A stretch of 64,000 nt of DNA from Micromonospora tarapacensis (GTDB lineage: Bacteria > Actinomycetota > Actinomycetes > Mycobacteriales > Micromonosporaceae). The position numbers and the translations under genes were made by a program. Positions 1 through 64,000 of this stretch are shown piece by piece. The notes beneath the pieces were generated by a model that was given only the letters and a program-made list of their open reading frames with translations, ran no database searches and was not told where the DNA came from. The stretch covers positions 124,001 through 188,000 of the forward strand of contig NZ_JAHCDI010000003.1 of NCBI RefSeq assembly GCF_019697375.1. Direction: 5' to 3'. The stretch's first letter is position 1. The number at the start of each line of letters is the position of its first letter.

Positions 1-1128
1 CAGTTGCTCGTAGAGATGGACGGGTTCGACGTCAAGGGCGGCGTCATCCTGATCGCCGCCACCAACCGGCCGGACATCCTCGACCCGGCGCTGCTGCGCC
101 CGGGTCGGTTCGACCGTCAGATCCCGGTCGACGCCCCCGACATGGAGGGCCGCAAGGCGATCCTCCGGGTGCACGCCAAGGGCAAGCCGTTCACGCCCGA
201 CGCGGACCTCGACGCGGTGGCCAAGCGGACGCCCGGCTTCAGCGGCGCCGACCTGGCGAACGTCATCAACGAAGCGGCCCTGCTGACCGCCCGTAAGGAG
301 CAGCGGGCGATCTCCAACGAGTCGTTGGAGGAGTCGATCGACCGGGTCATCGCCGGCCCGCAGCGGCGTACCCGGGTGATGAGCGACCAGGAAAAGAAGA
401 TCACCGCCTACCACGAGGGTGGGCACGCCCTGGTCGCCTGGGCGCTGCCGCACGCCGCGCCGGTGCACAAGGTGACGATCCTGTCCCGCGGCCGGTCCCT
501 CGGTCACACCCTGGTGCTGCCCACGGAGGACAAGTACACCCAGACCCGCGCCGAGATGATCGACACCCTGGCGTACGCGCTGGGCGGCCGGGCCGCCGAG
601 GAGCTCGTCTTCCACGAGCCCACCACCGGTGCCGGCAACGACATCGAGAAGGCCACCCAGCTGGCCCGCGCGATGATCACGCAGTACGGCATGAGCTCCA
701 AGCTCGGCGCGATCAAGTACGGCACCAGCGGCGACGAGCCGTTCCTCGGTCGCAACATGGGCCACGAGCGGGACTACTCCGACGTGGTCGCCGCCGAGAT
801 CGACGGCGAGATGCGGGCACTTATCGAACTGGCCCACGACGAGGCCTGGGAGATCCTGGTCGAGTACCGGGACGTCCTGGACAACGTGGTGCTCGAGTTG
901 ATGGAGAAGGAGACCCTCTCCACCGCCGACATGGCCCGGATCTGCGCCCGGGTGGTCAAGCGGCCGCCGATGGCTCCGTACAACGGCTTCGGCAAGCGGC
1001 AGCCCTCCACCGAGCCGCCGGTGCTCACCCCGGCTGAGAAGGACGCGCTCAAGGTGCAGGCCGAGGCCGACGGCGCGCAGGCGACCGTGGGTGGCCCCAG
1101 CTCGAACAACTCGGACGGTTCGCACTGA
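1..1128 (+). CDS. ftsH: ATP-dependent zinc metalloprotease FtsH, C-terminal part (5' end outside window)
   Basis: This is the C-terminal 375 or so residues of the membrane-bound AAA+ protease that degrades misfolded or short-lived membrane and cytosolic proteins. The reading frame is open at base 1 and begins inside the AAA domain ([10 protein letters not shown]). It then shows the second region of homology, with arginine-finger context LRPGRFDR. The zinc-binding protease signature HEGGH lies at about bases 412-426, and the tail is Ser/Asn/Asp-rich as in actinobacterial FtsH. It ends with TGA at 1126-1128, directly against the likely start of folE. This matches the ftsH-folE order of Rv3610c-Rv3609c in M. 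tuberculosis. The N-terminal membrane segments and Walker motifs lie outside the window. Confidence 0.97.
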
Positions 1129-1265
1129 GCACCGACGACACGGCGGCCAGTTCCCCACAGCGGGGACTGGCCGCCTCCGCAACCGAGCCCGACAACGGCA
1201 ACCTCGACTACATCGCCGCACGGCTGGTCAACGGTCGCCTCACCGGCCGCCCGGTCGAGGAAACC

Positions 1266-1829
1266 ATGGATCTCGGCCGGATCGAGAAGGCCGTGCGCGA
1301 GATCCTCATCGCCGTCGGCGAGAACCCGGACCGTGACGGCCTCCTGCAGACCCCGGCCCGGGTGGCCCGCGCGTACGCCGAACTCTTCGCCGGCCTGCGC
1401 GTCGACCCGGCCACCGTGCTCACCACCACCTTCGAGGCCAACCACGAGGAACTGGTCCTCGTCCGGGACATCGACGTGATGAGCCTCTGCGAACATCACC
1501 TGCTGCCGTTCCGCGGCAGTGCCCACATCGGCTACATCCCCGGGCCCGACGGGCGGATCACCGGCCTGTCCAAGCTGGCCCGGCTGGTCGAGGTCTTCGC
1601 TCGCCGGCCGCAGGTGCAGGAGCGGCTCACCTCGCAGGTCGCCGACCTGCTGATGGAGCGGCTGGCACCGCGGGGCGTGATCGTGGTGCTGGAGTGCGAG
1701 CACATGTGCATGGCGATGCGCGGCATCCAGAAATCCGGTGCCAAGACCATCACGTCGGCGGTGCGCGGCACCCTGCAGCGGGATGCCAAGTCCCGCGCCG
1801 AGGCGATGGCCCTGATCATCCCGCGCTGA
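1266..1829 (+). CDS. folE: GTP cyclohydrolase I (FolE); true start probably upstream at CTG 1125
   Basis: FolE converts GTP to 7,8-dihydroneopterin triphosphate, the first step of folate synthesis. The core shows the zinc ligands Cys and His in [10 protein letters not shown] and the second Cys in CEHMCM, plus the conserved [16 protein letters not shown] helix. From the ATG at 1266 (GAGG at 1257-1260) the product is 187 residues, short at the N-terminus. The same frame stays open upstream to 1125 with strong G/C third-position bias. It begins CTG AGC ACC GAC at the ftsH stop and contains no ATG, GTG or TTG between. I therefore infer a CTG start at 1125 overlapping the ftsH TGA, giving about 234 residues. 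The next folate genes (folP, folB, folK) resume only at 14494, after an inserted block on the other strand. Confidence 0.93.
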
Positions 1830-1840
1830 CCGGCACGAGA

Positions 1841-2551
1841 TCAGGCGGCCAGCATCGCCAGGACGATCCCGGCGGTGGTCACCACCGCCGGCACCAGGCA
1901 GGCCAGCGCGCCGAAGCGGGCAGTGCGATCCACCCGCTCGCCGGACCGGGGCGGGAAGAGCCGGCCCACCGCCAGCCAACCCACGCCGAACGCGACCGCC
2001 GGTGCCGGCAGCCCCACCACCAGCGCCAGGACGGTCACCGCACCAGCGCCCGTCAGCGCATAGACACCCACCAGGAGCAGTGGAACGATCAGCCCCAGCG
2101 GCGCGTACACCAGCAGGTTGCGCGGGCCGGACGGCCAGTGCGCCACTCGTGGGAGGCCGCGGACCGCGAGCGTGTCGTCCGCCGCGTGCGCCCACCGCCC
2201 GGCGTCGCGCAGCGCCGACAGCGCCACCGCCGGACCACCGGCCATCGACCGGGCCGCCTCGGTCAGCTCCGGCGGCGTCGGCACCAACGAGATCGGTGGT
2301 ACGCCCAGCTCACGCAGCCGGGCCTCCTGGGGTGCCAGCCGGGTGCGTACCGCCGCCAGCTCCTCCCGGGCGGCCTGAACCGTGCGGGCCTGCTCGCTCG
2401 CGGCGGTCGCCGCGCCCCGGCGTACCCCGTCCAGCTGCCGGGCGGCGGCAAGGTAGTCGGCCCAAGCGGCCGGCACCGGATCCTCGGACGCGCCAGCCGC
2501 CCGCTGCCGAACCGGCCGGCCGGCCGTGGTCTGTGCCTGACCGGGAGTCAT
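1841..2551 (-). CDS. Coiled-coil membrane protein, unknown function
   Basis: This is a 236-residue protein I cannot assign to a named family. The N-terminal half is rich in Ala, Arg, Glu and Gln with heptad-like spacing (about residues 30-95), suggesting a coiled coil. Two to three hydrophobic segments follow in the C-terminal third (LLVYAPLGLIVPLLLVGVYA and later ones), so it is probably membrane-anchored with a cytosolic helical domain. Its ATG (2551-2549) overlaps the TGA of the upstream FtsK-like gene by four bases. The two are therefore probably translationally coupled and act together. Confidence 0.75.
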   Translation of the reverse strand: MTPGQAQTTAGRPVRQRAAGASEDPVPAAWADYLAAARQLDGVRRGAATAASEQARTVQAAREELAAVRTRLAPQEARLRELGVPPISLVPTPPELTEAARSMAGGPAVALSALRDAGRWAHAADDTLAVRGLPRVAHWPSGPRNLLVYAPLGLIVPLLLVGVYALTGAGAVTVLALVVGLPAPAVAFGVGWLAVGRLFPPRSGERVDRTARFGALACLVPAVVTTAGIVLAMLAA

Positions 2552-5099
2552 TCCGGTTCCTCCGCCTCGTCGTACGGCACCAGCACCACGCCGCGGTCGC
2601 CGGGGCCGTCCCACAGCACGATCCGATCGGGTCGGGGGCGCCACTCGACCGGGCGGCCGAACACCGGCGTGAGCTGGGCTCCCGGCACCCCCGCCACCGC
2701 AACGGCGGTCAGCTTGTCGACCGTTTCGTCCGGCTCGATCAGCGCCGCGAACGACGGCACCGTCCGCCACCAGCCGAGCAGGTGCTGCCCGGCCGGCGGG
2801 GCGTCCCGTAGCAGCGTGCGCAGCCGAGCCGGCGGCAACTGCTCGGGCGGCGCCACGTCGAGCCCGAAGACCACCAGGTAGGCCGGCTCCCCGCGGTCCA
2901 TCACGGCGAGCAGCCCGGCCAGGTCCACCGTCTCGACCGGGTGCCGCCCGGCCAGCTCCGCCGCGAGGCGTCGGCCAGTGGCCGTGCCTCGGGGTCCGGC
3001 GCGGCCACCACGAACCGCGCCGTACCCGGCGAATGGTGGATCGCCGTGCTGCGGGTGGCGGTCGCCAGCAGCCGGCTCGCCGCCGAGCGGGGACCGAGGA
3101 CGGCGAGATTGCGCCCCGCGGCCGGTCCGAACGGCACCGCCACCGTGCTTCGCGCGACGTCCACCGCCCGTCCGAGCAGCGCTGCTGGGGCCAGTGCCTG
3201 CCCGGAACGGGCCGCCCGGTAGCGGGGATCGTTGCCGAGTAGCGGGCGCGCGTACCCGGCGAAGACCACGGGTGAGGTAGCGTCCTTCGGACGGGCCGCC
3301 CAGAGCCGATGGCGCAGCCCCTCCACGGCGTCCGGCTCGTCCGGAGGGTCCGGATACCGCACCAGCCGCTCGTGACCCCGGATGGCGCCCCGAGGACCGC
3401 CGAGCCCACCGGCGGTGTTCACCACCGCGCTGCCCAACGGCAGTCCCGCCGCGGAGTCGTTGGTGGGCTCCAGCACCGCCCCGCCGCCGGGCAGCGCGAC
3501 CCGCACCGGGAACTGGCCGAGCAGCGAATCCCGCTGCCCACCGTCGGAGCGGGCGCCCAGGCCCAGATCGCCCTCGCCGGCGAGCACCAGGTGCACACCG
3601 TACGCCCGACCGGACCTGGTCAACGCGTCCAGCCGGACAGCGGCCTCGGCGGCCAGCCGATCCCGTTCGGCGAAGAGCACCGGCAGGCTGTCCACCACGC
3701 AGACGATCCGGGGCAACGGACGGTGCCGGCGCAACTCGGCGAAACGCTGGCCACCGGCGCGGGCACCCGCCTCGACACGCCGCTGGACCTCGGCCGTCAG
3801 CTGGTCCAACAGGTCCAGCACGTATTCCCGATCGGCGGCCATCGCGGCGGCCCGGACCTGCGGGATCCAGGACCGGTCCCGCTCGGTCTGCAGGAATTCG
3901 GCGTACGACTCGCCCGCGCCGAGGTCCACCAGGTAGAGCGAGAGCTCCTCCGGGCCGTACCGGGCGGCGAGACCGAGCAGCGCCGTGGTCAGGAAGGCCG
4001 ACCGGCCGGCCCGGGAACGGCCGCTCACCAGCCAGTGCGGGGTCAGTTCGGTGAAGCCGAGCGAGACCGGCCGGCCACCGGCGTCGCCGACCGTGCTGGC
4101 CAACCCGTCCGTCGCGTCAGCCTGCCACAGGTCGCCCTCCGCTGACGGCAACAGATCCGAGAGGGACAGCCGGCTGCCGGCCTCGATCTGGGCGGCGACC
4201 CGGCGGCAGACGCGGTCGACCAGTTCGACCGGTGGATCCGGTTCGAGGAAGACGGGCGAATTCAAGCCACCCGGAGGGCCGGTGCCCCCGGTGGCGAACG
4301 GTGCCCCGGGCGGGTCGCCCAGCAGCGCGTACGCCGTCCGCGTCGAGACCGTGGTGGCGCTGGGCAGCGCGGGCCGTCCGGTCGGCCACCCGGCGACAAC
4401 CAGGTGCAACCCGGCGGGCGGCCCCAGCTCGGCGAGCTTCTCGATCCGCGCCAGGTCGGTCGGCCCGGCCTGCTCGGGCAAGGCGGCGAGCACCAGCAGC
4501 AGCGAACGGTCGTGCCGGCGGGCACCGGACGAACCCGGAGCCACCCACCGCTCCGCCTCGGTGAGTACGGCCCGCAGCCCGGCGGTGTCCGTGGCCGGCG
4601 GGGAGAGCACCCCGGCGTCGCCGAGCGCCGCGAACGGCGCCAGTGTCGCGCCGGTCGCGTCCACCGCGCGTACCAGTAGGGATCCCGCCGGTGTCGCCGC
4701 CAGCAACCGCAGCAGCACGGCCCGCAACAGCCCGGCTACCCGTGGGTCGTGCGCATCGGTGTCCGACACGAGGTGACCGGTGCCGAGCAGCGGAACCAGG
4801 GCGGGAAAGCGGGCGTCGTCCAGCGGCGCCGCAGTGCCGATCCGGACGAAGGGCGGTGGGCCCTCACCGGCCGGAGCGGCCGGCTCGACGGTATCCATGG
4901 TGGCGCCGGCCCAACCCGGTGCGAGGAGGGCGGCCGCGGCCCGCATCCGCTCAGCCAGCGCGTACTGCCGACGCTGGTCGGCCGGAGCCGGCCGGGTCTC
5001 GTCGAGAACCGTTGCCGCCGCGGCGACCGTCGCGGCTGCCCGGCGGTGCAACGCGGCGGCGCGAAGCGTCCGTGCCGTCGGACCGCCCACCGTGTCCAC
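2548..5099 (-). CDS. FtsK/SpoIIIE-like protein with degenerate ATPase motifs, frameshifted near 2967
   Basis: This large soluble protein, about 850 residues once repaired, resembles FtsK/SpoIIIE/EccC ATPase domains. At about residue 350 the Walker A-like loop reads SGRSRAGRSAF. It sits where GxxGxGK[S/T] is expected, but with Arg replacing the catalytic Lys. It is followed by LYLVDLGAGESY, where EccC-type domains have their conserved strand. A second degenerate domain near the C-terminus has LGPRSAASRLL in the P-loop position. The frame from 5099 runs off into an unrelated tail after PEARPLADA. A frame one base away continues LAAELAGRHPVETVDLAGLL down to the stop at 2548. One G is missing in the run at 2967-2968. 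The GTG start at 5099 is the only good candidate. Confidence 0.75.
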
Positions 5100-5288
5100 C
5101 TCCTCCGCCCGAGGTCGGCACCCACTCGCCGGGCAGAGAAGACGGTATCCCAGCGGAGGCTCGACCTCCGGGATGCGCCGCGGCGGTGCGTGGGTGTTGT
5201 CGTGGATCTCACCGGTCGGCAGTGTTCCGTCACGATCTGCTGAATCTGGGGCATTGGGTCCACGGCGTCCAGCCGATAGCCTCAGGGG

Positions 5289-5855
5289 GTGGAATCAGTG
5301 CCGCCCTCCGCCGGTTCCCAGGTCTCCCACGTACCGGCGCAACGGACGCCGCCGGAGGAACTGGCGCCGCCCGCGGTCGCGCCGGTCCCGCAACAACCCC
5401 GGCGGCGGCTGGGAACCGTGCTGACGGTGGTCGCCGGGGTGGTCGCGGCGCTGTGCCTGGGCGGCGGGGTGGTCGGCTACCTCGTCTACGATCGAGCCAC
5501 CACCCCAGACCGCAGCGCTCCTGACGTGGTGGTCGACAACTACCTCCGTGCGTTCCTGGTGGACCGGAATGATGTCCGAGCGGACCTCTTCACCTGCGGG
5601 GGCAACACGGATCTGGACCAGCTCCGGCTGCTCAGGGAGGATCTGGCAGCCCGCGAGGAGCGGTTCGGGACCAGGATGTCGGTCAGCTGGGGAAGACTTC
5701 AGGTGGATCAGGACGGCGACCACGCCAAGGTGCAAGTCGACCTCACCTTCTCCGCTCAGGTAGATGGCATCAGGCAGAGCGATCGGCAGTCGTGGACGTT
5801 CACCACGCGGCTGAGCGAGGGCTGGAGGGTCTGTTTCGGCGGGGCGGCCAGCTAG
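5289..5855 (+). CDS. Membrane-anchored protein of unknown function
   Basis: A 188-residue protein starting at GTG 5289. It has a Pro-rich cytosolic N-terminus of about 38 residues, one transmembrane helix (about residues 41-65, TVLTVVAGVVAALCLGGGVV) and an extracytoplasmic domain with two cysteines. The outside domain resembles the small NTF2/lumazine-like folds common on actinobacterial single-pass proteins, but I cannot name the family. It lies on the plus strand between two minus-strand genes of the secretion-like block and converges on the 195-residue protein downstream with a 4-base gap. No terminator is visible between them. Confidence 0.75.
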   Translation: MESVPPSAGSQVSHVPAQRTPPEELAPPAVAPVPQQPRRRLGTVLTVVAGVVAALCLGGGVVGYLVYDRATTPDRSAPDVVVDNYLRAFLVDRNDVRADLFTCGGNTDLDQLRLLREDLAAREERFGTRMSVSWGRLQVDQDGDHAKVQVDLTFSAQVDGIRQSDRQSWTFTTRLSEGWRVCFGGAAS

Positions 5856-5859
5856 GTTG

Positions 5860-6447
5860 CTACTCCACCCACAGCATGTGGACCGGGACCTCCAGGGTGG
5901 TCGGTGACTGGCCGCGCCAGGCCCAGCGGTACCACTCCACCTCGGGCGCGACGCGTACGCAGATGTCCCCCTCGGCGCCCGAGTAGGTCTCGGTTACGGC
6001 GCGCAGGTCGCGATGCTCGACGACGCCGACCATGTGCACGACCCGGCGACCGGTGACCGAGTCCGCCTCGAAGACCGGGGTGGGTGCCCGGTGGGCGGGA
6101 GCGTCCAGCGAGACGAGCCGCAATCCGCTGTCCGGCGTGGTCCGGGGGCCGACCGTCTCGACCCAGACCCGCTCGACCGGCACCAGCGGCGCGAACACCT
6201 CCACCTGATCGGATTCGGCGCGGTACCACTCGTGTTCCGGGATGACCGGGACGTAGGTGCGGCTGTTCTGCACCACCCGCTCGTCGGCCCGCAGGTCGCC
6301 ACGCCAACCCAGCCCGGGCAGCCCGACCAGCACCCGCTGTCCGCGTAGCTCGACGCGTCCAACCGCCGGGACGATCTCGATCGGGCGCGGTGGCTGCGGC
6401 GCCCAGTCGGGCTGGCCGGCGAACGGGTCCGGAAACGGCTCGGTCAT
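5860..6447 (-). CDS. Conserved hypothetical protein at the end of the secretion-like operon
   Basis: A 195-residue, soluble-looking protein with no signal peptide or membrane helix and no family I recognise. It starts MTEPFPDPFAGQPDW, with a Pro-rich first 25 residues. It has several Trp-Tyr motifs (HEWYRAE, VEWYRWAW) that suggest a beta-rich fold. It begins 13 bases after the stop of the wall-hydrolase gene, so it is very likely the last gene of the same transcript as the VirB4-like ATPase. A role in the apparatus is inferred from position only. Confidence 0.7.
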   Translation of the reverse strand: MTEPFPDPFAGQPDWAPQPPRPIEIVPAVGRVELRGQRVLVGLPGLGWRGDLRADERVVQNSRTYVPVIPEHEWYRAESDQVEVFAPLVPVERVWVETVGPRTTPDSGLRLVSLDAPAHRAPTPVFEADSVTGRRVVHMVGVVEHRDLRAVTETYSGAEGDICVRVAPEVEWYRWAWRGQSPTTLEVPVHMLWVE

Positions 6448-6460
6448 GACGGTGGGTGGT

Positions 6461-7630
6461 TCACCCGGCGCCCTTCAACGGCGCGCCCTTCGACAGCATG
6501 AACGGCACCGGGTCGATGGCGCCCCGGCTGCTGCGGTCGCCGTCGACGTGCACCTCGAAATGCAGGTGCGGTCCGGAGGAGTTGCCGCTGCTGCCCACCT
6601 CGCCGATCACCTCACCAGCCTGCACGGTGTCACCTGGGGCGACCCGGGGACGACCCACCAGGTGACAGTAGCGGGTGATGAGGCCCTGGGCGTGTAGCAC
6701 GTCGACGAACCACCCGCAGCCGCCCTTGCCCGGCCAGCCGTCCACGTCGCAGCTGAGTCGCCCCCGCCAGTCGGGGTCGCAACGGGAGACCAGGACCCGG
6801 CCGGTCGCCGCGACCCTGATCAGGGTGCCCTTCGGAGCCGCGATGTCCACGCCGTTGTGTCCGGGACGGCTGGCGGTCCGGAAACCGGAGCCGACGCCGC
6901 CCGGGATCGGGGCGGTCCATCCGGAGGCGGCGATCTCGCCGGCCGCGGCGGCGTCGCACACCTGCTGCCCGGCGATAAACGCCGTCCGGGCCGCACCGCC
7001 GGCCAGCGCGTTGACGATCCGGGCAGCGAGTTCCTCGTGCTTGGCGTACGCGTCGGGATAGGCACTGATCTGCACCCGTTGAGCGGCCTCGGTGAGCGGC
7101 AACTTCTCCCAGCCGGGCACGCCGACGAGCTTCTCGTAGAACCTGCGGGACGCGTACTCGGGGTTCATCCGCTGGGCGACGGTGCCCCACGAGGCCCGCT
7201 GCTGGAACAGCCCGACGGAGTCGTGGTCGGCACCGATGCCCTCGTTGGGGATGTCCTGCGACTCGCCGACCGTGCGGTTGGCGAGGTTCAGCAGCCGGGA
7301 CTCCTGCATCGCGGTCGCCACGGCGATCACCCAGCCCCGCGGTGGCACCTTCATCTCCTGGCCAACGTGGATGATCACTGCGGCGTTGCGCAGTTGGCGC
7401 TCCCCGTACTGCGCGAAGCGGGGCATCCTGCCGGTGACGTCGACCTCGAAGTCCCCGGTGCACTCCAGGTTGGCCGGAGTGAGTTGCTCGGCGGCGTCAC
7501 CGCCCAGGTCGGTGAGGAAGAAGGCGCCGGCGCCACCCGTGCAGCAGAGCAACGCGAGCGTCGCGGTGAGCGCGGCGGCGAGGGCGCCGACCCGGACCGG
7601 CCGGCGGCGCGGGCGGCTCTCGTCACTCAT
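6461..7630 (-). CDS. Cell-wall hydrolase: lysozyme-like domain plus M23 metallopeptidase (VirB1-like role)
   Basis: A 389-residue membrane-anchored enzyme. A hydrophobic segment near residues 15-38 anchors it. A lytic-transglycosylase/lysozyme-like region follows (about residues 75-190, with AVATAMQESRLLNL and HDSVGLFQQR). The C-terminal M23 endopeptidase domain has the ligands in GHNGVDIAA and HLHFEVHVDG. Two wall-cutting domains in one protein are typical of conjugation and type IV secretion loci of Gram-positive bacteria, where they open peptidoglycan for the channel. Its ATG overlaps the stop of the upstream VirB8-like gene by four bases (7627-7630). The nearby ATPase and VirB6-like genes support the same role. 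Confidence 0.88.
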   Translation of the reverse strand: MSDESRPRRRPVRVGALAAALTATLALLCCTGGAGAFFLTDLGGDAAEQLTPANLECTGDFEVDVTGRMPRFAQYGERQLRNAAVIIHVGQEMKVPPRGWVIAVATAMQESRLLNLANRTVGESQDIPNEGIGADHDSVGLFQQRASWGTVAQRMNPEYASRRFYEKLVGVPGWEKLPLTEAAQRVQISAYPDAYAKHEELAARIVNALAGGAARTAFIAGQQVCDAAAAGEIAASGWTAPIPGGVGSGFRTASRPGHNGVDIAAPKGTLIRVAATGRVLVSRCDPDWRGRLSCDVDGWPGKGGCGWFVDVLHAQGLITRYCHLVGRPRVAPGDTVQAGEVIGEVGSSGNSSGPHLHFEVHVDGDRSSRGAIDPVPFMLSKGAPLKGAG

Positions 7631-8175
7631 TCCGGCTCCCAGTCCACTGCGTCCACCAGCCACCGCCCGTCCGGTGCCACCAGTTCGAGCCGGAGCTGTC
7701 CGGTGTCGAGCGTGATCAACGCCTCCACGAAGGTCTCGCCGCGAGGACGCAGGGTGACGCCCTCGGTCAGCTCGCCGGCGGGTACGCCGGCCGGGTCCAC
7801 GCCGGCGAGCCTGTCGCGGAGAGCGGGGGTCGAGAGCGGACGCAGGCCCTGCTGCCACTCCTCCGCGGTCTGACCGCGCTGACCGAGCCATGCGGCGGCG
7901 AAGCGCTCGGCGACCCGCTCCGGGGTGGCCGCACCGGGTCGGGTCGTCGGTGACGGTGCGGTGCTCGTCGAGATCGCCCCGTCGTCCCCCGTGCTGGGAT
8001 GCACGGTGGTGATCGGATCAGGTGGGCGGTTGCTCAGCCCGGCGGTGGGGTCGGCGGGGCCGGCGACCAGCCGGGCCGCGCCGACCACGCCGAGCACCAG
8101 CACGGCGATGCCGAGGGCGACGCCCAGCCGGGACCGCAGCAACCGGGTGACCAGGAACTCGACCGCCCGCCGCAC
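7627..8175 (-). CDS. Single-pass membrane protein, VirB8/TcpC-like position
   Basis: A 182-residue protein with one N-terminal transmembrane helix (about residues 17-38), a Thr/Ser/Pro-rich linker, and an outside alpha/beta domain of about 100 residues beginning ATPERVAERFAAAWLG. That layout matches VirB8/TcpC-type scaffold proteins of type IV secretion systems. The assignment rests on architecture and gene order, not on a diagnostic motif. It starts five bases after the VirB6-like gene and overlaps the wall-hydrolase gene by four bases, so translation of the three is probably coupled. Confidence 0.7.
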   Translation of the reverse strand: MRRAVEFLVTRLLRSRLGVALGIAVLVLGVVGAARLVAGPADPTAGLSNRPPDPITTVHPSTGDDGAISTSTAPSPTTRPGAATPERVAERFAAAWLGQRGQTAEEWQQGLRPLSTPALRDRLAGVDPAGVPAGELTEGVTLRPRGETFVEALITLDTGQLRLELVAPDGRWLVDAVDWEPE

Positions 8176-8180
8176 GGCAC

Positions 8181-10118
8181 TTACCGGGCCTCGGAGCGGA
8201 TCTGGGGTGCCGGCCTCTCGGGGGCCTGCTCCGCTGATCCCGGGCGGTAGATGACGAAGGACGGGTTCTCCTCCGGCACGTCCGGCTCGGTCCAGGAGGC
8301 GGGCTGGCGGCGACGGGGTCGGGGGGCGACCGGCCGGTCCCCGGTGCGTCGCTCCCGGGCCGGACCGTCGGTCCCGCCCGCCGCCCGGTCATCCGGACGC
8401 TTCCCGGGGGTGGGCGCGTCGCTCGGGACCGGATCCGGGCGAGCCTCCGGGCGCACCTTCGGCTGTAGCGGCGCCGCGGCGCGGCGTCGTCCCACCACGG
8501 GCTCGGCGGTGCCGCCGGGTTCGGCGACGTCGAGCCGGGACGCGGTCCGCATGTCCCGGAAGAACCGCCGGTGCCAGGAACCCGCCGAGCTGACCGCCTC
8601 GCTGCTGTCCTTGCCGCCGAGTTGGGTGATCCGCCGGTAGGGGCGCAGCAGCAGCCAGCCGACCACCCCGCAGAGCCAGACCAGCACCACCTGGAGCCAG
8701 CCGGGCAGCGCGGGCGTGCTCGTGATGAGGTCGACCGCGAAGAGGTAGACGGCGGCACCGGTGCCGAAGATCGCGATGTTGAACAGCGCCGCCACCACGG
8801 CGTTGCCGAGCCGGCGCAGGCCGGCGCTGGCCGGCCGGAGCAGACCGACGGTGCCCAGGATCGGCGCCGCGATCACCGCCCACCGGAAGATCAGGAAGCC
8901 CAGCAGGACCAGCAGCGACGCGGTCAGGTCGAACATGGCGAAGAGCAGGGCGGCGACCACCGCGATGAATCCGGCGCCGACCCGGTCCATGTCCCGGACG
9001 CCCTGGAGGTACTCGTAGGCCTCCGGGTCCTCCCGCTCGATCTGTGCCGCCACCGTCATCCACTGCTGCTTCTTGGCGTTGATGGTGGCCTCGCGTGTCT
9101 GCGGGTTGGCCCGGATCTTCTCGGCCTCCTCCCAGGAGAGGGACTTGGCATCGTAGAGCGCTGCGCCGTACTTCTTGGCGGTCTCGCTGTCGGCCGAGCC
9201 GAGCGCGCCGCGCAGCCAGTTCCGGTAGAGCATCGCCTCCGCCGCCGTGTCGCTGGCCCGGACCGCGGGAGGGCGCTTGTCCGTGCAGGCATCCGGGTTG
9301 GGCATCGCACACCGGTCCGGCGGAACGTCCTTCGAGGCCGGACCCACGGCGTCGTGCACGACGCCCAGCGTGGAGACCAGGGCGCCGTCGGCGAGGTTGG
9401 CGGACTTGACCGGCCAGGCGGCCAGCGCGGTGACCGCCACCATCACCACCAGCGCCCACCCCGCCGTCGTCATCGCGCCGCTCATGTCGGACTGGCGTGA
9501 GCGCCAGAGCAGGTAGAGCCCGACGACGCAGAGCGTGACGATGCCGAAGACGCTGAACACCTTCTGGTAGATCGCCTTGGTGGCCTGGTCCACCAGCGGA
9601 TCCGCCCAGCCCCACATCGTGCCCGGATCCCAGGCGCGCTCGCGCAGTGCGTTCGAGGCGCCGATGATCGCCGTCGCCATCATGAACTCGCCGTTGGCGA
9701 TCGTGTTGGTGAACTTGTAGTCCGGGTGCAGCAGCGTGGTCGCGCAGCCGGTCTCGACATCGTAGGTGCTGTAGCTGTAGCCGGCGTAGCCGTAGTCGCT
9801 GTAGTAACCCTTCGGGCCAGGTAGCTTGGAGGCGTCGGGGCGGGACGCGAACCAGCCGGCGATGCCGGAGTCCGGCGCGTTCGGTGTCGGCGGCTTGAGG
9901 CAGCTGGCTTCAGTCGAGGCGACCTGATTGAGCTTGGCGACACAGGCGCGGAAGTCGACCTGCCACTCCTGCGTCGTGCACAGCTCGGCGGGGGCCTGGT
10001 ACGCGGGCGGCGCCGCATACGCCGGTGTGGCCGTGAGGCCGGACCAGCCGATCGTGGCCGCGGCGAGGACGCCGAGCGCCAGCAGGAGCGCCGTGATCCG
10101 TGCCCGGGCCCTCGCCAT
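8181..10118 (-). CDS. Polytopic membrane protein, VirB6/TrbL-like
   Basis: A 645-residue protein with a signal peptide (LLALGVLAAATIGWSGLTATPAYA), a cysteine-containing extracellular domain, then several transmembrane helices between about residues 190 and 500. A long charged Pro/Arg-rich cytosolic tail follows. This is the usual architecture of the VirB6/TrbL channel subunits of Gram-positive type IV systems. Its start lies one base beyond the stop of the VirB4-like ATPase gene (TGA-C-ATG). The extracellular loop holds a charged helical stretch (WEEAEKIRANPQTREATINA) of unknown role. Confidence 0.82.
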   Translation of the reverse strand: MARARARITALLLALGVLAAATIGWSGLTATPAYAAPPAYQAPAELCTTQEWQVDFRACVAKLNQVASTEASCLKPPTPNAPDSGIAGWFASRPDASKLPGPKGYYSDYGYAGYSYSTYDVETGCATTLLHPDYKFTNTIANGEFMMATAIIGASNALRERAWDPGTMWGWADPLVDQATKAIYQKVFSVFGIVTLCVVGLYLLWRSRQSDMSGAMTTAGWALVVMVAVTALAAWPVKSANLADGALVSTLGVVHDAVGPASKDVPPDRCAMPNPDACTDKRPPAVRASDTAAEAMLYRNWLRGALGSADSETAKKYGAALYDAKSLSWEEAEKIRANPQTREATINAKKQQWMTVAAQIEREDPEAYEYLQGVRDMDRVGAGFIAVVAALLFAMFDLTASLLVLLGFLIFRWAVIAAPILGTVGLLRPASAGLRRLGNAVVAALFNIAIFGTGAAVYLFAVDLITSTPALPGWLQVVLVWLCGVVGWLLLRPYRRITQLGGKDSSEAVSSAGSWHRRFFRDMRTASRLDVAEPGGTAEPVVGRRRAAAPLQPKVRPEARPDPVPSDAPTPGKRPDDRAAGGTDGPARERRTGDRPVAPRPRRRQPASWTEPDVPEENPSFVIYRPGSAEQAPERPAPQIRSEAR

Positions 10119-10119
10119 G

Positions 10120-13100
10120 TCACGCCTCCAGGTCAGGCAGCACGGTCGGCAGCACCCCTGCGGCGGCGGCGATGGCGGCGGGAGTGGTGTCGAGGTGGTC
10201 CAGTAGTCCGTCCACGTAGGAGACGTCGACCCGGACCTTCTGGATCCGGCCGTCCACGTCGCGCATCACGAATTCCCGGAAGCCGAGCCGGTGCGCGGAG
10301 GTCGCGTCGGCGGTGGAAAGCGAGGCGAGGGTGGCCTCGTAGCCGTCGTCGACCGGTACGCGCAGCAGGCGCAGCGCCTCGGAGGCGATCTCCGCGTCCT
10401 CGGCGATCCGGCCGACGAAGACGGTGGAGACGAGGTTCTGCACGTCGAGGCCGAGGATGTCGCGGGGGTTCTGCGAGGCGACCAGCGCGGCGAGGTTCCA
10501 CTTGCGGGAGTCGCGGGCGAGCCGGACGAGGAACGAGCGGCCGGAGCGCCAGCCCTCCATGAAGTGTGCCTCGTCCAGGCCCACCAGCTTGCGGGACGAC
10601 ATCGAGCCGCCGTAGCAGCGGCGCACGGCCAGCCGGTGTGCGGTGTGCAGCATCGGCAGGGCCAGTGCCTCCTCGGCCGACCAGTACTCGCGCTCGATCT
10701 TGAGATCGGGCAACCGCAGGCCCGCCATGGTGATCACAGTGAGCGCCGCGTCCGCGCCGAGCAGGCCGTCCGGCGGGCGGCCGAAGAAGAGCATCGCCAG
10801 CGGCATTTCGGCGGTGTCCAGCAGCAGGTTGGCCAACTCCCGGCCGGCGTCGTCGTCGAGCTGGCCGAGGCAGGCGACCACGTCGTCGAGGGTGGAGGTC
10901 TCCTCGGCGGGCACCTGGCGGACGGCGTGCCGGAAGAGGGTGGCGGTGGATGCCTCGCGGGCCACCTGTGGCGGCACCAGCATCATGCAGATGTCCTGCA
11001 CCAGCATCCGCCGCTCGGCCCGGGCGTTGGAGACCGCGATCTCGAACTCCCGGTCCCCGCCGGCACCGGCGCCGAACTCGCTGCGGAGCGGTGTCGGGAT
11101 CAGCGAGTACGGCGCCAGGGTGCCGTGTTCGGAACCGGTCAGGTTCAGCACGCGGGAGTAAGGTCGCAGCTCCGGCATCGCGCAGAGCCGGGCGAGCGGC
11201 CCGGAGGGGTCGAGCAGGGTCACCTGCACGCCCCGGCGGGCGGCCAGGTAGCCCAGCGCGCCGAGCAGTGTCGACTTGCCGCCGCCCGGCTCGGCCACGA
11301 AGACCGCCAGGCCGGAGCGTTCGCGGATCTCCATCGGAAAGTGCAGGTCGAGGAAAACCGGCCGGCGGCAGGTGCCCGCGGTACGCCCGATCAGGTCGCC
11401 GCGCCGGTCGCCGACGGTGGACGCCGCCTGCGGCAGCGCCGCCGCCAGCAGGGGGACCGGCATCCGGCGGACGTATCCGGTGTTGGCGATCGGCTCGCCG
11501 GGGATGAACTCGCGGGCCAGCCAGTCCTGGTTCTTCGGGTGTTGCAGCGAGACGCGCAGCTCGCGGGAGTAGAGCTGGATAAGCCGGCGGGCCCGTTCCA
11601 GACACTCCTCCCGGGTGCGTCCGCCGACCGCGATCCGGTGCCAGCCGTGAGCGCGGGCTGAGTCGACCGGCAGCCCGGTGGTCATCTCGTCGCCGATCAC
11701 CAGTGCGCGCTTGGCCAGGCGCTCCAGCTCCGGCGGAGCGTCGATGCCGTGTTCCGCGTAGTCGAGCTGCTGCGACCGGATCATTCGTAGCCGGTGTTCG
11801 AGGTTGCGGAAGGAGTCGCCGGAGCCGAGGATGTCGACCCGGGTGGAGAGTTCCATCGGCCACGGCAGGCGCTCGTGGAAGTGCAGCCAGGGCTCGTGCC
11901 GCTCGGGGATCTCCAGCGGTTCCATCCGGCCGACGGCGAGCACCGCCACGTGCCGCTCCTCGCCGGTCATCCGGTTGACCAACTTCACCGTCGAGCCGTA
12001 CGGGGTGCGGTAGCGCTCCACCTGCTCGGTGAGGGCGAGCAGGTCACCGCGTTCCCAGCGGCCGTCGGTGATGGGCGAGAGCGCGCCGGGCGGTGCCATG
12101 CAGAGCGCCACCGACCGGTAGAGCAGCCACTCCAGTTCCTGCGCGGTGACCCGCCGCCCGCGCATGCCGAACGCGCCGAGCACCTCGTCGAACTGCTCGA
12201 CGGTGCGGCCCAGCCGGCGTCGCTCACCGTCGGCGACGCCGCGGCCGAAGGTGCGCAGCAGTCGCTCGGTGAGCGAGTCGCCGAGCGAGCGACGGGCGAA
12301 GGTGACGCCGAGGTAGGTCTGCCCCTCGGCGTGGTTGACCGAGAGCAGGTGCCGCTGCGCGGCCACCAGATGCTCGGCCCAGCCGGGGGTGCCGGGGACG
12401 TCGGGCAGCGGCGCGGTGGTGTTGGCGTCGATGGTGCGGGCCCACTCGTCGGCCGGGAAGGGCCGGGTGGTCCGGCGTAGGTGCAGTCGGAAACCGGCCA
12501 GGCCGGCGTACTGCTCGGAGATTGCCGAGAGCAGCGCCTCGCGTTCCGCGTCCGGCCGGAAGGCCCAGCGGACCTCGGGCAGCCAGTACCAGGCGGTGAC
12601 CGTGTTGGGGGTGAAGGTCAGGTGACCGGCGATCTCGGTGATGGCCAGCTCGACCGCCGGATCGCGATCACCGAACTTGATCTTCGGTGCGCGGACCCGG
12701 GCCGGTTTGACCGGCCGCTCGCGGCCGTCCACGGAACGCTGTCGGGGGGCGGCGGTGGTGCGGGTGGCCGGCGTAGCTGCCCGACGCGGCGTCCCGGTCG
12801 TGGCGTCGCTCGGGTGCGCCTCGTCGGGAACGGATCGGTCCTCGCGGGCGGGAAGGTCGTCGGCGGGCGGCCGGGCGCTGGGCAGCCGGTCGCCGGGCGG
12901 CGGGGCCTGCCGGGCGGGAGCCGGCGGCCGGGCGGTGGCCGACGCGCCGTCCTCGGCCGGTCGGACCGGCGACGCGGCGGGTGCGCCGCCGGGCGGTTGC
13001 GTGGGTACCGGGGACGGTGCCGGTCGGTGGTTCGCCGGTGCGGGCCCGGCGGTGGGCGGCGTCGTGGCCGGGATCGCCTGCTGGGGCACGGCCCGAGCGG

Positions 13101-13410
13101 GAAGCGCGTTGCCCCGCTGGGCGGAACCGGGCCGCGGGTAGGCGCCGCCGAACAGATCGAGGAAGGGTGAGTCGATGTCGGCACCGTCGCGGGTGGCCGG
13201 GCCGGGTTCGGTCGGGGCCGACCGGCGTTGCGGCGGGCGGGGCGCCTGGAAGACACCGACGCTGCCGTGACCTGGAGTGGCGGCGAGCGCCGGGTCCAGG
13301 GTGGCCTCGTCGAGCTCGCCGGATTCCGGGTAGTCGAACGACCGCGCACGGTTACCGTGTGGTGCGGGCGGGCGTCCGGCCGGGGATCCCGGCGTGGCGG
13401 AGCGGCTCAT
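10120..13410 (-). CDS. VirB4-family secretion ATPase
   Basis: A 1096-residue ATPase that would power a type IV secretion-like channel. The first 220 or so residues are a low-complexity Pro/Ala/Arg-rich extension. The body carries Walker A (EPGGGKSTLLGALG) near residue 705, Walker B (LVGLDEAHFM) near residue 940, and a VASQNPRDIL motif near residue 980, all typical of VirB4/TraC-type ATPases. It starts with an ATG that overlaps the stop of an 18-codon micro-ORF (ATGA, 13407-13410). No relaxase, integrase or origin of transfer is visible around it. The system therefore looks like a fixed chromosomal apparatus rather than an integrative element. Confidence 0.9.
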   Translation of the reverse strand: MSRSATPGSPAGRPPAPHGNRARSFDYPESGELDEATLDPALAATPGHGSVGVFQAPRPPQRRSAPTEPGPATRDGADIDSPFLDLFGGAYPRPGSAQRGNALPARAVPQQAIPATTPPTAGPAPANHRPAPSPVPTQPPGGAPAASPVRPAEDGASATARPPAPARQAPPPGDRLPSARPPADDLPAREDRSVPDEAHPSDATTGTPRRAATPATRTTAAPRQRSVDGRERPVKPARVRAPKIKFGDRDPAVELAITEIAGHLTFTPNTVTAWYWLPEVRWAFRPDAEREALLSAISEQYAGLAGFRLHLRRTTRPFPADEWARTIDANTTAPLPDVPGTPGWAEHLVAAQRHLLSVNHAEGQTYLGVTFARRSLGDSLTERLLRTFGRGVADGERRRLGRTVEQFDEVLGAFGMRGRRVTAQELEWLLYRSVALCMAPPGALSPITDGRWERGDLLALTEQVERYRTPYGSTVKLVNRMTGEERHVAVLAVGRMEPLEIPERHEPWLHFHERLPWPMELSTRVDILGSGDSFRNLEHRLRMIRSQQLDYAEHGIDAPPELERLAKRALVIGDEMTTGLPVDSARAHGWHRIAVGGRTREECLERARRLIQLYSRELRVSLQHPKNQDWLAREFIPGEPIANTGYVRRMPVPLLAAALPQAASTVGDRRGDLIGRTAGTCRRPVFLDLHFPMEIRERSGLAVFVAEPGGGKSTLLGALGYLAARRGVQVTLLDPSGPLARLCAMPELRPYSRVLNLTGSEHGTLAPYSLIPTPLRSEFGAGAGGDREFEIAVSNARAERRMLVQDICMMLVPPQVAREASTATLFRHAVRQVPAEETSTLDDVVACLGQLDDDAGRELANLLLDTAEMPLAMLFFGRPPDGLLGADAALTVITMAGLRLPDLKIEREYWSAEEALALPMLHTAHRLAVRRCYGGSMSSRKLVGLDEAHFMEGWRSGRSFLVRLARDSRKWNLAALVASQNPRDILGLDVQNLVSTVFVGRIAEDAEIASEALRLLRVPVDDGYEATLASLSTADATSAHRLGFREFVMRDVDGRIQKVRVDVSYVDGLLDHLDTTPAAIAAAAGVLPTVLPDLEA

Positions 13411-13463
13411 GCGATCGCCCTGCCCGTGTCCTCGTTCGGCCCGTACGGCGTGCAGCCGGTCAT
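13407..13463 (-). CDS. 18-residue micro-ORF coupled to both neighbours by ATGA overlaps
   Basis: A short frame encoding MTGCTPYGPNEDTGRAIA fills the gap between the PrgI-like gene and the VirB4 gene. Its ATG (13463-13461) overlaps the upstream TGA at 13460-13462, and its own TGA (13407-13409) overlaps the VirB4 ATG (13410-13408). Both joints are the 4-base ATGA overlap used for termination-reinitiation coupling. It could serve only to relay ribosomes to the VirB4 gene, or it could be a real small peptide. The sequence alone does not decide. Confidence 0.5.
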   Translation of the reverse strand: MTGCTPYGPNEDTGRAIA

Positions 13464-13822
13464 GCCAGTTCCTCCCGGATCCTGATCCTGCTACCGACCA
13501 GGCGTGGATCGCGCTGCTCGGCGGCCGGCTCCCGGGTGCGTCGCCAGTCGGTCAGGGCGGTCCGGATCACCATGCGCGCCGGACGGTCCGGGTCGACGTA
13601 CCGGAAGACGAACGAGGTGGTCACGATGGCGAGGGCGATCTCCCAGGCGGGGAAGAGCTCGACCTGCAACGTGAACAGCCAGTGGATGAACATGTAGAGG
13701 GGAACGAGCAGGATGAACAGCCCGTACTGGGCGTACGGCAGGTGGACCGGAAGGGTGTAGCCGGGCGGCCCGAGATAGACCAGGCGGGCCCGGTAGATGT
13801 CGTCGTCGGTGCGCAGCCGCAT
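13460..13822 (-). CDS. Small membrane protein, PrgI/VirB3-like
   Basis: A 120-residue protein with two closely spaced transmembrane helices (about residues 30-50 and 55-75, around LFILLVPLYMFIHWLF and IALAIVTTSFVF) and a basic C-terminal tail. PrgI/VirB3-type proteins have this size and layout and are encoded immediately before VirB4, as here. It begins 13 bases after the pilin-like gene and ends in the overlap with the micro-ORF. The family call is inferred from architecture and context. Confidence 0.75.
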   Translation of the reverse strand: MRLRTDDDIYRARLVYLGPPGYTLPVHLPYAQYGLFILLVPLYMFIHWLFTLQVELFPAWEIALAIVTTSFVFRYVDPDRPARMVIRTALTDWRRTREPAAEQRDPRLVGSRIRIREELA

Positions 13823-13835
13823 CTCGTGCCCGCGC

Positions 13836-14153
13836 CTATTCGAAGATCAGGTTGATCAGGAAGTCGCCGATGAAGAAGAGGGTGGCGGCTCCGGCGATGA
13901 AGGCCAACCCGACGATCGCGATGGCGGAGCTGGTCAGCACCTTTGAGATCTCACCCCGGCTGGCGCGGCCGATGAAGATGACGCCCAGCACGGCGAGCAG
14001 GATCGGAGCGATCTTGCTGGCGAAGAAGGTGACGACGCCCTCGGTGTTGATCCCCTTCGGCTCCTCGGCGGCGAGTGGGATCGAATGCGCCAGGGTGGAG
14101 AGCAGGTGGGCGGCGCTTGTTGACGCCGATTCCATCAGCTCGATGGCGATCAC
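13836..14153 (-). CDS. Pilin-like membrane protein, VirB2-like, first gene of the secretion-like operon
   Basis: A 105-residue protein with two transmembrane helices (about residues 40-65 and 75-100, FASKIAPILLAVLGVIFIG and SAIAIVGLAFIAGAATLFFI), the pattern of VirB2/TrbC pilin subunits. I chose GTG 14153 because GGGGAGG sits seven bases upstream. A longer frame from 14222 would add a Pro/Arg-rich N-terminus unlike a pilin. The gene heads the minus-strand operon that continues through VirB4, VirB6-like and wall-hydrolase genes, so its promoter should lie in 14154-14493. Confidence 0.72.
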   Translation of the reverse strand: MIAIELMESASTSAAHLLSTLAHSIPLAAEEPKGINTEGVVTFFASKIAPILLAVLGVIFIGRASRGEISKVLTSSAIAIVGLAFIAGAATLFFIGDFLINLIFE

Positions 14154-14493
14154 TGAAACCTCCCCAAGTCGCGGCCGGCGGCGCCGCGGTGGTGCAGTAG
14201 GCCTTGCGGGATCGGTGCTCACTCGGCGCAGTGTCCGAGACGCTGCGTGCGTTGCTCACCACGGAGGGTGGCGGTTTTCGGGCGGATTGCCCCCGCTCTG
14301 GCCCTCCCTCCAAGCGTCGCCATCTCGATGCTGGGCAATTTCACAGCGTACGGGCCGCCCCCCTTTGCGACAAGCCGCGAAGAGTCTGCCCGAAGCGACC
14401 CGGACGACCGATCGTACACTTGTTTCAATTCGCATGTCAGTGCCCTGGACCGGGCTGCCTGCGGCGGGTGGAGCGACCGGTACGGTCCTAGTC
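14154..14493. promoter_or_regulatory. Divergent intergenic region between the pilin-like gene and folP
   Basis: This 340-base gap must hold the promoter of the secretion-like operon (leftward) and of folP-folB-folK (rightward). It is more A/T-rich than its surroundings around 14400-14440. I see no clear -35/-10 pair, riboswitch or operator in it. Confidence 0.4.
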
Positions 14494-15410
14494 GTGACCG
14501 ATCTGGTGCGAGCCCCGGCCCCGGTGGTGATGGGCGTCCTGAACGTCACGCCCGACTCGTTCTCCGACGGCGGACGCTACGCCGACGTCGAGGCCGCTGT
14601 CGCACACGGCGTCCGGCTGCGAGCCGACGGAGCCGGGTTGGTAGACGTCGGCGGCGAGTCGACCCGGCCCGGTGCGGAGCGGATCGACGCGGAGACCGAG
14701 ATCACCCGGGTGGTGCCGGTGGTCCGGGAACTGGTCACGGCCGACGTGCCGGTCAGCATCGACACCACCCGCGCCCGGGTCGCCGAGGCGGCCCTCGACG
14801 CCGGGGCGGTCGTGGTCAACGACGTCTCCGGCGGTCTGGCCGACCCGGACATGGCCCGTGTCGTCCGCGACGCCGGCTGTCCCTGGGTGCTGATGCACTG
14901 GCGGGGCCACTCCCGGCGGATGAGCGAGCTGGCCCACTACGGCGACGTGGTCACCGACGTCCGCGCCGAACTCGGCCAGCGGGTGGACGCGGCGCTCGCC
15001 GCCGGAGTGGCCCCGGACCGCATCGTCGTGGACCCGGGTCTCGGCTTCGCCAAGACAGCCGCACACAACTGGCAGCTCAGCGCCCGGCTGCCCGAACTGC
15101 TCGACCTCGGCTATCCGCTGCTGTTCGGCGCGAGCCGCAAGTCGTACCTGGGCCTGCTGCTGGCCGGCGTCGACCGGACGCCGCGTCCGATCGACGGGCG
15201 GGAGCCGGCCACCGTCGCCACCAGCCTGCTCGCGGTCGCGGCCGGGGCCTGGGGGTGCGGGTGCACGACGTCCGTGCCACCGTCGACGCGCTCGCCGTCT
15301 GGCAGGCCACCGGCCGTCCCCGCCTCGCCGCCGGGTGGCCGGCCGGGGACGCGGTGGTCGCCGGTGCCGGGAGCCGGCCCGACGGAACGGACCGGGAGGC
15401 CCCGTGGTGA
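14494..15410 (+). CDS. folP: Dihydropteroate synthase (FolP), frameshifted at 15251-15255
   Basis: FolP joins 6-hydroxymethyl-dihydropterin diphosphate to p-aminobenzoate and is the target of sulfonamides. The frame from GTG 14494 shows MGVLNVTPDSFSDGG, the pterin-binding VDVGGESTRPGA, VVNDVSGG, and the SRK loop of GASRKSY. After VAAGAWG the frame enters an unrelated tail. A frame one base away continues VRVHDVRATVDALAVWQA, the expected C-terminal helix, to TGA at 15408-15410. Restoring one G to the five-G run at 15251-15255 rejoins them. As folP is normally essential, a sequence error is more likely than a real mutation. The stop overlaps folB. Confidence 0.92.
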
Positions 15411-15772
15411 GCGACCGGATCGAACTGACCGGCCTGCGGGCACCCGGCCGGCACGGGGTGTACGACTTCGAACGCGCCCGTGGGCAGGAGTTCGTCATCG
15501 ACGCGGTGCTGGAACTCGATCTCGCCCCGGCCGCCCGATCCGACGACGTCAGCGACACCGTTCACTATGGCGAGTTGGCCGAGCGCCTGGTCGAGGTGGT
15601 GGCCGGCGAGCCGGTGAACCTGATCGAGACCCTCGCCGACCGGCTGATCGAGGTCTGCCTGGCCGACCCGCGGGTGTCCGGCGCGACGGTCACGGTGCAC
15701 AAGCCCGAGGCGCCGGTCCCGCACGCCTTCACCGACGTGGCCGTGACGATGCGCCGGACGCGTACCAGATGA
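15407..15772 (+). CDS. folB: Dihydroneopterin aldolase (FolB)
   Basis: FolB converts 7,8-dihydroneopterin to 6-hydroxymethyl-dihydropterin and glycolaldehyde. The 121-residue product shows the family opening DRIELTGLRAPGRHGVYDFER, DTVHYGELAE and the tail VTVHKPEAPVPHAF. GTG 15407 is preferred because GGGAGG lies seven bases upstream and it overlaps the folP stop as GTGA. A second GTG at 15404 is in frame. Its own TGA overlaps the folK ATG, so folP, folB and folK form one coupled translation unit. Confidence 0.95.
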   Translation: MSDRIELTGLRAPGRHGVYDFERARGQEFVIDAVLELDLAPAARSDDVSDTVHYGELAERLVEVVAGEPVNLIETLADRLIEVCLADPRVSGATVTVHKPEAPVPHAFTDVAVTMRRTRTR

Positions 15773-16296
15773 CCCGTGCCGTGCTCTCCCTCGGCAGCAA
15801 CCTCGGTGACCGACTCGGTCACCTGCGCACCGCCCTCGCCGCGCTGGGCGAGAGCGTCCTGGTGGTCTCCGGGGTCTACGAGACCCCGCCGTGGGGCGAC
15901 GCCGATCAGCCGGCGTACCTGAACGCCGTGCTGCTGGCGGCGGACCCCACCGCCGGTCCGTACGACTGGTTGGTGCGGGCGCGGGCGGCGGAGCGAGCCG
16001 CCGGCCGGGCCCGCGATCCGCGGCGGCGTTTCGGGCCCCGAACGCTCGACGTCGACGTCGTCGCGGTGTGGACCGCCGACGACCAGCCGGTGTTCAGCGA
16101 CGATCCCGAGCTGACCCTGCCGCATCCGCGGGCACATCTGCGGGCCTTCGTACTCCGGCCGTGGATCGACATCCAGCCCTACGGTCAACTGCCCGGACAT
16201 GGATGGTTGACCGACCTGCTCACCTCCGGGCCGGTCGCCGCCGAGGTGCCGGAACTGAGCCCTCGACCCGATCTGACGTTAGAGTCGACGGCATGA
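15769..16296 (+). CDS. folK: HPPK: 2-amino-4-hydroxy-6-hydroxymethyldihydropteridine diphosphokinase (FolK)
   Basis: FolK transfers diphosphate from ATP to 6-hydroxymethyl-dihydropterin, making the substrate of FolP. The 175-residue protein has SLGSNLGDR at its start, the pterin-site VYETPPWG, and the metal-binding segment RFGPRTLDVDVV followed by LPHPR, all diagnostic. The ATG overlaps the folB stop (ATGA, 15769-15772). The TGA overlaps the next ATG at 16293. Length is slightly above the usual 160 or so residues because of a C-terminal extension. Confidence 0.96.
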   Translation: MTRAVLSLGSNLGDRLGHLRTALAALGESVLVVSGVYETPPWGDADQPAYLNAVLLAADPTAGPYDWLVRARAAERAAGRARDPRRRFGPRTLDVDVVAVWTADDQPVFSDDPELTLPHPRAHLRAFVLRPWIDIQPYGQLPGHGWLTDLLTSGPVAAEVPELSPRPDLTLESTA

Positions 16297-16811
16297 GTGA
16301 GTCGCCACCGCCCGATGGGTCGCGGATGGGCCCCACCCGTATCTCGACCCTGGTGGTGACCGCTCTCGCCGCCGCAGCGGTCGCCTGGTTGCTGGTCAGC
16401 AGCCTCTACTACGACCAGCTCCCGCCGCTGCCGTGGCTGCCGGTGGTCACGCTGGCCGGGCTTGCCGTGCTGGAGGCGTACGCCGCGATCAACACCCGGG
16501 GTCGGATCGAGCGCCGACCCGGCCGCGAACCGGTCAACCCGCTGGTGGTCGCCCGGTTCGTCGTACTGGCCAAGGCGTCCGCCCTGGTCGGCGCCATCTT
16601 CGCCGGCGGATACGCGGGGCTGGCGGGCTGGTTGTTGGTGCAGCCCACCCGGGCGGCCACCGACGACCGTCCGGCCGCGGTGGCCGGCCTGCTGGCCTCG
16701 GTCGCCCTGGTCGCTGCCGCGCTCTGGTTGGAGCGGTCGTGCCGGGTCCCGGACCGGCCCGACGACGAGAACGAGCCGGACGACTGGGAGAGCCGCCCGG
16801 GCCGTCGCTGA
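16293..16811 (+). CDS. DUF3180 membrane protein
   Basis: A 172-residue protein with four predicted transmembrane helices: TLVVTALAAAAVAWLLV, LPVVTLAGLAVLEAY, a pair around LVGAIFAGGYAGLAGWLL, and VAGLLASVALVAAALWL. The C-terminus is acidic. It matches the DUF3180 family that follows folK throughout actinobacteria (Rv3605c in M. tuberculosis). Function is unknown. The 4-base overlap with folK makes it the fourth member of the folate transcript. Confidence 0.9.
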   Translation: MSESPPPDGSRMGPTRISTLVVTALAAAAVAWLLVSSLYYDQLPPLPWLPVVTLAGLAVLEAYAAINTRGRIERRPGREPVNPLVVARFVVLAKASALVGAIFAGGYAGLAGWLLVQPTRAATDDRPAAVAGLLASVALVAAALWLERSCRVPDRPDDENEPDDWESRPGRR

Positions 16812-16930
16812 GCAGGGGGTTACGCCCCGGCTCCGAGCGCGGGTACGGTGCCTGCGACCGCAAGGCAACGCCCCGCCGCCGGTCCGCCCGCGCGTCGGGG
16901 AGTCCGGGCGGCCGCTGGGAGGCAGGAAAC

Positions 16931-18139
16931 ATGGGGTACGACGAACCGGTGCGGAGCGGACCGCCGGAGCCGACCTCGGACGCCCCCGGGGCGGGCCCGC
17001 TCCCCGAGGAGACCCACGCGGAGCCAGGCCCGGACCGGTTCGGTGTCCACATCGTCTGGGAGACGCTGCTGCTGCTCGGCTTCGGCGCGCTGGTCTACCT
17101 GGTGTGGCGGGAGGATCCTGCGGTGCTGCGGGGCAGCGGTCTGCGGGGCCTCATCGTCGAGGTGGTCGGCCTCGGCCTGCTGGCGCTGGCCGCCGGGCTG
17201 AGCCTGCGGACGGCTGCGGTGAACCTCGCGATCGGGCCGGTGGCGGTCGCGGCCGGACTGCACTTCGCCGAGCAGAGCGACCGGGGCGTGCTCGTCGTCG
17301 GCGCCGCCGCCGGGGTGGCCGCGATCGGTGGGCTGCTGCTGGGACTGGTGGTCGTGCTGCTGCACGTGCCGGGCTGGGTGGCCAGTCTCGGCGGCGCGGC
17401 CGCCGTCGTCGTCTATATCGAGCAGCGGTCCGCGCCCGTGCTCGTGCAGGGGAACTACGATCCGCGGAGCACCGCGGGGCAACTCTTCGTCGGCTTCGCC
17501 GCGATCGCGGTGTTCGGCGGGCTGTTCGGCGCGGTGGGCCCGATCCGGCGGTTGGTCGGTCGGTTTCGCCCGGTCGCCGATCCGGCCCGTCGGCGAGGTG
17601 TGGCCGCCGCGGTCGCCACGACCGGCGGGTACGTCTGCTCCACCCTGCTGGCGATGCTCGCCGGCGCGTTGGTGGCCGCGGCGGACGGTGCGGTGACTCC
17701 GGTTCCGGGGCTGGACTGGACGGTGCTGGCGGTGGGCACCGCGCTGCTGGCCGGGACCAGCGCGTTCGGGCTGCGGGGCGGTGTGTTCGGCACCCTGGTG
17801 ACGGCCGGAGCGATCGGGTTGTTCCTCGCCTACGCGTCGGCGCGCGGCTGGACGGTCAGCCGGTGGGCGGTCGCCGGTGCCGTGCTGGCCGCCGGACTGG
17901 CGGTAACCCGCCTGGTCGAGACGTACGGACGCCCGGCGCCAGGACCGGCGGCCCTGCCGGTGCCGCCGTCGCCCACCACGGACGCCACACCGGGCGGTGG
18001 GTGGAGCGTGCCGCAGCCCGAGCCGGTCGCGGACTGGCCGCCCGTCATGCCGGCCCAGCCCACCGCGAGCACCACGGACCCGTGGGGACCCCGGCGGTGG
18101 GAGACCGGCCCGCGTACCTGGGACGCCGAGGACCGGTGA
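16931..18139 (+). CDS. ABC-permease-like polytopic membrane protein
   Basis: A 402-residue protein with about eight transmembrane segments between residues 45 and 325, then a Pro/Trp/Thr-rich cytosolic tail of some 75 residues. The repeated Gly/Ala/Val-rich helices and the segment VLVQGNYDPRSTAG resemble RbsC/XylH-type sugar permeases. There is no ATPase or binding-protein gene beside it, so transport is not assured. AGGAAAC precedes the ATG by a few bases. Position after DUF3180 is comparable to the membrane protein Rv3604c of M. tuberculosis, but I cannot claim homology. Confidence 0.75.
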   Translation: MGYDEPVRSGPPEPTSDAPGAGPLPEETHAEPGPDRFGVHIVWETLLLLGFGALVYLVWREDPAVLRGSGLRGLIVEVVGLGLLALAAGLSLRTAAVNLAIGPVAVAAGLHFAEQSDRGVLVVGAAAGVAAIGGLLLGLVVVLLHVPGWVASLGGAAAVVVYIEQRSAPVLVQGNYDPRSTAGQLFVGFAAIAVFGGLFGAVGPIRRLVGRFRPVADPARRRGVAAAVATTGGYVCSTLLAMLAGALVAAADGAVTPVPGLDWTVLAVGTALLAGTSAFGLRGGVFGTLVTAGAIGLFLAYASARGWTVSRWAVAGAVLAAGLAVTRLVETYGRPAPGPAALPVPPSPTTDATPGGGWSVPQPEPVADWPPVMPAQPTASTTDPWGPRRWETGPRTWDAEDR

Positions 18140-18203
18140 GGGTGGGACCCGTCCCGCGCCCGTCGGCGCGGCGAGAAGTGATCTCGGCGGTTAGGCTCGG
18201 CGC

Positions 18204-18509
18204 ATGACCGAGACATCATCGATCTCCGGCGGCCGGTCGTTCGAGGAGCTGGACGTCCTCCCCACCGAGGAGTTGCGGGAGCAGGCGTTCGCGTTGGCCC
18301 GGGAGCGCCGGGACGTGGGGTTCTTCTGGTCGGTGCTGCGGCACCTGCCGAACGCGGACGAGGCCGCGGCGCTGGACGGCGCCCCGAACTCGGTGGGGCC
18401 GACGATCGACGAGGCGGCTGCCCTCTGGCGGGAGATGACCGGTCATGGCTACGAGGAGTCCGCACCGCTGCTGCGTGCCGCCTTCATCGACTATCTGATG
18501 AAGCACTGA
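18204..18509 (+). CDS. Small acidic conserved protein, unknown function
   Basis: A 101-residue soluble protein, acidic and mostly helical, with no recognised domain. Notable segments are LDVLPTEELREQAFALARERRDVGFFWSVLRHLP and a C-terminal helix ending YLMKH. It has no signal peptide. It sits alone between the permease-like gene and a small membrane protein, with short gaps on both sides. Confidence 0.7.
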   Translation: MTETSSISGGRSFEELDVLPTEELREQAFALARERRDVGFFWSVLRHLPNADEAAALDGAPNSVGPTIDEAAALWREMTGHGYEESAPLLRAAFIDYLMKH

Positions 18510-18528
18510 TCGGTCGAGCCCGGCGTAA

Positions 18529-18542
18529 CCCCATAAATGGGG
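18529..18542. repeat. Short perfect palindrome CCCCAT-AA-ATGGGG
   Basis: A 14-base perfect inverted repeat (six-base arms, AA centre) lies between two small genes, 44 bases before the next ATG. It is A/T-containing in a very G/C-rich region, so it could be an operator. The stem is too short for a convincing terminator. Confidence 0.35.
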
Positions 18543-18585
18543 CCTCGCGTTTGCCCGCGTCGATCCGTTGGGAAATAGCGGGGCC

Positions 18586-19077
18586 ATGGCTCTCACCAAT
18601 CGATACAAGTCCGCACCGGGCGCCGGCACCCTCGCCGCGCTCATCCTCGTCCTGGTCTTCGGCAGCCCCTGGTACGTCGACTGGGCCAGGGACAACACCG
18701 ACCCGGACAGCGCCGGCGGGTGGTTCCTGAGACTGCTCGCCTGGCCGGCCTGGCGATTCGACTCCTCCGACTCGATCCAGGAGGTCTTCGCCGACGACCT
18801 GAAGGCGATCCTCGTGGTCGTCCTGACCCTGGTGTTCCTCTACCTGCTCCCGGGCTCCCAGCTTGCCCGCGCGCGGGGCACGCTCAGCCAGTTCTTCGCC
18901 GGCTGGGCGGCGTACATCTTCGCGGGCGCCTTCGCGGCCCTGCTGACCACGCTGATCCGGACCGACCCGTCGCTGCTGGGCGCCTTCCAGGCCGCCGGTG
19001 ACGGCGCGGAGTACGGCCTCTTCACGGGCTGGATCATCGGCATCGCCACCCTGGGCGGCTACCGGGGACGGCGCTGA
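18586..19077 (+). CDS. Small polytopic membrane protein, unknown function
   Basis: A 163-residue protein with an N-terminal hydrophobic segment (TLAALILVLVFGSPWYV) and three further helices around residues 70-90, 100-125 and 140-155. There is no family I recognise. ATG 18586 was chosen over an in-frame upstream start because the protein then begins with a plausible cytosolic MALTNRYK. It converges on the ABC transporter ATPase gene. A hairpin separates the two. Confidence 0.7.
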   Translation: MALTNRYKSAPGAGTLAALILVLVFGSPWYVDWARDNTDPDSAGGWFLRLLAWPAWRFDSSDSIQEVFADDLKAILVVVLTLVFLYLLPGSQLARARGTLSQFFAGWAAYIFAGAFAALLTTLIRTDPSLLGAFQAAGDGAEYGLFTGWIIGIATLGGYRGRR

Positions 19078-19084
19078 CGGCGTG

Positions 19085-19120
19085 GCCGGCCGGCTGCTCG
19101 TTCGTCCTCAGCCGGCCGGC
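19085..19120. terminator. Hairpin between convergent genes
   Basis: GCCGGCCGGCTG (19085-19096) pairs with CAGCCGGCCGGC (19109-19120) across a 12-base loop, a 12-bp perfect stem. It lies just past the small membrane protein gene and overlaps the last codons of the convergent ABC ATPase gene, so it may stop transcription from both sides. No U-tract follows, as usual in these genomes. Confidence 0.6.
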
Positions 19121-20103
19121 TCTGCCAGGGCCAGGATGCGCTCCCGGGTGAGCATCCCGACCGGCCGCCCGTCCTCGGTGACGACGGCGTGGCCACCGGT
19201 CGAGGTGAGCAGCACGGCCAGCGCGTCGTACGCCGAGCCGCCCAGCGGCACCGCCGGCAGTTCCGTCCCGCCGTCGGCGGGCAGCGGATCGAGGACCTCG
19301 CGGGTGACCGGGGTGACCGCCAGCCGGCGGATGCCCCGGTCGGCCCCGACGAACTCGCGGACGAACCCGGTGGCGGGGGTGCCGAGCAGCGCCGCCGGTT
19401 TGTCGTACTGCTCCAGCCGGCCGCCCTCGGAGAGCACCGCGATCCGGTCGCCGAGCCGGACGGCCTCGTCCAGGTCATGGGTGACCAGGACGATGGTCTT
19501 GCGCACCTCGGCCTGCAACCGCAGGAACTCCTCCTGCAACCGGGTGCGCACGATGGGGTCGACGGCGGAGAACGGCTCGTCCATCAGCAGCACCACCGGG
19601 TCGGCGGCGAGTGCCCGGGCCACGCCGATCCGCTGCCGCTGGCCGCCGGAGAGCTCGTGCGGGTAGCGCCGGCCGAACTGCGCCGGATCGAGACCGACCA
19701 GTTCCAGCAGCTCGGCCACCCGACCTCGGGTGCGGTCGGCGGACCAGCCGAGCAGGCGGGGCACCGTGGCGACGTTGGCGGCCACCGTCTGGTGCGGGAA
19801 GAGCCCGACGTTCTGGATGACGTAGCCGATCTGCCGCCGCAGTTTCACCGGGTCGACCCGGGTGACGTCGGAGTCGCCGAGCAGGATGCGGCCCGCGGTC
19901 GGCTCGATCAGCCGGTTGATCATCCGCAGCACGGTCGACTTGCCGCAGCCGGAGGGACCGATCAGCACGACCAGCTCGCCGGCGTCGACGTGCAGGCTGA
20001 GCTCGCGGACCGCCTCGGTGCCGTCCGGGTAACGCTTGGCGATGCCGTCGAGGGTGATCGAAGCCGCACGCTGATCGCCGCCGGCGACCGGGGTAACGTC
20101 CAC
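19108..20103 (-). CDS. Glycine betaine/choline-type ABC transporter ATPase with C-terminal CBS-like domain (OpuCA/ProV)
   Basis: The ATPase of an osmoprotectant uptake system, 331 residues. It shows Walker A GPSGCGKST (about residue 53), the signature LSGGQRQRIGVARALA, Walker B VVLLMDEPFSAVD and the switch His in VLVTHDLDEAV. These features are typical of the OpuCA/ProV group. A C-terminal CBS-like segment (VVTEDGRPVGMLTRERIL) suggests ligand control, as in OpuCA homologues. The GTG start at 20103 lies two bases from the divergent permease start, and its ribosome-binding site GGAAGG lies inside the permease coding sequence. Partner permeases and binding protein follow on the other strand. Confidence 0.93.
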   Translation of the reverse strand: MDVTPVAGGDQRAASITLDGIAKRYPDGTEAVRELSLHVDAGELVVLIGPSGCGKSTVLRMINRLIEPTAGRILLGDSDVTRVDPVKLRRQIGYVIQNVGLFPHQTVAANVATVPRLLGWSADRTRGRVAELLELVGLDPAQFGRRYPHELSGGQRQRIGVARALAADPVVLLMDEPFSAVDPIVRTRLQEEFLRLQAEVRKTIVLVTHDLDEAVRLGDRIAVLSEGGRLEQYDKPAALLGTPATGFVREFVGADRGIRRLAVTPVTREVLDPLPADGGTELPAVPLGGSAYDALAVLLTSTGGHAVVTEDGRPVGMLTRERILALAEPAG

Positions 20104-20105
20104 GT

Positions 20106-20792
20106 ATGTCCTTCCGCCTGAGCTACCGGGCCGACCCGGGTAACCCGTGGTTCTCCTGGCAGTACGTGCGGGACAACTCTGACACGGTGCTCGCCGCCCT
20201 GCGCGATCACACCACGCTGACGCTCCGGGCGGTGCTGATCGCCGCCCTGATCGCCGTCCCGCTGGCGGTGGTGGCGTACTGGTTCCGGCCGCTCACCGGG
20301 CCGATTCTCGCACTCACCGGAGTGCTCTACACGGTCCCGTCCCTGGCCGTGTTCGCGTTCGTCGCGCCCTACCTGGGCATCGGTGCCGCGACCGTGCTCA
20401 GCGTGGTGGTGCTGTACGCGTTGCTGGTGATCGTCCGTAACACCGTGGCCGGGCTCAACCAGGTGCCGGCGGAGGTCCGCGAGGCGGCGGAGGGGATGGG
20501 GTACGGCCGCTTCGGGCGGCTGCTGCGGGTCGAGCTGCCACTGGCCGTGCCGGGCATCCTCACCGGCCTGCGGCTGGCCACGGTCTCCACGGTGGCTCTG
20601 GTCACCGTCGGCGTGGTGATCGGCCGCGGCGGCCTCGGGCAGATCATCTTCGCCGGTTTCCAGAACAACCTCTACAAGGCCCAGATCACGACCGGGACGC
20701 TGCTCTGTGTCCTGCTGGCCCTGGTGCTCGACCTGCTCCTGGTCGGAGCCGGTTGGCTGCTCACCCCGTGGCTGCGCGGGCGGGCCGGATGA
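20106..20792 (+). CDS. Glycine betaine/choline-type ABC transporter permease (OpuCB-like)
   Basis: A 228-residue permease with about six transmembrane helices and the EAA-type loop EVREAAEGMGYGRFGRLLRVELPLAVPGI that contacts the ATPase. The hydrophobic pattern and GRGGLGQIIFAGFQ match OpuCB/ProW proteins. The upstream Shine-Dalgarno is weak, and the start codon is two bases from the divergent ATPase start, so the mRNA may be leaderless or begin inside the ATPase gene. A second permease follows 46 bases later. Confidence 0.92.
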   Translation: MSFRLSYRADPGNPWFSWQYVRDNSDTVLAALRDHTTLTLRAVLIAALIAVPLAVVAYWFRPLTGPILALTGVLYTVPSLAVFAFVAPYLGIGAATVLSVVVLYALLVIVRNTVAGLNQVPAEVREAAEGMGYGRFGRLLRVELPLAVPGILTGLRLATVSTVALVTVGVVIGRGGLGQIIFAGFQNNLYKAQITTGTLLCVLLALVLDLLLVGAGWLLTPWLRGRAG

Positions 20793-20838
20793 GCGCCGCG
20801 ACGGCCGGCCGGCGGCCGGTGACCGGTGGGAGGCCGCG

Positions 20839-21561
20839 ATGAACCCCGTGCAGCAGGCGGTGATCTGGCTCAACGACCCGTTGAACTGGACGAATCCCGG
20901 CGGCATCCTGGACCGCCTCGGCGAGCACGTGAGCATGTCGGCCGCCGCGGTCCTGCTGGGCTGCCTGGTGGCCTGGCCGCTCGGGCTCTGGTTGGGCCAC
21001 ACCGGTCGCGGGGGCGGACTGGTGGTGCTCGTCTCCAATCTCACCCTGGCGGTGCCCACGCTGGCCCTGCTGACCATCCTGCCGTTGACCTTCCTCGGGT
21101 TCGGCCGGCCGGCGGTGGTGGTCGCCCTGGCGGTGTTCGCGGTGCCGCCGCTGCTGGCGAACGCGTACACCGGGGTGCGGCAGGTCGATCCGCAGACCCG
21201 GGAGGCGGCCCGCGGCATGGGCATGACCGGCATTCAGGTGCTGCGCCGGGTGGAGTTGCCGCTGGCGGTGCCCTATCTCGCGGCCGGGTTCCGGACCGCC
21301 GCCGTCCAGGTCGTCGCCACGGCGGCGCTGGCGACCTTCGTCAACGGTGGCGGCCTGGGTGAGATCATCCGGTTCGGGTTCGGCCTCAGCATCGCGGTGG
21401 GCGGCGGGCAGATACTCGCCGGCGGGTTGCTGGTCGCCGGGCTCGCACTCGCCGTCGAACTGCTCTTCGCGCTGGTCGAGCGGCTGGTCACCCCCCGTCC
21501 GCTGCGCCGGTCCAGGCGTGGGGCCGGGCGGCGCGCGGCGGACGCCGTCGCCGGCTCCTGA
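20839..21561 (+). CDS. Glycine betaine/choline-type ABC transporter permease, second subunit
   Basis: A 240-residue permease related to the preceding one, with about six helices and the loop QTREAARGMGMTGIQVLRRVELPLAVPYL. GGTGGGAGG precedes ATG 20839. Two different permeases with one ATPase and one binding protein is the standard OpuC/OsmU arrangement, so the pair probably forms a heterodimeric channel. The tail is basic (RRSRRGAGRRAAD). Confidence 0.92.
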   Translation: MNPVQQAVIWLNDPLNWTNPGGILDRLGEHVSMSAAAVLLGCLVAWPLGLWLGHTGRGGGLVVLVSNLTLAVPTLALLTILPLTFLGFGRPAVVVALAVFAVPPLLANAYTGVRQVDPQTREAARGMGMTGIQVLRRVELPLAVPYLAAGFRTAAVQVVATAALATFVNGGGLGEIIRFGFGLSIAVGGGQILAGGLLVAGLALAVELLFALVERLVTPRPLRRSRRGAGRRAADAVAGS

Positions 21562-21774
21562 CGTCGGCGGCACCACGGCCGGCACTGGTCGGTGCCCCCG
21601 CGGGCGGGTGCGGCGGGGACGGAAGGTGACGTTCCGGTGACGAACGCTTCGTTGGGTTGTCGGTGGCCCGGGTCAGGATGTTGGGTGGAATTCGCGGGCG
21701 GCCGGAGGGCGGATCGCCCGTCGGACACGCGGCCGGCCCGGGACGGGTCGCGCCGGGACACGGAAGGCGGGCTC

Positions 21775-22776
21775 ATGCGCGCAGGTAGAAGACTGTCCAT
21801 TGCCGTCGTCGGTGCCGTCGCCGCGGCGACGGTGCTGGCCGGGTGCGGCGACGCCGGCTCCTCCGGCACCGAAGCACCGCAGCAGGGGGCCTCGGGGGAG
21901 GGCTGTGCTCCGGTGGCCGGCGAGCAGTTGGTGGCGCTCGAGGACGACAAGTCCCTGCAGAACGCCGACAACATCATTCCGGCGATCAACAGCAAGGTGG
22001 CCACGCCACCGCTCGTAGCGGCGCTCGACAAGGTCTCCGCGGCGCTCGACACCCCGAAGCTGGTGCTGCTGAACAAGGCGGTCGACACGGACCGCAAGAG
22101 CGCGCAGGTCGCCGCGCAGGAGTTCGCCGCCGCCAACGGCCTCACCGACGGAGTCGAGCAGGGGTCGGGCGGGCGGATCACGGTCGGGGCGGGCAACTTC
22201 ACCGAGAGCGAGATCATCGCCGAGCTCTACAAGATCCAGCTCGCCGCCGCCGGTTACCAGGTCAACGTGCAGCAGATCGGCAACCGCGAGCTGTACGAGC
22301 CGGCGCTGGAGAAGGGCGAGATCCAGGTCGTGCCGGAGTACGCGGCCACCATGGCCGAGTTCCTCAACGGCAAGGTGAACAGCGGCGCCCAGCCGGTCTC
22401 CTCGCCGGACGTCGACCAGACCGTCACCGCGTTGCGGGGTCTCGGCGAGCAGGTGGGCCTGAGCTTCGGCGCGCCGGCCGCCGCCCAGACCCAGAACGCC
22501 TTCGCCGTCACCAGCGAGTTCTCCGAGAAGTACGGCGTGCGGACCCTGTCCGAGCTGGCCGAGAAGTGCTCGGGCGCGGCGACGGTGCTGGGCGGTCCGC
22601 CGGAGTGCCAGGAGCGCCCGTTCTGCAAGCCGGGGCTGGAGCAGACCTACGGGCTGGCGGTGGGCTCGTTCTCCTCGCTCGACGGGGGTGGACCGCTGAC
22701 CAAGACCGGTCTGCGTAACGGCACGATCAGTGTCGGCCTGGTCTTCTCCACCGACGCGGCCTACGCACAGAACTGA
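21775..22776 (+). CDS. Osmoprotectant-binding lipoprotein, apparently circularly permuted (ProX/OpuCC family)
   Basis: A 333-residue lipoprotein with lipobox VLAGC at residues 19-23, anchoring it outside the membrane to feed the transporter. Unlike known ProX/OpuCC proteins, it starts with the segment that normally ends the family: LVALEDDK, then NADNIIPAINSK, then LDKVSAALDTPKLVLLNKAV. A Gly/Ser linker (VEQGSGG) follows, then the usual N-terminal segment ITVGAGNFTESEIIAELY. It stops at FSTDAAYAQN, where M. tuberculosis ProX continues into LVVLED. All parts seem present in rotated order. It also has several cysteines (EKCSG, PECQERPFCKPG). An inverted-repeat element starts immediately after its stop codon. 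Confidence 0.9.
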   Translation: MRAGRRLSIAVVGAVAAATVLAGCGDAGSSGTEAPQQGASGEGCAPVAGEQLVALEDDKSLQNADNIIPAINSKVATPPLVAALDKVSAALDTPKLVLLNKAVDTDRKSAQVAAQEFAAANGLTDGVEQGSGGRITVGAGNFTESEIIAELYKIQLAAAGYQVNVQQIGNRELYEPALEKGEIQVVPEYAATMAEFLNGKVNSGAQPVSSPDVDQTVTALRGLGEQVGLSFGAPAAAQTQNAFAVTSEFSEKYGVRTLSELAEKCSGAATVLGGPPECQERPFCKPGLEQTYGLAVGSFSSLDGGGPLTKTGLRNGTISVGLVFSTDAAYAQN

Positions 22777-22937
22777 GAGAGACCGGCAACAGGACTGGCG
22801 GGGCTGCGGCGCGCCCTGGCGCTTCGGCTGGCGGCGTTGTCGTCGTCGGCCGTGCAACACCGGCATGGCCTCCTCCTCCACCTTGCCATCCTCGGCCAGG
22901 ACCCGCCTCGCCGCCACCGCCCTGTTGCCGGTCTCTC
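22777..22937. mobile_element. 161-bp MITE-like inverted-repeat element with TGA flanks
   Basis: GAGAGACCGGCAACAGG (22777-22793) recurs as its exact reverse complement at 22921-22937, 17 of 17 bases. Both ends are flanked by TGA (22774-22776, which is the stop codon of the binding-protein gene, and 22938-22940), as expected for a 3-bp target duplication. The interior has no convincing gene. This fits a small non-autonomous transposable element, or alternatively a long-stem RNA structure. No second copy is seen in the window. Confidence 0.45.
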
Positions 22938-23100
22938 TGAGTCGGTCGTCGCGGGCGTCCGGACCACCTCGGCCCGGGCGCCCGCGGTCGTCGTCGCCCG
23001 GGCCGGCGCCGGGGCGAGCCCCGAGGGCTGTTGAACTCTCGCGGGGCACCTCCCGTCGAGCCGTTCCCAGGTGACGCAACTCTCGGTAGGCTGCGGACCC

Positions 23101-24620
23101 ATGCCCGCCCCGGTGCCCGCCGATTCGCGCAATCCACAGCTGCTCACCGCGCTCTTCTGGGGCGGTGTGGCGCTGGCCCCGGTCGCGGCGCTGATCCTGC
23201 TGGTCTCCGACGGCAACGGACCGCTGCGCCTCGCCGCGGTGCTGGCCATCCTGGCCGTGGTCCTGATCGGGCTCTCCATCACGCTGCGTACCGAGGGTGG
23301 CGGGCGGGCTCACACCGAGGAGCTGCGCGAGGAGATCGACGAGCTGCGGCGGGAGCTGCGCGGTGAGATCGTGGCCGCCGCCCAGCGAGGCAACCAGGCG
23401 CTCGACGAGGCCCAGCGGGTCCAGGAGGCGTTGACCGGGCTGCGTCGCCGCATCGACTCCGCCGGCGCCCCGTCGGTTGGCGCCGAGGAACCGCCCGGGC
23501 CGGGCCGGGCCGGGTGCCGGTGCCGGAACCGGAGGCTCCGGCGCGTTACGCCGAACGGCCGGCCGGACAGGCCGGGGTGTACGGCACGGCCCAGGCCGCG
23601 GGGCACGGCCCGGTGGGCGGGTACGGCGGGGAGCGTGCGGCCGGTCACGGCGGTGACCGCCCACCCGGTGGCTCCGCCGGGGTCTACGGTTCGCCGGGAA
23701 GCCGGGAGCAGGACAACCGTTCCGGCGATCCGGCCGCCCGCCCGCCCGGTGTGGTCCGGCACACCGAGACCGTGCACGTCACCACTCGACACACCGTGGT
23801 GGACGGTGGTGGCGGTGAGTCCGGCAACCGGTACGGCGGTTACGTGCAGCCCTGGTCGGCCCAACAGCCGGAGGAGCGCGGCCGGGACGGCCGCGGCACG
23901 GACCGCGACGACCGTTCGCGGTCCCACGCGGACGAACGCCGTTCCTGGTCCGGCTCGGCCCGAGACGACGAGCGTTCCTGGGCGGGTGCGGCCCGCGACG
24001 ATCGCGACTGGGAAACGCCGCCCGACGACCGGGGTTGGGACGGCGCTGCCCGGCAGTGGGAGGGGGCCGCCGAACCGGCTCCAGCCGGTCCGGAACACCG
24101 GGTGGACGACACCGGCCAGTACTGGGCGCAGTTGCGCGCCGGTGATCGTTGGGCCGCGGTGCGCGACGACGACCGCGGCCGGGAGCTGCGGATCGGTGAG
24201 CGTCGTGCCGAGGTGCACGCCGATCCGGGTGGCACGGAGTACCGGATGGAGGACCGCTGGGCCAGCATGCGCCGCGACGAGCCGCGTCGGGGTGCCCACG
24301 GCGACGAGCCATGGCGCGACAGTTGGGGCGAGCCGGAGGATCGCGCGGCGCTACCAGCCGGTGGCGTGCCCGTGCCGGAGGAGTGGCGACCACCCCGCCA
24401 GCGCGGATATCAGCCCGAGCCGGCCCACGGGTACGAGCCCGAGCCGGTCCACGGCTACCAGGCCGAGCCGGGCTACGGCTACCAGGCCGAGCCGGCCCAC
24501 GGCTACCAGGCCGAGCCGGTGCGCGGACGGCGTCCGGAAGCGTACGGCCGGCGACACCAGGTCGAGGAGCCCGACTACGGCTACCCGACCCACGACGGCG
24601 GTGCCAACCGCTGGCGCTGA
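23101..24620 (+). CDS. Membrane protein with coiled coil and repeat-rich tail, frameshifted near 23500-23514
   Basis: Starts at ATG 23101 with two transmembrane helices (about residues 15-58: LLTALFWGGVALAPVAALILL and LAAVLAILAVVLIGLSI). An acidic/basic coiled coil follows (EELREEIDELRRELRG onward). Near 23505 the frame turns into an Arg/Cys-rich nonsense tail. A frame one base away takes over with VPVPEPEAPARYAERPAG and runs to TGA at 24620. Repaired length is about 506 residues. The second half is hydrophilic and rich in Asp, Arg, Trp and Gly, ending in five GYQAEPxH repeats. I do not recognise the family. The G-run context suggests a base-calling loss. Confidence 0.7.
24405..24524 (+). repeat. 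Five tandem 24-base units encoding GY[Q/E]xEPxx
   Basis: Five in-frame 24-base units encode GYQPEPAH, GYEPEPVH, GYQAEPGY, GYQAEPAH and GYQAEPVR at the C-terminus of the preceding membrane protein. The near identity of units three to five suggests recent slippage. The motif is Tyr/Pro-rich and probably disordered and exposed. Confidence 0.85.
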
Positions 24621-24678
24621 CCGTGTGGTGGGCCGGCAGCCGACCCGCCGGGAGCGTTCGGCCAACGGCGCCCCAGGA

Positions 24679-25851
24679 TCATTTGTCTATGTCGCCGACC
24701 ACGAAGAACATCGATCCCAGGATGGCGATCAGGTCGGGCACCAGGCAGCCGGGCAGCAGGGTGGCCAGCGCCTGCACGTTCGCGTACGACGCGGTGCGCA
24801 GCTTGAGCCGCCACGGCGTCTTCTCACCTCGGGAGACCAGGTAGTAGCCGTTGATGCCGAGCGGGTTCTCCGTCCAGGCGTAGGTGTGCCCCTCGGGCGC
24901 CTTGAGAACCTTCGGCAACCGGGTGTTGATCGGCCCGGTGAGCCGGTCGACCCGGTCCAGGCACTGCTCGGCCAGGTCGAGTGAGGCGTACACCTGGTCG
25001 AGCAGCACCTCGAAGCGGGCGTGGCAGTCGCCGGTGCGGCGGGTGACCACCGGTACGTCGAGCTGGTCGTAGGCGAGATACGGCTCGTCGCGGCGCAGGT
25101 CCAGGTCCAGCCCGGAGGCCCGGGCGACCGGGCCGGAGGCGCCGAACGCGGCGGCGTCGGCGGCGGAGAGCACGCCCACCCCGACCGTACGGGCCAGGAA
25201 GATCTCGTTGCGCCGGATCAGGTTGTCCAGGTCGGGCATCCGGCGGCGCACCTCGCCGATCGCGGCGCGGGCCCGCCCGGTCCACCCGGACGGGACCTCC
25301 TCCTTCAGCCCGCCGACCCGATTGAACATGTAGTGGATCCGCCCGCCGGAGACCTCCTCCATCACCGCCTGCAGCGTCTCCCGTTCCCGGAAGGCGTAGA
25401 ACATCGGGGTGATCGCGCCGATCTCCAGCGGATACGAGCCGAGGAACATCAGGTGGTTGAGCACCCGGTTCAGCTCGGCGAGGGTCATCCGCAGCCAGGT
25501 GGCCCGCTCCGGCACCTCCATGCCCATCAGCCGTTCCACGGCGAGCACCACGCCCAGCTCGTTCGCGAACGCCGAAAGCCAGTCGTGCCGGTTGGCCAGC
25601 ACGATGATCTGGCGGTAGTCGCGTACCTCGAAGAGTTTCTCCGCGCCGCGGTGCATGTAGCCGATGATCGGCTCGGCGGCGAGCACCCGTTCGCCGTCCA
25701 GGACGAGCTTGAGCCGCAGTACGCCGTGGGTGGAGGGGTGCTGCGGCCCGATGTTGAGCACCATGTCGGTGCCGAGCTGCTCACCGCCGTCACCCGCCAC
25801 CAGCCCGGCGCCGGTGCCGACGGTCAGCTCGCGCAGGTCGCCCGTGGTCAT
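24679..25851 (-). CDS. nuoD: NADH-quinone oxidoreductase subunit D, stand-alone copy (NuoD)
   Basis: A 390-residue homologue of the 49-kDa subunit of respiratory complex I, which lines the quinone site. It has the family opening [44 protein letters not shown] and the C-terminal [25 protein letters not shown]. No other nuo gene lies in the window, so this is either a second copy or a displaced subunit. ATG 25851 overlaps the stop of the methyltransferase gene (ATGA, 25848-25851). An in-frame ATG nine bases upstream is an alternative. A distant [NiFe]-hydrogenase relationship exists, but the match is clearly to NuoD. Confidence 0.93.
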
Positions 25852-26987
25852 ACCCGCCATCGTGCCATGAACGTCCGGTCCCGGCGGTGCACGCCGACCG
25901 GCTGCCACAGCCACCAGTGCCCGCCGAGGCCGGCCGAATCGGTCAGCTCGGCCGCCGCCGACGCTTCGGCCAGCGCCCGCACGTATCCGACCGGGTCGCG
26001 GCCGGCCAGGCTCAGCGGTGGTCGTCCGCCGTCGGCCCCGAGCGCCCGCAGTGCGTCCCGCTGCGATCCCAGGGAGTACGCGCACCGGGCGACCCGCTCA
26101 CCGGCGGAGGCGACCGAGTCGATGGCGACGTGCGCGGTGATGTCACACGACCCGTCCGGCACCGGCGCCACCTGGCGCCCGTCGCGGTACCCGGTCAACG
26201 ACCCGCCGATCGGCCGTGCCCCGCGCAGGTGCCCGTAGTCCACGGCCAGCACCAGTCCCCGGTCGACGTGCCTCACGGCGTCGGCCCACGCCTCGTCTCT
26301 CGTCCGCCCGATCTCGGCACGCTCCGGCCTGTGGGTGGGGTCGGTGGGGGCTGCCCGGGCACCCGACCCGGCCGGACTCGGACCGTCCGGCACGGCCTGC
26401 GCAGCGGCGCCCGGGTCGACGCAGGCCGGCCCGGGCCACCACGCTCGTAGCCATGCCGCGTCCTCCTGGCCGACGGGCGCGCCGGTCGTCTCCTCGCCGG
26501 TGGTGGGGTCGACGAGGAGGTGGTGCCAGCCGTCCTCGGTGCAGGTGGCCAGGTCGAGGGGGACGTTGTCGAGCCATTCGGTGGCCAGGAGCAGGCCGGT
26601 GATGCCGGCGGGGATGTCGTTCGTCCAGGTGATCCGGTCGGGCAGGTCGGCGGGGCGCGCGGCGAGTTCGACGGCGGTGAACCGTACCCGCCGGGCCAGC
26701 GGAACCGGCGCGGCGGGCGACGGTTCGGCGGACTCGGGCGAGGCGACCCCCACGGAGAGAGCATCGAGGAGTTCGCCCCGGCCGGCACCGACGTCCACCA
26801 CGTCGAACGGGTCGGGGTGGTCCAGGGCGGCGTCGAGTTGGTGGATCAACCGGAGCAGGGCCGAGGCGAAGACCGGGGAGGCGTGCACGCTGGTGCGGAA
26901 GTGCGCGGCCGGGCCGGCTCCGGAGACGAAGAAGCCCGCCGGCCCGTAGAGCGCCAGCTGCATCGCGTCCCGCCAGAGCATCGACAT
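25848..26987 (-). CDS. SAM-dependent methyltransferase of the MidA/NDUFAF7 family (COG1565)
   Basis: A 379-residue protein. Its first part resembles the MidA family opening ([16 protein letters not shown]), and the SAM-binding motif is [14 protein letters not shown]. Then come [14 protein letters not shown] and [12 protein letters not shown], which match conserved blocks of COG1565. The mitochondrial member NDUFAF7 methylates an arginine of NDUFS2, the NuoD homologue, and is needed for complex I assembly. Here the gene directly overlaps nuoD by four bases. A strong GGAGG precedes ATG 26987. A Pro/Ala-rich insertion sits in the middle (about residues 205-235). Confidence 0.85.
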
Positions 26988-27097
26988 CGGGCCCTCCTCC
27001 ACACCGGTGAACGATTTCACACATCCTTGTTTCGGATCCGTGTCAGCGACGCATACTTGGCCTCGACCGGTACCCCACTCGAGGACTGGATCGTGAC

Positions 27098-28058
27098 ATG
27101 AGCGCACCGCTGCGCACCCGCCTGGCCGCCCGTCGGCGGTCCGCGCCCGTGGCCTCGACCCGGGCCGCCACCCCTGCTGCGTTGACGATCGGCGTCATCG
27201 GCGCGGGTCGGGTCGGCGCCACCCTGGGCGCCGCGCTGACCGCCGCCGGCCATCGTGTGGTCGCCGCCACCGGGGCCTCCGGGGCGTCCCGGGCCCGGCT
27301 GGCGTTGCTGCTGCCCGCGGTCCCCGCCGGTCCGCCGCCGAGGTCGCCCGGGTCGCCGCCGACCTGCTGCTGATCGCGGTACCGGACGACGCGCTCGCCG
27401 GGGTGGTGGCCGGTCTGGCCGCCGATGGTGCGCTGCGCCCGGGCCAGGTGGTCGCGCACACCTCGGGGCGCACGGCCTGGCGGCGCTGGCCCCGGCCCGC
27501 GCAGCTGGCGCCCGCCCGCTGGCGTTGCACCCCGCGATGACCTTCACCGGTTCGCCCGACGATCTCGGCCGGCTGCCGGGCATCTCGTACGGGGTGACCG
27601 CGCCGACCGAGTTGCGCCCGTTGGCCGCCCGGCTGGTCGCCGACCTCGGCGGGGTGCCCGAGTGGATCACCGATGCCGACCGACCGCTCTACCATGCGGC
27701 GCTGGCACACGGCGCGAACCACCTGGTGACCCTGGTCAACGAGGCGGCCGATCGGCTGCGCGACGCCGGGGTGGGCCAGCCCGAGAGGGTCCTGGCCCCA
27801 CTGCTGCACGCCGCACTGGAGAATGCGCTGCGCCTGGGCGACGACGCGCTGACCGGCCCGGTCTCCCGAGGCGACGCGGGCACCGTGCAGCGGCACCTCG
27901 CCCAACTCGCCGCCACCGCACCCGAGTCGGTCGCCCCCTACCTGGCCCTGGCCCGGCGTACCGCCGACCGGGCCGTGGCCGCCGGCCGGCTGCGTCCGGT
28001 CGACGCGGAGTCGCTGCTCGGCGTCCTGGCCGGTCAGCAGGCCGGGGTGGCGGCGTGA
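27098..28058 (+). CDS. Rossmann-fold DUF2520 protein (ProC-like), with two frameshifts
   Basis: Homologue of the Rossmann/DUF2520 protein next to panC in actinobacteria (Rv3603c). It opens with the dinucleotide-binding motif [18 protein letters not shown]. The coding frame changes twice. After LLLPAVPAG (about 27330) the next frame reads [24 protein letters not shown]. After AHTSG (four-G run 27465-27468) another frame continues [25 protein letters not shown] to TGA 28056-28058. Each joint needs one extra base in a G run. Repaired length is about 320 residues. Its substrate is unknown. It resembles pyrroline-5-carboxylate and ketopantoate reductases in fold, and its place before panC suggests a link to pantothenate synthesis. 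Confidence 0.82.
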
Positions 28059-28096
28059 CGGCCGGCGGAACTCAGCTGTCGAGCGAGGTGGATCAC

Positions 28097-28945
28097 ATGA
28101 CGGAAGTGGTGCACACCCGTGCCGAACTGGCCCGGTGGCGGGCCGCCCGCACCGGGACGGTGGGGGTGGTGATGACGATGGGCGCGCTGCACGAGGGGCA
28201 CGAGGCGCTGCTGCGAGCCGCCCGTGAGCGGGCCGACCACGTGCTCGTGACGATCTTCGTGAACCCGTTGCAGTTCGGGCCGAACGAGGACTTCGACCGC
28301 TACCCGCGCACGCTGGAAGCGGATCTCGACGTGTGCCGGCGGGTCGGTGCCGACCTGGTCTTCGCCCCCTCGGTGGCGGACATGTACCCGGGCGGCGAGC
28401 CGGCGGTACGGGTCAACCCCGGGCCGCTCGGCGAGGATCTGGAGGGGCTGAGCCGCCCGGGCTTCTTCCACGGCGTGCTGACCGTGGTGCTGAAGCTGCT
28501 CCAGCTCACCCGAGCGGATCTGACCGTCTTCGGCGAGAAGGACTACCAGCAGTTGACCCTGGTCCGGCGGATGTGCCGGGACCTGGACGTCCCGGTCGAG
28601 GTGGTCGGCGTGGCCACCGTTCGGGAGCCGGACGGGCTGGCGCTGTCCAGCCGCAACCGTTACCTCTCCGGCGCCGAGCGGCGGGTGGCGCTGAGCCTGT
28701 CCCGGGCGTTGCGGGCGGGTGCCGAGGCCGCCGAGGCCGGCCGTGACGCCGCCGCGGTGCTGACCGCCGCGCACGTCGCCTTCGGGGTCGACGGGTCCGG
28801 GGTGCGGCTCGACTACCTGGTGCTCACCGATCCCGACCTGGAGCCGGGTCCGGTCCGCGGCCCGGCCCGGCTGCTCGTCGCCGCCTGGGTGGGCGGTACC
28901 CGATTGATCGACAATGCCCCGGTCCGGCTCGCCCCGGCCTCCTGA
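28097..28945 (+). CDS. panC: Pantothenate synthetase (PanC)
   Basis: PanC condenses pantoate with beta-alanine using ATP. The 282-residue protein has the HIGH-type motif [26 protein letters not shown], the pantoate-binding [12 protein letters not shown], and the loop GEKDYQQL followed by [16 protein letters not shown] 28097 has GAGGTGG upstream. A GTG at 28055 overlaps the preceding stop as GTGA and would add 14 residues, so coupling to the DUF2520 gene is possible. PanD, which makes beta-alanine, follows 31 bases later. Confidence 0.96.
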
Positions 28946-28976
28946 CCCCGGTCACGTTCGCGCGAAAGGCATCCTG

Positions 28977-29396
28977 ATGTACCGCACCATGCTGAAGTCC
29001 AAGATCCACCGGGCCACGGTGACCCAGGCGGACCTGCACTACGTCGGCTCGGTGACCGTCGACGAGGATCTGCTCGACGCGGCCGACCTGCTCCCCGGCG
29101 AGCAGGTGGCGATCGTCGACATCACCAATGGCGCCCGGCTGGAGACCTACGTCATTCCGGGCCGGCGGGGCAGCGGCGTGATCGGCATCAACGGCGCCGC
29201 CGCCCGCCTGGTCCAGCCGGGCGACCTGGTCATCCTGATCTCGTACGGGCAGATGGACGACGCCGAGGCTCGCGCGTACCGGCCCCGGGTGGTGCACGTC
29301 GACGCGGACAACAAGGTCGTCGACCTCGGCGCCGACCCGTCGACCGCGGCCCCCGGCACCGCCGGCACCCCCGTCGCCAACCCCTTGTCGGTGTAG
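28977..29396 (+). CDS. panD: Aspartate 1-decarboxylase (PanD)
   Basis: PanD makes beta-alanine from aspartate using a pyruvoyl group formed by self-cleavage. The Gly24-Ser25 cleavage site is present in [10 protein letters not shown], as are the preceding [12 protein letters not shown] and the [11 protein letters not shown] loop. At 139 residues it matches the actinobacterial form with a low-complexity tail ([12 protein letters not shown]). ATG 28977 was chosen because [11 protein letters not shown] is the family N-terminus. It lies in the panC transcript and supplies the second substrate of PanC. Confidence 0.97.
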
Positions 29397-29447
29397 GACG
29401 CCGTCGTCGCTGGCGAGGTGACCCGAGGGCGGTCCTCTCGGTCGCTC

Positions 29448-29507
29448 GTGACAGAACGCCCCCTGGCCGGCGGCCGTGACAGATGCGCCGCGATTCCGGT
29501 CTGTCAC
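29448..29507. promoter_or_regulatory. Three GTGACAGA elements upstream of a lipoprotein gene
   Basis: GTGACAGA occurs at 29448-29455 and 29476-29483 and in reverse as TCTGTCAC at 29500-29507, spaced about 28 and 24 bases. All lie 70-130 bases upstream of the next ATG. This arrangement could be a regulator binding cluster. No regulator is known and chance has not been excluded. Confidence 0.35.
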
Positions 29508-29576
29508 CGGAAGGTCATTTCTGGTTACCCTGAGGGTGCCGTCGGGGGACGGCCGCTGACTGGGGGAGGCGGCGTC

Positions 29577-30473
29577 ATGCAACGTGCGACGAGAACCCTG
29601 GTCGCGGCCCTCACCGTGGGAGCGCTGCTCGCGGCTTGCACCGGGTCCGGCGGGCTGGACGCTGACCTGGTCGACGACTGGCCGGCACTGCCGTCACCCG
29701 GCCCGTTCACCCCCGCCGCCGGGGTCTGCCACGAGGCCGACTTCGCCGACGTGGTGCCCCTCGGGGCGTACGCGCCGGTGGACTGCGCCGCCTCGCACCG
29801 GGTGGAGACGGTGCACGTCGGTGCCTTTGCCGGAGGGCAGGACGACCCACCGGCGACCGGTTCGCCCGAACTGCGTACCGCCTTCGCCCAGTGCGACGAC
29901 CGGGCCAGCGGCCACGTCGGCGACAACTGGCGGGCCGGGCGGCTCCGGTTGGCGGTCGCGGTGCCGTCCGAGCCGGGCTGGGTGGCCGGTTCCCGGTGGT
30001 ACCGCTGCGACCTGATGGAGGTCGACACGGTGGAGGCGGCGGCGACCGTGGTGCCGCGTACCGGCTCCCTGCGGGACGCGCTCCGGGCACCGTCGGCGCT
30101 GAGGCTGGGCTGCCAGCAGACGCGTACCGGCCGGGGTGGCGTGGTGCAGACCCTGGTGCCGGTGGAGTGCGCCGAGCGCCACGACGCCGAGTTCGCCGGG
30201 GTGTGGCCGGCACCGGATCGCCCGTACCCGACGCGGAACGCCGAATGGGCGCCGTTCTACGCCGGATGCCGCTCCGTCCTCGCCCGTTGGGCCGGCCTGC
30301 CCGACGATGGTGACCTGGTCTTCCGCAGCGACGTGGTGGTCCGCCCACCCGGCGCCGGTCGGTGGCGGGTCGGCGACCGGGGTGTGCGCTGCTACCTGTG
30401 GCTCAGCGATCGCAGCGTGACCGGGTCGCTCAGCGGCGCCGGGCCGGCCGGGCTGCCGGTCCGGACGAAGTAG
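29577..30473 (+). CDS. Secreted lipoprotein with duplicated Septum_form-like domains
   Basis: A 298-residue lipoprotein with lipobox LLAAC at about residues 19-23. The mature part contains two copies of a domain with paired cysteines and the pattern VPxxCxxxHxxE/AxV: VPLGAYAPVDCAASHRVETVHVG and LVPVECAERHDAEFAGVW. This resembles the actinobacterial Septum_form family, whose members are linked to cell division or envelope but poorly understood. ATG 29577 follows GGGGGAGGC. It separates panD from nadB and breaks an otherwise cofactor-only run. Confidence 0.75.
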   Translation: MQRATRTLVAALTVGALLAACTGSGGLDADLVDDWPALPSPGPFTPAAGVCHEADFADVVPLGAYAPVDCAASHRVETVHVGAFAGGQDDPPATGSPELRTAFAQCDDRASGHVGDNWRAGRLRLAVAVPSEPGWVAGSRWYRCDLMEVDTVEAAATVVPRTGSLRDALRAPSALRLGCQQTRTGRGGVVQTLVPVECAERHDAEFAGVWPAPDRPYPTRNAEWAPFYAGCRSVLARWAGLPDDGDLVFRSDVVVRPPGAGRWRVGDRGVRCYLWLSDRSVTGSLSGAGPAGLPVRTK

Positions 30474-30535
30474 CCGGAACCACTCGTCCCGCCCCCGCCG
30501 CCCGAGCCGAGAGACATTCGGGTTGACTGTGAGGC

Positions 30536-32230
30536 ATGGACCTACCGACCGTCGGCCTGCCGGCACTGCCGAGGTTGCTGGCCGCACCGGCGCCCGGCTG
30601 GGTGGAGACCACCGACGTGATCGTGGTCGGCTCCGGGGTGGCCGGGCTGACGGCGGCGCTGCACCTGCGCGAGGCGGGCCTGCACGTCACCGTGGTCACC
30701 AAGGTCAACATCGACGACGGTTCGACCAGATGGGCGCAGGGCGGCATCGCCGCGGTGCTCGACCCGGCCGACAATCCGGCCAGGCACGCCTCCGACACCG
30801 AGATCGCCGGCGTGGGCCTGTGTGACCCGGCGGCGGTGCGCGTGCTGGTCGAGGAGGGGCCGACCCGGTTGCGGGAGCTGATCCGTCTCGGTGCCGAGTT
30901 CGACCGCAACGCCGACGGCTCGCTGATGCTCACCCGGGAGGGCGGTCACCGGGCCGATCGCATCGTGCACGCCGGTGGCGACGCTACCGGTGCGGAGGTG
31001 CAGCGGGCCCTGCACGCCGCGGTACGCCGTGACCCGTGGATCCGGCTCGTCGAGCACGCGCTGGTGCTGGACCTGCTGCGTGCCCCCGGTGACGGTCCGG
31101 ACGGGCTCGGCCCCGCGTGCGGGATCACCCTGCACGTCCTCGGCGAGGGCAGCGAGGACGGCGTCGGCGCCCTGCTGGCTCGGGCGGTCGTCCTGGCCAC
31201 CGGCGGGATGGGCCAGGTCTTCGCGGCGACCACCAACCCGGCCGTCTCGACCGGCGACGGGGTCGCCCTGGCCATGCGGGCCGGGGCGGCGGTCACCGAC
31301 GTGGAGTTCGTGCAGTTCCACCCGACCGCACTGATCGTGCCGGAGCACTCCCGGGTGCCCGGCGCCGGCCACGCGCAACAGCCGCTGGTATCCGAGGCGC
31401 TGCGGGGCGAGGGCGCGCACCTGGTGGACGGCGACGGCAAGCGCTTCATGCTCGGCCAGCACGAGTTGGCCGAGTTGGCGCCGCGCGACGTGGTGGCCAA
31501 GGGCATCCACCGGGTGCTGCTGGCCACCGGCGACGACCACGTCTACCTCGACGCCCGTCACCTTGGTGGTGACTTCCTGGCCCGGCGCTTCCCCACCATC
31601 GTCGCCTCGTGCCTGGCCATCGGTGTCGACCCGGGCAGCGAGCTGATCCCGGTGGCGCCGGCCGCGCACTACGCCTCCGGCGGGGTCCGCACCGACCTGC
31701 ACGGCCGGACCTCCATCCCCGGCCTCTACGCCTGTGGTGAGGTCGCCTGCACGGGCGTCCACGGCGCCAACCGGCTGGCCAGCAACTCGCTGCTGGAAGG
31801 TTTGGTCTTCTCCCGACGGATCGCCGCCCACGTCGCGGCCGGGCTGCCGGAGCAGGCCAACCCGGCCGACACCGGTGCCTGGCGCGGTGGCGGTGGTTGG
31901 GTGGTGCCCGCCGCGGTGACACCGCAGTTGCAGCGGGCGATGACCCGCGGTGCCGGCGTGCTCCGCTCCGCCGCGACGCTCACCGGGACCGCCACCGGCC
32001 TGGTCGAACTGGGTGCCGGTCGCGGCATCCCACGCACCGCCGACTGGGAGGCGACGAACCTGGTCACGGTGGCCGCCGCGCTGGTGGCCGCCGCGTACGC
32101 CCGCCGGGAAACCCGGGGTTGCCACTGGCGGGAGGACTTCGGATCGGCCGACGAGCGGTGGCACGGCCACCTGGTCGGTGCCATCGGGGCGCAGGGCCGG
32201 TTGACCACCCGCTGGGAGGAGATTCCGTGA
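30536..32230 (+). CDS. nadB: L-aspartate oxidase (NadB)
   Basis: NadB oxidises L-aspartate to iminoaspartate in NAD synthesis. The 564-residue FAD protein shows the nucleotide motif IVVGSGVAGLTAAL, the TRWAQGGIAA loop, TREGGHRADRIVHA, the active-site FVQFHPTAL, and ACGEVACTGVHGANRLASNSL. The extended N-terminus (about 22 residues) is longer than in E. coli. Its stop overlaps nadC as GTGA. No nadA (quinolinate synthase) lies in the window, so it must be encoded elsewhere. Confidence 0.96.
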   Translation: MDLPTVGLPALPRLLAAPAPGWVETTDVIVVGSGVAGLTAALHLREAGLHVTVVTKVNIDDGSTRWAQGGIAAVLDPADNPARHASDTEIAGVGLCDPAAVRVLVEEGPTRLRELIRLGAEFDRNADGSLMLTREGGHRADRIVHAGGDATGAEVQRALHAAVRRDPWIRLVEHALVLDLLRAPGDGPDGLGPACGITLHVLGEGSEDGVGALLARAVVLATGGMGQVFAATTNPAVSTGDGVALAMRAGAAVTDVEFVQFHPTALIVPEHSRVPGAGHAQQPLVSEALRGEGAHLVDGDGKRFMLGQHELAELAPRDVVAKGIHRVLLATGDDHVYLDARHLGGDFLARRFPTIVASCLAIGVDPGSELIPVAPAAHYASGGVRTDLHGRTSIPGLYACGEVACTGVHGANRLASNSLLEGLVFSRRIAAHVAAGLPEQANPADTGAWRGGGGWVVPAAVTPQLQRAMTRGAGVLRSAATLTGTATGLVELGAGRGIPRTADWEATNLVTVAAALVAAAYARRETRGCHWREDFGSADERWHGHLVGAIGAQGRLTTRWEEIP

Positions 32231-33120
32231 CGGCTGCGGATCGGATGCTGCGTGCGGCCGGGCTGGACCCGGACCAGGTGCGCCGGATCATCGAGAACGC
32301 CCTGGTCGAGGACCTCGGCCCGGACCGGCTCGACGTCACCAGTGTCGCCACCATCCCGACGGCGCAGACCGACACCGCTGACCTGGTGGCCCGGGCCGAC
32401 GGCGTGGTGGCCGGGCTGGCGGTGGCCGCCGCCGCGTTCGAGCTGACCGCCGAGGTGACCGGGATGGACCGTACCGTCGAGGTGTCACTGGTGGCCCACG
32501 ACGGCGAACGGGTGGCTCGCGGCGACGTGCTGGCCACGGTGACCGGCCCCACCCGGGTGCTGCTCACCGCCGAGCGGACCGCCCTCAACCTGCTCTGCCG
32601 GATGTCCGGGGTGGCCACCCACACCCGGGCCTGGGCGGACGCGCTGGCCGGCACCAAGGCGATGGTCCTCGACACCCGCAAGACCACTCCGGGCCTGCGC
32701 GCCCTGGAGAAGTACGCGGTCCGCGCCGGCGGTGGCACCAACAAGCGGATGGGCCTGCACGACGTCGCCATGGTCAAGGACAACCACAAGGTCGCCGCGG
32801 GCGGGATCACGGCCGCCTACCGGCGGGTCCGGGAGGCGTTCCCGGACGTGCCGGTGCAGGTGGAGGTGGACACGCTCGCCGAGGCGGTGGAGGCGGTCGA
32901 GGCCGGGGCGAACTTCCTCCTGCTGGACAACATGTCTCCGGCGGTGCTCGCCGCCGTGGTGGCGGCCGTGGCTGACCGGGCAGAGCTGGAGGCGACCGGC
33001 GGGCTGAGGCTCGCCGACGCCGCCGCGGTGGGGGCGACCGGCGTGGACTTCCTCTCCGTCGGCGCGCTCACCCACTCGTCGCCGATCCTGGACATCGCCC
33101 TGGACCTGCGGCTTGAGTAG
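32227..33120 (+). CDS. nadC: Nicotinate-nucleotide diphosphorylase, carboxylating (NadC)
   Basis: NadC converts quinolinate and phosphoribosyl diphosphate to nicotinate mononucleotide. The 297-residue protein contains ENALVEDLGPDRLDVTS, LNLLCRMSGVATHT, LDTRKTTPGLRALEKYAV, GGGTNKRMGLHDVAMVKDNH and QVEVDTLAEA, all diagnostic. GTG 32227 overlaps the nadB stop and has GGGAGGAG upstream. It leads directly into coaX with a 19-base gap. Confidence 0.97.
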   Translation: MTAADRMLRAAGLDPDQVRRIIENALVEDLGPDRLDVTSVATIPTAQTDTADLVARADGVVAGLAVAAAAFELTAEVTGMDRTVEVSLVAHDGERVARGDVLATVTGPTRVLLTAERTALNLLCRMSGVATHTRAWADALAGTKAMVLDTRKTTPGLRALEKYAVRAGGGTNKRMGLHDVAMVKDNHKVAAGGITAAYRRVREAFPDVPVQVEVDTLAEAVEAVEAGANFLLLDNMSPAVLAAVVAAVADRAELEATGGLRLADAAAVGATGVDFLSVGALTHSSPILDIALDLRLE

Positions 33121-33139
33121 GCCCGTCTAGGCTGCGTGC

Positions 33140-33898
33140 GTGCTGCTCTGCATCGACATCGGGAACACCAACACCGTGCTGGCGACCTTCGACGGCGACA
33201 AGCTGGTGCACTCCTGGCGGATCAAGACCGACGCCCGCTCGACCGCCGACGAACTGGGTCTGATGTTCCGCGGACTGCTTGCCGGTGACGCCGTCGAGAT
33301 CACCGGTGTGGCCGCCTGCTCGACCGTCCCGGCCGCGCTGCGATCGCTGCGCACCATGCTGACCCGCTACTACGGCGAACTGCCGAGCGTGATCGTCGAG
33401 CCCGGCGTCCGCACCGGGGTGCAGCTGGCCATCGACAACCCGAAGGAGGTCGGTGCCGACCGGGTGGTCAACACGCTGGCCGCGTACACCCTCTACGGCG
33501 GACCGTCGATCGTGGTCGACTTCGGCACCACCACCAACTTCGACGTGATCAGTGGCCGGGGCGAGTTCCTCGGCGGCGCGTTCGCACCGGGCATCGAGAT
33601 CTCCTTCGACGCGCTCGCCGCCCGGGCCGCTCAGCTGCGCAAGGTCGAGGCGACCAAGCCCCGGTCGGTGATCGGCAAGAACACCGTCGAGTGCCTCCAG
33701 GCGGGCTTGTACTTCGGCTTCGCGGGACAGGTGGACCGGATCGTCGAGCGGATGGCAGCCGAACTGGGTGAGCTGAGGGCGGTCATCGCCACCGGCGGGC
33801 TGGCCCCGCTGGTGCTCAACGAGTGCCGGACGATCACACACCATGAGCCGATGATCACGCTGATCGGGCTGCGCATGGTGTACGAGCGGAATGTCTGA
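33140..33898 (+). CDS. coaX: Type III pantothenate kinase (CoaX)
   Basis: CoaX phosphorylates pantothenate, the first step to coenzyme A, and completes the panC-panD route in this locus. The 252-residue protein has the ASKHA phosphate motifs CIDIGNTNTVLATF at the start, VGADRVVNTLAAY, and IVVDFGTTTNFDVI, as in type III kinases. It starts with GTG 33140. The order panD, (lipoprotein, nadB, nadC), coaX, lysS mirrors Rv3601c-Rv3598c with an insertion. Confidence 0.96.
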   Translation: MLLCIDIGNTNTVLATFDGDKLVHSWRIKTDARSTADELGLMFRGLLAGDAVEITGVAACSTVPAALRSLRTMLTRYYGELPSVIVEPGVRTGVQLAIDNPKEVGADRVVNTLAAYTLYGGPSIVVDFGTTTNFDVISGRGEFLGGAFAPGIEISFDALAARAAQLRKVEATKPRSVIGKNTVECLQAGLYFGFAGQVDRIVERMAAELGELRAVIATGGLAPLVLNECRTITHHEPMITLIGLRMVYERNV

Positions 33899-34084
33899 TC
33901 TTGTTCCTGGCTCTTTGCGGTGGGGTTTGGTCGACCAGGTCCGGTTTCGGCGGCGGCCACGCCGAACGAGAGGGCGGCAGTGGGGTCGGTCATGACCGGC
34001 GGGCTATCCAGTAACGGTCGGCGAGGCGCTTGAGTACGCTCGGGGCTTGACCCCGCCCGAATTCTCCCGCCGAGGAAGCGTGCC
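33899..34084. other. Intergenic region before lysS, no feature recognised
   Basis: This 186-base gap carries no reading frame with coding bias, no T-box-like leader and no clear terminator. GAGGAAG just before the GTG at 34085 is the ribosome-binding site of lysS. Confidence 0.4.
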
Positions 34085-35593
34085 GTGACCCAGCAGAGCC
34101 CCGTGCCAGTCGACCCCGCCGACGACCTTCCCGAGCAGATGAAGGTCCGCCGGGAGAAGCGGGACCGGATGCTCGCCGACGGCGTCGAGCCGTACCCGAT
34201 CAGCTACCCGCGTACCGCCACGTTGGCCGAGGTGCGGCAGCGCTACGCGGACCTGCCCACCGACACCGCCACCGGCGACCAGGTCTCGGTCACCGGTCGG
34301 GTGATCTTCGTACGGAACACCGGCAAGCTCTGCTTCGCCACCCTGCGCGACGGCGACGGCACCGAGCTGCAGGCCATGCTGTCGCTGGATCGGGTCGGCG
34401 CGGTGCGGCTGGAGGACTGGAAGCGCCTGGTCGACCTCGGCGACCAGGTGGGAGTCACCGGCGAGGTGATCACCAGCCGCCGGGGCGAGCTGTCGGTGCT
34501 GGCCGAGCAGTGGGCGGTCACCGCGAAGGCGCTGCGCCCGCTGCCGGTGGCCCACAAGCCGCTCAGCGAGGAGGCCCGGGTCCGGCAGCGCTACGTCGAC
34601 CTGATCGTCCGTCCGCAGGCGCGTCAGATGGTACGTACCCGGGCCGCAGCCGTACGCAGTCTGCGTGATTCGTTGCACGGACAGGCCTTCATCGAGGTCG
34701 AGACCCCGATGTTGCAGTTGCTGCCCGGGGGTGCGGCGGCCCGACCTTTCGTGACCCACAGCAATGCACTCGACACCGATCTGTATCTCCGAATCGCGCC
34801 GGAACTGTTTCTCAAGCGCGCCGTGGTCGGCGGTGTCGAGCGGGTCTTCGAGATCAACCGCAACTTCCGTAATGAGGGCATCGACTCTTCGCACTCGCCG
34901 GAGTTCGCGATGCTGGAGGTGTACCAGGCGTACGGCGACTACAACACCATGGCCGAGCTGACCCGCAATCTTGTCCAGCAGGCGGCGGTCGCGGTGAGCG
35001 GGTCGACGGTGGTCAGCCATGCGAGCGGGCGAGAGTTCGACCTCGGTGGCGAGTGGCGTTCCGTCAGCCTGTTCGGCGTGCTTTCCGAGGCGCTCGGCGA
35101 GGAGGTCACGGTCCGCACCGAGCGAGCCCGTCTGGTCGAGTACGCGGACAAGGTCGGCCTGGGTGTCGACCCCAAGTGGGGGCCGGGCAAGCTGGCCGAG
35201 GAACTCTTCGAGGAACTGGTGGTACCCGGCCTGGAGGCGCCCACCTTCGTTCGGGACTATCCGGAGGAGACCAGCCCGCTCACCCGCGGTCACCGCAGCG
35301 AGCCGGGCCTGGCCGAGAAGTGGGACCTGTACGTGCTCGGGTTCGAGCTGGCCACCGCCTACTCGGAGCTGGTCGACCCGGTGGTGCAGCGGGAGCGGCT
35401 GGTCGCCCAGGCGCAACTGGCTGCCCGGGGTGACGACGAGGCGATGCGACTGGACGAGGACTTTCTCCGGGCGATGGAGTACGGAATGCCCCCGGCCGGC
35501 GGCATGGGAATGGGAATCGACCGGCTCCTCATGGCGCTGACCGGCCTGGGAATTCGGGAAACCATCCTCTTCCCGTTGGTCCGCCCCGAGTAG
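34085..35593 (+). CDS. lysS: Lysyl-tRNA synthetase, class II (LysS)
   Basis: Charges tRNA-Lys. The 502-residue enzyme has an OB-fold anticodon-binding domain (about residues 60-160) and a class II catalytic core. Motif 2 is [20 protein letters not shown] and motif 3 is [36 protein letters not shown] is the usual approach to the active site. GTG 34085 starts [25 protein letters not shown], matching the family. It lies between coaX and lsr2 as in M. tuberculosis. Confidence 0.97.
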
Positions 35594-35629
35594 TCCTACG
35601 AGAATCTACCGGGTCGTTACCGCATCCTA

Positions 35630-35660
35630 TTGACGCGGCAAGCATCTCACGGGTTATTGT
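35630..35660 (+). promoter_or_regulatory. Candidate sigma-70-type promoter of lsr2
   Basis: TTGACG at 35630-35635 and TATTGT at 35655-35660 are separated by 19 bases, just upstream of lsr2. The short region is unusually A/T-rich for this genome. The spacer is slightly long, so this is a candidate only. Lsr2 homologues bind A/T-rich DNA and could act back on it. Confidence 0.45.
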
Positions 35661-35707
35661 GCTCTTGCAGTTGACCGGAGCAGCCCTGCTCGAAAGGAAT
35701 GTGGGAC

Positions 35708-36058
35708 GTGGCCAAGCAGATCATTCACAAGCTGGTCGATGACCTGGACGGCGGGGACGCGGACGAGACCGTCAAGTTCGCGCTCGACGGCGTTCAGTAC
35801 GAGATCGACCTGTCGGGTCCGAACGCGGAGAAATTGCGTGAGGCATTCGCCCCGTACATCGCCAGCGGCACCAAGGTCGGTCGCGGCGGTGTGGTCGTCG
35901 GCGGGCGTGCCGCCCGCGGCCGGGGTGGCGCCACGGCCGATCGTGAGCAGAACAAGGCCATCCGGGCCTGGGCCCGCAAGGCCGGCAGGGACATCTCCGA
36001 CCGGGGCCGGATCCCGCAGGAGATCGTCGACGAGTACCACTCGAAGGCCGGTCACTGA
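35708..36058 (+). CDS. lsr2: Nucleoid-associated protein Lsr2
   Basis: Lsr2 bridges DNA and silences A/T-rich, often horizontally acquired genes. The 116-residue protein has the N-terminal dimerisation domain (AKQIIHKLVDDLDGG, then VKFALDGVQYEIDLS) and the C-terminal DNA-binding domain (IRAWARKAGRDISDRGRIPQEIVDEY) with the AT-hook-like RGR. GTG 35708 is preferred over ATG 35699 because AAAGGAA is correctly spaced for the former and directly abuts the latter. A terminator follows, so it is transcribed alone or with lysS. Confidence 0.97.
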   Translation: MAKQIIHKLVDDLDGGDADETVKFALDGVQYEIDLSGPNAEKLREAFAPYIASGTKVGRGGVVVGGRAARGRGGATADREQNKAIRAWARKAGRDISDRGRIPQEIVDEYHSKAGH

Positions 36059-36080
36059 GACCAGGCCCACGGTCGCCCAT

Positions 36081-36116
36081 GGCGCCGGCCCGGGAGCAGT
36101 TCTCCGGGCCGGCGCC
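36081..36116 (+). terminator. Rho-independent-type hairpin after lsr2
   Basis: GGCGCCGGCCCGG (36081-36093) pairs perfectly with CCGGGCCGGCGCC (36104-36116) across a 10-base loop. The 13-bp stem begins 22 bases after the lsr2 stop. There is no U-tract. Confidence 0.75.
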
Positions 36117-36578
36117 ACCGTCTTCGGGTCGGTCCGGTGCCGGAGCCCATCGCCGGGCGCCGTCGCCCGGCCTCCGGTGCGGCTCGACCGCGGGCTTGGC
36201 CACCGGGACTGATTTCGGTCGGCGGGGCGTTGTCCACAGCCGGTGGACTCGTTGTCCACAGCCTGTGGAGGGCGCCCGAGGGGGTGCCTTCGACATGCCG
36301 GGACGCCTCCGTGCGGCGCTCCCGGCGCTCCCCGGCTACCGGCCGAATTTCGCTCTGCGCGTACAGATGCCATGCCCGGAACACCCGCTGAGCGTGGATG
36401 GTTGGGCAAAACGACGCGTACCGGACCGACGAGGTAGACACACGAGGTCAGCCGAGTCGGTTCGCGGCGATAGAGTGAAGAGGCGCGGACGCCCGTCCCG
36501 GGCGCTTGCGTATCCGGCCCCGCCGAGGATCTTGACCACCAAGATCGAGTGCGCACGGCACGTGAGGAGCACGAGGGC
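36117..36578. promoter_or_regulatory. Regulatory region upstream of clpC
   Basis: About 460 bases without a convincing gene. It holds two DnaA boxes (annotated separately). An imperfect palindrome GTTCGCGGCGA near 36460-36470 is roughly similar to the GTTCGC-type sites of ClgR, which controls clp genes in actinobacteria. That resemblance is weak. GTGAGGAGC and GAGGGC precede the clpC ATG. Confidence 0.4.
36230..36260 (+). promoter_or_regulatory. Pair of perfect actinobacterial DnaA boxes
   Basis: TTGTCCACA, the preferred DnaA box of Streptomyces and relatives, occurs at 36230-36238 and 36252-36260, same strand, 22 bases apart (about two helical turns). The second merges into a palindrome TCCACAG-C-CTGTGGA that adds a partial box in reverse. 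Two exact copies so close together are unlikely by chance. They could titrate or bind DnaA or control clpC. Confidence 0.65.
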
Positions 36579-39113
<2,535 letters not shown>

Positions 39114-39128
39114 GTCTCCAGCCGACAG

Positions 39129-39162
39129 CGGCGGTCCGGTGGCATCTGCCACCGGACCGCCG
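39129..39162 (+). terminator. Strong terminator hairpin after clpC
   Basis: CGGCGGTCCGGTGGCA (39129-39144) pairs perfectly with its complement at 39147-39162, leaving a two-base TC centre. The 16-bp stem lies 15 bases after the clpC stop. Confidence 0.82.
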
Positions 39163-39543
39163 TCGTCTGCTGTCCCCGTGCCCGGGGCGACCGGTGGGTG
39201 GGTCGGCCACCGACCGCCGTCGGTCACCCGGAATACGGACATTGCTCGCGGCTGGCGGTCCAGATCCCATGCCGGTCGCCGCGGTCGACTCCGGGCCGCG
39301 GGGGTGTGGCCGCCGTCACGGTTTGCTGCGGCATGGGCCGGAGCCGGGGGGCGTTGTACTGGGGGTAACCGCGGCGGTCCTGCTCAGGCGGGCCCGGAAT
39401 GCCGGGCCTGCCGGGGCCGTTGAACACCTGGCCGGGAGCTTCGGCCCGACAGCCGCGGGCGCTCCTGCTGCTTCCTCCCGACGCGGTATCCACATCCTCA
39501 CTTCCAGGTGTCGTGTCGATCCCCGAGACGGAAGGCAATGATC
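39163..39543. other. Long intergenic region before the C39-like protease gene
   Basis: About 380 bases with no reading frame showing coding bias on either strand. I looked for a riboswitch-like architecture because secreted wall enzymes in actinobacteria often have c-di-AMP leaders, and saw none I could support. ACGGAAGGC at its end is the ribosome-binding site for ATG 39544. Confidence 0.35.
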
Positions 39544-40194
39544 ATGACTACCTTGATTCGTAGGGCTGCCCTGACCGCTGCCGGTGCCGTCTGCGCCGGT
39601 GGCATGGTCGCCGCCCCGGTGGGCGCGCTCGCCGCTCCGCCGAGCACCAGCCCGCTGGCCGCGGTGGCCGAGCGCGGGCACGGCAAGGGCGAGCGGCAGC
39701 TGAACGTTCGTTACGAAGCCCAGCCCAACTTCTACTACTGCGGCCCGGCGGCCGTACGTAACGCCCTGACCGCCATGGACAAGGACGTCTCCCAGGACGA
39801 CCTGGCCCGTGACATGGGCACCACCGAGCGGGGCACCGACTCGGCACATCTGATCACCAAGGCCCTGAACGAGAAGGCCGGTAGGGATGTCTACCGCACG
39901 GTGGAGATTCCCGGTCGGGCCGCCGACAAGGCAGAGACGGACCGGCTGCGGGACGACATCGTCCGTGCCGTCGACGACGGCCGGAGCGTGGTGGCCAACG
40001 TCATCGGCACCGCCACGGACACCGACGGAGTGAGCCATTCGTTCGAGGGCGGCCACTACATCTCGGTGACCGGCTACCGGGGCGACGGTGACCAGGTGAA
40101 GATCGCCGACTCGGCCAACCCCGCCCAGGCCGAGTACTGGATCAGCGCCGACGCGCTGGCCGACTGGATCGCCAGCCGGGGTTACTCCGCCTGA
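39544..40194 (+). CDS. Secreted papain-like cysteine protease, C39 family-like
   Basis: A 216-residue exported protein with a signal peptide (basic MTTLIRR, hydrophobic core, GALAA cleavage region). A single C39-like fold follows: catalytic Cys in FYYCGPAAVRNAL, His in FEGGHYISVTGY and Asp in IADSANP. Free-standing secreted members of this group occur in many actinobacteria. Substrates are unknown. ATG 39544 is favoured because GGAAGG is eight bases upstream; an ATG at 39538 is closer. It is flanked by terminators and so transcribed alone. Confidence 0.82.
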   Translation: MTTLIRRAALTAAGAVCAGGMVAAPVGALAAPPSTSPLAAVAERGHGKGERQLNVRYEAQPNFYYCGPAAVRNALTAMDKDVSQDDLARDMGTTERGTDSAHLITKALNEKAGRDVYRTVEIPGRAADKAETDRLRDDIVRAVDDGRSVVANVIGTATDTDGVSHSFEGGHYISVTGYRGDGDQVKIADSANPAQAEYWISADALADWIASRGYSA

Positions 40195-40215
40195 CCCACG
40201 AGAGCACATCGAACG

Positions 40216-40250
40216 GCTGAGGGCCGGCCCGCGCGGGGCCGGCCCTCAGC
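40216..40250. terminator. Bidirectional terminator between the protease gene and mutY
   Basis: GCTGAGGGCCGGCCC (40216-40230) pairs perfectly with GGGCCGGCCCTCAGC (40236-40250) across GCGCG, a 15-bp stem between convergent genes. Its right arm overlaps the mutY stop codon. Confidence 0.82.
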
Positions 40251-41148
40251 TTGCCACCGGCGCCGGCGGCTCGTCCCCGACCAGGCGGAACGACGTCTCG
40301 CCGATCGGCTCGACCAGCCCGTCGGTGACCAGACCGGCCAGCGCGCGGGCACGCTGCACGTCGTCCGCCCACACCTGATCCAGGCGTTGGTGCGGCACCG
40401 GCCCGGTCGCCTCACGGAGCAGCCCGAGCAGCAGGCCGCGAACCTGGCGGTCGGTGCCCGCGTACCGCTGCGGGCGGCGGGTCGGGCCGAGCGGGGCAAC
40501 CTGCCCCGAGGCTCGCCAGGCGCAGGCCGTCTCGACCGGGCACGCGCCGCAACGGGGTGAGCGGGCGGTGCAGACGAGCGCCCCCAACTCCATGATGGCG
40601 GCACTGGCCAGGGTGGCGGCGGCCGGCTCGTCGGGCAGCAACTCCTCGGTGGCGACCAGATCGGCGGGCCGGGTCGCCGGGCCGGCGTCCGGTTCTCCCG
40701 CGATGGCCCGGCAGACCACCCGGCGCACGTTGGTGTCGACCACCGGGTGCCGCTGGCCGTATGCGAAGGCGGCCACCGCCCGGGCCGTGTACGTGCCGAC
40801 TCCGGGTAGGGCGAGCAACTGCTCCAGCCGTGCCGGGACCGCGCCGCCGTGGCGTTCCACGATGGTCACCGCGCAGTCGTGCAGCCGTACCGCGCGGCGG
40901 GGGTAGCCGAGCCGCCCCCACATGCGGATCGCGTCGGCCGGGCTGTCGCCGGCCAGGGCGGTCGGTGTCGGCCAGCGGTCCAGCCACGCCTGCCAGGCGG
41001 GCAGCACCCGGGCGACCGGGGTCTGCTGGAGCATGACCTCGCTGACCAGGATCGCCCAGGGGCTCACGTCGGGTCTGCGCCACGGCAGGTCCCGGGCGTT
41101 CTGCTCGTACCACCGGCTCACCCGGCCGGCGAAGGTGGGTTCTGTCAT
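40246..41148 (-). CDS. mutY: A/G-specific adenine glycosylase (MutY)
   Basis: Removes adenine mispaired with 8-oxoguanine. The 300-residue protein has the early motif WAILVSEVMLQQTPVARV, the helix-hairpin-helix LPGVGTYTARAVAAFAYG, and the catalytic Asp in HPVVDTNVRRVV. The [4Fe-4S] cysteines are in CTARSPRCGACPVETAC (C-x6-C-x2-C-x5-C). ATG 41148 gives MTEPTFAGRVSRWYEQNARDLPW, the family start. The C-terminal domain is short. Position between clpC and disA matches Rv3589. Confidence 0.95.
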   Translation of the reverse strand: MTEPTFAGRVSRWYEQNARDLPWRRPDVSPWAILVSEVMLQQTPVARVLPAWQAWLDRWPTPTALAGDSPADAIRMWGRLGYPRRAVRLHDCAVTIVERHGGAVPARLEQLLALPGVGTYTARAVAAFAYGQRHPVVDTNVRRVVCRAIAGEPDAGPATRPADLVATEELLPDEPAAATLASAAIMELGALVCTARSPRCGACPVETACAWRASGQVAPLGPTRRPQRYAGTDRQVRGLLLGLLREATGPVPHQRLDQVWADDVQRARALAGLVTDGLVEPIGETSFRLVGDEPPAPVAS

Positions 41149-41245
41149 CGCGCCGCCGATGATCTCACGCGCGGCGGTCCCGGCGTTTGGACGGTCCGGG
41201 CGGGCCGCCGCCCGGAAGCGCGCACGGATCGGGCAGAATGCCCGG

Positions 41246-41758
41246 ATGAACGAGCTCGCGATCACCGTCATCGGCCGGGACCGGCCCGGCATCGTGGCCG
41301 ACGTCGCCGAGGTGCTCGCCCGGCTCGGAGCCAACCTCACCGACAGCACGATGACCCGGCTGCGGGGGCACTTCGCGATGACCCTGATCTGCGTCGGCCC
41401 GGCCGCCGCCGAGGTCGAGGCCGCCCTGGCCCCGCTCGCCGCCGACGGTCAGCTGCTGGCCACCGTGCGCGCGGTGACGCCCGACGGCGCGGCGGTTCCG
41501 GCCGGCGAGCCGTACGTGATGGCGGTGCACGGTGCCGACCGGATGGGCATCGTGGCGGCGATGACCCGGGTGCTGGCCGAGGCCGGCGGCAACGTCACCG
41601 ATCTGAGCACGCGGCTGTCGGGGTCGCTCTACGTGGTGGTCGCCGAGGTCGAACTGCCACCGGGTGCGGCCGAGGTGCTCCTCGGGCGGCTGGCCGACGC
41701 CGCCGCCGGCCTGGGTGTCGAGGTGACCCTCCGACCCGCCGAACCGGATCTGCTGTGA
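41246..41758 (+). CDS. ACT-domain protein, GcvR-like
   Basis: A 170-residue protein made of two ACT domains: AITVIGRDRPGIVADVAEVLARLGANLTDS and VMAVHGADRMGIVAAMTRVLAEAGGNVTDLS. Twin-ACT proteins of this size include the glycine cleavage regulator GcvR and amino-acid sensors, so it probably binds a small amino acid. There is no DNA-binding domain. It overlaps def by GTGA (41755-41758) and is divergent from mutY. Confidence 0.88.
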   Translation: MNELAITVIGRDRPGIVADVAEVLARLGANLTDSTMTRLRGHFAMTLICVGPAAAEVEAALAPLAADGQLLATVRAVTPDGAAVPAGEPYVMAVHGADRMGIVAAMTRVLAEAGGNVTDLSTRLSGSLYVVVAEVELPPGAAEVLLGRLADAAAGLGVEVTLRPAEPDLL

Positions 41759-42348
41759 GTGGCGAGCCGGGCCGGCCGGAGCCGGACCCACGGGCCGAGA
41801 CGTACGAGGGCCTCGGCGACTGGGCGCCGGAGGCGTTGGGTGCCGGCCGGGTGATCCCGGTGGTGTCGGCGCCGCAGGCGGTGCTCAGCCGGGCGGGTGC
41901 GGAGGTCGACCCGACGGCCGGCGAGACCGTGCAACTCGCGGCCGACCTGATCGCCACCATGCGGGTCTCGCCCGGCTGCGTCGGTCTGGCCGCCCCCCAG
42001 GTCGGGGTGGGTGCGCAGGTCTTTGCGGTGGATGTCACCGGCCATCCGAAGGCGATCACCGTGCACGGCGTGTTCGCCCTGTGCAACGCCCGGGTGGTCG
42101 AGGCGACCCGGTGGAAGGCGGGCCGGGAGGGGTGCATGTCGGTGCCCGATCTGACCGGCGACGTCAAGCGCGCCAGTCGGCTGGTGGTCGAGGGGATGCT
42201 GCCGGGCAGCGGCAAGGTCGCACGCCTGGTTACGGACGGTTTCGAGGCGCGCGCGTTGCAGCACGAGATCGACCACTGCGCCGGCCTGCTCTTCCTGGAC
42301 CGGGTCGCCGGCGCCCACGCGATCTACCAGCGCAAGGTATATCTCTGA
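41755..42348 (+). CDS. def: Peptide deformylase (Def)
   Basis: Removes the formyl group from new proteins. All three metal-site motifs are present in the 197-residue protein: GCVGLAAPQVG, EGCMSVP (the usual Leu is Met) and QHEIDH. GTG 41755 overlaps the upstream stop. An N-terminal extension of about 35 residues precedes the usual start of the fold. Genomes of this group usually carry more than one def gene, so this may not be the main copy. Confidence 0.94.
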   Translation: MSGEPGRPEPDPRAETYEGLGDWAPEALGAGRVIPVVSAPQAVLSRAGAEVDPTAGETVQLAADLIATMRVSPGCVGLAAPQVGVGAQVFAVDVTGHPKAITVHGVFALCNARVVEATRWKAGREGCMSVPDLTGDVKRASRLVVEGMLPGSGKVARLVTDGFEARALQHEIDHCAGLLFLDRVAGAHAIYQRKVYL

Positions 42349-42494
42349 AGCACGTGCACGGTCACCGTCGGTGACGCAGCGAGCCTGCCGTCGGGGCGGA
42401 CCATCGTGATTGGAGGGTCGGATCGGATGGGGCGGTCGAGCCACGGCGCGTCGTTACCGTCCGTCGCTCACGCCGCCGCTACGGTGGAGGCATC

Positions 42495-43211
42495 ATGCGT
42501 CTGACGGTCGGCCCCCTGTCTCCCGCCGTGTACTGGCGGCGTCGTGCCGTCGTGCTCGGCGCGGTTCTGCTCTTCCTGGTTGTCCTGCTCTACTCGTTCA
42601 ACGGGCCGGACGGCGGCAACGACGCGACCGGCGACGGCGAAGCCGACCCGGTCGTGGCGACCGGCACGCCGGATCCCACCGGATCGGTGCTGACTCCGCA
42701 GACCGGTTCACCGCCGTCGGGCGACGCCGGTGCCGACCCGTCCACTCCGGCGGACGATCCCGATACCGAGCCGAGTCTCAGCAACGACCCACCGACGGTG
42801 GATCCGGCGACGGACGAGGGCACCTGCGTGGACTCGGAACTTGCGGTGACCGCCCTGGCGCTGCCCGCGCAGGTCGCCCCCGGCGCCTCCGTCGATCTGC
42901 ACCTGAAGGTGCGCAACCGGTCCGACCGAACGTGCAGCCGGGATGTCGGCGCGACCGTCCAGGAGCTCTACATCAAGTCCGGCGCCGAGGTGGTGTGGTC
43001 CTCGGACACCTGCGGCACCGCCTCCGGTTCGGACGTGCAGTCCTTCACCCCCGGGTTCGAACGCTCCTACCAGGTCGGCTGGAACGGCCGGGGCAGCAGC
43101 CGGTGCGCCAACGGGCTGGCGAACGGCCCGACCGTGCCCGCCGGAACGTACGAGGTCTTCGCCCGGGTGGGCACCCGACTGAGTCAGCCGGCGAAGCTGA
43201 CCCTCGGCTAG
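42495..43211 (+). CDS. Single-pass exported protein with Ig-like domain, unknown function
   Basis: A 238-residue protein with a transmembrane helix at about residues 18-38 (AVVLGAVLLFLVVLLYSF), an acidic Thr/Pro/Asp-rich linker of 65 or so residues, and a C-terminal beta-rich domain with four cysteines (about residues 110-238). The domain resembles BsuPI/DUF4232-type Ig-like folds. It converges on disA, like the membrane protein Rv3587c in M. tuberculosis, which suggests orthology by position. Confidence 0.75.
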   Translation: MRLTVGPLSPAVYWRRRAVVLGAVLLFLVVLLYSFNGPDGGNDATGDGEADPVVATGTPDPTGSVLTPQTGSPPSGDAGADPSTPADDPDTEPSLSNDPPTVDPATDEGTCVDSELAVTALALPAQVAPGASVDLHLKVRNRSDRTCSRDVGATVQELYIKSGAEVVWSSDTCGTASGSDVQSFTPGFERSYQVGWNGRGSSRCANGLANGPTVPAGTYEVFARVGTRLSQPAKLTLG

Positions 43212-43289
43212 GGCGTCCGACGCGGCCGGTCGTTGCCTGGGGCCCGCCGCAGGCCGGCCAGGACGTCGACACGCACCAGGGTGGCCCGG

Positions 43290-44474
43290 TCAGACGTAGC
43301 GCTCCAGGATGGAGGCCTCGGCCAGCCGGGACAGTCCCTCGCGTACCCCGCGGGCCCGGGCGTCGCCGACGCCCTCGACGGCCTGGAGGTCCTCCACCGT
43401 GGCGCCCAGCAACCGCTGGAGGCTCCCGAAGTGCACCACCAGCCGGTCCACCACGGCCACCGGCAGCCGGGGCACCTTGGCCAGCAGCCGGAACCCACGA
43501 GGGCTGACCGCCGCGTCCAGCGCGTCGGAGACCGCTGGGTAGCCGATCGACTTGGCGACGGAGACCAGGTCGATCAGCTCGGTGGCGCTGAGCAGATCCA
43601 ACTCCACCAGGGCCTCGTCGAGGGTGCGGGACTTGCGGCCGGTGGGCAGGTAGTCGCGGATGACCAGGGTGCGGTCGGCGTCGACGCCGGCCATCAGCTC
43701 GTCCAGTTGCAGGGCGAGCAGCCGGCCGTCGGTGCCCAACTCGACCACGTAGCCGGCGATCTCGTCGGCGATCCGGCGGACCATTTCCAGCCGCTGCACC
43801 ACCGCCACCGCGTCGCGTACGGTGACCAGATCCTCGATCTCCAGCGCGGAGAGGGTGCCGGAGACCTCGTCCAGGCGGAGTTTGTACCGTTCCAGGGTGG
43901 CCAGCGCCTGATTCGCCCGGGAAAGGATCGCCGCCGAGTCGTCCAGCACGTGCCGTTGGCCGTTGACGTAGAGGCTGATGATCCGCATGGACTGGCTGAC
44001 CGAGATCACCGGATAGCCGGTCTGCCGGGCCACCCGCTCGGCGGTGCGGTGCCGGGTGCCCGACTCCTCGGTCGGGATGGTCGGGTCGGGCATCAGGTGC
44101 ACCGCCGCTCGGACGATCCGGGTGCCGTCGCTGGAGAGCACGACCGCGCCGTCCATCTTGCACAGCTCGCGCACCCGGGTCGCGGAGAACTCGACATCCA
44201 GCGGAAAACCGCCGGTGCACAGGCCCTCGACCACCTTGTCGTAGCCGAGGACGATCAGCGCCCCCGTCCGACCGCGCAGGATGCGCTCGAGGCCGTCGCG
44301 CAGCGCGGTGCCCGGTGCCATCAGGGCCAGGTTGGCGCGCAGCGGGTCGCCGGCACCGCCGCCTCCGGTCACGCTCACGCTGATCGGACGGGCGGGCGAG
44401 CCCACGGCGCCGGTGCGGGCGTGGGGTGTCGCGCCGGCAGGCTTGGTGGTATCGCGGTCGATCGGCACGGGCAC
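43290..44474 (-). CDS. disA: DNA-integrity scanning protein, diadenylate cyclase (DisA)
   Basis: Makes cyclic di-AMP from two ATP and scans DNA for branched structures. The 394-residue protein has the cyclase motifs DGAVVLS and [11 protein letters not shown], a central helical spine (about residues 180-320) and a C-terminal helix-hairpin-helix ([22 protein letters not shown]) for DNA. The GTG at 44474 is the longest start; another GTG lies six bases on. Radically conserved order LpqE-radA-disA equals Rv3584-Rv3586, and RadA is a known partner of DisA in Bacillus and mycobacteria. Confidence 0.97.
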
Positions 44475-44569
44475 AGTCTACGGACTGCCGTGCGGTGGGT
44501 GCTCTCGTGGTTACTGTGATGTGTCACGATTCCGTCCGGCCCGTCCGGCGCGCCCGTCGGAGACACCGC

Positions 44570-46021
44570 TCACTCCGCCGAGGCGCGGGCCGCGGCCTGC
44601 AACGCCGACCGGACGTCGCCGACCTCGACCACCCGCATCTGCTCGGGACCGGCACCGCTGCTCGTCGGCCCGCAACCGGGCGGCACCAGGGCCAACCGGA
44701 AGCCGAGGCGGGCCGCCTCGGCCAGCCGGCGGGGCACCGCGCCCACCCGGCGCACCTCGCCGGTCAGGCCGACCTCGCCGATCGCCACCAGGTGGGGTGC
44801 GATCGCCAGGTTGAGCCCGCCGGAGGCGACGGCGAGGGCGACCGCCAGGTCGGCCGCCGGCTCCACCACCCGGATGCCGCCGACGGTGGCCGCGAAGACC
44901 TCCCGATCGTGCAGGGTGAGTCGTTCGGTGCGCCGCTGGAGGACCGCGAGCACCATCGCCAGCCGGGCCGAATCCAGCCCGGAGACCGTGCGCCGGGGCG
45001 AGCCGGCCACCGTGGCGCCGATCAGCGCCTGCACCTCCGTGACCAGTGCCCGGCGACCCTCCATCGCCACCGTCACGCAGGTGCCCGGCACCGGCTCGGC
45101 GTAGCGGGTCAGGAACAGCCCGGAGGGATCGGCGAGACTGCTGATGCCGCCCTCGTGCATCTCGAAACAGCCGACCTCGTCGGCGGCGCCGAACCGGTTC
45201 TTCACACCGCGCACCAGCCGCAGCGACGAGTGTTTGTCGCCCTCGAAGTGCAGCACCACATCGACCAGGTGCTCCAGCACCCGGGGGCCGGCGACCTGGC
45301 CGTCCTTGGTGACGTGCCCGACCAGCACGGTGGCGACGCCGCGCTCCTTGGCCACCGCGACCAGGGCGGCGGTGACGGCCCGGACCTGGGTCACCCCGCC
45401 GGGCACCCCCTCGGCGCCGGTGGTGGAGATGGTCTGCACCGAGTCGAGGACGAGCAGACCGGGCTTGACGGCGTCGAGATGACCGAGCACCGCCGCGAGG
45501 TCGCTCTCGGCGGCCAGATAGAGCTGATCGTGCAGGGTGCCCATCCGCTCGGCGCGCAGTCGCACCTGGCTGACCGACTCCTCGCCGCTGACCACCAGGG
45601 ACGGGCTGCCTGCTCCGGCGGCCCACTGCTGGGCGACGTCGAGCAGCAGGGTGGACTTGCCGACCCCCGGCTCGCCGGCGAGCAGCACCACCGCTCCGGG
45701 CACCAGGCCGCCGCCGAGGACCCGGTCGAGCTCGCTGACGCCGGTGGGCCGGGCCCGGGCCGGCGCCGCGCTGATGGTGGCGATGGGCCGGGCCGGCTCG
45801 GCAGGCATCCGGGAGCTGACCACGCGGCCGGAGACGGTCGGGCCGGTGACCGTGCACTCGACCACCGATCCCCACTCGCCGCACTCGGGGCAGCGTCCCA
45901 CCCACTTGGGTGGCTGGTGGCCGCAGGCGTCGCACTCGTACGCGGGACGGGGCTCGCGGGCCGACGCCCTGCCCCGCCCGCCAGCCGGTGTCCGGGACGG
46001 GGTCGATCGGGAGATGCTCAC
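44570..46021 (-). CDS. radA: DNA repair ATPase RadA (Sms)
   Basis: RadA helps branch migration during recombination. The 483-residue protein has an N-terminal C4 zinc finger (CDACGHQPPKWVGRCPEC), a RecA-like core with Walker A GEPGVGKST, the RadA-specific KNRFG, and a C-terminal Lon-like domain (AVASGGLNLAIAPHLVAIGEVGLTGEVRRV). The GTG start 46021 has no obvious Shine-Dalgarno. An in-frame start upstream exists. disA follows after 95 bases on the same strand. Confidence 0.96.
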   Translation of the reverse strand: MSISRSTPSRTPAGGRGRASAREPRPAYECDACGHQPPKWVGRCPECGEWGSVVECTVTGPTVSGRVVSSRMPAEPARPIATISAAPARARPTGVSELDRVLGGGLVPGAVVLLAGEPGVGKSTLLLDVAQQWAAGAGSPSLVVSGEESVSQVRLRAERMGTLHDQLYLAAESDLAAVLGHLDAVKPGLLVLDSVQTISTTGAEGVPGGVTQVRAVTAALVAVAKERGVATVLVGHVTKDGQVAGPRVLEHLVDVVLHFEGDKHSSLRLVRGVKNRFGAADEVGCFEMHEGGISSLADPSGLFLTRYAEPVPGTCVTVAMEGRRALVTEVQALIGATVAGSPRRTVSGLDSARLAMVLAVLQRRTERLTLHDREVFAATVGGIRVVEPAADLAVALAVASGGLNLAIAPHLVAIGEVGLTGEVRRVGAVPRRLAEAARLGFRLALVPPGCGPTSSGAGPEQMRVVEVGDVRSALQAAARASAE

Positions 46022-46108
46022 CGGGGGGACGCTAATCCCCGGGTACGACGGCGGCGCCGCCGGCACGGGTCAGCCCACGCCGGCGACGCCGGAAAGCACT
46101 GGAACGGC

Positions 46109-46756
46109 TCAGTGGCCGCCCTCGCCCTCGTACTCGGTGTGCCGCTCGATGATCGGCGACGGCGGCGGAACCGGAGTGAGCGGCACGGCCACCGGGACGG
46201 AGCTGGTGACCGTGTCCGCGCCGCCGAAGTCGAAGGCCAGCGTGATGTTCTGGCCCGGGAGCGCCGACTGGCTCAGCCCGACGAGCTGGAGCACCTGCTC
46301 ACCCTCGGTGTTGAGCTGCGCGTAGCCCAGCGGCGGGACCTCGACCCGGGCCGGCCCCGCGGTGGGGGAGGCGGACGGTGACTCGTCCGGCGAGGGTGAC
46401 CCGGTGGGCGACGGGCTGGTCGCGGCGGCGACCGTGGTGATCACCACGGCGCGGGCTTCCGGCGAGGTGACGGTCACGGTGACCGGGTCCGGCGAGTCGT
46501 TGTAGAAGACCACGTTCAGCACGGCGTCGTCGCCAGCCTGGTAGCCCTCGATCCCGGGGTAGGCGATCAGGGCGCCGCGGACGGCGTACCTCCCGTCGCC
46601 GACCTGGAAGTCGACGCCCTGGGCCGACGGCACCTTGTTGGCCGTCTCGGCGATCTGGCCGGCGCCGCACCCGGACAGCAGCAGCATCCCGGCCGCCGCC
46701 GCGATCCCGGGCAGCAGCACGGCAGCCCGCCGGGAACCCCTGATCGAGCGCGTCAC
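46109..46756 (-). CDS. LpqE-like lipoprotein
   Basis: A 215-residue lipoprotein with lipobox LLLSGC at about residue 30, a beta-rich outer domain and a Ser/Pro linker (TSPSPTGSPSPDESPSASPTAG). GTG 46756 has a perfect AGGAGG six bases upstream, which decides against the longer frame from 46780. Its place directly before radA-disA matches lpqE (Rv3584) of M. tuberculosis, whose function is unknown. Copper-chaperone-like proteins have a similar core, but no metal motif is visible here. Confidence 0.8.
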   Translation of the reverse strand: MTRSIRGSRRAAVLLPGIAAAAGMLLLSGCGAGQIAETANKVPSAQGVDFQVGDGRYAVRGALIAYPGIEGYQAGDDAVLNVVFYNDSPDPVTVTVTSPEARAVVITTVAAATSPSPTGSPSPDESPSASPTAGPARVEVPPLGYAQLNTEGEQVLQLVGLSQSALPGQNITLAFDFGGADTVTSSVPVAVPLTPVPPPSPIIERHTEYEGEGGH

Positions 46757-46895
46757 GTCGGTCCTCCTCGTCACGATCACACCCGGCTACGCCGCCGGAA
46801 CCGCTGGCCATGCCCGCGCAGACCGCGCTCCAGGGTAGTTGGGGCCGATCTCGGCCCGCACGGGGACCCGGCGCGGTCACCTGCCGGGGTGCGGC

Positions 46896-47734
46896 TCAGA
46901 TCAGCCGCCCGTTCGTGACCAGCAGGACGACGTCGATCAGGGCCACCAGCATCACCGCCCGGAAGGCGGCCACCGGGCGCCCCCGGCCCGGTCGGCCGCC
47001 CGGCCCGCGTACCAGGACAGGATGAAGATCACGACGGTGGCCGCGATCGCCGCGAGGCCCACGCCCGACGGCGGCCCGGGCGGGCCCAGCACCAGCGTGC
47101 CGGTCGCCGCGATCAACAACCCGACGGCGGCGGCCCGGCTGCCCGTCGAACCCAGCCGGTGCGGCAGCCCGCGGACCCCCGTCCGGGCGTCGTCGGCGAG
47201 ATCCGGCAGCACGTTGGCGAAGTGGGCGCCGGCACCCAGCAGGGCGGCGGCGGCCACCAGCCAGAACGGCGGCGTCGGTGCACCGGGCAGCGCCAGCACC
47301 ACGAAGGCGGGCAGCGCGCCGAAGGAGATCGCGTACGGCAGCACGGAGACCGGGGTCGACTTCAACGGCCAGTCGTAGAGCAGGGCCGACACCAGGGCGA
47401 CCGTGGCCCAGAGTGCCGCCACCGGATTCGTGGCCAGGGCCAGCGCCACGGTGGCGCCGGCGGCCAGCGTCGCGGCCACGGCGATGGTGCGCCGGGAGAC
47501 CACGCCGGACGCCACCGGTTTGTCGGTACGCCCCACCGCGGCGTCCCGCTCGGCGTCGAGCAGGTCGTTGGTCCAGCCGACCGCGAGCTGGCTGGCGGTC
47601 ACGGTGAGCGCCACCGCGGCGATCCCGCCGGGCGGATGCCCGACGCCGGCCGCGAGCAGACCGGCCACTGTGGCGACCGCGGCGGTCGGTTCCGGATGGC
47701 TCGCTCTGACCAGCCCTAACACCGTCGACGACAT
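46896..47734 (-). CDS. UbiA-family prenyltransferase, frameshifted at 46980-46984
   Basis: A polytopic prenyltransferase of about 279 residues after repair. The first Asp-rich motif is NDLLDAERDAAVGRTDKP and the second is DLADDARTG. Eight or nine helices are predicted. The frame from ATG 47734 turns into ARWPPSGR and stops at 46952. A frame one base away continues PVAAFRAVMLVALIDVVLLVTNGRLI to TGA 46896-46898, clearly the last helix. One C (G on the coding strand) is missing in the run 46980-46984. It is divergent from the methyltransferase gene and probably prenylates a phenol made by the type III synthase nearby. Confidence 0.85.
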
Positions 47735-47779
47735 AACGGAAGTCTGGTCGTTACCGGGGAGTCGTGCCACGCTCGTGCC

Positions 47780-48517
47780 ATGCGTGCAGCCGGCCCGAGC
47801 CTGCCCCGCAACGATCCGCGCCAGTACGACGACCTGGCCGGTGAGTGGTGGCGGCCGGACGGTGCGTTCGCCATGCTGCACTGGCTGGCCCGGGCGCGGG
47901 CGGCGCTGGTGCCGCCCGCGACCCGACCGGGTGCGCTCCTGGTCGACCTGGGCTGCGGCGCCGGCCTGCTCGCACCGCACCTGACCGGCAAGGGCTACCG
48001 GCACGTGGGGGTGGACCTGACCCGCTCGGCCCTGGCCCAGGCGGTCGCGCACGGCGTGACGGCGGTGAACGGCGATGCCACGGCGGTGCCGCTCGCGGAC
48101 GGCTGCGCCGACGTGGTCGCCGCCGGTGAGCTGCTGGAGCACGTGCCGGACTGGCGCGCCGCGGTCGCCGAGGCGTGCCGCCTGCTGCGCCCCGGCGGCC
48201 TGCTGGTGCTGGACACCCTCAACGACACCGCCCTGTGCCGGCTGGTCGCCGTCCACCTCGCCGAGCGGCTACCGACCGTGCCGCGCGGAATCCACGATCC
48301 ACGGTTGTTCGTGGACGACCGCGAGCTGCTGGCCGAGTGCGCCCGGCACGGCGTCGACCTGAGCGTCCGCGGCATCCGCCCCGGCGTGCCCGGGCTACTT
48401 CGGTGGCTGACCCACCGGGCGCTCGGTGGCGTAACGACCTCCGATCGGGCACCGCGCATCGTGCCGACCGGCTCGACCGCCGTGCTCTACCAGGGTCGTG
48501 GGCTACGTAACGGATAA
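47780..48517 (+). CDS. UbiG-like SAM-dependent O-methyltransferase
   Basis: A 245-residue class I methyltransferase. SAM motif I is LLVDLGCGAGLLAPHL, post-I acidic residue in HVGVDLTRSAL, motif II in VVAAGELLEHVPDW, then LLRPGGLLVLDTL. These match the UbiG/Coq3 family that methylates polyprenyl-phenols. It lies 45 bases from the divergent UbiA gene and is followed by the dehydrogenase and polyketide synthase genes, so a phenolic lipid is the likely substrate. Confidence 0.86.
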   Translation: MRAAGPSLPRNDPRQYDDLAGEWWRPDGAFAMLHWLARARAALVPPATRPGALLVDLGCGAGLLAPHLTGKGYRHVGVDLTRSALAQAVAHGVTAVNGDATAVPLADGCADVVAAGELLEHVPDWRAAVAEACRLLRPGGLLVLDTLNDTALCRLVAVHLAERLPTVPRGIHDPRLFVDDRELLAECARHGVDLSVRGIRPGVPGLLRWLTHRALGGVTTSDRAPRIVPTGSTAVLYQGRGLRNG

Positions 48518-48559
48518 CGGGTTCCGGCGGGGGTACGCCGAAGGGCGAGGAGGGCTTCG

Positions 48560-49762
48560 ATGAGTGGAGACAGCGCCGGTGTCGGCCTGAGCGAGCGCGG
48601 CAGGCCGGCGCTGGACGCCGCCCGGCGGCTGGCGCCCCGGCTGGCGGCCCGGGCCGCCGCGCACGACCGGGACGGCTCGTTTCCGGTGGCCGACTTCGCC
48701 GACCTGCGGGCGGCCGGGCTGTTCGGGCTGATGGTTCCCGCCGAGTTGGGGGGCATCGGCGCGTCGTTCGCCGAATACGCGACCGTCGCCACCGAGTTGG
48801 CCCGGGGCAACGGCGCCACCGCGCTGGTGTTCAACATGCACGCCTCGGTCACCGGCGCACTTGGTGCGGTGACCGAGGAGATGGCCGAGGCGCTCGGCAT
48901 CCCGGCGGAGGCGCTGGCGGCCCGCGACCGGTTGTTGCGGGCGGCGGCCGACGGGGCGTGGTACGCCGTCGCGATGAGCGAGCGCGGCGTCGGCGCCCGG
49001 CTGTCCCAGCTCAGCACGGTCTACGAGCCGGTCGTCGGCGGCTGGCGGATCAAGGGCGGCAAGACCTTCTGTTCAGGCGCCGGTCACGCCGCCGGATACC
49101 TGGTCGCCGCCCGCAGCGTCACCGATCCGTCGATGGTCTCGCAGTTCCTGGTCCCGGCCGGCGACGGGCTGACCGTCGAACCGACCTGGGACGCCCTCGG
49201 CATGCGCGCCACCGCCTCGCACGACCTGCACCTCGACGTCACCGTCGCGGCCGACCGGCTGCTCGGCGGGGTGGAGGGGCTGGCCCTGGTGGTTGCCCAG
49301 CTCATGCCGCACTGGCTGGTGGCCAGCTACGCCGCCGTCTACGTGGGAGTGGCCCGGGCGGCTGTCGACGCGGCGGCGGAGCACCTGAACACCCGCAATC
49401 TCGCCGGCCTGCCGGCCGTCCGCGCTCGGCTCGGTCGCGCCGACGCCGCGGTCGCGGCGGCTCAACTGGTGGTCGCCGAGGCGGCCCGCCGGGTGGACGA
49501 GGCGCCGGGCGACGCGGAGACCAACCGTTGGGTGTGGCGGGCCAAGCTGCTGGCCGGCACCACCGCGGCGGACGTGGCGGCGTCCATGCTGGAGGCGGCG
49601 GGCACCTCCGCCACCCGGCGCGGTCATCCGCTGGAGCGCCTCTACCGGGACGCCCGTTGCGGGTCGCTGCATCCGGCCACCTCCGACGTATGCGCCGACT
49701 GGCTCGGCATCGCCGCCCTCGGCGGCGACCCGGACCGTGATGGATCGGCCCCTCGTTGGTGA
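48560..49762 (+). CDS. Acyl-CoA dehydrogenase-fold flavoprotein
   Basis: A 400-residue protein of the acyl-CoA dehydrogenase superfamily. It has an N-terminal helical domain (LRAAGLFGLMVPAELGGIG), a middle beta domain (YAVAMSERGVGARLSQLS, then GGWRIKGGKTFCSGAG) and a C-terminal helical domain. I cannot see a clear catalytic Glu in the usual position. It could instead be a flavin hydroxylase of the related group D, which would fit ring oxidation in this locus. GGAGG precedes the ATG. It is 34 bases upstream of the polyketide synthase start. Confidence 0.85.
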   Translation: MSGDSAGVGLSERGRPALDAARRLAPRLAARAAAHDRDGSFPVADFADLRAAGLFGLMVPAELGGIGASFAEYATVATELARGNGATALVFNMHASVTGALGAVTEEMAEALGIPAEALAARDRLLRAAADGAWYAVAMSERGVGARLSQLSTVYEPVVGGWRIKGGKTFCSGAGHAAGYLVAARSVTDPSMVSQFLVPAGDGLTVEPTWDALGMRATASHDLHLDVTVAADRLLGGVEGLALVVAQLMPHWLVASYAAVYVGVARAAVDAAAEHLNTRNLAGLPAVRARLGRADAAVAAAQLVVAEAARRVDEAPGDAETNRWVWRAKLLAGTTAADVAASMLEAAGTSATRRGHPLERLYRDARCGSLHPATSDVCADWLGIAALGGDPDRDGSAPRW

Positions 49763-49796
49763 GGGTGGAGCGCACGAGCGAGAGGAAGGTGGGACC

Positions 49797-50846
49797 GTGT
49801 CCGTACCGGTGATCGCGGGCCTGGGCACGGCCCAACCGCCCTCCGCGAACCAGCAGGAGTTGTGGGAGAGGTTCTTCTCCCGGCACTTCTCCGGCACCAC
49901 CCGGGCGCTCGCCGAGCGGATCTTCGCGAACTCGGGGGTGACCCGGCGGCAGGCGGCGGTCAACCCGCTGATCGAGGATGTCTCCGACTGGCCGACGGAG
50001 CGCCGGATGCGCCGCTATCAGGTCGAGGCGCTGCCACTGGGCAAGGAGGCGGTCGGTCGGGCGCTGACCGCGGCCGGCCTGGACGCCGGTGACGTCGGTC
50101 TCTTCGTCGTCTGTTCGTGCACCGGGTACGCCACCCCCGGGCTGGACATCCTGCTCGCCCGGGACCTGGGGATGGCCCCGTCGACCCAGCGGATGTTCAT
50201 CGGCCACATGGGCTGCTACGCCGCGCTGCCAGGGTTGGGCGCGGTCGGTGACTTCGTCACCGCGCGGGGGCGCCCGGCACTGCTGCTCTGCGCCGAGCTG
50301 ACCAGCCTGCACCTGCAGCCGTCGTCGGCCCGGGTGGACACCCAGCAGATCGTTTCCCACGCGCTCTTCTCCGATGCCGCGGTCGCCATGGTGGTGGTTC
50401 CCGGCGGCCGGGGGTACGCCCTGCGTGAGGTGGCGTCGGTGACCGACACGTCCACCGCCGACCACATGACGTGGGACGTGACCGACACCGGGTTCCGGAT
50501 GGGCCTGTCGCCGAAGGTGCCGCAGGTGCTGTCGGCCCACGTCCGGGGGCTGGTCGACGACCTGCTGGCCCGGCACGGCACCAGCCTGTCGGAGGTGGAC
50601 GGCTGGGCGGTGCACCCGGGTGGGCCGCGCATCCTCAACGTGGTCGAGCGGGAACTGGACCTGGCGCCCTCGGCGCTGGCCGCGTCGCGGGAGACCCTGG
50701 CCGGGCACGGGAACTGTTCGTCCCCGACGGTGCTGCTGATCCTCGACCGCCTGTTCCGCGCCGCGCCCTCCCCGCGTCGTGTGGTGATGCTGGCCTTCGG
50801 CCCCGGGTTGACCCTCTACGCGGCGCTGCTGGAACGGCACGCCTGA
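49797..50846 (+). CDS. Type III polyketide synthase
   Basis: A chalcone-synthase-fold enzyme of 349 residues that extends acyl-CoA starters with malonyl or methylmalonyl units and cyclises the chain. The triad is visible: Cys in IGHMGCYAALPGL (near residue 141), His in GWAVHPGGPRIL and Asn in GHGNCSSPTVL. The C-terminal LAFGPGLTLYAALL is diagnostic. GTG 49797 follows AGAGGAAGG. With the UbiA, methyltransferase and flavoprotein genes it resembles the Actinoplanes missouriensis agq locus for alkyl dihydrogeranyl-methoxyhydroquinones. A prenylated phenolic lipid is therefore a reasonable product guess. Confidence 0.94.
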   Translation: MSVPVIAGLGTAQPPSANQQELWERFFSRHFSGTTRALAERIFANSGVTRRQAAVNPLIEDVSDWPTERRMRRYQVEALPLGKEAVGRALTAAGLDAGDVGLFVVCSCTGYATPGLDILLARDLGMAPSTQRMFIGHMGCYAALPGLGAVGDFVTARGRPALLLCAELTSLHLQPSSARVDTQQIVSHALFSDAAVAMVVVPGGRGYALREVASVTDTSTADHMTWDVTDTGFRMGLSPKVPQVLSAHVRGLVDDLLARHGTSLSEVDGWAVHPGGPRILNVVERELDLAPSALAASRETLAGHGNCSSPTVLLILDRLFRAAPSPRRVVMLAFGPGLTLYAALLERHA

Positions 50847-50872
50847 CGACCGTGCGGGCTACCCTGGTCACC

Positions 50873-51502
50873 ATGAACGTCGATGCGGCTGGTCGGCTGC
50901 GCGGAGCCCTGCTGGCCGGCGCCGGGGTCGCCGCGCTGGTCCTCGGTGGTTGGTGGTGGCAGGCGGAGGCGCCGTCACCGGCCCGGCCCGGCGCACTGGC
51001 CGGCGTCGGGGTCTCGCCGGACGGATTCCCGCTGCCCGCCAGCTACCGGCCGGAGAACCGGGCCACCGGCGCCATGGTGCGCGACGATCCCGATGCGGCT
51101 TCCTCCTACCTGGTGGTGGATCCCCGCACGGGCGCGGTGGTCGGGAGAGGGGAGACGGGGACTGCCGGCGTCGCTCCCGACGCGGCTGCCACGGGCAGGT
51201 GGCCCAGGGACGGCGAGGTGGTGTGGACCGAGCGGGCGCTGCTCGACGCGGGCGCCGCGGTCGTCCGGCAAACCCGGATCTCCCACGACGAGCGGCACCT
51301 GCTGTGGTTCAGCTGTACCGGCCCGGGTGAACTGCTGGTCGTCGTGGCCGGTGCCCGGGCGGCGGACCCGATGACCGTCGGCTGCGACGGTGCGATGGCC
51401 ACCACGGAGGTCATCGGCACCGGTGCCGCGATGCGGGTGTCGTTCTCACCCGCCGGTGCGGATCCGGTTGAGGTGGAGGCCCGGCTGATCGTCCTGCGGT
51501 GA
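50873..51502 (+). CDS. Membrane-anchored hypothetical protein
   Basis: A 209-residue protein with one N-terminal helix (LLAGAGVAALVLGGWWW) and an extracytoplasmic beta-rich domain with two cysteines (FSCTG, VGCDG). The family is unknown. It follows the polyketide synthase by 26 bases on the same strand but shows no enzymatic motif, so membership in the biosynthetic operon is uncertain. It converges on the next gene. Confidence 0.68.
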   Translation: MNVDAAGRLRGALLAGAGVAALVLGGWWWQAEAPSPARPGALAGVGVSPDGFPLPASYRPENRATGAMVRDDPDAASSYLVVDPRTGAVVGRGETGTAGVAPDAAATGRWPRDGEVVWTERALLDAGAAVVRQTRISHDERHLLWFSCTGPGELLVVVAGARAADPMTVGCDGAMATTEVIGTGAAMRVSFSPAGADPVEVEARLIVLR

Positions 51503-51570
51503 GCGGTGCCGGTCCGCCGGCGGCCGTCACGCCGGTGGGGTGCCTCGTCGGGCGAGTCGGCCGGTCGGGC

Positions 51571-52247
51571 TCAGCCGGCCAGCCGGGCCAGTTCGAGCTG
51601 GTGGTCGGCGATCGAACCGACCGCGGGTACCACGAGGGTGATCCGGCCGTTGTGGTCGGCGAGCACCGCGGTGGCGGCGTCCGGACTGGCCGGCACGTGC
51701 AGGAACGCGCGCAGGCCGCCGGCCGGGTCGGCGAGCATCCGCACCCGGGTGTCCGGCGGTGCGGCTGCGGGTGTGCTCCGACGACCGCGACCACGGTCAC
51801 CCCGTCCGGCGCCACCGCCGCCGCCTCGGCGACCCGGTCGGGGCAGGCGCACCCGTCGACCAGCAGCACCAGGGCGGGCAGCAGTCCGCGCAGCGGCACC
51901 GGCGACTGCCCGGCGTCGACCAGGTCCAGGGCGGGCAGCGGGCGACCGGTCAGCTGCGCGGGCGCCGGGTCGGGGGTGCTGGTGGTTGGTCCCGGGGAAC
52001 GGCCGGTCCGGGGCCAGCTGGCGGCGGCCAGGCCGGCGATGGTGGTCACGAGCGCGACGACCAGCACGAGCACGGGGAGGGCTGGTGGGCGCCAGCGGTG
52101 GTGGTGGTCCGCCGGCCGGCGGCGCAACTCGCGACGTACCTGTTCGGCCTCGTCGGCCAGAGCGGAGGCGTCGTCCGGGACGACCACTCGACCCCACTCG
52201 GGCGGCAGGTCGGGCAGCCCCGGACCGTCGGCGTCAGCCTTGCCCAT
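51571..52247 (-). CDS. Thioredoxin-like membrane-anchored protein, frameshifted near 51752
   Basis: Starts at ATG 52247 with a cytosolic acidic N-terminus, one helix (about residues 54-75) and an outer domain containing LVLLVDGCACPDRVAEAAAV, where a thioredoxin-like active site might sit. After GAHPQPHRR the frame becomes Cys/Pro/Thr nonsense. A frame one base away continues DTRVRMLADPAGGLRAFLHVPASPD to TGA 51571-51573. One base is missing in the C run at 51752-51753 on the plus strand. Repaired length is about 225 residues. The redox role is a guess from the Cys pair. Confidence 0.65.
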
Positions 52248-52618
52248 TACGACCCCCTTGGACCTTGCGGGTGCGCGGAGGCGGCACTCCTCCAGCCTCC
52301 CGCATCGGGCGCGGTCTCGCTACCGCTGCCCGCAGCCGGGCGCGGGGGGATACCATGGGGTGGGTGCGTAGCCTCTGATCTCGGCGCTTGCGCCTCGGAA
52401 CCTCAGCGCTTGCGCCGCCGGATCTCCGCGTTCGTCGCGGCTGTGTCCGGTGGTCATCCCTAGGTTACGGAGCGTGTTCGAATCATCGGTTGGGCGGTCT
52501 GTCAAGCCGAAGAAATACCTCTCACAGGGCCCCTGAGCTGCGCCAACGGTCAGGACAGCGGTGAGACATCGGTGCCTGAGCGTGTTACCCTAGACACAGC
52601 GAAAGGGGTTTCGAACCT
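52248..52618. promoter_or_regulatory. Regulatory region upstream of carD
   Basis: A 371-base gap with no gene. Two short G/C hairpins, GGCGC-TT-GCGCC and its near copy AGCGCTTGCGCC, lie around 52380-52420. The 3' part is more A/T-rich and contains TACCCT about 34 bases before the carD ATG, a possible -10. GAAAGGGG is the ribosome-binding site. Housekeeping carD promoters in mycobacteria are stress-regulated, but nothing here shows how. Confidence 0.4.
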
Positions 52619-53104
52619 ATGGTTTTCAGTGTCGGCGAGACCGTTGTCTACCCCCACCACGGGGCCGCACTCATCGAGGCAATCGAGACTCGGGTCATCA
52701 AGGGCGAGCCCAAGCAGTACCTCGTCCTGAGGGTCGCGCAGGGTGACCTGACGGTCCGGGTGCCAGCCGAGAACGCCGAGATCGTGGGCGTGCGCGAGGT
52801 GGTGGGCGAGGAAGGCCTCGGCAAGGTCTTCGACGTTCTCCGGGCTCCGCACACCGAGGAGCCGACCAACTGGTCGCGGCGTTACAAGGCAAATTTGGAA
52901 AAGCTGGCCTCCGGCAATCCGCTGAAGGTGGCCGAGGTCGTCCGCGACCTGTGGCGCCGCGAGCGGGAGCGGGGGCTCTCCGCGGGCGAGAAGCGCATGC
53001 TCGCCAAGGCCCGCGACATTCTCGTCGGCGAGGTCGCGCTGGCCGAGAAGAGCACCAAGGACGAGGCGGAGACGTTGCTCGACAAGGTGCTGACCGAGGC
53101 CTAG
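52619..53104 (+). CDS. carD: CarD-family RNA polymerase-binding regulator
   Basis: CarD binds the RNA polymerase beta subunit and stabilises open promoter complexes, notably at rRNA genes. The 161-residue protein has the Tudor-like polymerase-interacting domain ([20 protein letters not shown]) and the helical DNA-binding domain ([38 protein letters not shown]). The conserved Trp that wedges the DNA is present in DLWRRE. The order carD-ispD-ispF is conserved in actinobacteria. Confidence 0.97.
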
Positions 53105-53160
53105 TCCGCACAGCATCGTCGTACCCGATTCGTAGCGAAGAAACCGTCGAGGACCGCGAC

Positions 53161-53856
53161 GTGACCGCGCAGCTCAATCCGCGCGGTGACGTCGCGGTCC
53201 TTGTGCCTGCGGCCGGTGCCGGCGTACGCCTGGGGCCTGGTCGCCCGAAGGCGCTGCGGCTGCTGGCCGGGGAACCCCTGCTGGTGCACGCGGTCCGTCG
53301 GCTGGCCACGGCCGGGTCGGTGCACACGATCGTGGTCGCCGCCCCGGTCGCGGAGGTCTCCGTGGTGCGCGACCTGCTCGCCCCGATCGCACCGGTGACG
53401 GTGGTGCCCGGTGGGGCGGAACGGCAGGCCTCGGTGGCCGCCGCGCTCGCCGCCGTGCCGGCCGGCCCCGACATCGTCCTGGTGCACGACGCGGCCCGCG
53501 CGCTGACCCCGGCCGCGCTGGTGGAGTCGGTGGCCGCCGCGGTCCGGGCGGGTCATGGCGCGGTGATCCCCGTCCTGCCGGTCGTCGACACGATCAAGGA
53601 GGTCGACGCGGCTGGGCTGGTGCTCGGCACGGTCGACCGGGCCGCACTACGCGCCGTGCAGACCCCGCAGGGCTTCCGCCGGGCGGTGCTGGCCGCCGCG
53701 CACGCCGCTGCCGGCGACGCCCTCACCGACGACGCCGGGCTGGTGGAGAAGCAGGGCGTGCCGGTGTACTGCGTGCCCGGCTCGGAACACGCCATGAAAA
53801 TCACCAGACCCTTCGACCTGGCCGTGGCGGAGCATCTGCTGGCCACGGAGCGGTAG
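53161..53856 (+). CDS. ispD: 2-C-methyl-D-erythritol 4-phosphate cytidylyltransferase (IspD)
   Basis: Third step of the MEP isoprenoid pathway. The 231-residue protein has the nucleotide-binding start [46 protein letters not shown] and [12 protein letters not shown] 53161 was chosen because [19 protein letters not shown] gives a normal N-terminus. A longer frame continues upstream. Its product is used two steps before IspF, the next gene. Confidence 0.95.
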
Positions 53857-53872
53857 CGCGTACCCTCGGATC

Positions 53873-54355
53873 ATGATCGTCCCTCGGGTGGCCATCGGGA
53901 CCGACGTGCATGCCTTCGAGGCCGGCCGGCCATGCTGGGTGGCCGGCCTGCACTGGCCCGAACAGGACGGCCTGGCCGGGCACTCCGACGCGGACGTGGC
54001 CGCCCACGCCGCCTGCAACGCGCTGCTCTCCGCCGCCGGTCTGGGTGATCTCGGGGCCAACTTCGGGGTCGGTCAGCCCGCGTGGGCCGGGGCCAGCGGG
54101 GTGGCCCTGCTCACCGAGACGGCCCGGCGGGTGAACGCGGCCGGCTACGCCATCGGCAACGTGTCGGTCCAGGTGGTGGGGAACCGGCCGAAGATCGGTC
54201 CGCGTCGGGACGAGGCGCAGCGGGTGCTGTCGGAGGCGGTCGGCGCGCCGGTCACCGTCACCGCCGCGACGACCGACGGCCTGGGATTCACCGGACGCGG
54301 CGAGGGGCTCGCCGGGATCGCGGTTGCCCTGGTGTACGAGCAGCCGAGCGCCTAG
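53873..54355 (+). CDS. ispF: 2-C-methyl-D-erythritol 2,4-cyclodiphosphate synthase (IspF)
   Basis: Cyclises CDP-methylerythritol phosphate in the MEP pathway. The 160-residue protein carries the zinc ligands in GTDVHAF and [11 protein letters not shown], and the loop [13 protein letters not shown]. The trimer is cytosolic. It is separated from ispD by 16 bases and from the TPR gene by 10, so all are probably co-transcribed with carD. Confidence 0.96.
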
Positions 54356-54365
54356 GCTCGCCGCG

Positions 54366-55607
54366 ATGTCCGCCGACGTGCCCACCGACCCGCCCGCCGC
54401 CGACGGCTACCTTGAGCGCGCCACGCTCCTCGCCGAGCTGGGCCGCTACGACGAGGCCGTCGCCGAACTGGGTTTCGCCCTCGCCCTCGACCCCACCGCC
54501 GCCGCGGTGTCGACCATGCTGGCCCGGGTGCAGCTGGCCGCCGGCCGGCCCGCCGAGGCGCTTGCCGCGGCCGAGGCCGCCGTGTCCGCCGCACCGGGCC
54601 AGCTCCCTCCGCTCGTCGCCCGTGGCCTGGCCCTCGGTGACCTGGAACGGCACGCGGAGGCGGCACGCACCGCCGACGAGATCCTGGCGCTTGGCCGGGA
54701 CGACGGGTATGCCCAGCGCAGCGCGGCGGCGATCCTCGCCGGCTCCCGCAACGGCCAGCCCGCCTTGAACGCGGCCTGGCACGGGGTGGAACTGGCCCCC
54801 GAGGAGCCGCAGGCGCATCTGGTGCTCGGCCTGGTCGCGGCCAACATGCAGATGTACGACCTGGCCGAGCGGGCCTACCGGGAGGCGCTGCGGCTGGATC
54901 CGCGACTGGCCGAATCGGGCGACGACGTCGGCGTGCTGAGGTTGGAGCAGCGACGCTGGAGCGCGATGCTGGAGCGACTGGCCGAGGCTGCGGTGGGGAA
55001 CCTGCCTCCGACCGATCCGGGCCGCCCCGACGGGGCGCGGGACGGGCCGAGTGGTGCCGCCGAGGATCGGGACGAGCCAGACCGTCCCGGTGAGAGCCGA
55101 CCGGATTTGGGCCGTCCCGGCGTCGGCTCGTACGAGCCCGGCCGGATCGACGAGGGCCGGGAAGTGTCGGCGTTCGGTGGGACCGGCGCGGGCCAGCTCG
55201 GTGCCGGGTCGGCCGACGTGGGGCCGGTCGTCGCGCGCCGGACCGTGCCGGCCGGCCTGCGGCAGCTCGTGCTCTGGGGCGCCGGTTGGTCGCTGGTGGC
55301 CGCGGTGGTGGTCGGCTGTTCCGCCGCGACCAGTTCCGGGTTCTCCCGGCTGGTGGCGGCGTTGGCCGCGGCAGGCGGCGGCATCGTGGTGTGGCGGCAC
55401 GCGGCGGCACTGCCCGGCCTGAGCCGGACCGTGCTGCCCGTGCTGCGGCGCACGGACCGCCCGCTCGCCTTCGCCGTCTACGCTGCCGGCGTCGGCCCCG
55501 CGCTGATCCTTCTCTACGCCCTGTCCGGCAGCCCGTGGTCACTGGTCCTGGCCGTCGCGGTCGCCACTGCCGCCGGGTCGGCGGTCTTCTCCAGGCCGGT
55601 GGCCTGA
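54366..55607 (+). CDS. TPR-repeat membrane protein
   Basis: A 413-residue protein. Residues 10-210 or so form about five TPR-like helical pairs (ELGRYDEAVAELGFALALDP, LERHAEAARTADEILALG, YDLAERAYREALRLDP). A disordered acidic Pro/Gly/Asp-rich linker and four transmembrane helices follow. TPR domains bind partner proteins, so it may be a membrane scaffold. Specific partners are unknown. It follows ispF but has no evident role in isoprenoid synthesis. Confidence 0.78.
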   Translation: MSADVPTDPPAADGYLERATLLAELGRYDEAVAELGFALALDPTAAAVSTMLARVQLAAGRPAEALAAAEAAVSAAPGQLPPLVARGLALGDLERHAEAARTADEILALGRDDGYAQRSAAAILAGSRNGQPALNAAWHGVELAPEEPQAHLVLGLVAANMQMYDLAERAYREALRLDPRLAESGDDVGVLRLEQRRWSAMLERLAEAAVGNLPPTDPGRPDGARDGPSGAAEDRDEPDRPGESRPDLGRPGVGSYEPGRIDEGREVSAFGGTGAGQLGAGSADVGPVVARRTVPAGLRQLVLWGAGWSLVAAVVVGCSAATSSGFSRLVAALAAAGGGIVVWRHAAALPGLSRTVLPVLRRTDRPLAFAVYAAGVGPALILLYALSGSPWSLVLAVAVATAAGSAVFSRPVA

Positions 55608-55670
55608 CCGCCTCCCTGGCGCCCGGGCCCGTCGCAGGCCGGCGAAGATCCGTATGACACGCCCTACGCC

Positions 55671-56837
55671 CTACGGGCGGCGGGCCCAGGTCCAGGCGTA
55701 TGCGTCGTCCTCGCAGTCCGTCGCGGCGTCGCAGAGGTCGAGGGGCCGGAAGGTGTCGACCATGACCGCGAGCTCGTCGAAGAAGTCCACCCCGATGGAG
55801 CGTTCCGCCGCGCCGGGCTGGGGGCCGTGCGTGTAGCCGGACGGGTGCAGCGAGATCGAACCCTGCTCGATGCCGGAGCCGCGCCGGGCCTCGTAGTTGC
55901 CGCCGGTGTAGAAGAGCATCTCGTCGGAGTCGACGTTGTGGTGGTGGTACGGCACCGGGATGGCGTCCGGGTGGTAGTCGACCTTGCGTGGCACGAACGA
56001 GCAGATCACGAAGTTCGGGCCCTGGAAGGTCTGGTGCACCGGCGGCGGCTGGTGGATTCGCCCGGTGATCGGCTCGAAGTCGTGGATGGAGAAGGCCCAC
56101 GGGTACAGGTGCCCGTCCCAGCCGACCACGTCGAACGGGTGGTTGGCGTACACGTGACGGGTCCAGCCGCGTCGGTGGCGGACCAGCACCTCCACGTCGG
56201 TGCCGTCGGCCAGCAGCGGGGTGTCGGGACCCCGGACGTCGCGCTCGCAGTACGGCGAGTGCTCCAGGAACTGGCCGCGGACGGACAGGTAGCGCTTGGG
56301 CGGGCCGATGTGTCCGGACGCCTCGATGGCCAGCAGTCGGGTCGGCGCGTCACCGGTGGGCACCAGGCGGTGCACCGTCGAGGTCGGGATGATCACGTAG
56401 TCGCCGGCGACCGCGTCCAGCACGCCGAAGGTCGACTCGACCCGCAGCGTGCCCGCCTCGACGTACAGGCAGTGGTCGCCGGTGGCGTCGCGGAACAGCG
56501 GGGACGGTCGGTCGGCCAGGACGTAGGCGATCCGCACGTCGTCGTTGGCGAGGACGTAGCGGCGGCCGAGGATCGGGTCGGCCCCGGTGCCGTCGAGCTT
56601 GTGGGTACGCAGGTGACGGGGCTTGAGCGGCAGGTTGGGTGCCCGGGTCACGGCCGGCGGGGTGAACTCCTCGGCGGCGACGATCGCGGTCGGGGCGTAC
56701 CGGTGGTAGAGCAGGGAAGAGTCGGAGGAGAAGCCCTCCTGGCCCATCAGTTCCTCGGTGTAGAGGCTGCCGTCGGGCTGCCGGAACTGGGTGTGGCGCT
56801 TGCGCGGCAGCTCGCCGACGCTGCGGTAGTACGGCAT
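55671..56837 (-). CDS. hmgA: Homogentisate 1,2-dioxygenase (HmgA)
   Basis: Opens the ring of homogentisate in tyrosine/phenylalanine breakdown. The 388-residue cupin protein opens MPYYRSVGELPRKRHTQFR and has the iron-ligand region PVPYHHHNVDSDEMLFYTGG and SISLHPSGYTHGPQPG. It is slightly shorter than the 430 or so of Pseudomonas but matches the actinobacterial form. It is divergent from the next two genes, which include fumarylacetoacetase. A palindrome in between is a likely operator. Confidence 0.94.
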   Translation of the reverse strand: MPYYRSVGELPRKRHTQFRQPDGSLYTEELMGQEGFSSDSSLLYHRYAPTAIVAAEEFTPPAVTRAPNLPLKPRHLRTHKLDGTGADPILGRRYVLANDDVRIAYVLADRPSPLFRDATGDHCLYVEAGTLRVESTFGVLDAVAGDYVIIPTSTVHRLVPTGDAPTRLLAIEASGHIGPPKRYLSVRGQFLEHSPYCERDVRGPDTPLLADGTDVEVLVRHRRGWTRHVYANHPFDVVGWDGHLYPWAFSIHDFEPITGRIHQPPPVHQTFQGPNFVICSFVPRKVDYHPDAIPVPYHHHNVDSDEMLFYTGGNYEARRGSGIEQGSISLHPSGYTHGPQPGAAERSIGVDFFDELAVMVDTFRPLDLCDAATDCEDDAYAWTWARRP

Positions 56838-56864
56838 GTCGCCTCCCGGTTACCAGACCGAAGC

Positions 56865-56879
56865 GTCCGATTATCGGAC
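56865..56879. promoter_or_regulatory. Palindromic operator candidate GTCCGAT-T-ATCGGAC
   Basis: A 15-base perfect palindrome sits in the 84-base divergent gap between hmgA and the following gene. TTGTCCG about 6 bases on is an additional half-site. Such sites are typical of IclR, MarR or GntR regulators of aromatic catabolism. No regulator gene is adjacent. Confidence 0.6.
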
Positions 56880-56921
56880 ACTGTTGTCCGCTTCTTGTAG
56901 CGTCCCGTACATTGTTGTCTC

Positions 56922-57778
56922 GTGTCAACGCAGCTGCCAGCCCTCGTCGCCGGCCTGGTCGACGACGCCGCCGTCTTCCCGCCGGGCAACGCGTCGCTGC
57001 CCGACGCCGTCGCCGCCCACCGGCGGCACCGCACCGCGTGGTACGCCGACCTGGTCGGCCCGCTGCTGCTGCCGGTGTCCCGGCTGGCGGAGCTGACCGG
57101 CCTGCTCGGCGACGACGAGCGGATCACGGTCGGCGCGGTCGGCGACGTCCCGCTCGGCCAGTTGGGCAAGGCGTGTGCCGGCGCCGACCCGCGCGTCGAG
57201 ATCCGGCAGGTCGAGGCCGCCGTGGCCAAGCGTGGCGAGGACCCGCTGCCCGGCACGGCCGACCTGGTCGAACTGGCTCGCACCGCCGGCGGTCCCACCG
57301 TCTATGCCGAGATCCCGCTGACGTTCGGGCTGACGGCGGCGCTGGACGCGCTGGCCGCCGCCCGCGCCGAGGGCTGCCCGTGGCGGCCAAGTTCCGCACC
57401 GGTGGGCTGGCCGCCGAACTCTTCCCCGGTCCGGCCGAGCTGGCCGCGGTGATCGGGGCGTGCCGCGACCGGCGGTTGCCGTTCAAGCTGACCGCCGGAC
57501 TGCACCACGCGGTGCGGCACGTCGACCCGGAGACCGGCTTCACCCATCACGGCTTCGGTAACGTGCTCGCCGCGACGTTGGCCGCCGCCGACGGCGCCGG
57601 TGTGGCCGCCGTCGCGGAGCTGCTCACCGTGCGCGACGAACGGCCGCTGGTGCAGGCCACCGACGGCCGCCACGACGTGGCCCGCCCGCTGTGGGTCGGC
57701 TTCGGCTCGTGCAGCGTCGTGGAACCACTTACCGATCTGATCCGGCTGGGGCTGGTGAACGGAGGCTTCGAAGCATGA
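56922..57778 (+). CDS. Unknown protein between hmgA and fahA, frameshifted at 57374
   Basis: Starts at GTG 56922 and is about 285 residues once repaired. I do not recognise the family. The repeating alpha/beta pattern with lysines at strand ends (VAAKFRTGG, PFKLTAGLHHAVRH) suggests a TIM-barrel enzyme. After ARAEG the frame reads CPWRPSS. A frame one base away continues LPVAAKFRTGGLAAELFPG, so one C is missing at 57374. The stop overlaps the fahA ATG (57775-57778). No maleylacetoacetate isomerase gene is present, and this gene sits exactly where one would be expected. Confidence 0.72.
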
Positions 57779-58971
57779 GCTGGGTGAGCGGTGCCGACGG
57801 TTCCGGTTACGGGGTGCACCACCTGCCGTACGGGGTCTTCCGTGCGGGCGAGGGCGAGCCGCGCATCGGCGTACGTGTCGGGGGGTTCGTGCTGGACCTG
57901 GCCGGCGCGGAGGCCGCCGAGCTGGTGCTGGCCGGCGGGGCGCTGGGCCGCTCGACGCTGAACGCGTTCCTGGCGCTGGGCCGGCCGCAGTGGACCGCCG
58001 TGCGGCAGCGGATCACCGCACTGCTCACCGACCCGGCGCACCGGGCGGCGGTGGAGCCGCTGCTGGTGCCGATGGACCAGGTACGGATGGAGCTGCCCTT
58101 CGAGGTGGCCGACTACGTGGACTTCTACTCGTCCGAGCACCACGCCACCAATGTCGGTCTGATCTTCCGCCCCGGCCAGCCGCCGTTGCTGCCCAACTGG
58201 AAGCACCTGCCGATCGGCTACCACGGGCGGGCCGGGACCGTGGTGGTCTCCGGCACCCCGGTGGTACGACCGCACGGTCAGCGGCCCAGCCGGGAGGGCC
58301 CGGTCTTCGGCCCCTCGGCGCGCCTGGACATCGAGGCGGAGGTCGGCTTCGTGGTCGGCGTGCCGAGCCCGCTGGGCCACCGGGTGGCCGTCGCCGACTT
58401 CGCCGACCACGTCTTCGGTGTGGTGCTGGTCAACGACTGGTCGGCGCGGGACATCCAGGCATGGGAGTACCAGCCGCTCGGCCCGTTCCTGGGCAAGTCG
58501 TTCGCCACCTCGGTCGCCGCGTGGGTGACTCCGCTGGACGCGCTTCGGCACGCCTTCGTCGCGGGCCCGGAGCAGGATCCGCCGGTGGCCGGGTACCTGA
58601 ACGACGAGCCACACCTGGGGCTGGACCTGCGGCTGACGGTGAGCTGGAACGGCGAGCCGGTCAGCGAGCCGCCGTTCGCCGGCATGTACTGGACGCCGGC
58701 CCAGCAACTGGCGCACCTGACCGTCAACGGCGCCTCGCTGCGCACCGGTGACCTCTACGCCTCCGGCACCGTGTCCGGCCCGCGGCGCGACCAGGTCGGC
58801 TCGTTCCTGGAACTGAGCTGGGGCGGCACCGAGCCGGTCACCGTCGGCGGTGCGGAACGGACGTTCCTCGCCGACGGTGACACGGTCACGATCACCGCCA
58901 CCGCTCCGGGGCCCGACGGCACCACCATCGCATTGGGCGAGGTGACGGGCACCGTGCTGCCGCCCAACTGA
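57775..58971 (+). CDS. fahA: Fumarylacetoacetase (FahA)
   Basis: Hydrolyses fumarylacetoacetate to fumarate and acetoacetate, the last step of tyrosine degradation. The 398-residue protein has YVDFYSSEHHATNVG, the active-site HLPIGYHGRAGTVVVSG, metal ligands in IEAEVGFVVG and VLVNDWSARDIQAWEYQPLGPFLGKSFATS. All are family signatures. The ATG overlaps the previous stop. A terminator follows at once. Confidence 0.96.
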   Translation: MSWVSGADGSGYGVHHLPYGVFRAGEGEPRIGVRVGGFVLDLAGAEAAELVLAGGALGRSTLNAFLALGRPQWTAVRQRITALLTDPAHRAAVEPLLVPMDQVRMELPFEVADYVDFYSSEHHATNVGLIFRPGQPPLLPNWKHLPIGYHGRAGTVVVSGTPVVRPHGQRPSREGPVFGPSARLDIEAEVGFVVGVPSPLGHRVAVADFADHVFGVVLVNDWSARDIQAWEYQPLGPFLGKSFATSVAAWVTPLDALRHAFVAGPEQDPPVAGYLNDEPHLGLDLRLTVSWNGEPVSEPPFAGMYWTPAQQLAHLTVNGASLRTGDLYASGTVSGPRRDQVGSFLELSWGGTEPVTVGGAERTFLADGDTVTITATAPGPDGTTIALGEVTGTVLPPN

Positions 58972-58986
58972 CCTGTACCCGACACC

Positions 58987-59021
58987 GGTCCTTGATCGCA
59001 CCCGCTGTGCGATCAAGGACC
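58987..59021 (+). terminator. Terminator hairpin after fahA
   Basis: GGTCCTTGATCGCAC (58987-59001) pairs perfectly with GTGCGATCAAGGACC (59007-59021) across CCGCT. The 15-bp stem begins 15 bases after the fahA stop. Confidence 0.85.
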
Positions 59022-59146
59022 GTCACCGTCTTCGTTGATCGCCTCGGAATTCCGTCGCCACGCGGCGCCGGGCCGGCCGGCGCCCCCCGTTCCGGTCGGC
59101 CCGGTCCCGGCCGGCGGCATGTCGAAAGCTGAGGGAGATGACGACG

Positions 59147-59356
59147 ATGCATGATCTCGTGGGCGCGGTCTGGCGGACCAGCAGCCGCTCGAACGACCAG
59201 GGCCTCTGTGTGGAGGTGGCCGACAATCTGGCCGGTGTCCACGGTGTGGTGGGCGTACGCGACTCGAAGGACCAGGCGGGGCCGGTGCTCGTGGTCAGCC
59301 CGCCGGGGTGGAGCGCGTTCGTCGACGCGATCCGGGCGGGACGGTTCACCGGCTGA
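59147..59356 (+). CDS. DUF397 small regulatory-type protein
   Basis: A 69-residue protein with the DUF397 pattern VWRTSSRSNDQGLCVEVAD, VVGVRDSKDQAGPVLVV and SPPGWSAFVDAIRAGRF. Such proteins in actinobacteria are usually paired with an XRE-type helix-turn-helix gene and linked to development. No such partner is adjacent here. ATG 59147 is preferred as GGGAG lies nine bases upstream. An in-frame ATG at 59138 is too close to it. Confidence 0.82.
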   Translation: MHDLVGAVWRTSSRSNDQGLCVEVADNLAGVHGVVGVRDSKDQAGPVLVVSPPGWSAFVDAIRAGRFTG

Positions 59357-59445
59357 CGCCCGAAGGGGTCTCCGGTGGCGGATTCTCCGGCCGGGGACCC
59401 CGAGCCGCGTGCACACCGCGTACCGTCGACGCCACGGGAGGTGGG

Positions 59446-59569
59446 ATGTCGACTGTTGCGGTCAACGGAGTGGTCGCGGCGACCGCGACCGACCTGTGGC
59501 GGGTGCTCACCGATCTGCCCCGGCGCGCGTCCGGCGGAGGTCCTGTCGAGGTGCTGACCCCCGGTGAGT
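59446..59569 (+). CDS. SRPBCC-family protein, exon 1 (interrupted by group II intron)
   Basis: First 41 codons plus one base of a START/SRPBCC-like protein: MSTVAVNGVVAATATDLWRV and on to VLTPGE. GGGAGG precedes ATG 59446. Read straight on, the frame ends early at TGA 59578-59580. If the intron 59570-61741 is removed, exon 1's last base (T) joins TC of exon 2 to give Phe. The reading then continues as LTPGEFGPGTSWRETR, the expected family sequence. Total spliced length is 468 bases, exactly 156 codons. The spliced protein would be 155 residues. Confidence 0.85.
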
Positions 59570-60158
59570 GTGCGCCGTGAGGCGCTGTTGGATTGTGTGG
59601 AGGTGAGAGACCTTCTCCGTCGGGCCGTCGCAGCGGTCTGGCGAAGCTGGGGGCAGCCTGATCCGGGAGGTGCCGGGGAGGGTGGCAAGCGGCCCTGACA
59701 ACGCCGGGGCGTGTCAGCACTGCCAGATGGTGCGGGTCCGGCTAGCGAATCGGAAAGGCATACGCGAGGAACCGGCGTTTACGTCTCCTAAGTGGTCACC
59801 GGCTCGAACCTGGCGGATCTGGGCCGGTCGCGGTGCGCACCTGCTCTTTCAGACGGGCGGGGAACTTCTGAGCGGGGATTTTCACCTCCGCAGGGAGGCC
59901 ATGGTGAAGGTCTGCGGCGTAGCCGTGGCGATGCCGCGGGGACAAAGTCGGGTGCCTCCTTCGATGAGCGATCCAGCAGTGAACACGGGAACCGTCCGGC
60001 GGCGGGTCCCGACGGCGGGCAGCCAGTCCGATGGTCGGGATAGGCACATCGTCTGCTGAACGCGTCGGGCGGGGCGGAGCCGTCGTAGTACTCCGAGGTC
60101 GGGAGAGCCGACCACATGGGGAAGGACGGCAGCGGTTTCGAGAAGGAAGGACGCTGTA
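59570..60158 (+). ncRNA. Group II intron domains I-III (5' ribozyme part)
   Basis: This 589-base stretch upstream of the maturase has no gene of its own, and short frames in it lack coding bias. It should fold into the large domain I scaffold and domains II-III. It starts GTGCGCCGTGAGG. AGGAAGG before 60159 is the ribosome-binding site of the maturase. Confidence 0.75.
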
Positions 60159-61628
60159 ATGCCGAAAGACGCGCCACTGAACGGCGGCGCTCCACCGGAA
60201 CACGTCCGTGAGGACGGGTTCGGGTGGGTATCGAGGATGCAGACCAAGCTTCACCGTTGGGCTGCGGCTGATCCTGGCCGCAGGTTCGACGACCTGTTCA
60301 ACCTCGTGCACGACCCGGCGACGCTGATCGTGGCGTTCGAGCGGGTCGCGGGCAATACCGGGGCGCGGACTGCCGGTTCGGACGGCCTCACGGTTGCCCG
60401 GATCGAACGGGAGATCGGCGTCCCGGCGTTCCTGGACGACATCAGGTCAGCGGTCAAGGACGGTTCTTTTCGTCCGCAGCCGGTGCGGGAACGCAAGATC
60501 CCCAAGCCGGGTGGGTCGGGCAAGGTCCGCAAGCTGGGCATCCCGACCGTTGCTGACCGGGTCGTGCAGGCCGCCCTGAAACTCGTCCTGGAACCCATCT
60601 TCGAGGCCGATTTCGAGCCGGTCTCGTTCGGGTTCCGGCCCAACCGGCGAGCACACGACGCGATCGCCGACATCCACCTGTTCGGCAGCCGAGGCTACCG
60701 CTGGGTGCTGGATGCCGACATCGAGGCGTGCTTCGACACGATTGATCACACGGCCCTGATGGACCGGGTGCGGCATCGGGTCAAGGACAAGCGTGTGCTC
60801 GCGCTGGTCAAAGCGTTCCTCAAGGCCGGGGTCCTCACGGAGCTCGGCGAGGAACGCGACACCCCGACCGGCACACCGCAAGGGGGCATCCTGTCACCGC
60901 TGCTGGCCAACATCGCGTTGAGTGTGCTCGATGAGCACCTGCACCGTGAGTGGAAGCCCGGCGGGCGGATGTCGACGGACAATCGGCGCCACTATCGACG
61001 TGATCGGGGGCAGGCGACGTGGCGACTGGTCCGCTACGCGGACGACTTCGTCGTCATGGTGTTCGGCACCCGAGATCACGTCGAGGCGCTGCGCGAGGAC
61101 GTCGCGGCCGTGCTCGCTCCGCTGGGACTGCGACTGTCGCCGTCCAAGACGCGGATCGTGAACATGGCCGACGGGTTCGATTTCTTGGGCTTCCGCATCC
61201 GGTGGAGACGCAAGATGGGCACCCGCGACCAGTGGCACGTCTACACGTTCATCGGTGACCGCCCAGTCCGGTCACTGAAGGACAAGATCCGTGCCCTGAC
61301 GCGCAGGTTGTCACAGCAAGACCTGGGAGAAACGCTGATCCGGATCAACCAGATCACGCGTGGCTGGGCCAACTACTTCCGACACGCCGTCGCCAAACAC
61401 ACCTTCGACCGGCTCGGCTACTTCATCTGGTGGCGAGTTGTTCGCTGGGTCAAGGCCAAACGACGCTGGAGATGGAAGGACGTCCACCGCTGGCTACGCA
61501 CCCCGACCGGGTGGCGGACCATCACGGCGGACGGGATCGAACTGCACAACATCGCGTCGACCGCCGTTACTCGGTATCGCCGTCGCAGCAGAATCCCTAC
61601 CCCCTGGGCAACAACGAACCAAGCCTGA
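60159..61628 (+). CDS. ltrA: Group II intron reverse transcriptase/maturase
   Basis: A 489-residue intron-encoded protein that helps splicing and copies the intron RNA into DNA. It has the RT block FEADFEPVSFGFRPNRRAHDAI, DIEACFDTIDHTAL, GTPQGGILSPLLANIAL, the catalytic YADD in RLVRYADDFVVM near residue 293, and LGFRIRW. The maturase (X) domain follows with GWANYFRHAVAKHTFDRLGYFIWWRVVRWVKAKRRW. There is no C-terminal zinc-finger HNH endonuclease, so it would need a nicked or single-stranded target. It lies within domain IV of the intron. Confidence 0.95.
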   Translation: MPKDAPLNGGAPPEHVREDGFGWVSRMQTKLHRWAAADPGRRFDDLFNLVHDPATLIVAFERVAGNTGARTAGSDGLTVARIEREIGVPAFLDDIRSAVKDGSFRPQPVRERKIPKPGGSGKVRKLGIPTVADRVVQAALKLVLEPIFEADFEPVSFGFRPNRRAHDAIADIHLFGSRGYRWVLDADIEACFDTIDHTALMDRVRHRVKDKRVLALVKAFLKAGVLTELGEERDTPTGTPQGGILSPLLANIALSVLDEHLHREWKPGGRMSTDNRRHYRRDRGQATWRLVRYADDFVVMVFGTRDHVEALREDVAAVLAPLGLRLSPSKTRIVNMADGFDFLGFRIRWRRKMGTRDQWHVYTFIGDRPVRSLKDKIRALTRRLSQQDLGETLIRINQITRGWANYFRHAVAKHTFDRLGYFIWWRVVRWVKAKRRWRWKDVHRWLRTPTGWRTITADGIELHNIASTAVTRYRRRSRIPTPWATTNQA

Positions 61629-61644
61629 CGGCAGAAACCGTGGA

Positions 61645-61678
61645 GAGCCCGTTGCGTTGAGAGGCGCACGGCGGGTTC
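61645..61678 (+). ncRNA. Group II intron domain V (catalytic hairpin)
   Basis: A 34-base hairpin opening GAGCCCGTTGCG and closing GCGCACGGCGGGTTC with a GAGA-like loop. It has the same length and layout as bacterial domain V consensus, including the catalytic AGC triad near its 5' side and the two-base bulge. It begins 17 bases after the maturase stop. Confidence 0.9.
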
Positions 61679-61681
61679 GGC

Positions 61682-61741
61682 GAGCGGTCCGCAGAAACGG
61701 GCCGGTGGCAACACCGGAACCGCGCTGCGGGCCGACTCGAC
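61682..61741 (+). ncRNA. Group II intron domain VI with branch-point A
   Basis: CGAG and CGGTCCGCAG pair with CTGCGGGCCG and CTCG around an inner stem CCGGTG-GCAA-CACCGG. The A at 61735, between the last two paired blocks, is unpaired and seven bases from the 3' end (61741), the usual place of the branch nucleotide. The 3' terminus is AC. Confidence 0.82.
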
Positions 61742-62085
61742 TCGGTCCGGGCACGTCCTGGCGGGAGACGCGGATCCGGCCGGACGGCGGCATGCGGGCT
61801 GAGGAGTTCGTGGTCCTGTCGGTCGAGCCGCCCCGGCGGCTGGTGCTCGGCTCGCCAGGTGACGGCGTCGACTACCGGATCATCTGGACGCTGCGCGACG
61901 TGCGCCGTCGACGGCGCCGGTATGCCGCGGTGACGGTGGCGGTGACGGCGCAGCCCGCCGCGCCGTCCGGACGGGCGGTCGCGTTGCTGCTCGGTGGGCT
62001 GGCCGCGCAGGCGGTGGAGAAGGTGCTGCGACAGGATCTCGCCGCGCTTGCCGCCGCCGTCGATCGGCCCGCCGAGGCGGCCTGA
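61742..62085 (+). CDS. SRPBCC-family protein, exon 2
   Basis: Continues exon 1 (59446-59569) after splicing, with codon phase restored by TC of the first codon. It reads GPGTSWRETRIRPDGG, MRAEEFVVLSVEPPRRLVLGS, YRIIWTLRDV and an amphipathic C-terminal helix to TGA 62083-62085. This matches the strand-helix plan of polyketide cyclase/START-like proteins, which bind hydrophobic ligands. Read without splicing, it has no proper start. Confidence 0.83.
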
Positions 62086-62155
62086 TCGCCATCCGGTTCG
62101 GGGCTGACCCTGCGCCGCACCGGCCGCTCGGTAGGGTGCCGGGCGGAGGTGCGGC

Positions 62156-63415
62156 ATGGGGTTGGCGACGGGGCGACGGGTCGTGGCGGCGCTGGTGGCG
62201 TTGGGGGTAGCCGCCGTGGTGGCGGTCGTCACGTACCGCGTCCTCGCGCCGGCTGAGGTCAGCACCGTCGCCCGGGGCGACTACCCGCCGCTCAGCGTGC
62301 CGGATCCCGGAGTGGTCGGCCGCCTGCCGGTCGCTCCGCTGATCGTCGACGGTCGGCTACGGGTGTATTCGGGTTCCCGCCAGGTCTACGCCGACCAGCC
62401 GGTCGACGGCCGGTACCGGAGCACCCCGTACTGGTCCTACCGCCGTTGGCCGGCGAGCCTGGACGCGGTGGTGGTGAGCGGGACGACCGTGGTGAGCCGC
62501 TGGTCCGACGGGCGCCTGGTGGCGCTCGACGCGCGTACCGGGCGGGTCGCCTGGCGGGCGGACGGGCCGCGGCCGGACCGGGCGCGGACCGCCCGGCGTA
62601 CCGGCGCGGCCCTCGTCTGGGATCCCAGCGGCCTCACGGTGACCAGGGTCGCCGGTGGCCGCGACGTGGTGGTCTCCTCCGGTGCCGGTGAGGTCCGGGC
62701 GGTCGACCTGGCCGGTGGCCGGGAGCTGTGGCGCGCCGCGATCGGCTCGGGCTGCCGTGCGCCGATCGGCACCGGCGGCGGGCAGCTCCTCACCGTGGAT
62801 GGCTGCACCGGGCCGCCGGTGATCGAATTCCGTGCGGTGGCGACCGGCGAGGTGAGCGCCCGCTGGCAGCCGCCGGATCACTCCGGCGAGCTGACGGCGA
62901 CCCTGGTCGGCTGCGTGCCGGGTGGTGCCGGCTGCGCCGGGCTGCGGACGGCGGGGTCGGCGGACATGGCGGCGCGGGGTTGGCTGCTCGGAACCGGTGA
63001 CCCGGCGCGGGCACCGGCCCTGGACGGGCCGGGTGTGGCGTTGGTCGATCGGACGGCGGTGGCGGTGGCGGACGGCGTACTGATCGGCCGTTCGGCCTCG
63101 GACGGCACCGAACGCTGGCGGGCCGCGGTGGGGCCGGCCCGGGTGATCGCCGTCCAGCCCGGCCGGGTGCACGTCCTGACCGAGCAGAACGAGCTGGTCA
63201 ACCTGGACCCGGCGACCGGCGTCGAGTTGTCGCGGTTCGTGCTCGACATCGGGTCCGACGGGACGGGATGGGCGCCGGGTTCGGCCTACGCGGCCGACGG
63301 GTACGTGGTGGTGGAGCGGCTACGCCGCCCGGTCGATCAGGACGCGGACGACCAGCGCTACTACCTCACCGCGGAGGCGCTGATCCTCGCCGCGACCGGA
63401 CCGATGGGCGAATAG
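62156..63415 (+). CDS. Membrane-anchored beta-propeller (PQQ-like) protein
   Basis: A 419-residue protein with one N-terminal helix (VVAALVALGVAAVVAVVTY) and an extracytoplasmic domain of repeated blades. Motifs such as LVALDARTGRVAWRA, VRAVDLAGGRELWRA, SASDGTERWRAAVG and LVNLDPATGVELSR mark PQQ-like repeats. No quinone or metal site is evident, so it is more likely a structural or binding propeller than a dehydrogenase. Three paired cysteines lie around residues 200-265. Confidence 0.82.
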   Translation: MGLATGRRVVAALVALGVAAVVAVVTYRVLAPAEVSTVARGDYPPLSVPDPGVVGRLPVAPLIVDGRLRVYSGSRQVYADQPVDGRYRSTPYWSYRRWPASLDAVVVSGTTVVSRWSDGRLVALDARTGRVAWRADGPRPDRARTARRTGAALVWDPSGLTVTRVAGGRDVVVSSGAGEVRAVDLAGGRELWRAAIGSGCRAPIGTGGGQLLTVDGCTGPPVIEFRAVATGEVSARWQPPDHSGELTATLVGCVPGGAGCAGLRTAGSADMAARGWLLGTGDPARAPALDGPGVALVDRTAVAVADGVLIGRSASDGTERWRAAVGPARVIAVQPGRVHVLTEQNELVNLDPATGVELSRFVLDIGSDGTGWAPGSAYAADGYVVVERLRRPVDQDADDQRYYLTAEALILAATGPMGE

Positions 63416-63428
63416 CCCTCCGCAGCCG

Positions 63429-64000
63429 TCAGACGAGCGCCGCCTCGGCCGCGGCCAGGAAGGCGTCGTTCTCGGCCGGCGTCCCGATGGTGACCCGCAC
63501 CCCGTCGCCGGGGAACGGACGGACGATCACGCCGCGCGACTCGCAGGCCCTGCCGAACTCCACCGCCCGGTCGCCCAGCGGCAGCCACACGAAGTTGGCC
63601 TGGCTCGGCGGTACGTTCGGGACCAGCTTGCCCAGCGCCTCGCCGACCCGCTCCCGTTCGGCCACCACCAGGGCGCACCGCCGCCGCACCTCGTCCGCCT
63701 GGCCGAGCGCGGCAAGCGCCCCGCCTGGGCGGCCGTGCTGGTCGAGAACGGCGTGACGACCTTGCGGACCGCCGCCGCCACCGCGGGCTGGGCGACCAGG
63801 AAGCCGATCCGCAGACCGGCCAGACCCCACGCCTTGGACAGGGTGCGCAGCACCGCCACGTTGGGCCGGTCGGCGTAGCCCAGCCCGTCCGGCACCTCGG
63901 CGTCGGTGACGAACTCCCGGTACGCCTCGTCGATCACCACCAGCACGTCGTCCGGAACGGCGTCGAGGAAGCGGTCCAACTCGGCGCGGCGCACGGCCGT
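63429..64000 (-). CDS. hisC: Histidinol-phosphate aminotransferase-like (HisC), C-terminal part, frameshifted at 63719-63722
   Basis: Fold-type I aminotransferase whose 5' end lies beyond base 64000. It shows [13 protein letters not shown], the PLP-lysine motif [17 protein letters not shown] and [15 protein letters not shown]. The frame is then lost, and a frame one base away continues [25 protein letters not shown] and ends [30 protein letters not shown]. One C (G on the coding strand) is missing in the four-C run at 63719-63722. HisC makes histidinol phosphate from imidazole acetol phosphate, but close paralogues use aromatic amino acids, so the symbol is likely rather than certain. Confidence 0.85.

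Follow-up and report, generated by a model that had tools for sequence, protein, structure and literature searches.

The window analyzed here, a stretch of 64,000 nucleotides from Micromonospora tarapacensis (contig NZ_JAHCDI010000003.1, positions 124,001 to 188,000 of the forward strand), contains on its plus strand a gene for an SRPBCC protein that is split by a group II intron. The 5' exon (59446-59569; codons 1-41 plus the first base of codon 42) and the 3' exon (61742-62085, delimited by genome search and alignment to relatives) enclose an intron of 2172 nt (59570-61741, plus strand, GTGCG...CGAC). A small DUF397 gene (59147-59353) lies directly upstream of the split gene and adjoins it in 29 of 29 relatives examined. 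Joining the exons (124 + 344 nt) yields a frame of 468 nt that encodes 155 amino acids plus a stop, with a Phe codon formed at the junction from T and TC. The spliced product scored 32.9 bits against Polyketide_cyc2, an SRPBCC family in Pfam with a cut-off of 27.4. The original prediction, that excision of 59570-61741 creates an unbroken 156-codon frame reading as a normal family member, was thus borne out. In the unspliced message, the SRPBCC frame is closed by a TGA at 59578-59580 (plus strand; intron nucleotides 9-11), at the end of an ORF at 59308-59580, and the product would have 44 amino acids. Because of this stop, the full-length protein needs splicing.

The intron limits are based on a second copy in the same genome, located on contig C4, on the Rfam model RF00029, and on intron-less relatives. 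The second copy, which is in two pieces and differs by 1 base, matches the segment 59570-61741 exactly from its position 1 to 2172, and the flanks of the two copies differ on both sides. A start at the GTGAG six bases upstream (59564) was excluded, since the sister copy and the empty sites in relatives fix the start at 59570. There the intron begins with GTGCG, in keeping with the group II 5' consensus GUGYG. It ends with AC, the 3' consensus being given as AY in PMC4238363. RF00029 matched 61643-61741 with 44.3 bits (cut-off 40), and this was the sole above-threshold match of the model in the window. Its alignment together with the predicted fold placed domain V at 61643-61678 and the domain VI hairpin at 61681-61739, both on the plus strand. 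In the predicted fold of 61643-61741, A61735, the seventh base from the intron end, is the single bulge in domain VI, as had been anticipated; the fold had a z of -5.7, and none of 200 shuffles was as good.

The RT/maturase gene (60159-61628, plus strand) is open across 489 codons. Its 489-aa product exceeded the Pfam cut-offs for RVT_1 and GIIM, scored 369.6 bits against NCBIfam TIGR04416 (group II intron RT/maturase; cut-off 300), and is related in sequence to solved group II RTs. No HNH family was found in it by Pfam search at E values up to 1. According to PMC4424553, the endonuclease is missing from classes C to F and from a minority of class CL, and the HNH-free protein fits this group. 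With the GTGCG start, domain V, domain VI, and an intact RT/maturase all on the sense strand of the SRPBCC gene, as originally described, 59570-61741 is an intact and complete group II intron in its retroelement form.

The exon-binding sites were located by comparison with related introns. From 80 pairs of intron ends, 72 introns were kept after short 5' flanks and duplicates had been removed; where one start could be paired with either of two 3' ends, it entered the set a single time. Segments of 5 and 6 bases from the first 620 nt were slid against the 5' exon, and in the shuffled controls exons were swapped among introns, without correction for kinship. Two places in the intron paired well above the shuffles, one from position 311 onward with exon position -1 downward and one from position 224 onward with exon position -10 downward. 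The former contains EBS1 (59880-59886, plus strand; intron 311-317, TTTCACC), in which 6 of 7 bases pair with positions -1 to -7 of the 5' exon; its partner is GGTGAGT, with one G-U pair and with the -1 base of IBS1 unpaired. The latter contains EBS2 (59793-59798, plus strand; intron 224-229, TGGTCA), in which 5 of 6 bases pair with positions -10 to -15. Mean pairing, uncorrected for kinship, was 0.713 for EBS1 (72 introns; top of 200 shuffles 0.470) and 0.768 for EBS2 (71 introns; top of 200 shuffles 0.547). EBS3 is A376 of the intron (59945, plus strand); its partner is T61742, where the 3' exon begins. In the alignment of the first 620 nt, column 376 showed the strongest covariation with exon position +1 (82% paired, 0.45 above shuffles).

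Taken together, EBS1, EBS2, and EBS3 gave the junction a pairing score of 11.5 out of 14, in agreement with the EBS1/IBS1 pairing that had been proposed as a check. With the true site counted, this score was reached at 5 of 123,612 positions on both strands of the intron-free window. On the spliced mRNA, the junction is the top EBS1 plus EBS2 site (10.5 versus 8.0 for the next). Use of EBS2-IBS2 separates IIB from IIC introns. The EBS3-IBS3 recognition of the 3' exon is common to both according to PMC4424553. Both contacts are present here, which corresponds to IIB-type exon recognition as judged by exon pairing alone.

The same comparison revealed variation at the intron ends. Eighteen of the 72 relatives start with U rather than G (e.g. 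L046, L050, L076, L091, and L156), and all 18 have G as the penultimate base (17 GC, 1 GT). Among the 54 G-starting introns, 45 end in AC, as do 8 of the other 9 if the end is shifted by one base. A contact between the first and the penultimate base is known (PMC3669008, PMC4238363), and the U start with penultimate G looks like a compensatory change of this contact. In a quick tree, the U-starting introns did not form one clade.

To describe where related introns sit, 69 with sufficient flank were sorted by a rough codon-position GC rule into sense, antisense, and neither; L046, L057, and L157 (3 of 72) had short flanks and were left out. By this rough rule 30 introns were in sense orientation, among them the window and C4 copies, 9 were antisense, and 30 were neither. 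One exon piece was scanned with Pfam for 28 of the 30 sense cases (two L064 introns share a piece, and the window gene was scanned separately). Nineteen of the 28 pieces had a match at E <= 0.01 and 9 had none. The recognized hosts comprised 16 transposase or integrase genes, of which 4 (L091, L129, one of two in L142, and L160) scored under the cut-off set by Pfam, 2 group II RT genes, and 1 gene with matches to helix-turn-helix families only (L144). Of the 9 antisense cases 2 were scanned, yielding a phage integrase (L102) and a below-cut-off transposase match (L053). Thus, 18 of 19 relatives with a recognized sense host sit in transposase/integrase or intron RT genes. Among the recognized hosts, no other than the window gene is clearly non-mobile; the 9 unmatched pieces could hide others. 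Introns of the same family were seen nested in group II intron RT genes in L064 (G113:C404) and L067 (G078:C33). The introns of L047 and L086 (window's genus; Micromonospora veneta) have nearly the same 5' flank and differing 3' flanks, a pattern that might be expected as at an integration site. Read on the other strand, this 5' flank resembles the 3' half of a tRNA; ARAGORN found no tRNA at either insertion site.

The host gene was searched for in 200 genomes of the family at a threshold of E <= 1e-15. SRPBCC matches were obtained in 86 genomes: the window genome, 37 further members of its genus, and 48 genomes from other genera. Each of these 37 same-genus genomes had one uninterrupted match, free of stops and spanning the junction. 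None of the 20 listed non-matching genomes was from the same genus (94 further genomes were non-matching). In the window genome an intact second copy was not seen at E <= 1e-15, where just the two exon pieces matched (19 of 35 candidates scored). The best-scoring 29 loci apart from the window genome, all from the same genus, were then examined. The gene order FAH, DUF397, SRPBCC, PQQ is preserved in all 29, which excludes that the SRPBCC gene is spurious or mobile. The empty site was found in 29 of 29, as the proposed comparison with intron-less relatives had called for: the junction codon is TTC in 25 loci and CTC in 4, and a residue is aligned at that codon in every locus. At the DNA level, the six nearest relatives run through the junction without an indel. 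Because the 29 loci keep both the gene order and a TTC or CTC junction codon, the insertion is exact, and the SRPBCC gene is an old, syntenic one. Introns of the window intron's family occur in 41 of the 200 genomes (the window genome counted); 7 of the 37 other same-genus genomes are among the carriers, and the SRPBCC gene is uninterrupted in all 7.

The sister copy on C4 is identical to the window copy at 2171 of 2172 nt and has different flanks. Its RT gene is interrupted by a different group II intron, 1933 bp long. In the 5' exon of the sister copy, Pfam recognized Transposase_mut (Mutator family), and we take this host gene to be of the IS256 type. The frame downstream runs for just 42 codons, so that this transposase looks broken anyway. 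The transposase site also has a pairing score of 11.5. Two introns that are 91% identical, L081 (Paractinoplanes durhamensis) and L045 (another genome), share with the C4 copy the same 15 upstream bases, TGACGACCGGGGAGA, and their EBS1, EBS2, and EBS3 are those of the window copy; in both, the contig ends short of the 3' junction, and they are possibly one strain. A further relative, L109, has the 3' part only, and its downstream flank matches that of the C4 copy. The sole base difference between the window and C4 copies is at intron position 665 (60234, plus strand), where the window copy has A; G stands there in the C4 copy and in both L045 and L081. Since the two relatives share G with the C4 copy, the window copy has the newer base. 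The change places Arg instead of Gly at RT residue 26. Arg is found there in 20 of 83 scored alignments, the window's own counted, which excludes that the change is necessarily damaging.

These comparisons suggest a donor direction from the transposase site to the SRPBCC site, inferred from one substitution and outgroups that are maybe one strain, and the window copy is probably the result of an off-target jump from the transposase site. The insertion looks recent, or even very young, being 1 nt away from the sister copy and absent from the 37 other same-genus genomes found. Two nearly identical copies in one genome would also be expected if the assembly had misplaced the C4 copy into the window, and yet the copies differ by one base plus the 1933-bp insert, the two exons fit the syntenic gene without a base too many or too few, and the exon pairing with the intron would be a coincidence. 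Such an artefact is extremely improbable. No intron match at near identity was found in the phage collection, and the exact 33-base pattern had no match in viral contigs.

The 1933-bp intron was present in three identical copies, C4:5518032-5519964 (L009:6033-7965), C4:833287-835219, and C4:2652769-2654701, and a fourth copy of this type at 96% was seen in another genome (L172, 5' part only). Each copy follows the codons D/S-K-T-K/R-I-V of an RT gene (L172 by motif alone), as if this intron homed into the RT genes of other introns. Six more distant relatives with a readable 5' flank sit elsewhere, though one of them, L174, shares the last bases aagatcgtg. Similar habits are described for Thermosynechococcus elongatus in PMC2882425. 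The off-target jump into the SRPBCC gene may have come before or after the 1933-bp intron entered the C4 copy.

From these observations we infer the following course of events. The intron would normally reside at a conserved position within IS256-type transposase genes. From there the intron would have moved as spliced RNA, by pairing-guided reverse splicing, and inserted recently on the sense strand of the syntenic SRPBCC gene at a look-alike site. The precursor mRNA would still be spliced with the help of the maturase that the intron encodes, so that the 155-aa protein is made, and mRNA that stayed unspliced would give the 44-aa fragment only. As judged from the genomic comparisons, this reading, a transposase-homing intron that recently entered a look-alike SRPBCC site and is still removed from the mRNA, is very probably correct.

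Since unspliced mRNA would yield only the 44-aa fragment, the amount of SRPBCC protein depends on splicing efficiency. RmInt1, residing in the ISRm2011-2 transposase gene of Sinorhizobium meliloti, is reported to splice <1% of exons correctly in vivo (PMC4238363), and spliced Ll.LtrB, in the ltrB relaxase gene of Lactococcus lactis, lowers host mRNA (PMC6003770). Functional SRPBCC mRNA could therefore be scarce, and, given the RmInt1 value, the gene may be nearly off. A practical knock-out, in which exons are joined poorly and the strain tolerates near absence of the SRPBCC protein, overlaps with the low-yield end of the preferred explanation. It is a serious possibility, if somewhat short of an even chance, and would agree with the youth of the insertion, with its absence from the 37 other same-genus genomes, and with the description of bacterial group II introns as virtually never in housekeeping genes (PMC3522654). 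Against it, the splicing parts are present, the junction pairs with the intron as well as the transposase site does, and movement of the intron needs spliced RNA; recent movement means that spliced RNA was made at some time.

The stop at intron nucleotides 9-11 makes protein output dependent on splicing, and the original prediction had gone further by suggesting that splicing efficiency could act as a switch. In such a switch, splicing would vary with conditions and set the SRPBCC protein level. No sign of this was found. The intron is a recent arrival, and the 37 other same-genus genomes found lack it at this site; regulation of this kind is very unlikely. Of the original prediction, the intact, probably spliceable intron, the real host gene, and the need for splicing were supported, and the switch role was not. 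Because the two near-identical introns share one set of EBS sequences, RNA or maturase from the transposase copy could also act in trans on the SRPBCC message. Such action might aid splicing, re-insert into or cut the ligated exons, or join exons of the two genes; we regard it as unlikely, if less so than a switch. If it occurred, the fate of an ordinary chromosomal gene would be tied to that of a selfish element at a distant locus.

The preferred reading, a recent escape from a transposase site with splicing maintained, offers a very young case with a non-mobile host gene, for which the likely donor, the unoccupied sites of relatives, and the pairing with the target are all available. With these features combined, intron-less relatives can serve as the reference for measuring how efficiently an ordinary bacterial gene is spliced and at what cost, and the same comparison could show by what route an intron that homes to transposase genes reaches other chromosomal genes.

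In bacteria, housekeeping genes are said to harbor group II introns only seldom (PMC6003770); PMC4424553 likewise places most of these introns outside such genes and adds that some have settled there, and for Azotobacter a groEL gene with an intron close to its 3' end is described (PMC4465626). A search of the open literature for group II introns of Actinobacteria/Streptomyces or Micromonospora returned no related report. RmInt1 resembles the window intron's family in being mobile, in residing in a transposase gene whose protein, because of stops, can be made only after splicing, and in using EBS3-IBS3 (PMC4238363). Unlike RmInt1, the window copy moved out of the transposase gene into a non-mobile gene, and its 3' splice site does not have a run of four cytidines. 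The introns of T. elongatus also spread within a genome and have conserved sites in IS elements and introns, but they are said to spread mainly after EBS change (PMC2882425), whereas the window copy has kept its EBS1 to EBS3 and sits at a look-alike site. Ll.LtrB likewise interrupts a gene that depends on splicing; its host gene is on a conjugative plasmid (PMC6003770), whereas the present one is a syntenic chromosomal gene. In Trichodesmium, the twintron Tr.e.I7-Tr.e.I8 is located in a conserved protein gene, as is the window intron, and is described as transcribed and correctly spliced (PMC4649490). It is a nested pair in a cyanobacterium, whereas the window copy is single and its C4 sister nested. 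The recA intron of Geobacillus kaustophilus (Chee and Takami 2005, as cited in PMC4424553 and PMC3522654) also resides in a conserved chromosomal gene that needs splicing. That case concerns another organism and an essential host gene, and the intron is described as active with host survival reportedly unaltered (cited in PMC3522654), whereas the present case is read from DNA sequence. Introns in housekeeping genes are thus already known from recA; the intron described here is an endonuclease-free, EBS3-using one in another gene and another phylum.
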